Translations under genes and position numbers: made by a program | The notes under the pieces: generated by a model | What the model saw: the letters and a program-made list of their open reading frames with translations, nothing else | Told to the model about the DNA's origin: nothing | Databases searched by the model: none | In this document: piece by piece, positions 1 through 35,323 of the stretch | Layout of the letters: every line of letters starts with the position of its first letter | Position numbering within the stretch: position 1 is the first letter of the stretch | Source: a virus | Virus record (IMG/VR): IMGVR_UViG_3300048026_000025 | Coordinates: 1-35,323 of that record | DNA: 35,323 nt | Direction: 5' to 3' (one strand)

Positions 1-1
1 T

Positions 2-1564
2 ATGATTGCTGCAAAAAAGATGCAAAAGAAAATCCATGACCAGCTAGAAGAATCAGGTGCTACTAAACATCTGCGCAATGCTGCATTTGAAATGGCACTT
101 TTTGGTACTGGTGTAATGAAAGGTCCTTTTGCCGTAGACAAAGAATATCCTAATTGGGATGAAGACGGTAACTATGATCCGCTGTTTAAAACAATCCCCC
201 AAGTAAATCACGTATCTGTTTGGAACTTCTACCCAGACCCAGATGCAAACAACATGGATGAAGCACAGTTTGTGATTGAGCGTCACAAGATGTCACGGAC
301 GCAATTACGTAATTTGAAGAAGCGTCCATACTTCCGTGGTGAAGTTATTAATGAAGTAATTGGCATGGGCGAAAACTATGTTAAAAAGTACTGGGAAGAT
401 GACTTGTCTGACTATGCACCAGAGCATGGTGTAGATCGTTTTGAGGTACTTGAGTATTGGGGCATGGTTGATGTTGAGTTGCTCGAAGAGCAGAACATTG
501 ACATTCCAAAAGAACTACGTGACTTTGACGAACTACAAGCTAACGTATGGATTTGTAACGGACGTTTGTTGCGCATGGTGCTTAATCCATTTAAGCCATC
601 TAAAATCCCATACTCTGCTTCTCCATATGAGTTAAACCCATACTCATTCTTTGGTGTTGGTATCGCAGAAAACATGGACGATACGCAGACATTAATGAAT
701 GGCTTTATGCGTATGGCTGTTGATAACGCCGTACTGTCAGGTAACTTGATTGTTGAAGTAGATGAAACAAACCTAGTGCCGGGGCAAGACTTATCACTGT
801 ATCCGGGCAAGGTGTTCCGCAGACAAGGTGGCGCACCGGGTCAAGCTATCTTCGGTACTAAGTTCCCTAACGTATCACAAGAAAACATGATGTTGTTTGA
901 CAAGGCACGTGTGTTGGCAGATGAAAGCACAGGCTTCCCATCATTTGCACATGGACAGACAGGTGTGTCTGGTGTAGGCCGTACTGCTAGTGGTATCTCA
1001 ATGCTTATGGGTGCTGCGCAGGGTAGCACTAAAACAATCATTAAAAATGTAGACGACTATTTATTACGTCCACTTGGTGAAGGCTTCTTCCGCTTTAATA
1101 TGCAGTTTGACTTTGATCCTGAGATCAAGGGCGACTTGGAAGTTAAGGCACGTGGTACGGAAAGCCTAATGGCTAACGAAGTGCGTAGCCAGCGTTTGAT
1201 GCAGTTCTTGCAGATTGCAAGTAATCCTGCACTCGCACCCTTTGCTAAGTTCCAGTATGTAATTCGTGAGATTGCAAAGTCTATGGAACTAGACCCCGAC
1301 AAAGTTACCAACAATATGGACGAAGCTGCACTGCAAGCAGAGATCATGAAGGGCTTCCAGCAGCCAATGCAACCAGAGCAAGGTGGAATGACACCACCGC
1401 CGGGTGCTAATGCTATGGACCCAACAGGTGCAGGTGGTGGCAATATAGGTACTGGACAGGTTCCTGTACCGGGTGAACAAGGATTTAGTGCGAATGGACA
1501 AGGAAATACTCAGCAAGCTGAAGCCGCTGGTGGGCAACAACCGCCAATGGGTCCACTTCAGTAA
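2..1564 (+). CDS. Portal protein, P22-like, 5' end cut by window (partial)
   Basis: Probable portal protein, the dodecameric ring at the capsid vertex through which DNA is packaged and ejected. The 520 visible residues resemble the P22/podovirus portal family: an early LFGTGVMKGPF segment, a central SPYELNPYSFFGVGIAENM stretch, and an ADESTGFPSFAHGQ/GRTASGISMLM segment before the C-terminal crown helices. The ATG sits at base 2 and family members normally have roughly 100 or more further N-terminal residues, so this is probably an internal methionine and the true start lies outside the window. The last 70 residues are rich in Gln, Gly and Pro with little order, and the next gene starts inside this tail in another frame. 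Terminase would be expected just upstream. Family assignment is from recognised sequence style, not a search. Confidence 0.85.
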   Translation: MIAAKKMQKKIHDQLEESGATKHLRNAAFEMALFGTGVMKGPFAVDKEYPNWDEDGNYDPLFKTIPQVNHVSVWNFYPDPDANNMDEAQFVIERHKMSRTQLRNLKKRPYFRGEVINEVIGMGENYVKKYWEDDLSDYAPEHGVDRFEVLEYWGMVDVELLEEQNIDIPKELRDFDELQANVWICNGRLLRMVLNPFKPSKIPYSASPYELNPYSFFGVGIAENMDDTQTLMNGFMRMAVDNAVLSGNLIVEVDETNLVPGQDLSLYPGKVFRRQGGAPGQAIFGTKFPNVSQENMMLFDKARVLADESTGFPSFAHGQTGVSGVGRTASGISMLMGAAQGSTKTIIKNVDDYLLRPLGEGFFRFNMQFDFDPEIKGDLEVKARGTESLMANEVRSQRLMQFLQIASNPALAPFAKFQYVIREIAKSMELDPDKVTNNMDEAALQAEIMKGFQQPMQPEQGGMTPPPGANAMDPTGAGGGNIGTGQVPVPGEQGFSANGQGNTQQAEAAGGQQPPMGPLQ

Positions 1565-1709
1565 TTACTTAGATGTGTTAATTGAGCAACATCATAAAAC
1601 ACTGGAACAGTCTGAAAACAAAATAACATTACATAAGGCACAAGGTGCAATAGAAACATTGCGTAAGATTAAACGGTTACGTGAGGACGTATCAAAAGCT
1701 GAAGGATAA
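1494..1709 (+). CDS. Small helical protein overlapping the portal 3' end
   Basis: Unknown function; 71 aa, charged and mostly helical (segments such as IEQHHKTLEQSENKITLH and IETLRKIKRLREDVSKAEG). A GTG at 1473 is also in frame. I prefer ATG 1494 because AAGGA lies about 10 bases upstream (1479-1483). The first 71 bases overlap the portal gene in a different frame, over the portal's low-complexity tail. The stop lies just before the next gene's ATG at 1714. The position between portal and scaffold, and the length, suggest a small assembly or accessory protein, but nothing shows its activity. Confidence 0.75.
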   Translation: MDKEILSKLKPLVGNNRQWVHFSNYLDVLIEQHHKTLEQSENKITLHKAQGAIETLRKIKRLREDVSKAEG

Positions 1710-1713
1710 TACT

Positions 1714-2250
1714 ATGGCAAAACGTATGGCAGAACAAATGGAACTCTTTGAGCCTGTAGAACGTGGGTTTGATGAAGGTGGCCTCATGGAAGAAGGTGGT
1801 ATGGTTGACGAGGTGTCTGGCAACGATGTACCGCCGGGATCACTGCGTACTGAAGTGCGTGATGACATTCCTGCTCAACTTAGCGAAGGTGAATTTGTTT
1901 TTCCTGCAGACGTAGTGCGTTATATTGGCCTTGAGAACTTGATGCGTATGCGTCAAGAAGCAAAGCAGGGCTTGGCACAGATGGAAGCTATGGGTCAGAT
2001 GGGCAATAGTGAAGAAGCCACTATAGAAGATAATTTACCTTTTGACATGTATGACCTTGACGTAGATGATGAAGACGAGTATAATAATATGGCTGTAGGT
2101 GGTATGCCTATGCCAGAACAATCTCAAGCAACAAAAGACCCTAGAATACAATCTGGTTATGTTACATATCAAGGTCAACGTGCGCATATAGGTGATTTAT
2201 CGACTATACCAGAAAGTATGAAAGATGAAGTGGAGATTGAGTATACATGA
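1714..2250 (+). CDS. Conserved acidic phage protein of unknown function
   Basis: 178 aa, strongly acidic and methionine-rich. Start chosen at ATG 1714, with GAAGGA at 1701-1706, rather than the in-frame GTG at 1681, which has no clear ribosome site. It contains a DDIPAQLSEGEFVFPADVVR segment (roughly residues 50-69) followed by a helical YIGLENLMRMRQEAKQGL. I recognise that style from virion-module proteins of other marine phages, but know no function. The C-terminal third has an Asp/Glu-rich stretch (DLDVDDEDEYNN). The stop overlaps the start of the Hint-domain gene as ATGA, so the two are probably translationally coupled. A near-consensus promoter lies inside this gene at 2057-2085. Confidence 0.7.
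   Translation: MAKRMAEQMELFEPVERGFDEGGLMEEGGMVDEVSGNDVPPGSLRTEVRDDIPAQLSEGEFVFPADVVRYIGLENLMRMRQEAKQGLAQMEAMGQMGNSEEATIEDNLPFDMYDLDVDDEDEYNNMAVGGMPMPEQSQATKDPRIQSGYVTYQGQRAHIGDLSTIPESMKDEVEIEYT
2057..2085 (+). promoter_or_regulatory. Near-consensus sigma-70 promoter inside a gene
   Basis: TTGACG at 2057-2062, 17-base spacer, TATAAT at 2080-2085: 11 of 12 consensus bases with ideal spacing. It lies within the 178-aa gene and points at the Hint-domain and scaffold genes, with predicted transcript start near 2092. It could be a codon coincidence in an Asp/Tyr/Asn-rich stretch, but three other promoters of the same form occur in the window. Confidence 0.45.
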
Positions 2251-4145
2251 AAAAAGGTAATAACATAAACTCACAAACCACACAAGCCTTTCAATTAGGT
2301 GGAACTGTTCAGCTGCCCGGTTTTACAGGTACGCAAATTACCCAACCGACTACTCCAACTACAGGTTATAGACCTTATGTAGAACCTGTACAAGCTGCTT
2401 CTAGTCAGTTTGTTCCTCAGTTTACCGGTGTGCAGTATACTACAGCCACGGGAACAACCAATATTCCTACTTTCGCTGAAACTGTAGGTAGAAATCCCGG
2501 TCAGTATGATGAACTTAGAACATATGTAAATGATGCGGGGCAGACACTACGGATACCTTTTAAAAACGGTCAGCCTATTTATCCTATTCCATATGGCTAT
2601 AAATACCAAGCAGAAGAAGCTGTAACACCAACAGATACAGCTACAGTGCCTACAACGGCAGTTGAACAAGGTGATGGAAGCGGTGATAATGGTGGTCTAG
2701 GTGTATCCGGTGCTGTTCAAGGACCAGCAGGCGGTCCAACTGGAGTTGCAGGTTTAACATCTGCTTTTAGTGGTTTAGGTTCTTATCTCAGTGGACAACC
2801 TGCAGAAGCGCAACCTTATGGCAGCACTACTCTGAGCAGTTTAAATGCGATGGGTATGGTTTCTCGTGATGCAAAAGGAAATGTTATAGGGCCAGCCGTC
2901 ACAGATTTTTCAAATAATATTGCCGGGGTAAAAGATGCCTTTGGCGTTTACGGAAGTGAACCTATAAATTTAAGTACCGCTTTAAGTGTTATGGCAGGAA
3001 ATATTCCGGGTGCATTGGCATCAGTAAGAAGCAGAGATAGCGGTGTAGGAATGTTTGGTCAAGCAGCACCAGCAGGGTTTGGAGCATTTTCTACTTCTCA
3101 ATTAGAAGATTACGCAAGCGGCAAATTAAATCCAGCAGATGCCGCATTAGTGGGAATTGCTATGGACAAAAACCAAGCATTTGCACGTGCGCAAGTTCAA
3201 AGAGCAATCGGTACTCCAATAACAGGTTTAATGGGATATAAACCCGGTTCTATTAGCCCAATAACTGGAACTCCTGTCAATCAATACGGACAAGTAGTTA
3301 ATTTTACAGGTAGCACTACTGGAGTAGATCCCGGATTTTCTAGTATGGGTGACTGGATTGACGCAATGAAAGCGGGTATGAAATCTGGATATTATGGTGG
3401 GTTTAAAAATAAAGCAGAAGTTGCTATGATGACAGATAAACAAAGAGCCTTATATGCCGCTTATGCTACAGAACGTGGTGCTAATCCTAATGGACAAAAT
3501 GCAGGTGCTGGTAAAGCTGCGGAAATTGGTTTGGGTCAAGAGGGTGGCCCAGTTGGTGCGACACCGGGTGGTACAGCAAAAGGTACACCGGGACCAACCT
3601 CAGGTCGTGCAGATTACAGTGGTGGTTATCAAGGATTTGATGAAGCAGAAATGTCTGATATGGCTGAAGCGGAAGCACAAGAAGCAGATGAGGCATCAGG
3701 CGGCGGCGGCGGTTATGGTTCAGATAGCGGCGGTGTTGGCGGCGCAGGGGACATGGGCGTTATCTGTTTAACTGAAGACATGAAAGTCAAACGCAATGGT
3801 GTTATTGACTTTGTAACTAACGTAAAAGTTGGCGACATTGTAGACAACACATTGGTCACGGAAGTACTACACAAGCATATGCGTGAAGGTTACTATGTAG
3901 TCAACGGCGAATTGAAGATTACCAATGACCACCCTGTACTTGCCAATGGTTCATGGAAACGCACAGAAGACTTGGTACTTGGTGACTACATCAATAGTGT
4001 AGAAGTAACGTCACTTGAATACGTAGAACAAATAACACCAACAGTTTATATTGGTACTGCAGATGATCGCTACGATGTATACACTGAAGGTGAAGTCTAT
4101 ACAGTACACGGTCAATATAAAAATGGCGTAAGGAAAGCTGCGTAA
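2247..4145 (+). CDS. Glycine-rich virion-region protein with C-terminal Hint domain
   Basis: 632 aa. Residues 1-500 are a low-complexity Gly/Thr/Ala/Gln-rich region of unknown fold, ending in an acidic helix (AEAEAQEADEA) and a pure glycine linker. From Cys507 to the end is a Hint domain of the intein/hedgehog type. The Hint signatures are Cys507 at the start (CLTEDMKVKR), VGDIV, TNDHPV with His562, LVLGDYI, and a final YTVHGQ with His621. The usual Asn after the last His is Gly622, so full protein splicing is unlikely; N-to-S acyl shift and cleavage, as in hedgehog proteins, remain possible. The start overlaps the previous stop (ATGA). Placement between portal and scaffold suggests a structural or assembly role, but this is inference. 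Confidence 0.8.
   Translation: MKKGNNINSQTTQAFQLGGTVQLPGFTGTQITQPTTPTTGYRPYVEPVQAASSQFVPQFTGVQYTTATGTTNIPTFAETVGRNPGQYDELRTYVNDAGQTLRIPFKNGQPIYPIPYGYKYQAEEAVTPTDTATVPTTAVEQGDGSGDNGGLGVSGAVQGPAGGPTGVAGLTSAFSGLGSYLSGQPAEAQPYGSTTLSSLNAMGMVSRDAKGNVIGPAVTDFSNNIAGVKDAFGVYGSEPINLSTALSVMAGNIPGALASVRSRDSGVGMFGQAAPAGFGAFSTSQLEDYASGKLNPADAALVGIAMDKNQAFARAQVQRAIGTPITGLMGYKPGSISPITGTPVNQYGQVVNFTGSTTGVDPGFSSMGDWIDAMKAGMKSGYYGGFKNKAEVAMMTDKQRALYAAYATERGANPNGQNAGAGKAAEIGLGQEGGPVGATPGGTAKGTPGPTSGRADYSGGYQGFDEAEMSDMAEAEAQEADEASGGGGGYGSDSGGVGGAGDMGVICLTEDMKVKRNGVIDFVTNVKVGDIVDNTLVTEVLHKHMREGYYVVNGELKITNDHPVLANGSWKRTEDLVLGDYINSVEVTSLEYVEQITPTVYIGTADDRYDVYTEGEVYTVHGQYKNGVRKAA
3765..4142 (+). other. Hint (intein/hedgehog-type) autoprocessing domain
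   Basis: Encodes residues 507-632 of the 632-aa protein. The order of blocks matches Hint: N-terminal Cys, VGDIV, TNDHPV, GSW, LxLGD, and a late YDVYTEGEVYTVHG. There is no room for a homing endonuclease and only nine residues follow the His-Gly-Gln, so there is no C-extein of note. The upstream Gly-rich linker would expose the scissile Ile506-Cys507 bond. Confidence 0.75.
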
Positions 4146-4238
4146 GAGGCTTAATTAAATCTTACAATCAGTTGGCCTACCCATCCCCCACCCCCGACAG
4201 GTGTGGCTACGTTGGCCCCAACAAAAGGAAATACAAAC
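4146..4238 (+). other. C-rich intergenic stretch before scaffold gene
   Basis: 93 bases with no convincing gene. Between 4176 and 4195 the plus strand has cytosine runs of 2, 3, 5 and 5, making the minus strand G-rich. GTTGGCC occurs twice (4171 and 4211), and GTTGG at 4211-4215 can fold onto CCAAC at 4218-4222. AAAGGA near 4224-4229 serves the scaffold start. No U-rich tract marks a terminator. Confidence 0.5.
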
Positions 4239-5111
4239 ATGAACGATACAATTATGGCTGAAGAAATGCAGTCACCAAAGAAAGTTGCGTTTGCGAATCG
4301 TAAATACACTAATGAAGAAAAACGCAAGATGGAAGAAGAAGAATTAGAACAGTTGATGAAGGAACAAAAAGGTGAAGTAGAACAAGAAGCTGCTGAACCA
4401 CAAGAAGCTGAACCTACAAACGCAGAAGAAAAAACATTTAAAAAGCGTTACTCTGACCTGCGCAGGCATCAACAGCAACAAGCTGATGAGTTTAAAAAGG
4501 AAATTGAGGCATTAAAATCTCAACTAAGTCAGGCAGCACAGAAAGAAATGAAACTGCCTAAGTCTGACGAAGACATTGAACAGTGGGCGGCAGACTACCC
4601 AGATGTAGCAGCCATTGTTGAAACAATTGCAATGAAGAAAGCACGTGAACAAGCTACTGCGCTTGAAGAACGCTTTAAAGCAGTTGATGAGATGCAGTAC
4701 AGTGCCAAGAAAGAAAAAGCTGAAGCTGAACTAATGCGACTGCATCCTGACTTTGATGAGATTCGTGACAGTGATGACTTCCACAATTGGGCAGATGATC
4801 AACCTAAGTGGGTACAAGATGCACTGTATGACAATGACAATGATGCACGTTCCGCTGCTAGAGCAATTGATTTGTATAAGGCTGACATGGGTATTGCTAA
4901 AAGCAAACCTGCTAAAGATAAAGATGCAGCTAAGTCAGTATCTACAAAGAACTCAAGAAGTAGGCCACAAGACGATGAGTCTTCAACTTACTTAAAGGAA
5001 TCACAAGTACAAAAGATGTCACCTCAACAGTATGAGAAGATGTCTGACGAGATCATGGAAGCTATCCGTAGTGGTAAGTTTATCTATGATGTATCTGGCT
5101 CCGCTAGATAA
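4239..5111 (+). CDS. Capsid scaffolding protein (probable)
   Basis: 290 aa, highly charged, almost all predicted helix and coiled coil (TFKKRYSDLRRHQQQQ, ALEERFKAVDEMQYSAKKEK), with Glu-rich N-terminal and Lys/Ser-rich C-terminal regions. These are the usual properties of phage scaffolds that co-assemble with coat protein and leave or are degraded on maturation. Position directly before the major capsid gene supports this. I start at ATG 4239, with AAAGGA about 10 bases upstream, rather than the in-frame GTG at 4203. There is no visible protease domain. The call rests on composition and gene order, since scaffolds are poorly conserved. Confidence 0.8.
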   Translation: MNDTIMAEEMQSPKKVAFANRKYTNEEKRKMEEEELEQLMKEQKGEVEQEAAEPQEAEPTNAEEKTFKKRYSDLRRHQQQQADEFKKEIEALKSQLSQAAQKEMKLPKSDEDIEQWAADYPDVAAIVETIAMKKAREQATALEERFKAVDEMQYSAKKEKAEAELMRLHPDFDEIRDSDDFHNWADDQPKWVQDALYDNDNDARSAARAIDLYKADMGIAKSKPAKDKDAAKSVSTKNSRSRPQDDESSTYLKESQVQKMSPQQYEKMSDEIMEAIRSGKFIYDVSGSAR

Positions 5112-5125
5112 TATATAAAAAAGTG

Positions 5126-5153
5126 TTGACAAATAGTTATTTTTACGTATAAC
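5126..5153 (+). promoter_or_regulatory. Sigma-70 promoter for the major capsid gene
   Basis: TTGACA at 5126-5131, 16-base spacer, TATAAC at 5148-5153. It lies in a 246-base intergenic gap, giving a predicted transcript start near 5160 and a leader of about 200 nt before the capsid ATG. An independent strong promoter would explain high capsid-protein output relative to scaffold and portal. Confidence 0.75.
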
Positions 5154-5159
5154 TATAGT

Positions 5160-5357
5160 CAGATTAGTGTAACTGTATTGCGCAATATGGTTACACGACA
5201 ATTCGCAAACAGCAAAGTCTTACGGATTACCTGAAGAACATGGCCCGTTGAATAGTAGGGCGGCCACCTTACTAAAATACGCACCCAAGTGAATCAGCCT
5301 CTGATTAGTCTTGTGAGTTTGTATCTGTGAAATGCTATAAAATTAGGAGAAAATATC
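5160..5357 (+). promoter_or_regulatory. Structured 5' leader of the capsid mRNA
   Basis: Non-coding, about 200 nt. Three inverted repeats stand out. The first is a near-perfect 30-base hairpin at 5167-5196 (14 pairs, two of them G-U, around a CG tip), which would sit at the very 5' end of the transcript. The second pairs TGGCC at 5241-5245 with GGCCA at 5262-5266. The third pairs AATCAG at 5292-5297 with CTGATT at 5301-5306. A strong AGGAG at 5345-5349 is 8 bases from the ATG at 5358. The 5' hairpin could protect the transcript from decay, or as DNA be an operator dyad. I see no tRNA-like or known riboswitch consensus. Confidence 0.55.
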
Positions 5358-6419
5358 ATGGCTTTTACTACCGCAGCCGGGTATGGTAACCTTCCTAACG
5401 GCAATTTTAGCCCAGTAATTTACAGCAAACAGGTGCAGCTTGCGTTCCGCAAGTCAGCTGTTGCTGAAGCTATCTCAAATTCCGACTACTTCGGTGAGAT
5501 TGCTAACATGGGCGATTCCGTGAAGATTATCAAGGAACCCGAAATCACAGTCAAGGCTTACGCCCGTGGTACAACCATCACGCCGCAAGACATTGACGAT
5601 GAAGACTTCAACCTGACCATCGACAAAGCTAACTACTTTGCGTTCAAGGTTGATGACATTGAAGAGGCACACTCACACGTTAACTTCCAGTCACTGGCAA
5701 GTGATCGTGCGGCGTATCGCCTTTCTGACCAGTTTGACCAAGATGTTCTTGGCTACTTGTCAGGTTACACTCAGTCTGCTTTACATGCAAATGCTGATAC
5801 AGTAAACACAACTGTTAATGGTTCTGTAGCTGTTTCAACTGCTGGTACAGACGAACTGCTTGCCAGCATGAAGCTGGACGCAACTGACTTTGCTGGCACA
5901 GGTGTTGCTGGTCAGTCAATCTCAATCCTGCCACGTACAGGTGCAGGTGCCGTTCCAACTGGTAACGGTGAAGCCAACCCACTTCAAATCGTTGCTCGTA
6001 TGTCACGTCTGCTAGACCAGCAGAATGTAGACACACAAGGACGTTGGTTGGTTGTTGATCCTGTATTCATGGAAGTACTGAAAGATGAAGATTCACGTCT
6101 TCTGGATGCAGACTTCGGTGGTTCAGGTCTGCAGAATGGTCTGGTGTTGAACAGCTTGCACGGCTTCCGTGTATACGTTTCAAACAACCTGCCATCAATT
6201 GGTACTGGTGCTTCAACAACTGGTGGCATGAACGCTGATAACTTTGGCGTAATTGTTGCTGGTCATGATTCAGCTGTTGCTACTGCAGAGCAGATCAACA
6301 AGACTGAAACTTACCGTGACCCTGACAGCTTTGCTGACATTGTTCGTGGTATGCATTTGTATGGTCGCAAGATTCTTCGTCCTGAAGGTCTTGTTAACGC
6401 CATCTACAACTTGGCTTAA
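5358..6419 (+). CDS. Major capsid protein
   Basis: 353 aa, the size of a podovirus coat protein. The pattern is that of HK97-fold coat proteins: an N-arm (YGNLPNGNFSPVIYSKQV), an AVAEAISNSDYFGEIANMGD segment, the strand VKIIKEPEITVKAYARGTT, a long helix near FDQDVLGYLSGY, and the C-terminal PDSFADIVRGMHLYGRKILR stretch. The gene has its own promoter, long leader and strong ribosome site, and codons are regular and C/T-ending, consistent with very high expression. It follows the scaffold and precedes a probable decoration protein. Assignment from sequence character and order is strong; the exact family is not resolved. Confidence 0.92.
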   Translation: MAFTTAAGYGNLPNGNFSPVIYSKQVQLAFRKSAVAEAISNSDYFGEIANMGDSVKIIKEPEITVKAYARGTTITPQDIDDEDFNLTIDKANYFAFKVDDIEEAHSHVNFQSLASDRAAYRLSDQFDQDVLGYLSGYTQSALHANADTVNTTVNGSVAVSTAGTDELLASMKLDATDFAGTGVAGQSISILPRTGAGAVPTGNGEANPLQIVARMSRLLDQQNVDTQGRWLVVDPVFMEVLKDEDSRLLDADFGGSGLQNGLVLNSLHGFRVYVSNNLPSIGTGASTTGGMNADNFGVIVAGHDSAVATAEQINKTETYRDPDSFADIVRGMHLYGRKILRPEGLVNAIYNLA

Positions 6420-6433
6420 GGGGGGATTAAGAC

Positions 6434-6913
6434 ATGCCTAACATTACCGCACTTCTTCATCCCGCTTCAGGGAACTCACAGCGTGGACGTAACCCGTACT
6501 ACGTTGATGTGACAATTGACCTGACCACAAATAGCATTGCTCCCGGCGATACTATTCAGGCAATTACCGTACCTGCTAACACTCTGATTATGGGTGCTGG
6601 CTTCCAAGTTGTTGAATCTGCTACCATGAATACAGGTACAGATGCTACTGCTGCTCTTGGCTTCACTGCTGGTGACGTTGACGAGTTTGCTGTAGCACTC
6701 GACATTGACGGTGCATCAGACGGAGATTACGCTCCACAGGTTGCAATTGATGGACTAGCACCATCTACAACTGCTGACACAATTGACTTTGTATTGGCAG
6801 GTAGTGGTGCATCATTTACGGCTGGTAAGCTACGTGCTTACGCCATTATGATGGACATCAGCGATCAGGGTGATACGACTGCTAACGAAGTAGACCGTGA
6901 CACTCTTGCTTAA
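6434..6913 (+). CDS. Probable capsid decoration/structural protein
   Basis: 159 aa, acidic, beta-rich, few charged clusters, no signal peptide or membrane segment. It opens MPNITALLHPASGNSQRGRN and continues with alternating hydrophobic strands (DVTIDLTTNSIAPGDTIQAI). A strong GGGGGGA ribosome site lies upstream of the start at 6434, 14 bases after the capsid stop, so it is made from the same abundant transcript. Small beta-rich proteins directly after coat are often capsid decoration proteins. I recognise this type from marine phages but cannot name a family. Confidence 0.7.
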   Translation: MPNITALLHPASGNSQRGRNPYYVDVTIDLTTNSIAPGDTIQAITVPANTLIMGAGFQVVESATMNTGTDATAALGFTAGDVDEFAVALDIDGASDGDYAPQVAIDGLAPSTTADTIDFVLAGSGASFTAGKLRAYAIMMDISDQGDTTANEVDRDTLA

Positions 6914-6923
6914 CTAATGTGTT

Positions 6924-6945
6924 GGGGGCAGGGCAACTTGCCCCC
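6924..6945 (+). terminator. Intergenic hairpin after capsid/decoration genes
   Basis: GGGGGCA at 6924-6930 pairs perfectly with TGCCCCC at 6939-6945 around an 8-base loop. There is no U-tract afterwards (GCACTTCT follows), so it is a poor intrinsic terminator. It may reduce read-through or protect the 3' end of the capsid mRNA, setting lower expression of later genes. Confidence 0.5.
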
Positions 6946-6981
6946 GCACTTCTATGAGATTTAATAAAGGACGCACAAATC

Positions 6982-7419
6982 ATGGCAATCACAACTGCAA
7001 TGTGTAACAGCTTTAAGACAGAACTTCTTGGCGGTGTCCATGATTTGGATACCGATTCTTTGAAGCTTGCTTTAATTAAAGCATCACCATCTGGCACTTA
7101 TAATGCCAGCACAACTAATTATTCTGATGTAACTGGTAACTCTGATGAGGCATCAGGTACAAACTATTCCGCTGGCGGTCAAGTACTTGACGGTGCTGCT
7201 ATTTCTTTATCCGGTTCAACAGCGATTGTTGACTTTACAGACGAAGTATTTGCTGACGTTACCGTGTCTGCTGACGGTTGTATTATTTACAACGCAGGAC
7301 AAGCTAACAAGGCAATTGCTGTTATTGACTTCGGTGGCACAGTAAGTGCTACTGCTGGTGACTTGACTATTGAATTTCCTGCTGCTGATGCGAGTAATGC
7401 CGTTATTCGGATAGCCTAA
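6982..7419 (+). CDS. Virion-region beta-rich protein, unknown
   Basis: 145 aa. It begins MAITTAMCNSFKTELLGGVH, then LKLALIKASPSGTYN, and continues as alternating beta strands with many Thr, Ser, Ala and Gly. Proteins with this CNSFKxELLGG opening are common in structural modules of tailed phages and are usually annotated only as structural or hypothetical. AAAGGA precedes the ATG. It sits after the intergenic hairpin and 1 base before the repeat protein, so it is probably expressed below the capsid level. A decoration or head-tail role is possible but not shown. Confidence 0.65.
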   Translation: MAITTAMCNSFKTELLGGVHDLDTDSLKLALIKASPSGTYNASTTNYSDVTGNSDEASGTNYSAGGQVLDGAAISLSGSTAIVDFTDEVFADVTVSADGCIIYNAGQANKAIAVIDFGGTVSATAGDLTIEFPAADASNAVIRIA

Positions 7420-7420
7420 C

Positions 7421-8254
7421 ATGTCTTTCTACGACTCCGCAGATGCTATCTATGGAGTTGCCCAATATGGAGCAGCTTCTTACGGAGTTGTAGCACCGAA
7501 TGTTGCTTTAACAGGAGTAAGTGCTACAGGGTCTATTGAACCAGTAGCTACGACAGGATTTGAAATTGACCTGTCAGAAAAGCTAAATAGTGTATCTGCA
7601 GTATCTACTGTAAATTCTGTAACAGTTAATATAGTCGAAACACTAGCTTCTGTATCTGCTTTGGGTTCTATTGGAACTGTAAGCATAAGCAATACTGTAA
7701 CGCTATCTGGTGTTGAAGCAACAGGCACAGTTAATAGTGTAGAAGAAAAGCCTACAGAACTACTTAATAGTGTTTCAGCTACAGGTTCAATAGGAACACT
7801 ATCTGTAAACTTAGCGGTTCCGATTACAGGTGTTCAGGCAACTGGTTCGGTAAACACTGTAGAAGAAAAACCAACAGAGGTTTTGAACAGCGTTAGTGCC
7901 ACTGGTTCGATTGGTACAGTTCAACCTAACATAGATGAAAAGCCTAGCGGCGTATCTGCAACAGGTTCTATTGGTACACCACAACCTATAGTTAGTTTTT
8001 CAATTAGCCTCACAGGTGTATCTGCTACCGCTTCGTTTGGAGGCGCAGAGGCAAAAACAACAGAACCTGTATCTGGTGTAAGTGCTACTGGCTTTGTTGG
8101 AACATTAACCTTATATACCACTGCAGGTATTACAGGTGTACAAGGCACAACAGCACTAGGAACAATTACAAAGACTGCTGTAATATTTAACTTTCAAGCT
8201 GTGGCAAATCAATACAGTCGTGTTAGAACAATTAAAATACCACGAGCAGCGTAA
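7421..8254 (+). CDS. Tandem-repeat virion-region protein
   Basis: 277 aa built mainly from about 11 imperfect copies of a short beta unit, GVSATGSIGTV and variants (SVSALGSIGTV, GVEATGTVNSV, GVQATGSVNTV), spaced about 16-27 residues from residue 28 to about 250. The N-terminus is Tyr/Ala/Gly-rich (IYGVAQYGAASYGVV) and the C-terminus is basic (YSRVRTIKIPRAA). There is no membrane segment or catalytic motif. Such repeats suggest a beta-solenoid or fibrous virion component. The start lies 1 base after the previous stop and the stop overlaps the next ATG (TAATG). Function unknown. Confidence 0.7.
   Translation: MSFYDSADAIYGVAQYGAASYGVVAPNVALTGVSATGSIEPVATTGFEIDLSEKLNSVSAVSTVNSVTVNIVETLASVSALGSIGTVSISNTVTLSGVEATGTVNSVEEKPTELLNSVSATGSIGTLSVNLAVPITGVQATGSVNTVEEKPTEVLNSVSATGSIGTVQPNIDEKPSGVSATGSIGTPQPIVSFSISLTGVSATASFGGAEAKTTEPVSGVSATGFVGTLTLYTTAGITGVQGTTALGTITKTAVIFNFQAVANQYSRVRTIKIPRAA
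7490..8170 (+). repeat. Coding tandem repeats, about 11 degenerate units
   Basis: Degenerate units encoding the core SATGSIGT recur through the gene; two neighbouring longer units also share VEEKPTE before the core. Unit spacing is irregular, so this is an old protein-level repeat rather than a recent DNA amplification. Confidence 0.7.
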
Positions 8255-8433
8255 TGACTACAGTAGCAGAAAGAACAATAGACATACCGTTTGAAAGTAG
8301 GAAAGTGTATATTCCTCGTGGTACAACTTCAGATGACAGAACGGTACTGATTAAGTTTGAAAGCAGAACTGTTTATATAGAAAGACAATCTACATCTGCT
8401 GAACGTACTGTGATGGTAACGGAGTTATACTAA
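8254..8433 (+). CDS. 59-aa internally repeated small protein
   Basis: Short gene fitted exactly between neighbours: its ATG overlaps the previous stop (TAATG) and its TAA ends right before the next ATG at 8434. The product has nearly three copies of one unit: AERTIDIPFESRKVYIPR, then DRTVLIKFESRTVYIER, then AERTVMVTELY. Each alternates basic and beta-branched residues, suggesting small beta hairpins. Placement among tail-adaptor genes suggests a minor virion protein. Function unknown. Reality is supported by exact spacing, the repeat pattern and codon use like the neighbours. Confidence 0.75.
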   Translation: MTTVAERTIDIPFESRKVYIPRGTTSDDRTVLIKFESRTVYIERQSTSAERTVMVTELY

Positions 8434-8778
8434 ATGTCGTATCGCTGGCCTATTAAAGATAAAGATGAAACACTGGACTACAGCGTAGACTGGTCACGAT
8501 TTCTTGATACTGCAACAATTAGTTCTGTTGAATGGCATGTGCAAACAGACAGCATAGGTAAAACACTCCTTGCATCTGGTCAAGACTTAACTACAGCTTC
8601 AAGTGGTGCAGTTACTGACAGTATTCAAAATGTTTCTCAATCAAAAACAACTACTGTAGCCACTATTAATATTGGTAGCGGTGTAAACAATAGGGAATAT
8701 ACATTTACATGTCGCATGACAGATAGCACAGGCAGTACAGCAGAGCGTACCATTAAGCTACGTATTAGAGAGAAGTAA
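8434..8778 (+). CDS. Ig-like phage fibre-tail adaptor-type protein
   Basis: 114 aa. It begins with SYRWPIKDKDETLDYSVDW, followed by an Ig-like run of strands ending YTFTCRMTDSTGSTAERTI and KLRIREK. Small proteins with a KDxDExLDYxxDW start and an RTITLRxR-type end are common in podovirus and siphovirus structural modules and are often labelled fibre-tail adaptor; I use that label by recognition only. It starts immediately after the previous stop and is followed 5 bases later by the adaptor gene. Confidence 0.6.
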   Translation: MSYRWPIKDKDETLDYSVDWSRFLDTATISSVEWHVQTDSIGKTLLASGQDLTTASSGAVTDSIQNVSQSKTTTVATINIGSGVNNREYTFTCRMTDSTGSTAERTIKLRIREK

Positions 8779-8783
8779 AACAT

Positions 8784-9524
8784 ATGGCGTATGATTTTCT
8801 TGGCCTAGTAAATGATATTAACAGACGTTTGAACGAAGTTGAACTTACTTCTGCAAACTTTACTACTGCCGCAGGTTTTTATGGGCAGGCAAAAGATGCT
8901 GTTAATGCTTCTATACGATATATTAATCAGTCACAATATGAATGGCCTTATAACCACGTAGAACAAGAAGATACTTTATCTATTGGTGTATCACGCTATC
9001 CTTTTCCTACGGACTGTAAAGTAATTGATTTTGACACATTTAGAATTAAAGAAGATACTACACTAGGTAATAACACTGTAAAATTACCTATTTTATCTTA
9101 TGAAGAATACCTTGACAAGTTTGTAGATCAGGAGTATAATAGTGCTTCAACATCTGTAGGACAAGGTGTTCCTCAATTTGTATCACAAGCACCATCACTT
9201 GAGTACATCGTAACTCCTGCACCTAACAATGCTTATAAACTTGTATATGAATATTACCGTATTCCAGTTGATTTAGCATTGTATGATGATGTACCGGGTA
9301 TTCCTGAACGGTTTAGACATATTATTGTAGACGGTGCAATGCACTATGCTTATCTTTTCCGTGGTAATTCACAAGATGCTTTAATAGCTAAAGAAAAGTT
9401 TGAAGAAGGTATTTCACATATGAAGTCTATGTTAATCAATCGCTATACTTATGTGCGTTCTTACCTCATTCAGCAAAACACTGGTGGCGGTGGTAGAACA
9501 GGATACTCAAGGCTTCCGTTGTAA
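8784..9524 (+). CDS. Head-tail adaptor (tail tubular A-like) protein
   Basis: 246 aa. The start MAYDFLGLVNDINRRLNEVE, a helical bundle (QAKDAVNASIRYINQSQYEW), a central beta section with a PAPNNAYKLVYEYYRIP strand and a C-terminal helix with HIIVDGAMHYAYLFRGN match the podovirus adaptor proteins that dock under the portal (T7 gp11-like or P22 gp4-like role). It lies immediately before the nozzle gene, which it overlaps by one base (TAATG); that pairing is typical. A perfect consensus promoter is embedded at 9112-9140. Confident as connector, less so on which named family. Confidence 0.8.
   Translation: MAYDFLGLVNDINRRLNEVELTSANFTTAAGFYGQAKDAVNASIRYINQSQYEWPYNHVEQEDTLSIGVSRYPFPTDCKVIDFDTFRIKEDTTLGNNTVKLPILSYEEYLDKFVDQEYNSASTSVGQGVPQFVSQAPSLEYIVTPAPNNAYKLVYEYYRIPVDLALYDDVPGIPERFRHIIVDGAMHYAYLFRGNSQDALIAKEKFEEGISHMKSMLINRYTYVRSYLIQQNTGGGGRTGYSRLPL
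9112..9140 (+). promoter_or_regulatory. Perfect consensus sigma-70 promoter inside adaptor gene
   Basis: TTGACA at 9112-9117, exactly 17 bases, then TATAAT at 9135-9140: 12 of 12 consensus bases with optimal spacing, within codons for LDKFVDQEYNS. Predicted start near 9147, transcribing towards the nozzle and tail fibre genes. Confidence 0.6.
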
Positions 9525-11701
9525 TGGACAAATGGCAAACTTATCCTGTAGAATTTCGTGGTGGCCTAGTAACAAATTTAAGTCCTTTACAACAGGGCAT
9601 AAACGCACCCGGTTCTGCTCGTATCCTTCGTAACTTTGAACCATCCGTTGAGGGTGGTTACAGGCGCATTGAAGGCTATGATAAGTATGACCCAGCAATT
9701 ATACCGCCTTATGGTGAGCCTGTTGTACATGGAGATGGACAAAGCGGCACTGGCTTAATTATAGGTGCAATACATACTACACCAGTAGCAGGTGATGGAT
9801 TATCACTAGACGGTGGATTAGTAGATGGTGCAGCGCAGACAGGTACAAGTTTAGACGTAGACGGTTTAGATGTAGCACCATCAGCTGATGACACATTTAC
9901 CATTGCAGGTGACACAACAGTATACACAGTCAGTGCAGCAACGGCTCTTGTAGGTACGGCATCTACACTGACTATAACACCAGCTATTACAGTAGCACCT
10001 GCAGATAACGCAGTTCTTTCGTTTAGATATACTATAGCATCTGGTGGCGTATCTTTTGATGCTACAAATAATAGAGCAACACTTACGCTAGATCAGACAA
10101 TGGTGGTTAACCCATCAAACGCAGACGTAGTTACCTTTGTAAGCAGCATATCTGATTATAATGCAATTGGTGTAGCAAGCTGGGAAGACCAAGCAATTGT
10201 AGCTAAAAATGCAGATGTGTTTAAGACATCAGGCAGCGGCTTTACAAAAATAAACGTATACGACTATGGCGCACCACTTGTAAACGGAGCAAGTCAAACA
10301 GGAAGCAGCTTAGTTGTAGATGGCATTACAGGTATACCACAAGCAGGTGATGTATTTAAGATTGCAGGGATTGACCTTGTATATACAGTAACTGCAGATG
10401 CAACTGTAACAAGTGGGGCAGCAACGTTAGCAATTAATCCAGCACTTGCAAGTAGCCCAGCAGATAATGCTGTAATTACATTTATTTCTCTCAACAGAGA
10501 AGGCGCATCTAAAGTAAGATTTGTTAAATATAATTTTAGTGGCACTGAAAAAATAGCAATTGTAGATGGTGCTAATCCACCTGCGCTATACGATAACAAT
10601 GACTTTATAGTATTAAATAGCGCACCTGCAGATGTAGTAAGTGCTACACACGTAGTAGAACACAAGAAGTCGTTGTTTTTTGGTAAGGGTACTACATTAG
10701 CTTTTACAGCACCATACGCCGATGACAGTTTTGATGTAGCTGCTGGTTCAGGTTCTATTAACGTAGGCGGCACAATAACAGGACTGGTTGTTTTTCGTAA
10801 TCAGCTGATTATCTTTACAGAGAAAAACATTCAACAGTTACTTGGTAATACACTTGCAGACTTTAATCTGCAGCCAATCACAAGAGATATAGGTTGCCTT
10901 GAAGGCGACACAATACAAGAGATTGGCGGGGATGTAATGTTCCTTGCACCAGATGGGTTAAGACTTGTAAGTGCAACAGAACGAATTGGCGACTTTGGAC
11001 TTGCTTCAGTATCTAAAGTTATTCAGCCAAACATGACTAAGTTTATTGCAGCAAACACAAACTTTACTAGTTGTGTAATTCGTGAAAAGTCACAATACAG
11101 AATACTAGGCTTTAACACTAACATTACACAAGAAAATGCTCAAGGCATTATTGCTACACAGTTTGCTGAACAAGGCGGTGCTGGTACAGGATTTGCAGAA
11201 ACACGTGGTATACGTGCTTATGTAGCAGACAGTAATTACAATGAAGCCGTAGAGGTTGTACTGTTTGCAAATGATGATGGTTATCTGTATCAGATGGAAG
11301 CAGGTAATAGTTTTGACGGACTTAATATCCAAACTACATTTGCTACACCGCATTTGCCAATTCAAGACCCACGAGTACGCAAGACATTTTACAAATTATT
11401 TCTTTACACAGACCCACAAGGTAGTGTAAACTTTGATGTAAGTCTTAAACTAGATTTTGATACACAAGGAACTATTCAGCCTGCTCCAATTTCATTTGCA
11501 AACACATCTGGTGTTGTAGGCTTTTACGGAGTAGGCACATTTGGAACTACAAGCTATGGAACAAAACTGTTAAAGTTATTTGAAACACAGATTATAGGTT
11601 CAGGATTTGCCGTTTCATTTCAGTTTGAATCAGACGGCACAGACCCACCATTCTCACTTGATGCATTGACGGTTGAGTATGGTATTCACGACAGAAGGTA
11701 G
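9524..11701 (+). CDS. Tail nozzle / DNA stabilisation protein
   Basis: 725 aa. The opening (YPVEFRGGLVTNLSPLQQG, then GSARILRNFEPSVEGGYRRI) is typical of podovirus tail nozzle proteins: T7 gp12-like tail tubular protein B and P22 gp10-like packaged-DNA stabilisation protein. Two imperfect internal copies (residues about 95-185 and 250-330) share GAxQTGxSLxVDG, GDxFxIAG and ADNAVxxF, suggesting a duplicated insertion domain. The later part has propeller-like segments (FRNQLIIFTEKNIQQLLG; GDVMFLAPDGLRLVSATERI) and a C-terminal FYGVGTFGTTSYG motif. It overlaps the adaptor stop by one base. Confidence 0.85.
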   Translation: MDKWQTYPVEFRGGLVTNLSPLQQGINAPGSARILRNFEPSVEGGYRRIEGYDKYDPAIIPPYGEPVVHGDGQSGTGLIIGAIHTTPVAGDGLSLDGGLVDGAAQTGTSLDVDGLDVAPSADDTFTIAGDTTVYTVSAATALVGTASTLTITPAITVAPADNAVLSFRYTIASGGVSFDATNNRATLTLDQTMVVNPSNADVVTFVSSISDYNAIGVASWEDQAIVAKNADVFKTSGSGFTKINVYDYGAPLVNGASQTGSSLVVDGITGIPQAGDVFKIAGIDLVYTVTADATVTSGAATLAINPALASSPADNAVITFISLNREGASKVRFVKYNFSGTEKIAIVDGANPPALYDNNDFIVLNSAPADVVSATHVVEHKKSLFFGKGTTLAFTAPYADDSFDVAAGSGSINVGGTITGLVVFRNQLIIFTEKNIQQLLGNTLADFNLQPITRDIGCLEGDTIQEIGGDVMFLAPDGLRLVSATERIGDFGLASVSKVIQPNMTKFIAANTNFTSCVIREKSQYRILGFNTNITQENAQGIIATQFAEQGGAGTGFAETRGIRAYVADSNYNEAVEVVLFANDDGYLYQMEAGNSFDGLNIQTTFATPHLPIQDPRVRKTFYKLFLYTDPQGSVNFDVSLKLDFDTQGTIQPAPISFANTSGVVGFYGVGTFGTTSYGTKLLKLFETQIIGSGFAVSFQFESDGTDPPFSLDALTVEYGIHDRR

Positions 11702-11709
11702 AGGACACT

Positions 11710-14679
11710 ATGGGTACAGGTTACACAAGAGCAGACGTATCTAATAATATAGCTGATGGCAACATCATCAATGCGTCTGACATTGACAATGAATACGATG
11801 CCATTGAAGCGGCATTTAACTCGTCCACAGGTCATACGCACGATGGTACTTCAGCAGAAGGTGGAGCAATCACAGTTGTTGGTCCAGTACAAGACCTTGT
11901 TGTAAGTGCCACTGAAGTTAAACCAAAGACAACAAATACACTTGACTTGGGTACATCAGCTTTGCTCTACAAAGATGCGTACCTACAAGGCAATATGTAT
12001 TTCCGTGATACTGCACTTAAAATTGTATCAAGCGCAGATGGTCAACTTGATATTGATGCTGATGTTGAACTGGAACTTGTAGCCCCCACAGTTGACATTG
12101 ATGCCTCTACTGCTCTGACTGTTGACACTGCCTCTACCACATTTACCTCTACACTATTTAATGTTACAGGCTCTGCTAATATCACAGGTGACCTTGATGT
12201 AGACAATATTAACATTGATGGTAACACAATTATCAGTACAGACACTAACGGTGCTATTAACATTACACCTAATGGAACTGGTGCAGTTAATATTACAGCA
12301 ACAACAAATATCACAGGTGACCTAGACGTTGACAATATCAACATCAATGGCAACACCATCATCAGCACAGACACCAATGGCAACATTGCCCTGACACCTA
12401 ATGGAACAGGCGAAGTGGACATCAGCAAGGTGGACATTGCTTCTGGTGAAATAGATGGAACAACCATCGGTGCGAACAGTGCTGCCGCAATTACAGGTAC
12501 TACAATTACTGGTACATCCTTTGTGTCATCAGGTGATATGACCTTCGGCGACAGTGACAAGGCTGTCTTTGGTGCTGGGGCTGACCTTGAAATCAGCCAC
12601 AACGGTATAGAGAATGTAATCGACAGTAACGCAGGCACATTGGTTTTACGTTCAGCCGGTGCTGGAACTATTGAATTGCGTGACCAAGGCAGTCAAGTTT
12701 TGGCGCAGTTTAACGATAATGCTGATGCAAAACTTTATTATAACAATAATCTCAAAATAGCCACCACCGCCACTGGCTGTGATGTAACTGGCACAGTGAC
12801 GGCTGATGGGCTAACCGTATCGGGTGACGCTGTATTTACCCCTGACAATGACGGTGTGCGTATCACTGGTGCGAACTACGCAACTTTGCGTTTAGAAGAA
12901 AATGACACGACAGATTTAAACACAACAATGTTTAACTCTGGTGGCAAGTTTTCAATTTTTACTAGTAGCGATGACAGAGCATCTGGGACAGAGCGAGTAA
13001 CTCTTGACCATTCAACTGGCTCCGTTGGCATTGGTACTACTTCGCCTGCACGAGATTTGCACATAAATGGGACAGCAGCTAACGCAAAAGCTTTTGTTCG
13101 TTTTACGCATGACGGTTTAGCTTCAACTGGTCTTGATGTTGGTTATTCAAGCGGTGGTTTTGCTTCTATTTACAATGCCGAAAACACTGCAATGGCGTTC
13201 AGCACAAATGCCACAGAGCGTATGCGCATCGACAACAGCGGCAACGTGGGCATTGGCACGACTTCGCCATCCACTGATATTACAAAGTTTGGTGGTTCTG
13301 CTAAAGGTCTTAGCGTTGCGGCGGGACAACCCGCAATTGCCGTTAGAGCAACTGCAAATGCTCAATATGTAGGATATTTTGGTCAAGTATCTACAAATAC
13401 ATATTTAGGGGCAATTGGTGGTGGCTCGCTTATTATACAAACAGGCACATCTGGCACAGAACGCCTCCGCATCGACAGCAGCGGCGACTTAATAAAAAAT
13501 GGTGGAGTAATTAAAGGGGAGAGGGGTACAGCAGCCGCACCAGCTTATACCTTTAGTGATGATACAGATACGGGGATGTTTAACATCTCTAACGCTGATT
13601 TAGGTTTTTCTGTGGGCGGCTCCGAAGCTATGCGCATCAACAGCAGCGGCTTCGTGGGCATTGGGACGACTTCGCCTTCACGACTGTTGTCACTGAACTC
13701 AAGTAACGCATCTATTGATTTTAGCAATGGCACTTGGACAAACGAGATTATCAACAGTGCTGGGCAAATGGAGTTTCGTGCTGACCACACTAATGCGGCG
13801 GCTTCATCTGTGATGACCTTTAGTGTCGATGGCGATGAAGCAGTGCGAATAGACAGCAGCGGCAACGTGGGCATTGGTGCGACTTCACCTAGTTCAACTT
13901 ATAGAGCGAGTATTCATGGCGATGGTTCAAGTATTATTGGCGGTATAGAATTTAGAAATGCTGCTGCTGGTGGTAGTACCTTTACTATAGGTCACTCAGG
14001 TACAGGTTCACCTTCTGCTACTCTAAATGTCGTTAGTTCTGCTAACATGATTTTTAAAACTGACGACACAGAACGTATGCGCATCGACAGCAACGGCAAA
14101 TTATGCGTTGGTACAACGTCAGCCGTTACTTCGGCAATGCTTACTATTCAGCCAGCCGATACAAACAGAATTATAAATACTAGGAATTTTAACACTACTA
14201 CACAATTTCATCACGTTTTTCAAAACTCAGCTGGAAGTACAGTAGGTTCAATACAATGTAATAATGCAGCAACCGCCTATAACACCTCATCCGACTACCG
14301 CCTAAAGACCGCAGTCAACTACGATTGGGATGCCACCAGCCGCCTCAAGCAACTAAAGCCAGCTAGGTTTGAGTGGATTATTGATGGCGATGATGCTGTG
14401 CCTGTCGATGGCTTTCTTGCACACGAGGTACAGGACGTTGTTCCAGAGGCTATCAGCGGCACTAAAGACGGTATGATGGATGAGGAATACGAGGTCACAC
14501 CAGCCGTTGAAGCAACCTATGATGACGATGGCAACATCCTAACAGAAGCCGTACCAGCAGTTATGGGTACACGGTCTGTTCCTGATTATCAGGGTATTGA
14601 CCAGTCCAAACTTGTGCCGTTGCTGGTTAAGACTATACAAGAACTTGAGGCTCGTATAGCCGCACTAGAAGCCAATTAA
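11710..14679 (+). CDS. Tail fibre with C-terminal S74 self-cleaving chaperone
   Basis: 989 aa. The N-terminal about 60 residues (YTRADVSNNIADGNIINASD, then HTHDG) look like a virion-attachment domain. The shaft contains a duplicated 43-residue unit (residues about 157-242) and at least five RIDxSGxxGIGTTSP-like units between residues about 430 and 800, typical of beta-helical host-recognition fibres. Residues 860-989 form an intramolecular chaperone of the peptidase S74 type: SSDYRLK (Ser860/Ser861 and Lys866 candidate dyad), DGFLAHEVQ, and a final coiled coil (VKTIQELEARIAALEAN). S74 domains trimerise the fibre and then cut themselves off, leaving a mature fibre of about 860 residues. This is the most likely receptor-binding protein here. 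Confidence 0.88.
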   Translation: MGTGYTRADVSNNIADGNIINASDIDNEYDAIEAAFNSSTGHTHDGTSAEGGAITVVGPVQDLVVSATEVKPKTTNTLDLGTSALLYKDAYLQGNMYFRDTALKIVSSADGQLDIDADVELELVAPTVDIDASTALTVDTASTTFTSTLFNVTGSANITGDLDVDNINIDGNTIISTDTNGAINITPNGTGAVNITATTNITGDLDVDNININGNTIISTDTNGNIALTPNGTGEVDISKVDIASGEIDGTTIGANSAAAITGTTITGTSFVSSGDMTFGDSDKAVFGAGADLEISHNGIENVIDSNAGTLVLRSAGAGTIELRDQGSQVLAQFNDNADAKLYYNNNLKIATTATGCDVTGTVTADGLTVSGDAVFTPDNDGVRITGANYATLRLEENDTTDLNTTMFNSGGKFSIFTSSDDRASGTERVTLDHSTGSVGIGTTSPARDLHINGTAANAKAFVRFTHDGLASTGLDVGYSSGGFASIYNAENTAMAFSTNATERMRIDNSGNVGIGTTSPSTDITKFGGSAKGLSVAAGQPAIAVRATANAQYVGYFGQVSTNTYLGAIGGGSLIIQTGTSGTERLRIDSSGDLIKNGGVIKGERGTAAAPAYTFSDDTDTGMFNISNADLGFSVGGSEAMRINSSGFVGIGTTSPSRLLSLNSSNASIDFSNGTWTNEIINSAGQMEFRADHTNAAASSVMTFSVDGDEAVRIDSSGNVGIGATSPSSTYRASIHGDGSSIIGGIEFRNAAAGGSTFTIGHSGTGSPSATLNVVSSANMIFKTDDTERMRIDSNGKLCVGTTSAVTSAMLTIQPADTNRIINTRNFNTTTQFHHVFQNSAGSTVGSIQCNNAATAYNTSSDYRLKTAVNYDWDATSRLKQLKPARFEWIIDGDDAVPVDGFLAHEVQDVVPEAISGTKDGMMDEEYEVTPAVEATYDDDGNILTEAVPAVMGTRSVPDYQGIDQSKLVPLLVKTIQELEARIAALEAN
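12178..12435 (+). repeat. Two-copy 129-base repeat in tail fibre
   Basis: Copy 1 starts at 12178 and copy 2 at 12307, period 129 bases (43 codons). Protein copies both begin NITGDLDVDNINI and share NTIISTDTNG and TPNGTG, but many third codon positions differ, with copy 2 using more C-ending codons. Confidence 0.8.
13001..14112 (+). repeat. Dispersed fibre-shaft repeats (GIGTTSP type)
   Basis: DNA units encoding RIDxSGNVGIGTTSP recur at 13225-13268, 13633-13676 and 13846-13889. Partial units lie at 13001-13050, 13468-13488 and 14080-14112. The core CAGCGGCAACGTGGGCATTG is identical at 13225 and 13846, enough to allow recombination between units and change shaft length. Confidence 0.75.
14287..14676 (+). 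other. Peptidase S74-type intramolecular chaperone domain
   Basis: Encodes residues 860-989 of the fibre. SSDYRLK at the domain start is the usual autocleavage signature. The DGFLAHEVQDVVPEAI segment and the C-terminal heptad helix are further family marks. Cleavage would be expected just before Ser860 or Ser861. Confidence 0.85.
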
Positions 14680-14691
14680 CAGGAGAAACAA

Positions 14692-15036
14692 ATGGCTAAC
14701 ACATACACTTGGGATTTCCCAACATTAGACACAGCCCCTTCTGAAGATGGCTTGTCAGACGTAATCAAAACAATCCACTGGCGCATCACTGCTGTCAGTG
14801 ACAGTGAAACAGACGCAGATGGCAATGCTATCTCCTCAAGTAGCTATGGCACAGCATCCCCCGAACTAGACCCAGATAACTTCGTAGCATTTGACAGTGT
14901 GACAAAGGACTGGTGCAAGGAAAAGGTGCTTGCTTCACTGGGTCAAACAGAAGCTGACTTACAGGCAAATCTGGACACCCAGATTGACAACCTTGCTAAT
15001 CCACCTATCGTACAAAAAGTACCTGCTGGTTGGTAA
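14692..15036 (+). CDS. Small conserved phage protein after tail fibre
   Basis: 114 aa. It begins MANTYTWDFPTLDTAPSEDG, then SDVIKTIHWRITAVS, and has a helical C-terminal half (WCKEKVLASLGQTEADLQANLDTQIDNL). This architecture is common downstream of tail fibres in marine phages; I recall it as a domain of unknown function. AGGAG precedes the ATG. No signal or membrane segment. It might be a fibre chaperone or minor virion protein, without direct evidence. Confidence 0.7.
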   Translation: MANTYTWDFPTLDTAPSEDGLSDVIKTIHWRITAVSDSETDADGNAISSSSYGTASPELDPDNFVAFDSVTKDWCKEKVLASLGQTEADLQANLDTQIDNLANPPIVQKVPAGW

Positions 15037-15039
15037 GCG

Positions 15040-15264
15040 ATGGAAATGACCAGCTTGATAGACATGTTACTTGGCCTACTTTTGGCTGGAGGTGCGTGGT
15101 GGGCCAATGGCATGAGCCAAGAGCAGAAGCGCATCGAAATCTTGTTAAATAAAACAAGAGAAGACTATGCAACTCGCATGGAACTTCGTGATGACATGAG
15201 TAAAGTCATGGATGCTTTGCATCGTGTTGAGGATAAGTTGGACAAAGTATTGAGTAGGGATTAA
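15040..15264 (+). CDS. Small membrane protein with coiled coil (holin or spanin candidate)
   Basis: 74 aa. One hydrophobic segment at residues 5-24 (SLIDMLLGLLLAGGAWWANG) is followed by a charged coiled coil (IEILLNKTREDYATRMELRD, then MSKVMDALHRVEDKLDKVL). Such one-helix proteins with a soluble coiled coil are common near lysis or internal-virion genes and are sometimes called holins or spanins, though many are unassigned. No endolysin is visible next to it, so a lysis role is only a possibility. ATG at 15046 is an alternative start. Confidence 0.65.
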   Translation: MEMTSLIDMLLGLLLAGGAWWANGMSQEQKRIEILLNKTREDYATRMELRDDMSKVMDALHRVEDKLDKVLSRD

Positions 15265-15268
15265 GTGA

Positions 15269-18200
15269 ATGGCAATGTTTAAAGCATTTAAGCCTAGTGG
15301 CATGGAGAAGATAGCACGTTCTATGGGCTATCAAGGTAATATGCAAGGGTTTCAAGATTACTTGGCTACTAACCCTGCTCAACAGCAACAGATGGAGTTG
15401 TACACCAACAAAGCTATGCAGATGGCTAAAGGTGGGTATGCAAAAAATAAAAAAGTAAAGTACTTTAAAGATGGCGGCGATGTAACTGATGCAGCAAAGC
15501 ATTATTTTGTGCAAAGTCCAAGAGAACCTGACGAGATGACAAAAATACTTGTTGGCTCTAGGCAAGACACTGCTGAAGCTAGAAGTAGAACAGGGTACAG
15601 TGAAGAAACTGCCCTTGCTTTTAGCCAGTTAAAACCTTACGAAGTTCGTGTAGCTGAATATGAGGCACAGAAAAAACAAGAGCAAGAAGATTTACTTGCC
15701 CAACAACAAAAAGACTATGATGCTGCTATGCAACGTAGAAAGGAAGAAGAAGAGCGTCAAAAACAAATAAACGATCCATCTAAAATGGTTGCAAAAGGTA
15801 TTTATAAAGAAAACCCTAGACCTGATATTATAAGAATGAACCCCGCTGTAGAAGCACCAGATGGTTTTCAGTATGCTTATAATGAAACTGGTGAGCGTAT
15901 CACTGTGCCTATTGATTTTGGCGGTTGGACTAGTATTTCGGATTCAAATCGACAGCAACAAACACCTGCTATAACACCTGAACAACAACAACAATACTCA
16001 CAACAAGTTGCTGCTCAGATGCAAAATAGGATGGATGGTAGGTACGTGCCTGATGGGCCGCAAAATCTAATCGTTGGCAACCCTCCCGCAATAATTCCAA
16101 ATGACCCGCTTAATCCAGAGTTGGACGGTAGGTACGTGCCTGATGGGCGGCAAAATCTCATCGTTGGCCACCTGCCCGCAACAATTCCAAATGACCCGCT
16201 TAATCCAGAGCCTGCTACATACAAACCATCACTGCCACCTATTTATCAAGCACCCTACTTATCAGGTACACAGTTTACACCTACTGGTCAGTACGTACAA
16301 GACCCTAATACTGGGCAGCCTGTAGCACAAGCATATACGCCCCTTAATCAAGGCTATGGTGCTGCAGCATCTAACTTTTATCAGCAAGTACAGGGTGGTT
16401 ATGGTACACCTTATGAAATACAGAACACTACATTAACACAGAATAAAGGTGGCTATGTTGAACCACAGAAGTTTGCTGTAGGTGGTACTGTTACAAATCC
16501 ATCAGGTACACAAGCTGGTACACCTGTATACACAGGCGCAAGTCCAACAGAATATGCCACAACACCCGCAACTTATTATCAAGTTGGAGATGACATCCCG
16601 GAAGGTAAAAAAGCTGGCGATGAAAAAACACCAGAAGTAAAAAATGCTGTTCCGGGTGTAGCACAGTTTGGTGTAGAGCAAATGTATAACCCTGCTCTTC
16701 CTGTTGGTGGTGTTACTATTGCCGCACAAACACAAACAGACCCAAGACAGGATATTGCTACAGGTACAGGTGAATTAACAGGTCAGGTATCAGTTCCTAC
16801 AGCTACAGCTACTACTGCGCAGGCACAAGGAATAACACCTACAGATGCTAACGTGATGCAGGCTGCACAAGCTGCACCGGGTGTAGACAGCGCAATGAAC
16901 GCTACACAAGCTGCACAGGCTAATCCTCAAGACCCTCGTGCGCAGATTACTGCAGCACAACAAACTGCCTCATCAGTGGGTAATTTACAGGCTGCACAAG
17001 GTAATGCTTCACTTATTAACAATCCTGTACAACGTCAGATACAATCAGGTGAGTTGATATCAGGTGTAGCTGACGCACAGGTAGCTTCACAGTTTACTGA
17101 GCAAATTCAAGCTGCACAAGCTACGCCTTCACAGCAAGCTACTGTACAGGGGCAACTGAGCAACCTGATGCAACAGTTTCAAGGTGGTAACACACCAGCT
17201 TGGGCTGCAGGTGCTATGCGGAGTGTTACTTCCGCTATGGCAGCTAGGGGTTTAAGTGCATCTAGTCTTGCAGGACAGGCAATGGTGCAGGCTGCTATGG
17301 AAAGTGCATTGCCTATTGCACAGGCCGATGCTCAAACACAAGCACAGTTTGAAGGTCAGAACTTATCTAACAGACAGCAACGTGCTATGCTTGCTGCACA
17401 ACAACGTGCGCAGTTTATGGGTCAGGAGTTTGACCAAGCGTTCCAGTCACGTGTACAAAACTCTGCACGTATTGGTGACATAGCTAACATGAACTTCACT
17501 GCGGAACAGCAGGTACAGCTAGAGAACTCACGTGCAGTAAATACAATGAACCTGAACAATCTGTCTAACAGACAGGCAATGGTCATGGCTGAAGCTGCTG
17601 CACTGACACAGCTAGATACAGCTAATCTAAGTAATCGCCAACAGTCTGCAGTGCAGAACGCACAAAACTTTTTGTCTGTTGACATGGCTAACTTGTCTAA
17701 CATTCAGCAGACCGAACTGTTTAAAGCACAGCAGCGTGTACAGTCTTTGTTTACAGATCAAGCTGCTACTAATGCTGCTGCCCAGTTTAATGCAACCAGT
17801 CAAAATCAGGTTGACCAATTCTTTGCGAGTTTAGGTTCACAAGTATCGCAATTTAATGCCACACAGCAAAATGCACAAGCACAGTTTAATGCAGGTCAAA
17901 CTAATACCGTTAATCGTTTTAATGCTGAACTGAATAATCAACGTGATCAGTTTAATGCACAGAACCAGCTTGTGATTGCACAGTCAAATGCACAATGGCG
18001 TAGGCAGATTGCTACTGCAGATACTGCAGCAGTTAATCGTGCTAATGAATTAAATGCTAATGCTGTTCTTGATATTAGTAAAACTGCTTACGATAATCTT
18101 TGGCAGTACTATGCTGATAGCATGGAATGGGCATGGGAATCTTCTGATAATGAATTAGATCGACAAATTCAATTATCTGTAGCAAAATTACAAGCAGACA

Positions 18201-18316
18201 GTAATGCTAATCTGGAAAACATTAGAAAAGATTATGAATCAAGTAAATCACTTGGTTCGTTTGTGACAGATGTTCTTAGTCTTGGTGTTAAAACGGGCTG
18301 GTCATTCGGTTTTTAA
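15269..18316 (+). CDS. Large Gln-rich probable internal virion protein
   Basis: 1015 aa. The N-terminal 60 residues include KGGYAKNKKVKYFKDGGDV; residues about 100-170 are a Glu/Gln/Lys coiled coil (EAQKKQEQEDLLAQQQKDYD); residues about 200-450 are Pro/Gln/Gly/Tyr-rich and hold a 30-residue tandem duplication. The last 500 residues are very rich in Ala, Gln and Asn with repeated helical units containing NLSNRQQ and QFNA. The end (DYESSKSLGSFVTDVLSLGV) is a style I know from marine phage virion proteins. Position after the fibre and size suggest an internal or ejected protein, analogous in place to T7 gp14-16. No enzyme domain seen. Confidence 0.65.
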   Translation: MAMFKAFKPSGMEKIARSMGYQGNMQGFQDYLATNPAQQQQMELYTNKAMQMAKGGYAKNKKVKYFKDGGDVTDAAKHYFVQSPREPDEMTKILVGSRQDTAEARSRTGYSEETALAFSQLKPYEVRVAEYEAQKKQEQEDLLAQQQKDYDAAMQRRKEEEERQKQINDPSKMVAKGIYKENPRPDIIRMNPAVEAPDGFQYAYNETGERITVPIDFGGWTSISDSNRQQQTPAITPEQQQQYSQQVAAQMQNRMDGRYVPDGPQNLIVGNPPAIIPNDPLNPELDGRYVPDGRQNLIVGHLPATIPNDPLNPEPATYKPSLPPIYQAPYLSGTQFTPTGQYVQDPNTGQPVAQAYTPLNQGYGAAASNFYQQVQGGYGTPYEIQNTTLTQNKGGYVEPQKFAVGGTVTNPSGTQAGTPVYTGASPTEYATTPATYYQVGDDIPEGKKAGDEKTPEVKNAVPGVAQFGVEQMYNPALPVGGVTIAAQTQTDPRQDIATGTGELTGQVSVPTATATTAQAQGITPTDANVMQAAQAAPGVDSAMNATQAAQANPQDPRAQITAAQQTASSVGNLQAAQGNASLINNPVQRQIQSGELISGVADAQVASQFTEQIQAAQATPSQQATVQGQLSNLMQQFQGGNTPAWAAGAMRSVTSAMAARGLSASSLAGQAMVQAAMESALPIAQADAQTQAQFEGQNLSNRQQRAMLAAQQRAQFMGQEFDQAFQSRVQNSARIGDIANMNFTAEQQVQLENSRAVNTMNLNNLSNRQAMVMAEAAALTQLDTANLSNRQQSAVQNAQNFLSVDMANLSNIQQTELFKAQQRVQSLFTDQAATNAAAQFNATSQNQVDQFFASLGSQVSQFNATQQNAQAQFNAGQTNTVNRFNAELNNQRDQFNAQNQLVIAQSNAQWRRQIATADTAAVNRANELNANAVLDISKTAYDNLWQYYADSMEWAWESSDNELDRQIQLSVAKLQADSNANLENIRKDYESSKSLGSFVTDVLSLGVKTGWSFGF
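16034..16210 (+). repeat. 90-base tandem duplication in internal virion gene
   Basis: Copy 1 at 16034-16120 and copy 2 at 16124-16210, period 90 bases, differing at 7 of 87 aligned positions. Each copy encodes DGRYVPDG, NLIVG and IPNDPLNPE. Five of the seven differences change the amino acid (P/R, N/H, P/L by two changes, I/T). Confidence 0.95.
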
Positions 18317-18331
18317 AGGTTTATTTGGATA

Positions 18332-18532
18332 ATGGATACAAATTTAATTAAAAACGCGATACGAAATGTAAAAACAAGTATTGCTATGGAAGAAAAAAAT
18401 AAGATTCCTGCTTTGCCTACAAAAACAGGCTTGCTTTCTCGTGGTAAAAATGATAAAATGTCAGATGTACCACAAGAACATGATTCTGTTCGTTTTGCTA
18501 AAATGATTAGAGGTAAGTTTAATAATGCTTGA
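18332..18532 (+). CDS. Small basic protein, unknown
   Basis: 66 aa, basic, helical N-terminus (DTNLIKNAIRNVKTSIAMEE), no recognised family. It starts 15 bases after the large Gln-rich gene with only a weak ribosome site, and its end overlaps the next start by 8 bases, which supports it as a real operon member. Probably a minor internal virion or accessory protein. Confidence 0.6.
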   Translation: MDTNLIKNAIRNVKTSIAMEEKNKIPALPTKTGLLSRGKNDKMSDVPQEHDSVRFAKMIRGKFNNA

Positions 18533-19043
18533 ACGTGATGAAAATCCTATAGTAGATGCACCTATTCCGGGTCAGTCTTTAACTGCACCATTAGGTGACA
18601 GACCTTGGCAAAGGCCACCTCGTTTTTCAAAACCTGCTGAAGCACTTACGTTTTACATTGAACGTATTACAGATCCTCGTGCTGCAAATCAAATGTTTGA
18701 CATACTTGAAATGGGCGTTCCCATAGCCTCTCTTGTAGACACAATGCAGCTAGGTGGCGTAATGGAAGGTTTGCATAGTGTAGATGTAGGTGTTATTATT
18801 TCACCTGCTATTACCGAAGCAATTGAAGGAATGGCAAAGCAAGCTGAAGTCGAGTATACAGTATTTGGTAAAGACCCTAATGAAGATGTACCTAACGATA
18901 GTCAGATTTCTTTGGCAATGAGGTCTTTAGCTAAAGAAAAAGTAGAAGATTTTAACGTGGAAGATGTAGTACCAAAAGATACAGAAATAGAAACACAAGA
19001 ACCAAAGGGCTTGATGGCAAGGAGAAATTCAAATGGCATTTAG
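18525..19043 (+). CDS. Conserved virion-module protein, unknown
   Basis: 172 aa. Opening segment APIPGQSLTAPLGDRPWQRP followed by PPRFSKPAEALTFYIERI, then two hydrophobic helices (MGVPIASLVDTMQLGGVMEG; VDVGVIISPAITEAIEGMA) and an acidic tail. The PGQSLTxPLGxxPWxxPP opening is one I recognise from marine tailed-phage structural clusters, with no known activity. It overlaps neighbours on both sides (8 and 11 bases), consistent with coupled translation in the internal-protein cluster. Confidence 0.65.
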   Translation: MLERDENPIVDAPIPGQSLTAPLGDRPWQRPPRFSKPAEALTFYIERITDPRAANQMFDILEMGVPIASLVDTMQLGGVMEGLHSVDVGVIISPAITEAIEGMAKQAEVEYTVFGKDPNEDVPNDSQISLAMRSLAKEKVEDFNVEDVVPKDTEIETQEPKGLMARRNSNGI

Positions 19044-20232
19044 TGTTCAGGGATTTTCAGCAGGCGTAGCAGAACGTGGTTCTGAATTAATACAAAAAGA
19101 GATTAAACAGGCAGAAGATTTAGTAGATAACTCTATCAAAATGTGGACTGAGATGGGTCTGCCTGTGTTTCGTGCTAGAAAAAAACAACGCCGTGAGTTA
19201 GAGCAAGTTGCTGACTTTTTATCTGGTAAAGGTTTTACTAACGATCAAATATACGAAACAATGCGGCAAGGAAAACATCAGGCTGTAGTAGAACACGTTA
19301 CAGCAATGGAAAAAGCGCAACAACCTTACAGTGCTGCTGATATAGTTACTTTTGCAGATGCTAATTATAAAGATACTGGTATGACTATGGACCAAGTACT
19401 GGATGGTGTAATGGGCAAAGTTTCAGCGGGAATGAGCCTTACAGATGCAATTGCAGACTCCACAGGTAAGGACATTGGCGGTATTCAAAATGCTATAATG
19501 AAAAGACGTGCCGGAGCAGTTAAGACAGCTTTCGGTATTGATCCAACTGAGTTTAGGTCTTTGGCAAGAGAAGACTTTGAATATGCTGATAAACTAGGTG
19601 GTACAATTACACTTAAAGACCCTGTTGCAGCGGCTAAAGCAGCTAAAGCGATGGAAGGCAAAACAACGGGTATGACTAGCGTAGAAACAACTAGAGACGC
19701 TATGTTTGATTTTGGTGCTGATTTAGTTGGCGGTAAAGAGCAAGTAACGTCTTCTGGTATTATATATTCTTTTGAACAGCCGGGAAGACGGGTAGAACTA
19801 AATCAAAAAATAGCCAGTTTAGTTTCGGCTAAAGAAAAAGAAGTTGGTAGAAGTACATTTAATGCTGCAGACAGAACTGACATTCAAACTAAATTATATG
19901 ATTGGGCAGTGGCTAATGAGTACTACACACCACCTGCACAACAGGCAGAAGCCGAAGTTACTGCCGCAGCTAGTGCTTTAGACACTATTAAAGCTGGCAT
20001 GAGAACTAATACATCATGGTTAGAAAGAGGAGCAGAACGACAAGAACTTGTTCAAAAGTTAGCTACTGCGTTAGTTGAAGCAGGTCTTGCTACAGATGAC
20101 ACTGCATTATCGGAAGCATTTACTATTGTATTCGCTACAGAAAAAGAAATTAAAGAAGCGCAAGCAGCAGCGGCTGCAGCAAACACAGGGAGTAACCAAG
20201 GTTCAAATTCTGACTTTGAAGGGGGAGCGTAA
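19033..20232 (+). CDS. Probable internal virion protein, helical
   Basis: 399 aa, mainly helical. N-terminal coiled coil (ELIQKEIKQAEDLVDNSIKM), a basic patch (RARKKQRRELEQ), and an Ala/Ser/Gly-rich C-terminal tail. AAGGAG (19019-19024) precedes the ATG at 19033. No catalytic motif recognised. It lies between other presumed internal proteins, which is the basis for the call. Confidence 0.6.
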   Translation: MAFSVQGFSAGVAERGSELIQKEIKQAEDLVDNSIKMWTEMGLPVFRARKKQRRELEQVADFLSGKGFTNDQIYETMRQGKHQAVVEHVTAMEKAQQPYSAADIVTFADANYKDTGMTMDQVLDGVMGKVSAGMSLTDAIADSTGKDIGGIQNAIMKRRAGAVKTAFGIDPTEFRSLAREDFEYADKLGGTITLKDPVAAAKAAKAMEGKTTGMTSVETTRDAMFDFGADLVGGKEQVTSSGIIYSFEQPGRRVELNQKIASLVSAKEKEVGRSTFNAADRTDIQTKLYDWAVANEYYTPPAQQAEAEVTAAASALDTIKAGMRTNTSWLERGAERQELVQKLATALVEAGLATDDTALSEAFTIVFATEKEIKEAQAAAAAANTGSNQGSNSDFEGGA

Positions 20233-20234
20233 TT

Positions 20235-23200
20235 GTGTTTCGCGAATATAACAAAAAAGATGAACTGACTAAAGAAGAACTTTTAGCAGACAAAGATTTT
20301 ATAAATGATGCGTCTGCGTTTTTAAATGAGCGTGGAGGTATCAAAAAATCTATGTCTCCAGAAGAAACATACGATGCTTTTATGGAGCATATGCGTTTTC
20401 ATAATGTAAATGAAGTAACTACTATTCGTGATCTTGAGTACGCACAAAATGCTAACTTAGAAGGTAAGTTACGTTTTGGTAACTTAATTGATGCATATGA
20501 TAAACTAGACGGTGAAGTGTCTTTGACTTCTGCACTTGATTATGCAGAGGGCATTGCTACTGCACCGTCTACTTATTTGGGGCTTATTTCTGCAGGAACA
20601 GGTAAAGCTGCAGCAGTAGCTGGAACACAAGCTGCTAAGATTGGTGTTCGTAAAATATTAAGCGAGGCACTTAAAGGCTCTGCTAAAGCAGCAGCCGTAG
20701 AAGGTTCTATTGGTTTTGGTCAGGGTTTAGCACAAGAAGGTGTGCGTGTCGAAACAGGTATGATGCCAGAAATGACAGGCGATTTGGCTATGCAAACAGG
20801 ATTGCTTTCTGCCGCTGGTGCTGGGATTATTAACTTTCCTGTAGCAGCTATGCAAAGTAAACGTGCTAGTCGTGCTAATGAGTTATACGAATCAGCACAA
20901 TTAAATCAAGCAAAGAAAGCTACACAAGCATCTGAAAAGTCTAAAGAAGTTTTAAAGGCTGCACCCAAAGCTGAAGCAAATAAAATTAAAGCTGAACTCA
21001 AAGCCCTTGATGCTGATAAGGTCAAAAAGGGTAGGCAAATAAAACAACAATCTTCTACATCCGAAACACTAGAGGCAAGCATACCACCTGAGACAATTGA
21101 GAACATTGCCGCTGCAGGTCTTCGTGTACGAGAATTGTTGAAGATGAAAAAAGGTGAGCGTATTACCAGTGTCATGCAGCGTATGTTATCTGATAATAAA
21201 CTACCAGATGCAGACATACAAAAAATACTAGATGAACATAATCTTACATATGATGAATTTTCTCTTATGTATCTAGCTGAAGTATCTGATGCTGGTAGGG
21301 TGCTTGGCGCACAAGGTAGACTGTCACGGGCACTAACACCACAAGCCAGAAGAGCCAAGAAAAATCAAGTAGATGATATGATGGACTCCCTTGATAAACT
21401 TAATAAGGGTGGTAAATCTTCTATTGATTCTACTACAGCTAAACAGTTAGCTGAAAACAGAAGTGAGATAGGTGGATTTTTTAAAGACCTTGATCGCGCT
21501 AGACTTGGTATTATGACATCTCAGCCAGCTACGACAATGCGTAATAATCTTAACGCTGGTTTTCGTATAGCTGTAGATATGTCAACCAGAGCATTTGACA
21601 ATGCGCTTAATCTGCGTAATCCTTTTGATGGCACACTCGACATTGTTAACTATACACTAAACCCATACGAAGCGCAGGTAATCAAGAAAATGTTTACTGA
21701 ATCGTTTCCTGTTGAGGCAGGTAGATTGTTCCGTGAAGCTGCAGACCTAGAAGCACGTTCAGGTTCAGAGGGTGCGTTAGCTACGCTAGGCCGTAAAGTA
21801 AACGTACTTAATACTATGTCAGACAATCTGTGGAAAAAAAGTGTTCTGTCAGCTTCTTTAAAACGCCGAATATCTGATGCTGGCGTTGAGATGACAGAGG
21901 AATCTAGAAATATTTTATTGCGTAATAAGTTGCTACGCCAAATGGACGAAGCCTCTGCAGATCAGGTATTAAAAACTGCAAAAGGCGATGACCTACAAAA
22001 ACTGTATGGTGAATATGGGCTACTCAAAAAGAATATGGACTTGTATGATTTTATTGAGACAGGCCAGCTAAAAAAACTTCCGCAAGATATTCTTAAAGAT
22101 TCAATTGAAGATGCTTATAGTTTTGTTTACCAAACAAGCATGAAGGGTGATAACTTTTTTGGTAAAATAGCTAAAGGTACAATTAAAGCACATCAAGACT
22201 TCCCCATGATTGTGTCAGCATTTATGCCTTTTCCTCGTTACATAGCAAATCAAATGAAGTTTGTCTACGAACACGCACCACTTATTGGTCTTATGCCTCT
22301 GGATAGACTAGGCTCAAAGGCACCTGCTCGTACATTTAAAGAGTATATGCAGGAAAAGCTACCTAAACAAATGACAGGTGCTTTGATGATGACCACTGCC
22401 TATAATTGGAGAGCAAAGCAGGGTGATACAGAATACTGGTATGAGTTTAAAGACAACAACGGCAATGTTATTGATGGACGTGCAGTGTATGGTCCATTTG
22501 CACCGTTTATGCTTGCTGCTGATTTGATATATCGCCATCAACGTGGTACTATGCCTACATCAATTAGTTCTTATGCTAGAGATACATTGCAAGCATTACT
22601 AGGTTCTACTTTCCGGGCAGGTTTAGGTCTTTACACGCTAGATAAACTGTATACAGATATAGAGAGTGGAGCAGGTCAAAAAGTGATAGCTGAAACATTA
22701 GCTAATGTTATCAATACCTTTACCATACCTGCATCTGCTGCACGTGATCTATACGCACAGTTTGATAAGGATGCAAGGGGAATACCTGAAACTCGTACAG
22801 GCTCTATGAACTTTTATGATATACTCTATCAACGTGCTACACGCTCATTGCCTAAAAACTTTGCATCAGACGCAGAAGAAGATGGCTTCTTAGGCTTTGG
22901 GGATGCGGCAGAACGTGCAACGTCACCTTTCCAGACAGGTGAGTTAATGCAGATTAACCCTCTTGAAAAACAGATATTTGGTTTCAGTAAGCGTCCTGCA
23001 AAGAACTCCTTGCAGAATGAAATGGGCAGACTAAATATGCAGCCTTATGACTTGTATAAACGTGATCCAAATGAAAAACGTGATTTGTATATAAGGCAAG
23101 AACTGTCAAAAGAAGATGGGCCGCTTAACTTAAACGATAGAATGTCTCGCATTATTGCAAGTGATGCATACCAGCGATTTGGTGACGATGCAGATGGGCT

Positions 23201-23516
23201 TAGTATTAAACGAGATGTATTCGATACTGAAGTTAAACGCATCATCCAAGAAGCACGAAATATAGCAGACGCAAAAATAGAAAAAGATGCGTTTGACGTA
23301 AATGCAAAGTATACAGAGTCAGATCAAGTTGCGTGGATGCGCATGAATAAGCTACTTAAAGGGCGTATTGATGCTGAATATCGCAAGGTCTTTGGTGGCG
23401 AATCTGTATCAGCAGATAGAGATAAGACAGTAACAATAGACAACAAAGAAATTAATGTATTGAGATGGGCATTGTCTCGCGCATCACAAGTAAGAGGTAA
23501 AGGTGGTGGGTTGTAA
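20235..23516 (+). CDS. Giant probable ejected internal virion protein
   Basis: 1093 aa; GTG start at 20235 preceded by GGGGGAG (20221-20226). Residues 104-206 contain Gly/Ala-rich hydrophobic helices (STYLGLISAGTGKAAAVAG; MQTGLLSAAGAGIINFPVAA) that could insert in membranes. Residues 210-290 are a charged coiled coil; the rest is a long helical protein with a second hydrophobic region near MIVSAFMPFPRYIANQMKF. Such very large, helical, multi-domain proteins late in podovirus virion blocks are usually internal core proteins ejected into the cell with the DNA. I see no lytic transglycosylase or RNA polymerase motif. Confidence 0.7.
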   Translation: MFREYNKKDELTKEELLADKDFINDASAFLNERGGIKKSMSPEETYDAFMEHMRFHNVNEVTTIRDLEYAQNANLEGKLRFGNLIDAYDKLDGEVSLTSALDYAEGIATAPSTYLGLISAGTGKAAAVAGTQAAKIGVRKILSEALKGSAKAAAVEGSIGFGQGLAQEGVRVETGMMPEMTGDLAMQTGLLSAAGAGIINFPVAAMQSKRASRANELYESAQLNQAKKATQASEKSKEVLKAAPKAEANKIKAELKALDADKVKKGRQIKQQSSTSETLEASIPPETIENIAAAGLRVRELLKMKKGERITSVMQRMLSDNKLPDADIQKILDEHNLTYDEFSLMYLAEVSDAGRVLGAQGRLSRALTPQARRAKKNQVDDMMDSLDKLNKGGKSSIDSTTAKQLAENRSEIGGFFKDLDRARLGIMTSQPATTMRNNLNAGFRIAVDMSTRAFDNALNLRNPFDGTLDIVNYTLNPYEAQVIKKMFTESFPVEAGRLFREAADLEARSGSEGALATLGRKVNVLNTMSDNLWKKSVLSASLKRRISDAGVEMTEESRNILLRNKLLRQMDEASADQVLKTAKGDDLQKLYGEYGLLKKNMDLYDFIETGQLKKLPQDILKDSIEDAYSFVYQTSMKGDNFFGKIAKGTIKAHQDFPMIVSAFMPFPRYIANQMKFVYEHAPLIGLMPLDRLGSKAPARTFKEYMQEKLPKQMTGALMMTTAYNWRAKQGDTEYWYEFKDNNGNVIDGRAVYGPFAPFMLAADLIYRHQRGTMPTSISSYARDTLQALLGSTFRAGLGLYTLDKLYTDIESGAGQKVIAETLANVINTFTIPASAARDLYAQFDKDARGIPETRTGSMNFYDILYQRATRSLPKNFASDAEEDGFLGFGDAAERATSPFQTGELMQINPLEKQIFGFSKRPAKNSLQNEMGRLNMQPYDLYKRDPNEKRDLYIRQELSKEDGPLNLNDRMSRIIASDAYQRFGDDADGLSIKRDVFDTEVKRIIQEARNIADAKIEKDAFDVNAKYTESDQVAWMRMNKLLKGRIDAEYRKVFGGESVSADRDKTVTIDNKEINVLRWALSRASQVRGKGGGL

Positions 23517-25642
23517 TGAAACGCGGTGAATTGCAATTAGCAAATAGTCTAGCTAACTCTGACATAGACGATGATTTTGTGTCACCTGATGACATGGTTG
23601 ATCCGGGAACAGATTTTAACTATATGTCACGCAAGGAAACACCTGCACAAGCTGCGCTGCGTAAGGCTGAAGCGGGTAAGTTAGCTGGTGAACTGGGTAG
23701 CATGACTGCGGATATGACACCATTCGTAGGTGGGGCTAAAGCTGCCACTGAATTGCCTGATGATTTGTCGTATGCCAAAGCACTTGTAGCAGAAGGCTAC
23801 GATGAATCTGACATAAAGAAGATGGGGCTTGGTGGTGCTTACACTGCTCTGTCTATACTTGGTCTATTACCCGGTGTAAAGATTGGTACTGATGTAGTCA
23901 AGGCTGGTATCAAGTCTTCTGTAAAGGACAGTGTTAAGCCCTCTGTAAAAGATCAGATGGAGAACTTGATTACACCTAAACGTGCGGAGCAGCTAGAGGT
24001 TGCAAAGTCACTACCTGCAGATGAACGTAGACGCTACCTAAAAGAAGTTAATAGACCTACGCCTAAAGTATTTCACGGCGCAAGAAACATAAGTACTAAG
24101 GCAGATGATCCTTCCTCAAAGATGCAAATGGAAGAGTTTCAGTATAAATATATAAACAACACAAAGGTAACTGCAACAAACAACGAATTAACTTTTAAAG
24201 ATGTTTTTGGTGATAAAGAAGAAGTATCCTTAGAATCTATATTACGTAATGACAACAATTTTTTAGCAGTAGTTCCTGAAAACGTAGCGGGATATGCGGA
24301 AGATGTGCTACCCGCTATAGAACCATATGCATCGGATATTCGTTTTAGACCAAGAATTGTGGATACTAAATCTGCCACTAACGATGCTGGCTTTAATGTA
24401 GAGTACGATAAAAACTTCGTAGACCTTATAGATGATACTAATAGTGTAGTAGGAGAAGTGCCTTTAAGCAACGGTTCCGTGAATAGAGCAGATTTAGAAT
24501 CTGCATTAGAAAATATAAATAGAGCGACACACAAAGAAGTTGAAAATTTATATCAAGGATCAAAATTTGAAAGTAAAGGTGAGCAGTTAGAAAAAGAAGG
24601 CTTTGCTCCTTTTGTTGATGAAGGACCACTCTCCAGTGGAAGTAGGCGCACCAAATTTATGGGAGATGCATCTGGTTTTGGAAGCGGTCGAACTGGTCAG
24701 CATATGGAACTTAAAGGTATAAAAGCCTTGTCTACCTCGCGTGATCCTCTTGTGTCAATGAAAGATCAATTTGGAAATCGAGTACTTTCAAATTTAGTTT
24801 ACGCTGACTTACCTAAAGCTGAACAAAGGAACCTATCACCCAAAGAATACAGATTGCTAACAAGAAGATCGCGCACTGATGCAGAAGCAGATGCACTAAG
24901 AGATGAAATACTTGAAGGTGAAGGGATACCTTTATCTTTTCCTAAAAGCGCACACGATGAAGCAGAGGTAGCACTGACAAGACCTCAAGAACTTGATGTA
25001 AAAAGATTATCTAGGGATGACAAAAGACTAAACCCCAGCGAGAATCTTGAAAAACTACCCACTAAAGGCACGGGTAAACTACCTCTTGCTGAACGAGTAG
25101 CCGAAGGTCAAAGGCTTGTAAACAGACTGTTCTCTCAAGCTGAAAAGTTATATAAAATTAATCGACACGAGTACCGTAGTGATGCTACGTTTACTCAAGA
25201 CTATTACAGCACCCTTAGAAATATGTTTAAGGATGCTCAATCTCTAGGTAAGTACACTGAACAATACGGTGCTAGAGGTACATACGATTCATTTTTAGAG
25301 ACGGTTGCACAAAATTCTAGCTTCAAGGAATCACTTAGTAGAGCAGTACAACGTATGCCAGATGGTGAAAAGAAAAGAAACATGCAGGTGTTACATGAAG
25401 TTTTAGATACTATGGCATTTGCACCACAGTCTGCAACAAAAAGAGCAAGAAAAGCAACTAAAGGAATGAGTGACAAAGACCTGAACAAGCTTCTATTTGA
25501 CAGACCTACTATTAAAGGCACTCGCCAGCCAGCCTTAACTATAAAGGAATCACTAGAAGATTTAGGGTACAATGACTATAAGCGTATGGCATTTCTTATC
25601 ACGCAGAAACTAAACCGTGGTGGTCTAATGGCAAAAAAATAA
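23516..25642 (+). CDS. Internal virion protein with possible ADP-ribosyltransferase-like region
   Basis: 708 aa, start overlapping the previous stop (TAATG). Residues 60-140 have a hydrophobic helix pair (GGAYTALSILGLLPGVKIGT) like the preceding giant protein. Residues about 180-500 show a spaced motif set resembling ADP-ribosyltransferase-like domains of phage polyvalent proteins: KVFHGA (His187), ALSTSRD (Ser-Thr-Ser 406-408) and HDEAEVAL (Glu482-x-Glu484). Roughly 150 residues between the first and second motifs look like an insertion. The C-terminal 200 residues are helical. As the last virion gene, it would fit an effector delivered with the genome, but activity is inference from motifs only. 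Confidence 0.6.
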   Translation: MKRGELQLANSLANSDIDDDFVSPDDMVDPGTDFNYMSRKETPAQAALRKAEAGKLAGELGSMTADMTPFVGGAKAATELPDDLSYAKALVAEGYDESDIKKMGLGGAYTALSILGLLPGVKIGTDVVKAGIKSSVKDSVKPSVKDQMENLITPKRAEQLEVAKSLPADERRRYLKEVNRPTPKVFHGARNISTKADDPSSKMQMEEFQYKYINNTKVTATNNELTFKDVFGDKEEVSLESILRNDNNFLAVVPENVAGYAEDVLPAIEPYASDIRFRPRIVDTKSATNDAGFNVEYDKNFVDLIDDTNSVVGEVPLSNGSVNRADLESALENINRATHKEVENLYQGSKFESKGEQLEKEGFAPFVDEGPLSSGSRRTKFMGDASGFGSGRTGQHMELKGIKALSTSRDPLVSMKDQFGNRVLSNLVYADLPKAEQRNLSPKEYRLLTRRSRTDAEADALRDEILEGEGIPLSFPKSAHDEAEVALTRPQELDVKRLSRDDKRLNPSENLEKLPTKGTGKLPLAERVAEGQRLVNRLFSQAEKLYKINRHEYRSDATFTQDYYSTLRNMFKDAQSLGKYTEQYGARGTYDSFLETVAQNSSFKESLSRAVQRMPDGEKKRNMQVLHEVLDTMAFAPQSATKRARKATKGMSDKDLNKLLFDRPTIKGTRQPALTIKESLEDLGYNDYKRMAFLITQKLNRGGLMAKK
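24053..25015 (+). other. Possible ADP-ribosyltransferase-like region
   Basis: Encodes residues 180-500 of the 708-aa protein. The three motifs in order (FHGA; STS; ExE) are those expected of ARTs, but the first is far from the second and the NAD-site arginine or tyrosine cannot be placed by eye. Confidence 0.4.
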
Positions 25643-25660
25643 GGGGGTAGTTAACCCCCC
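25643..25660. terminator. Bidirectional terminator between convergent blocks
   Basis: GGGGGT at 25643-25648 pairs with ACCCCC at 25654-25659 around a 5-base loop, between the convergent stops at 25642 and 25667. For minus-strand transcripts the hairpin is followed by TTATTTTTTT, a strong U-tract that is also the last lysine codons of the plus gene. For plus transcripts the following CTCACTTTTAT is weaker. Confidence 0.85.
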
Positions 25661-25666
25661 TCACTT

Positions 25667-25993
25667 TTATCGGTTATCCCCACTACCACCTAGCTTACCT
25701 CTAGCCTGTCTATCTGCAAGCTTTTCTATATTGTCTTCCATTACCTTGCCTAGATTAACACCTAGTTCTCGTGACAGTACGGCGATATACCAACACACAT
25801 CTCCTAGTTCCTTTGTAATCTCTGCACGTTTAGCAGGGTTATCGCCATCACGTATCAGCTTCTTAGCCTTGTTAGCAATCTCACCTGCCTCACCCGCCAG
25901 TCCTAACGTCAAGTACGCTAGGGCTGTTTCTTTTGGAAAGATAGCTGTGCTACATGCTTTGTTTTGGTAGTCTGCTGCTGTAATGCTACTCAT
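25667..25993 (-). CDS. mazG: MazG-like nucleotide pyrophosphohydrolase
   Basis: 108 aa. Single-domain MazG type: GLAGEAGEIANKAKKL supplies the ExxE pair and KELGDVCWYIAVLS the ExxD pair that bind magnesium. MazG enzymes hydrolyse nucleoside triphosphates to monophosphates; a role on (p)ppGpp has been proposed for marine phage versions, and others prefer dNTPs. The start is placed at 25993 because AAGGAG (26000-26005 on the complement) is 6 bases upstream; the in-frame ATG at 26041 would overlap the previous gene and has no such site. It is the last gene of the minus-strand block, next to an Rmf-like gene. Confidence 0.88.
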   Translation of the reverse strand: MSSITAADYQNKACSTAIFPKETALAYLTLGLAGEAGEIANKAKKLIRDGDNPAKRAEITKELGDVCWYIAVLSRELGVNLGKVMEDNIEKLADRQARGKLGGSGDNR

Positions 25994-26015
25994 CTGTTTC
26001 TCCTTCATCCATTGT

Positions 26016-26222
26016 TTAACTTCCTGCTCTAGCTTTTTCATTCCGTTGTACCTTCTGTAGATTCACATGATAGGCAGTGTTCCAACCTCTATGCCACTCC
26101 CTTGCTTGCATTGTATTTGAATCGATTGGGCAGGTCAGTCTACCTCTTTTAAATGCTTCCTGTCCCCACTCAAATTGAATCCGTAATGGTGCATCGTACT
26201 TGCTTAGTCCATTACGCCGCAT
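26016..26222 (-). CDS. Ribosome-modulation-factor (Rmf/CrpP)-like small protein
   Basis: 68 aa, basic. The pattern GQEAFKRGRLTCPIDSNTMQ followed by AREWHRGWNTAYHVNL fits the Rmf/CrpP-like family: Gly20, Ala23, Gly27, Cys31-Pro32, Arg41, Trp43, Gly46-Trp47 and Ala50 at the expected spacing. Rmf joins 70S ribosomes into inactive dimers in stationary-phase bacteria; phage copies have no settled role. AAGGAG lies 7 bases before the ATG and the start overlaps the previous gene by 11 bases. The assignment is motif-based; true Rmf activity is not implied. Confidence 0.6.
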   Translation of the reverse strand: MRRNGLSKYDAPLRIQFEWGQEAFKRGRLTCPIDSNTMQAREWHRGWNTAYHVNLQKVQRNEKARAGS

Positions 26223-26763
26223 CCTGCATCTCCTTAATCTGGTAATTGAAAAGTTTAATAGCGGTTACTCTACTTATTTTAAACCACTCACCTCTACGCT
26301 CCTCTGCAAAATGTTCAAAGATTTTGTGCATCTCTTTTTCTTTGGAGTGCCTATCTTCTACAGGCATTGTAGCAACTACTTTGTAGTCACGGAAAGGTGA
26401 GGATGTCTGATATCCGTTAAGCCTGTCATCAGATGACACTGCCTTACCTACCTTAACCCAATCTTTCCATGCATCATTAACTATGACATACACTTCTCCT
26501 TGATTAACACTCTCAATCTTGTTATGTGACCAAGCATCATCTAGTGATTTGTATCTGCCCGGTTTGTGTAAAGGATGAGATGAAGGAATGTATTTACCAT
26601 TAACATACATACGATTTTTGTTTTTAGCTGCATGTGTGGACACTCTCTGACGATACCCACTAGGACTATAGTACCACCAATCTCCATCTTCAAATTTTGC
26701 ATCACTGTGAGTGTAATGCTTTAAATTAACATTTTCCCCGCTATTCTTTAAAAAGTCGAACAT
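26212..26763 (-). CDS. GIY-YIG nuclease-fold protein, T5orf172 type
   Basis: 183 aa. C-terminal domain (residues 89-165) has the degenerate GIY-YIG core of the T5orf172/MUG113 family: VYVIVNDAWKDWVKVGKAVS (Tyr92, Gly106), DDRLNGYQTSSPF with Arg114, a glutamate in KEKEMHKIF, and a terminal GEWFKIS. The N-terminal 85 residues (YYSPSGYRQR, MYVNGKYIPSSHPLHKPGRY) look like a separate small DNA-binding or substrate module. Such proteins are phage endonucleases of unclear target; some act as free-standing homing enzymes. It starts 2 bases after the previous gene's stop. Confidence 0.78.
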   Translation of the reverse strand: MFDFLKNSGENVNLKHYTHSDAKFEDGDWWYYSPSGYRQRVSTHAAKNKNRMYVNGKYIPSSHPLHKPGRYKSLDDAWSHNKIESVNQGEVYVIVNDAWKDWVKVGKAVSSDDRLNGYQTSSPFRDYKVVATMPVEDRHSKEKEMHKIFEHFAEERRGEWFKISRVTAIKLFNYQIKEMQDAA

Positions 26764-26765
26764 GC

Positions 26766-26990
26766 TTATTCTCCTGAATCAGTTTCACTTTGGGTTTCGT
26801 TTACAGAAGCTACCAACATCTTGGTGAAGGCATCCTGCGCTACAACAAGTTGATCTAGGTCAAACCTAGCCTGTGCAGTCTTGCTGTTCAATGAAGCAAC
26901 ATGGTTAACCATAGCTTTCTGGTTATCTTCTAGTTCTTCAAAGTCGTAATCTTTACCATCAATGGTAATCATTCGGTTCTCTTCATTCAT
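26766..26990 (-). CDS. DUF6447-like small protein
   Basis: 74 aa. The N-terminus MNEENRMITIDGKDYDFEEL followed by a helical region (NQKAMVNHVASLNSKTAQAR, then DLDQLVVAQDAFTKML) matches a small phage protein family I know as DUF6447, function unknown. I start at ATG 26990, with AAGGAG 7 bases upstream (26998-27003), rather than further upstream in frame. It overlaps by 8 bases the end of a possible small gene. Confidence 0.72.
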   Translation of the reverse strand: MNEENRMITIDGKDYDFEELEDNQKAMVNHVASLNSKTAQARFDLDQLVVAQDAFTKMLVASVNETQSETDSGE

Positions 26991-27093
26991 TTTCATTCTC
27001 CTTTTCTTTCTGTTTAAGTTTCTGCCATTCTTCATAACTAGGATGGCTACGTGGGGGGATGTACTGTACCCAACCATCCCCACGCTTCCACAC
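26983..27093 (-). CDS. Possible 36-46 aa small protein
   Basis: Short reading frame filling the only gap between the reductase and the DUF6447 gene. From GTG 27093 it encodes about 36 aa containing KRGDGWVQYIPPRSHPSYEE then WQKLKQKEKENENE. A TTG at 27123, directly after an in-frame stop and overlapping the reductase end, would add 10 residues. The aromatic/Pro-rich start and helical acidic-basic end look protein-like, and the stop overlaps the next start. Neither start has a strong ribosome site, so this stays tentative. Confidence 0.4.
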   Translation of the reverse strand: MWKRGDGWVQYIPPRSHPSYEEWQKLKQKEKENENE

Positions 27094-27103
27094 TAACTTA
27101 CCA

Positions 27104-29035
27104 CTACGCTGCTGCGATGTCAACTATTTCACACACCCCTGCAGTACAGGCTAACTCACGCCCACCTGAAGTGGTGTCCTCTTTTTCAAAGTCACTCAGC
27201 TTAGTCCAGTTAACCTTCTTAGGCATCTTCTTCTTGAACTCAGCGTACTGTTCAGCATCAATGTCCTGATATGGTGCTTGCTGATATGTGTGTTCACTGA
27301 ATGGTAGGAAGCTGATGCCACTCACTTCATCAAAGTGTTCATACACCCAAGCACCCACGTCCATCCACTCAGATTCCTTGACTGAGATAGTGACTGAAGG
27401 TTTGTGTTCGCACCAGTGACGCTGATAAGTGAGCCACAGTTTAAGCTGTTCAATGGCAGTCATTTGGGTACGTGTTACCGCACCTTTAGGTGACTTCATC
27501 GGGAAGCTAAACACTGTAGTGCTATCAGGCTTCATTACATCAGGCTCCGCTGGGATACCTTCAGCAACCAAGAACTGTGTCAGTGGGTCTTTGTTATCGC
27601 CACGTACTGTACGAATGTAGTACGGATTGTGACGTGCATGAATACCACTGGCTGCATCAGTAAGCTGCGACACAGTACCACTAGGCTTGACACAAGTGAC
27701 AGCAGTAGACTGTGGTATTTTAAGCTGCTTAGACATAGCTTCGTTAACAATCACTGCCTCTGCACGTAAGATTTCAAGTGCAGTTTCTAGCTTACCACCT
27801 GAAGTAGCAGTCAAGGAATTGTCCATGATGCCTGTCAGTGACACGCCCAGCAACCGTTCTTCTTCGGTATTCTTCTGCCAAATCTTACGCAGATACTTGA
27901 AGTTAGTTAGTGTCGCTTGGAATGTACCCAAGATTGTAGCCAATCGTACCTTCTCTTTTAGTGTAGCAAGAGTATCTGACTCACGTACTACTACCTCAGA
28001 CAAGTTACAGAACTGGTATGGACGCAAGATAATTTCACTGCAAGGGTTACAACCGAAATCATGTTCTGTCTCACGTCTACCATTCTTTTCTGCCTGCTTC
28101 TTAGCTGACTGCCTGTTGAAGATGCCACGCTCGCCCGACTTGCTGTCATACAAAGACAACCACTCACGCATGAATGTACCCATCTCAGGCTTAGTCTTGT
28201 ATGCAACAGAGTTATTAGCCAACGCACGTTGACCCTCATTCTCCCACCACTGACCCGACTTGGCATGCGCCATCTGATCATCGTTAAGATTAGACAATGA
28301 AATCAATGCACTACGGCGTACACCACCGACAACTACAACCTCACCAATCTTACACATGATGTCGTGACACTCAATTGGATACAGCCTACGTCCAGCAGCA
28401 CCCTTGAACTTTTGAATACAGAACTCAAACAATTCAATAAGGGGCTGTGGACCTGATGCACGACCGCCAAATGTCTTTAGCCGTGCGCCAGCAGGACGTA
28501 CTTCGCTGACATCGAACTTAGGTATTTGTCCAGTGTACAGCATAGCAATTAATTCCTTCAGTGACTTAGCCCAACCCGGACGTGAATCACCTACCTTAAT
28601 TACTGTGTCTGTATTATGGAACTCTTCGCTAACCATCGGTAGCTTCTCAATGCAGTGACGTTCAACGCTGAAGCCAACGCCAGTGCCACACATCAAGATG
28701 TACATAGACTCGTCAAAGGCACGAGGGCTATCCACAGGTACGTATGAACAGTTGTATCCACCTACGTGGCAACGGTCTAGTGCTGGCCCAGCAGTCATCA
28801 ATGCCCTCATAGAAGGCATGATAGACTGGTTGAGTACAGCTTCTTCCAGTTCACCTCTTAGTGTGTCTGGTAGCTTATAGCCATTGTTAGTACGCAAATG
28901 GCTAGCCATATAATCAAAGTATCTAGTGACAGTTTCACCCCATGTCTCCCTTCGCTGTTCATCTTCTTTCCATCTTGCATAGCGTGAAAGTGCTATGAAG
29001 TTCTGGTAGTCTGTTGGTAATGTGTTGCTAATCAT
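27104..29035 (-). CDS. nrdJ: Class II (adenosylcobalamin-dependent) ribonucleotide reductase
   Basis: 643 aa, monomeric ribonucleoside-triphosphate reductase type as in Lactobacillus leichmannii. Reduces ribonucleotides to deoxyribonucleotides using B12. Key residues line up by spacing: Cys96 (YNCSYVPVDS) and Cys343 (QFCNLSE) as the active-site pair, NPCSE with radical Cys332 and Glu334, and a C-terminal Cys630/Cys635 pair for re-reduction by thioredoxin. MCGTGVGFSVE and CVKPSGTVSQL are further family blocks. It is oxygen-independent and needs no second subunit, but needs host adenosylcobalamin. It sits 7 bases after a 48-aa gene. Confidence 0.93.
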   Translation of the reverse strand: MISNTLPTDYQNFIALSRYARWKEDEQRRETWGETVTRYFDYMASHLRTNNGYKLPDTLRGELEEAVLNQSIMPSMRALMTAGPALDRCHVGGYNCSYVPVDSPRAFDESMYILMCGTGVGFSVERHCIEKLPMVSEEFHNTDTVIKVGDSRPGWAKSLKELIAMLYTGQIPKFDVSEVRPAGARLKTFGGRASGPQPLIELFEFCIQKFKGAAGRRLYPIECHDIMCKIGEVVVVGGVRRSALISLSNLNDDQMAHAKSGQWWENEGQRALANNSVAYKTKPEMGTFMREWLSLYDSKSGERGIFNRQSAKKQAEKNGRRETEHDFGCNPCSEIILRPYQFCNLSEVVVRESDTLATLKEKVRLATILGTFQATLTNFKYLRKIWQKNTEEERLLGVSLTGIMDNSLTATSGGKLETALEILRAEAVIVNEAMSKQLKIPQSTAVTCVKPSGTVSQLTDAASGIHARHNPYYIRTVRGDNKDPLTQFLVAEGIPAEPDVMKPDSTTVFSFPMKSPKGAVTRTQMTAIEQLKLWLTYQRHWCEHKPSVTISVKESEWMDVGAWVYEHFDEVSGISFLPFSEHTYQQAPYQDIDAEQYAEFKKKMPKKVNWTKLSDFEKEDTTSGGRELACTAGVCEIVDIAAA

Positions 29036-29042
29036 AAGTTGG

Positions 29043-29189
29043 TTACTCCGTTACTGTTCTAATGTTTTTGATACTGGCACCTTCTATATCATAGAAGTAT
29101 TCGTTGATGCCATCTTCTAATTCTTCACCTACTCTACCGTCTGCAGGGATAGGGTAGTCATCTTCGTCTACATCAAGGGTAATAAACAT
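29043..29189 (-). CDS. 48-aa acidic small protein
   Basis: Short gene between DUF3310 and the reductase. It encodes MFITLDVDEDDYPIPADGRV, then GEELEDGINEYFYDIEGASI and a short IKNIRTVTE-type end. It has an alpha/beta pattern (strand, helix, strand) and a composition typical of real phage proteins; similar ones occur in marine phage replication blocks from my memory. Its start is 1 base from the DUF3310 stop and its stop is 7 bases from the reductase ATG, whose GGAG ribosome site lies in this gene's last codons. Function unknown. Confidence 0.75.
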   Translation of the reverse strand: MFITLDVDEDDYPIPADGRVGEELEDGINEYFYDIEGASIKNIRTVTE

Positions 29190-29190
29190 T

Positions 29191-29484
29191 TTAACTCTTA
29201 TCACTTGCCATCACCTCTTCAATTAACTTGTCCAAGTACCACTTGGCTTTTTGCAAATCCTCTAACGGTTTGTCCTTGTAGTCAAAACGCCATAGGTATT
29301 TCATAATGTTACCCTGCAGGTAATATTTAAAACCTGTATCAGTTGCAGCAGAGATAGCGTGTATACATTCAATGCCTGTCTGGTTGTAATGTGGTGGACT
29401 ATTGACCATATCAACATTACCCCAAGCCTGCTTGCCTGCTTGTTCTGCCTCTTCCATCTTCTTCATAAATGCATCATGTCTCAT
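29191..29484 (-). CDS. DUF3310 (SaV-like) phage protein
   Basis: 97 aa. VNSPPHYNQTGIECIHAI, YYLQGNIMKYLWRFDYKDKP and EDLQKAKWYLDKLIEE are the standard DUF3310 blocks found in many phages, sometimes called nucleotide-kinase-like without proof. AGGAGG lies 6 bases before the ATG, and the previous stop overlaps it (ATGA). It sits among nucleotide-metabolism genes, which is compatible with, but does not show, a nucleotide role. Confidence 0.85.
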   Translation of the reverse strand: MRHDAFMKKMEEAEQAGKQAWGNVDMVNSPPHYNQTGIECIHAISAATDTGFKYYLQGNIMKYLWRFDYKDKPLEDLQKAKWYLDKLIEEVMASDKS

Positions 29485-29855
29485 GCTGAACCTCCTGTCT
29501 TTGTATTAAAGGACAAGTGTACTACATTACCATCATAGGTTTTTTCTACACCTGCTTCTTCTTCCTCTAGTTCTACATCAATATCCATCTCCGTGTCAAT
29601 AACTTTTGTTACATATTCGTGTACAATATTACGTAGTTCTTCCACCTCTTCCATAACAGGTACGGAAGCACACATCATCTTAGCAAAGTGCATGACCTGA
29701 TAATAATCTTCATCATCCATAGGATTGTCTGGCATTGCCATAATAGATATGTCAACTTCACCTGACCACCTACCGTCATCATCAGCGAATGGCCTGACAC
29801 GGATAAGGAAATCTTCCTCGTTTACTTCATTAGCTAGTTTCTCCATCATACTCAT
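29481..29855 (-). CDS. Acidic protein of unknown function
   Basis: 124 aa, strongly acidic, with an N-terminal alpha/beta part (FLIRVRPFADDDGRWSGEVD, then ISIMAMPDNPMDDEDYYQVM) and a Glu/Asp-rich helix (MEEVEELRNIVHEYVTKVID). No recognised motif. It starts 2 bases after the endonuclease stop and overlaps DUF3310 by 4 bases. Acidic small proteins in early phage operons are sometimes DNA mimics or inhibitors of host proteins; nothing here proves that. Confidence 0.7.
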   Translation of the reverse strand: MSMMEKLANEVNEEDFLIRVRPFADDDGRWSGEVDISIMAMPDNPMDDEDYYQVMHFAKMMCASVPVMEEVEELRNIVHEYVTKVIDTEMDIDVELEEEEAGVEKTYDGNVVHLSFNTKTGGSA

Positions 29856-29857
29856 AC

Positions 29858-30316
29858 TTATCTCCTTTTCACTTTTGTGCCGCCAAACTTAATAAACTTT
29901 GGATGCTTGTTCTTGCCCTTCTCCTTTAACCAATCTTCAGGAATGATCCTGTCATAGTATCTGAAGCCGTGCTTTATGCACCAGTCTGCATATGAAGACT
30001 TGGCACCCTTGCTTAACTTAGCCCTGCTGTTAGTAAACACAAAGCGTATGTCCAGCTTGGGATGCTGCTTCTTAATGGCGATATGCTTGCGCCTGTCTGC
30101 TGCCATGAACCTGCCTTTTGTCTCAATTATGATACCATTGTCGAGTACAAAGTCAGGAGTATAGGTGCGGTAGGCTAGGTCTTCCCATTCAATCTTGATG
30201 TTCTCATAGTCGTACTTGACCTTGTGTTCATCAAGGTAAATGGATAGCTTGTGTTCTAGCCCACTGCGATACCCATGTTTTATTGCCATGCGCCGTGATT
30301 TATGGAGCAATGACAT
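29858..30316 (-). CDS. T7-type endonuclease I (Holliday junction resolvase)
   Basis: 152 aa. RSGLEHKLSIYL, YTPDFVLDNGIIIETKGRF and LDIRFVFTNS match phage T7 gp3 endonuclease I. The catalytic set lines up at almost T7 numbering: Glu21, Asp55, Glu65, Lys67. It resolves branched DNA and debranches concatemers before packaging. Its start overlaps the upstream nuclease gene by 17 bases. ATG at 30289 (M10) is an alternative start; neither has a strong ribosome site. Confidence 0.92.
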   Translation of the reverse strand: MSLLHKSRRMAIKHGYRSGLEHKLSIYLDEHKVKYDYENIKIEWEDLAYRTYTPDFVLDNGIIIETKGRFMAADRRKHIAIKKQHPKLDIRFVFTNSRAKLSKGAKSSYADWCIKHGFRYYDRIIPEDWLKEKGKNKHPKFIKFGGTKVKRR

Positions 30317-31154
30317 CTCCGATATAGCTAACGGTAGGCGGGTTCTTAGCTTGTGACATTACAGCAGGACGCTCAGTAAGATCAGTCCAACAGTCAAAAC
30401 GATAGCTACAGAATTTACATCCGTTATTAAGGACTTTATTACCTGTGGACTTGCCACGAAAAGTTTCAGGCACTGGTTCAAAACATCTTTCAAACTTATT
30501 CTCCTCTACTGTTTTTACTGTACCCTCAATCTTAGCAAGTTCTGCGTCCATGTCAAGTCCAGATGCAGGTACATATTTAAAATGTCCATTAGCTTTGTTG
30601 ACTACCCACCAACCACCGGCACGTTTGCCGGAAGCCTTGGCGTAACCTGCAAGCTGTCCAATGTAACCAAACCCGTCTCCTGCTGCGAGGGTATCATAAG
30701 ATTCAAACTTGTTTCTGTAAGACCAGTCTGAAGCTGATTTAATATCATCAACTGCATCGTCAATGACAATATCATATGAGCCATTAATACTAGTAGTACC
30801 AAGGTTAAGAGTGACTTTTTCAGAATCATTGTATTTTACTCCCGCTTCTTTTAAAAGACCTTTGAACACTGCTTCTACAATGTCTCCGATCATCATGTTC
30901 ATCATAAAATTAGTCGGCATAGGTAACGCTACCTCTGGCTTATTCTTTTCATACCAGAGTTGGCAAGTGGGGCGACCCACATTAGACATTCGTATTCTGA
31001 AATCGCCCCTACTCTTACCACTGCCAAACTGCCTACGCAACGCATCGGCTACATCTGTGGATACCTGTTGAATGGTTTCCTCAGTCATAGCACTATCGCC
31101 ACGAACCGCATCAGTCATGTACTGATGCAGCGTTAGTTCAGCGGGATGGTTCAT
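30300..31154 (-). CDS. Cas4-like PD-(D/E)XK exonuclease with four-cysteine cluster
   Basis: 284 aa. RecB/Cas4-like nuclease signs are RMSNVGRPTCQLWY (Cys64), GSYDIV (Asp128), DDIKSAS (Asp137-x-Lys139) and YIGQLAGYAKA (Gln167, Tyr171). Near the C-terminus a Cys246, Cys249, Cys255 triad (NNGCKFCSYRFDCW) would join Cys64 to hold an iron-sulphur cluster, as in Cas4 and AddB. Such phage exonucleases likely process DNA ends in recombination-linked replication. It overlaps the upstream stop by one base. There is no cas1/cas2 here, so a CRISPR role is not indicated. Confidence 0.85.
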   Translation of the reverse strand: MNHPAELTLHQYMTDAVRGDSAMTEETIQQVSTDVADALRRQFGSGKSRGDFRIRMSNVGRPTCQLWYEKNKPEVALPMPTNFMMNMMIGDIVEAVFKGLLKEAGVKYNDSEKVTLNLGTTSINGSYDIVIDDAVDDIKSASDWSYRNKFESYDTLAAGDGFGYIGQLAGYAKASGKRAGGWWVVNKANGHFKYVPASGLDMDAELAKIEGTVKTVEENKFERCFEPVPETFRGKSTGNKVLNNGCKFCSYRFDCWTDLTERPAVMSQAKNPPTVSYIGDVIAP

Positions 31155-32059
31155 TATGCAGCATCCTCTTCATCAATCTCAATGTCAACGATACCATCTA
31201 CCACATCTACATCGTCATCACTCATGCGTTCAGTCGCTTTTTCCGACCAAGAGTTAAGAATGTAACTGTTGTAGTTATCTACCCAAGAAACGAAGTCAGC
31301 AAACAAGTCGTGCTGTTCTTTCATTATGTCCAGCATAGCTGTGGTATCAAGCGAAGCCGAAGGAACGTAGTAAGATGCACCTGTTGGAATCTTACGCTCA
31401 TCCGATTTTAAGTGGATGATGTGGTTGATTGGAAGAAGTGACATCTTCGCTAACGTGGCAAAGCTTTTACCTAACTCAGCAAATGCATCACGGTTATCAA
31501 TCTCCCACACAACTGGTGTGTCAGGTACTTCTACTGCATTACCTTTATCGTCAGTTGGATTGACCATCTCGACAGTACCAAGAACCACACGAACACGCTT
31601 AATAGATTTAAGCAGTTCTTGCATCTTCTCTGGCAATGCCTTGAAGTCCTTGATGTAACCAGCAGGCTTTCCACAGTTAAAGCCGCCATCGTTATCCTTC
31701 AGATCAGACTGAAGTTTAGCATCAGTAGTCATAACACTTTTGATGTAACGGTTAGGACTTTTTCCTGAAGCCTGAACAAAACGCTTGTACATGAAACGCT
31801 GTAAGAACGGACGCAGCTTAATCTCTGAAGCGTAGTAAGTCGGGCCATCTGGAATTTCCAGCTTGTATGTGCCTGCTTCTACAACCTCAACATTAACCTT
31901 CTTACCGTTGACTTCGGCTGGCCCCATAATTGGGGAATGATGTATGCGTAGACGTGCTAAAGAACCGACAGAAGAACCTGTTTGTTTCTCATTAGCAATG
32001 CCCATAGCCTCTGCCATAGCCGCATAGTTGTTTGTATCAATAGTCGTAAGTTGTGACAT
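31154..32059 (-). CDS. Probable single-stranded DNA-binding protein
   Basis: 301 aa. Central part is alpha/beta with strands such as VNVEVVEAGTYKLEIPDG, VRVVLGTVEMVNPTD and VVWEIDNRDAF. The C-terminus is a strongly acidic tail (MSDDDVDVVDGIVDIEIDEE), like SSB and T7 gp2.5 tails that recruit replication partners. It lies between polymerase and exonuclease, the usual place for such a protein. AAGGAG precedes the ATG by 8 bases, and a near-consensus minus-strand promoter lies 34 bases upstream. No OB fold is proven by eye, so this is a contextual call. Confidence 0.65.
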   Translation of the reverse strand: MSQLTTIDTNNYAAMAEAMGIANEKQTGSSVGSLARLRIHHSPIMGPAEVNGKKVNVEVVEAGTYKLEIPDGPTYYASEIKLRPFLQRFMYKRFVQASGKSPNRYIKSVMTTDAKLQSDLKDNDGGFNCGKPAGYIKDFKALPEKMQELLKSIKRVRVVLGTVEMVNPTDDKGNAVEVPDTPVVWEIDNRDAFAELGKSFATLAKMSLLPINHIIHLKSDERKIPTGASYYVPSASLDTTAMLDIMKEQHDLFADFVSWVDNYNSYILNSWSEKATERMSDDDVDVVDGIVDIEIDEEDAA

Positions 32060-32092
32060 ATATTTCTCCTTTCATAAAAACAATGAGACATA

Positions 32093-32121
32093 GTTATATC
32101 ATGCTACGTCTTTAACGTCAA
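32093..32121 (-). promoter_or_regulatory. Near-consensus sigma-70 promoter, minus strand
   Basis: On the complement: TTGACG at 32121-32116, 17-base spacer, TATAAC at 32098-32093 (10 of 12 consensus). It overlaps the last codons and stop of the polymerase gene and gives a predicted start near 32086, about 27 nt before the SSB-like gene's ATG. It would give the recombination and nucleotide genes a second promoter independent of helicase/polymerase. Confidence 0.6.
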
Positions 32122-34141
32122 GCCAATTCGGACCTATTTTTGCCTCTAATAATAGAGGAACATTGAACTCCACACCCCATCTTAGGGTTATAAGTTCAAG
32201 TAGTTTATTATTAGTATCTTCTATGACACTGATAACCTGATCTTCTTCATCAGGATGTACATCAATAACAATACTGTCGTGAACAGAATTTACTATACAT
32301 GATTGCATACCCTTTAGCAAGTCATCAATGTGCAATAATGCAATCGGAACAATATCCGCTGTAGCGAATGACTGCACAGGGTAATTTTTAATCTGTGTAA
32401 AGTGTGACACACGCCCACTAGCTTTACGCACCACATCGGGGAACGCAAACTCACGACCACTAGGCGTGGTTATTTTTTGTGTTTCTATAGCTTCTTTAGC
32501 CAGTCGGGAATGCCAAGCTGCCACCCCTTTGTACTTGCTGTTGAAGTGTTCATAGTACGCTGCTTCCGCTTTTGTTCTGCCGAAGCCTGTCGCACCGTAG
32601 AGTGGTGCAAACGTGTGAGCCTTCGCATCTTGGCGAGACGTAGGCTGACCAGCATCGGTAATAACTTTAGCGGTATATGAGTGTACATCAAACCCAGTAG
32701 ATACTTCCTCAATTGCTACCTCATCTTGTGATAAATAAGCGGCTGCACGGAACTCAAGCTGCGCAAAGTCAGCTTCCATTACCTTACCACCATCGAATCG
32801 TGACACGAATACTTTCTTTACAGGGAACGTACCGCCACGTGGCATGTTCTGCATATTAGGATTAGCCCCACTAAAACGACCAGTAGAGGTGCGATGTTGC
32901 AATAGACTGACATGCAACTTACCATCTTCTTTAGTATAGTTACGTATGCCCTCAACGAAAGAAGATAGATATGTATCTACTGCACTGAGCCTACGTACCT
33001 TGTACAAGAAGTCAACAGCATCGTCCATGCCTCTGGTCTTGGCACCAGCCTCAAGCAGTTCAAGGTTTTGCTTACTAGTGCTAAAACCATTTGCACTCAA
33101 CCACTTAGATGAAGGCGGCTTGAATTTGAATCCAGCCAATGTGTCAGAAGGTATAAACAAGAAGCCCTCAGTATTACAATCAGGACACCTGCTAGGTTTA
33201 GCAAACGGCTCACCATTCTTTTTAGTCTTGCGTATGTAACCTGTACCACTACATGCACCACACTGCTTTGCCACAGTCTTGTATAGACGTTCTGTACCAT
33301 ACGAAACCATGCTGCGAAACTCTGCGTCATCCATGTAGGGGTCAATTTTATTCGCCCAATCAGGTTTATCAATTACCTTTCTACCATAGATAACCCAGCC
33401 TAGCTGTTCTGGACTGTTAAGATTAATCGGTGTGTCACCCATTACATTACGGACGTGTGACTGCAGTGCCTTCTCTAACTCATCACGCTCCTGCTCAAAC
33501 TCAGTACGTACCTCGTCTAGCTTAGATAAGTCAACAGCGAAGCCACGCTGGTAGATACGTGCAAGTGTAACACATACCTGATTAGTAAGGTCAACTGTAC
33601 CACGCAAGCCGCTATCAGCAGGTGTATTCAAACGATACATCAGCTTGTCTGATAGCTGCTGCGTAGCGTGAAGGTCAGCAGATAGGTATTCACTCAACTC
33701 ACCATGTGGTATGTCACGTGTGCTGTAGCCCTTTCTAAAATACTCTTTTAGTGTATCCTGTTTCTTAGTCTCCAACTCGTATCGTTCTGCACAAGCCTCA
33801 AGAGACAGAGGCTCTTTGTTACCACGCTGCAGTACATATTCAGCAAGCATCGTATCAAAGACAGGGCCATCATAGGTAAAGCCAGACTCCCATAGCCATA
33901 GTAAATCGTATGCAGCATTGTGACAAATAAGCACAGTAGCCTGATCAAGCCACTTCTGAAGCAGGTTGTGTCCATGATACGTAGGCTCACGCTCATTGTG
34001 GTCAAAGGTAATTAAGTCTTCTTGCCCTTGGTCAGTCAACACACCAACCATAGTCAATGAGTTGGTAGGCTCAAAAGGGTCAAGATGCATCTTACCATCT
34101 CTAGTTGTTGTTGTATTCTCTACATCAAGTGTTAATTTCAT
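32099..34141 (-). CDS. DNA polymerase, family A, with inserted DnaJ-type zinc ribbon
   Basis: 680 aa replicative polymerase. 3'-5' exonuclease: Asp6/Glu8 (LDVEN), CHNAAYDLLW (Asn75, Asp79), YLSAD (Asp156). Polymerase: motif A EADFAQLEFR (Asp458), motif B RQDAKAHTFAPLYG (Arg503, Lys507, Phe511, Tyr515), motif C VHDSIVI (His621, Asp622). Motif C has Ser623 where HDE is usual. Phe511 is the Pol I Phe762 equivalent. Between exonuclease and palm, Cys294-x2-Cys297 with GTGY and Cys319-x2-Cys322 form a zinc ribbon like the DnaJ central domain, a feature I recall from HMO-2011-type marine phages. Start overlaps the helicase stop (ATGA). Confidence 0.93.
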   Translation of the reverse strand: MKLTLDVENTTTTRDGKMHLDPFEPTNSLTMVGVLTDQGQEDLITFDHNEREPTYHGHNLLQKWLDQATVLICHNAAYDLLWLWESGFTYDGPVFDTMLAEYVLQRGNKEPLSLEACAERYELETKKQDTLKEYFRKGYSTRDIPHGELSEYLSADLHATQQLSDKLMYRLNTPADSGLRGTVDLTNQVCVTLARIYQRGFAVDLSKLDEVRTEFEQERDELEKALQSHVRNVMGDTPINLNSPEQLGWVIYGRKVIDKPDWANKIDPYMDDAEFRSMVSYGTERLYKTVAKQCGACSGTGYIRKTKKNGEPFAKPSRCPDCNTEGFLFIPSDTLAGFKFKPPSSKWLSANGFSTSKQNLELLEAGAKTRGMDDAVDFLYKVRRLSAVDTYLSSFVEGIRNYTKEDGKLHVSLLQHRTSTGRFSGANPNMQNMPRGGTFPVKKVFVSRFDGGKVMEADFAQLEFRAAAYLSQDEVAIEEVSTGFDVHSYTAKVITDAGQPTSRQDAKAHTFAPLYGATGFGRTKAEAAYYEHFNSKYKGVAAWHSRLAKEAIETQKITTPSGREFAFPDVVRKASGRVSHFTQIKNYPVQSFATADIVPIALLHIDDLLKGMQSCIVNSVHDSIVIDVHPDEEDQVISVIEDTNNKLLELITLRWGVEFNVPLLLEAKIGPNWLDVKDVA
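33176..33262 (-). other. DnaJ-like zinc-ribbon insertion in polymerase
   Basis: Encodes residues 294-322 of the polymerase: CGACSGTGY, a basic loop (RKTKKNGEPFAKPSR), then CPDC. It is half of the two CxxCxGxG pairs of DnaJ. It lies upstream of the thumb/palm region, where it could bind DNA or a processivity partner. Confidence 0.8.
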
Positions 34142-35323
34142 GCTGTATACCTCGCTGTTCTATACTCAAGTTCACAGTGTACCACACCGTGCCAACCTGA
34201 CAACTTATTTTTTACCACGTTGAGGTGACGTTGTGTGTCCTCTTCTTCTTGGTTATCTACTGGTGGGTTCTTAGCAATCAGAACCATCAGGTCAGCTTCA
34301 GCAGCCTTACCTGTACGTGAGCCTTCCATCATTGACTGGTTCAACAGAACCTTGCCCTCTGCCTCTGCAGATAGCTGAGACATGTAGAAGATAGCACACT
34401 CATGCTGCTTGGCAATCTGTCTAGCGTGTACTGCGTTAGCTTTGAGCGATTCATCTTGTCTGGCGAATCCTCCCTTGGCAAACTTGTCACCCATGTCAAG
34501 CAGAACAATATCTGGTTTGTAAGACTTACAGATTGACTCTACCCAATTCATATCACGACCTGTAGCATCCTTGATCTTGATGCGGTTCTTTACCGGCTCA
34601 TACAACTCACGAGCCTTTGCAGGATTGTTCTTGATCTCTTGCATAGTCATGCCTGTGGCAGCAGTCAGATATCTGGCACCCACACGGTGGTAGCCTTCCT
34701 CGTTACACAAGACAATACAGTTAGCACCTTGCTGGGCAAAGCCCCCCGGACTTGCGATCAAGCTGGCGTGAAAGGATGTCTTGCCAGTATTAGGCCGCGC
34801 ACCAATCTCAATCAAGTGACCCGCGTTAACACCCTCAACCTTACGTGTAAGGCTTGAGATGTTGAATGTCCAACGTGCTTCTAGGTCATTGCGTGATAGT
34901 AGTGTGTCCATGTCAATATCATCCCATTCAATGTTTAGATCAGGTGTAAAGTCATCACCATACTGTTCTAGTAACATACGCAGCGGCTCAAGGCTAGACT
35001 TGTCACCATTAACATAATCAAATCCTAAGTTGGCAATGTCTTCGCCCACTACCTGCTGGAATAGCTTAGACAAGACCTCTTGTGCTACGTCACCACCCAT
35101 AGGCTGTTCAGCTTTGATCTTATGAAACAAGGCAGAGTACGCCTGCTTCTGTGCGGTGGTCAGTGTAGGATTGTTAGATATAAACAACGCCTCAATCTCA
35201 TCGGGTGTTACAGTACGCTCGTAACGATCCATAGCTGTATCAATAGCCTGCTTGATCTTACGCACGTCCTTGCTAAACAAACGATCTGGACAACGTGCGC
35301 CACGGTGATCTTCGTAGAACTCC
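34138..35323 (-). CDS. DnaB-like replicative helicase, 5' end beyond window (partial)
   Basis: RecA-fold helicase. Counting from a TTG at 35280 it is 380 aa: Walker A GARPNTGKTS (Gly160-Thr168), an NEE pair at 193-195, Walker B IVLLDMGDK (258-266), and a YMSQLS sensor near 300. The reading frame stays open from 35280 to the window edge, encoding FYEDHRGARCPDRLFSKDVR before the helical N-terminal domain. The true start is therefore probably outside the window and the TTG is internal. It unwinds DNA ahead of the family A polymerase, whose ATG overlaps its stop. No primase domain is visible. Confidence 0.85.
   Translation of the reverse strand, partial: EFYEDHRGARCPDRLFSKDVRKIKQAIDTAMDRYERTVTPDEIEALFISNNPTLTTAQKQAYSALFHKIKAEQPMGGDVAQEVLSKLFQQVVGEDIANLGFDYVNGDKSSLEPLRMLLEQYGDDFTPDLNIEWDDIDMDTLLSRNDLEARWTFNISSLTRKVEGVNAGHLIEIGARPNTGKTSFHASLIASPGGFAQQGANCIVLCNEEGYHRVGARYLTAATGMTMQEIKNNPAKARELYEPVKNRIKIKDATGRDMNWVESICKSYKPDIVLLDMGDKFAKGGFARQDESLKANAVHARQIAKQHECAIFYMSQLSAEAEGKVLLNQSMMEGSRTGKAAEADLMVLIAKNPPVDNQEEEDTQRHLNVVKNKLSGWHGVVHCELEYRTARYTA

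Follow-up and report, generated by a model that had tools for sequence, protein, structure and literature searches.

A predicted RMF-fold early protein encoded beside MazG in an HMO-2011-type marine podovirus

In this work, we analysed an IMG/VR record of 35,323 bases (IMGVR_UViG_3300048026_000025), hereafter the window. It is the genome sequence of an HMO-2011-type marine podovirus whose nearest isolate is Puniceispirillum phage HMO-2011 (DNA polymerase 78 %, ribonucleotide reductase or RNR 82 %, MazG 51 %, 68-aa ORF 56 %). The features considered are the following.

27104..29035, minus strand: class II (B12-dependent) RNR (PHROG 367, E 9.4e-196)
26212..26763, minus strand: T5orf172/MUG113 (GIY-YIG-like) protein, 5' of the Rmf-like gene (Pfam: MUG113, E 1.9e-9; T5orf172, E 3.4e-8)
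26016..26222, minus strand: predicted 68-aa Rmf/CrpP-fold protein, a basic two-helix hairpin (profile, homologue L207, AF2 model, pN/pS)
26016..26041, minus strand: overlap of 26 nt between the end of the Rmf-like gene and the start of mazG (ORF coordinates)
25667..26041, minus strand: MazG nucleotide pyrophosphohydrolase, 124 aa, EXXE/EXXD intact (Pfam PF03819, PHROG 229)
25641..25661, no strand assigned: bidirectional terminator-like stem (scan of both strands)

The early operon ends, on the minus strand, with the genes for RNR, a 105-aa ORF, the T5orf172/MUG113 protein, the 68-aa ORF and MazG, in that order; after the last two come the terminator-like stem and the convergent structural genes. 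The sequence-only reading of this DNA had described an Rmf/CrpP-pattern ORF adjoining mazG at the end of the early operon, and both ORFs were recovered at the stated positions; they lie on the minus strand and overlap by 26 nt. The T5orf172/MUG113 ORF itself overlaps the start of the Rmf-like gene by 11 nt, and its product is patchy among relatives (48 matches in 217 loci).

When the 68-aa protein was used as sole query, a scan of IMG/VR retrieved 80 loci; pooling of several queries brought the set of relatives to 217 loci, window included. The ORF is a real gene, and it is under strong purifying selection, with a pN/pS of 0.10 in the window's clade and of 0.17 in a second clade. No family was found for the protein in a PHROGs search, and in isolate genomes this early protein is either labelled hypothetical or left without annotation. 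Among deposited Roseobacter phage genomes, the ORF is unannotated in CRP-235 (L004, 4977-5165), CRP-212 (L005, 4986-5180) and CRP-3 (L008, 4974-5159). No bacterial origin of the gene could be traced by a genome scan, which returned seven MAG loci only, mostly with phage gene order. Four loci, L218-L221 (NZIV01000047.1, NHFY01000018.1, NZIV01000030.1 and NHFY01000045.1), show the HMO-2011-type gene order on contigs of 55,371 and 62,825 bases, and contigs of these same sizes occur in both 'Flavobacteriales' and 'Neomarinimicrobiota' MAGs; they are phage contigs binned as bacteria.

The downstream gene encodes a MazG that passes the Pfam cut-off (PF03819, 34.8 bits for a cut-off of 22) and matches PHROG 229 (E 9.5e-37). 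Its catalytic motif EXXE(12-28)EXXD, read from the sequence, is present as E51/E54 and E78/D81. An overlap of 26 nt with the Rmf-like gene is the commonest among relatives, and the MazG N-terminus (M-K-LEQEA..WMKE), inside and just past the overlap, is conserved, so that a wrongly chosen start codon does not account for the overlap. An alternative start at M17 has a stronger Shine-Dalgarno (SD) sequence; yet the first 16 residues are conserved across divergent clades, so that the overlapping start was favoured. The overlap suggests translational coupling of the two genes in one set of lineages.

The assignment of the 68-aa protein to the Rmf/CrpP proteins was assessed by sequence profiles and by structure. 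The profile search proposed in the sequence-only reading matched the Rmf family, but the protein's own scores lie below the cut-offs, i.e. Pfam RMF (PF04957; E 0.0024, 18.4 bits, sub-threshold for a gathering cut-off of 27.9), NCBIfam Rmf/CrpP NF041886 (E 0.0043, 16.6 bits, below the curated cut-off of 28) and the phage Rmf/CrpP fold protein family NF041887 (E 0.01, 15.2 bits, short of the curated cut-off of 40). Across 36 diverse relatives, PF04957 was matched by 18 and hardly any other family was matched; NF041887 was matched at all by only five of the 36, with a best E of 0.01. A tblastn search of phages with E. coli RMF found nothing. The homologue encoded at locus L207, which shares 50 % identity with the window protein over 46 residues (BLASTP, E 3e-14), passes the Pfam RMF cut-off (28.3 vs 27.9 bits). 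When a family profile was compared with all PDB sequences, RMF came first (E 0.013), followed by mTOR chains (0.12); with a wider family alignment (A3), RMF was still first, at a weaker E of 0.12. An AF2 model built from an alignment of the window and IMG/VR loci only had a pLDDT of 88.8 and comprised helices at residues 13-26 and 38-67. Its best structural matches were the RMFs of E. coli (Z 6.0) and Vibrio (Z 5.9), the next unrelated one scoring 3.9, and the best PDB match in Foldseek had an E of 1.5. Such values are modest, as expected for a helical hairpin of 68 residues, and the case for an RMF fold therefore rests on the agreement between methods.

That the hairpin resembles RMF by chance, being in fact unrelated to it, would be in line with the Foldseek value and with a window protein that stays under every curated cut-off. 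We nevertheless hold this to be highly improbable, as an evident homologue scores above the Pfam cut-off and RMF ranks first in both profile search and structural alignment. An RMF/CrpP fold of the 68-aa protein is thus supported by the model and profiles, well beyond the first pattern reading, and the resemblance appears to be real. The family is a separate branch of Rmf/CrpP proteins centred on HMO-2011-type phages, and related Rmf/CrpP-like ORFs were found in Delftia, Caulobacter, Brevundimonas and Streptomyces phages. Net charge is strongly positive in most members (median +7), and those of the CRP-212 clade are nearly neutral. Many marine members (L001, L040 and L063 among them) have an interhelical loop lengthened by 10-13 residues.

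The conservation of the gene pair was surveyed on loci retrieved with the Rmf-like protein as the only query, which kept adjacency of MazG from being built into the sample. MazG lies directly downstream and overlaps in 155 of the 210 scorable loci (217 minus seven cut at a contig end). In the others, MazG precedes RNR (19 loci), is missing with the RNR start in view (11), or the locus is cut upstream (25). Whole records of 14 loci with other arrangements included seven without any MazG match, many of which may be fragments. As the 217 loci are redundant, they were grouped into 13 RNR clusters at 80 % identity; the adjacent pair occurs in seven of them, two of these seven being mixed.

Among HMO-2011-type isolates, the adjacent pair is found in three of 11 distinct ones (HMO-2011, CRP-1 and CRP-345). 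CRP-3 and CRP-212 carry MazG before RNR and the Rmf-like gene after it; in CRP-235 the Rmf-like gene is accompanied by another pyrophosphohydrolase. The Rmf-like gene is lacking from CRP-207, which has MazG, and from CRP-2, CRP-603 and CRP-738, which encode a pyrophosphohydrolase other than MazG. The part of HTVC033P that was read holds neither MazG, another pyrophosphohydrolase nor an Rmf-like gene. Neither the short ORFs adjoining MazG in P12053L, CRP-125, CRP-804 and Jojan60 nor the 68-aa products of the last early gene in CRP-2, CRP-603 and CRP-207 are Rmf-like. Elsewhere, a search within 2.5 kb of MazG at eight loci from other phages found no Rmf-like gene, and MazG is missing from the vicinity of the Rmf-like ORFs in four further phages. 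The Rmf-family match and the co-occurrence of the two genes in related genomes, on which the sequence-only reading had staked its case, are therefore both found; the neighbourhood survey it called for shows a pair conserved in close relatives, present in a minority of the isolates and absent from the eight MazG loci of other phages. The pairing of the Rmf-like gene with MazG is thus not obligatory but limited to certain lineages.

Within the RNR module, MazG or another NTP-PPase is present in all ten RNR-bearing HMO-2011-type isolates. In the marine phages SIO1, P12053L, CRP-125 and CRP-804, MazG stands beside class II RNR or one small gene away, and the surrounding 2.5 kb hold no Rmf-like gene. 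The MazG of cyanophage S-PM2 has dGTP/dCTP as preferred substrates and shows no binding or hydrolysis of (p)ppGpp (PMC6850273). Together, the RNR association and this cyanophage enzymology tie MazG to dNTP supply: judging from gene order and by analogy, MazG, or a pyrophosphohydrolase in its stead, goes with RNR and would serve dNTP synthesis rather than stringent-response control. Two freshwater loci differ in this module. At L207 (1002-5177, freshwater-type), a class I RNR (nrdA-like and nrdB-like ORFs) replaces class II and the Rmf-like ORF follows nrdB by ~160 bases; at L196 (5171-5554), the gene after the Rmf-like ORF, at the place of MazG in marine relatives, resembles a low-molecular-weight phosphatase (CVCSAGLLRSPT motif).

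These data bear on the proposal, made from the sequence alone, of a joint cassette in which MazG lowers ppGpp and the Rmf-like protein silences ribosomes, the two together setting the translation state of the host. The frequency of the overlapping pair among Rmf-like loci and the structural match to RMF speak for it, as does the reported lowering of (p)ppGpp by E. coli MazG. Nevertheless, the inactivity of the cyanophage enzyme on (p)ppGpp, the confinement of the pairing to one set of lineages, and the occurrence of each gene away from the other, with MazG beside RNR where no Rmf-like gene is near, make such joint control very unlikely, and we did not retain it.

We further examined residues known to matter in E. 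coli RMF, where loss of G16, C29, W40 or W44 abolishes ribosome binding, and where G23 and R45 are required for dimerisation, R45 contacting the anti-SD (PMC8126665). In the profile alignment, the window protein keeps G20, C31, W43 and W47 at the positions of G16, C29, W40 and W44, and G27 at that of G23. Across the phage family, G20 and W43 are invariant, W47 is W, F or Y, and the Cys is not conserved; nor is the loop C29-P30, which serves binding or dimerisation in E. coli. The position of R45 is N48 in the window and is N or D in all 145 distinct relatives. On the host side, a search at E 0.001 or better of 80 genomes, sampled from the family to which a Rhodobacteraceae MAG belongs, detected RMF in none; 79 of the same 80 encode the C-terminal domain of long HPF. 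RMF is described as confined to species with short HPF, and it has been proposed that the linker of long HPF runs across the RMF site (PMC6746590).

If the protein acted as a classical RMF, host ribosomes would be dimerised into 100S particles during infection. The shared fold and the core Gly/Trp residues are what such a role would predict, but the replacement of R45 throughout the family and a sampled host family that has long HPF and no RMF render it scarcely credible. Simple masking of the anti-SD might be expected to go with weak Shine-Dalgarno sequences in late genes. Early and late phage genes showed no significant difference in Shine-Dalgarno energies (p 0.18 and 0.10); since late genes have Shine-Dalgarno sequences about as good as those of early genes, a general block of the anti-SD is argued against. 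A model of an SD switch, in which late genes escape anti-SD occlusion, was likewise unsupported, the energies of the two classes being alike. A non-dimerising 30S ligand, possibly competing with HPF, is the reading of the 68-aa protein that fits best, on the grounds of its residues and of the host background.

The RMF fold does not by itself fix function, since P. aeruginosa has an RMF homologue, BatR (PA3049), that plays no part in hibernation (PMC13411936). This example, and the fact that many family members lack C29-P30, leave room for a role away from the ribosome. The fold could have been re-used on another target, the protein then being a small early inhibitor or adaptor of a host protein or of phage nucleotide enzymes, e.g. 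RNR, as other small phage helical proteins are. R45, too, is not kept family-wide. Gene order is compatible with this: where a locus extends far enough, RNR is almost always 5' of the Rmf-like gene, the latter overlaps the end of RNR by 28 nt in one clade and by 13 nt in another, and it comes after nrdB where a class I enzyme takes over. However, this place may merely be conserved operon order, RNR being 2-4 kb from the Rmf-like gene in some freshwater relatives, and both the ribosome-binding residues retained in the window protein and the strongly basic character of most members speak against such a target. We consider a non-ribosomal target a real, if doubtful, possibility.

Our preferred explanation, which we advance tentatively, is that the two genes are co-transcribed early genes with different jobs, i.e. 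a MazG acting on the dNTP pool and a non-dimerising RMF-fold protein whose probable target is the 30S subunit. MazG, next to RNR, would trim dNTPs/NTPs for the phage dNTP pool. The 68-aa protein would dock on the 30S near the 3' end of 16S, as RMF does, without dimerising ribosomes, and once docked may tune initiation or compete with the long HPF of the host, so that early infection would proceed on available ribosomes. A narrower version, in which this non-dimerising ligand of the anti-SD cleft is an anti-hibernation factor that blocks hibernation by long HPF or retunes initiation in hosts devoid of RMF, seems to us rather unlikely.

HMO-2011-type phages have been reported as both dominant and widespread among ocean phages. 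Their hosts are slow-growing roseobacters and SAR116, in which ribosomes may frequently be at rest. A conserved RMF-fold early protein is thus a candidate for how these phages handle host ribosome status; if the anti-hibernation version were true, ribosomes of slow-growing marine bacteria would be kept available for the phage. With R45 lost and long HPF in the hosts, a specific prediction follows, i.e. binding without dimerisation. Gene order, by linking MazG to RNR and dNTP supply, corrects the ppGpp explanation that recurs in papers on marine phages, and what remains of interest is that phages of hosts lacking RMF encode an early protein with the RMF fold. Our literature search found no paper joining Rmf-like proteins with HMO-2011-type phages.

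Among known systems, RMF (PF04957; E. coli PDB 6H4N/9IOT, Vibrio 2JRM) is, like the window protein, a small and basic two-helix hairpin, and its G16, G23, C29-P30, W40, G43, W44 and A47 are all matched in the latter. The phage family differs from it by N or D in place of R45, by a G23-C29 loop that is two residues shorter in the window protein and 10-13 longer in other clades, and by its setting, i.e. a phage early gene instead of a stationary-phase gene, in hosts with long HPF and no RMF. NF041886 and NF041887 cover the same profile region and small phage-encoded proteins, the window protein lying below both cut-offs. BatR (PA3049; PMC13411936) shares the RMF fold without a hibernation role, but is chromosomal, bears an extra C-terminal helix and has a biofilm phenotype. 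Finally, phage MazG proteins (S-PM2, PMC6850273; HMO-2011 gp21) are all-alpha NTP pyrophosphohydrolases with an intact motif, encoded among DNA and nucleotide genes as here; what sets the HMO-2011-like marine subgroups apart is the Rmf-like gene that overlaps mazG.
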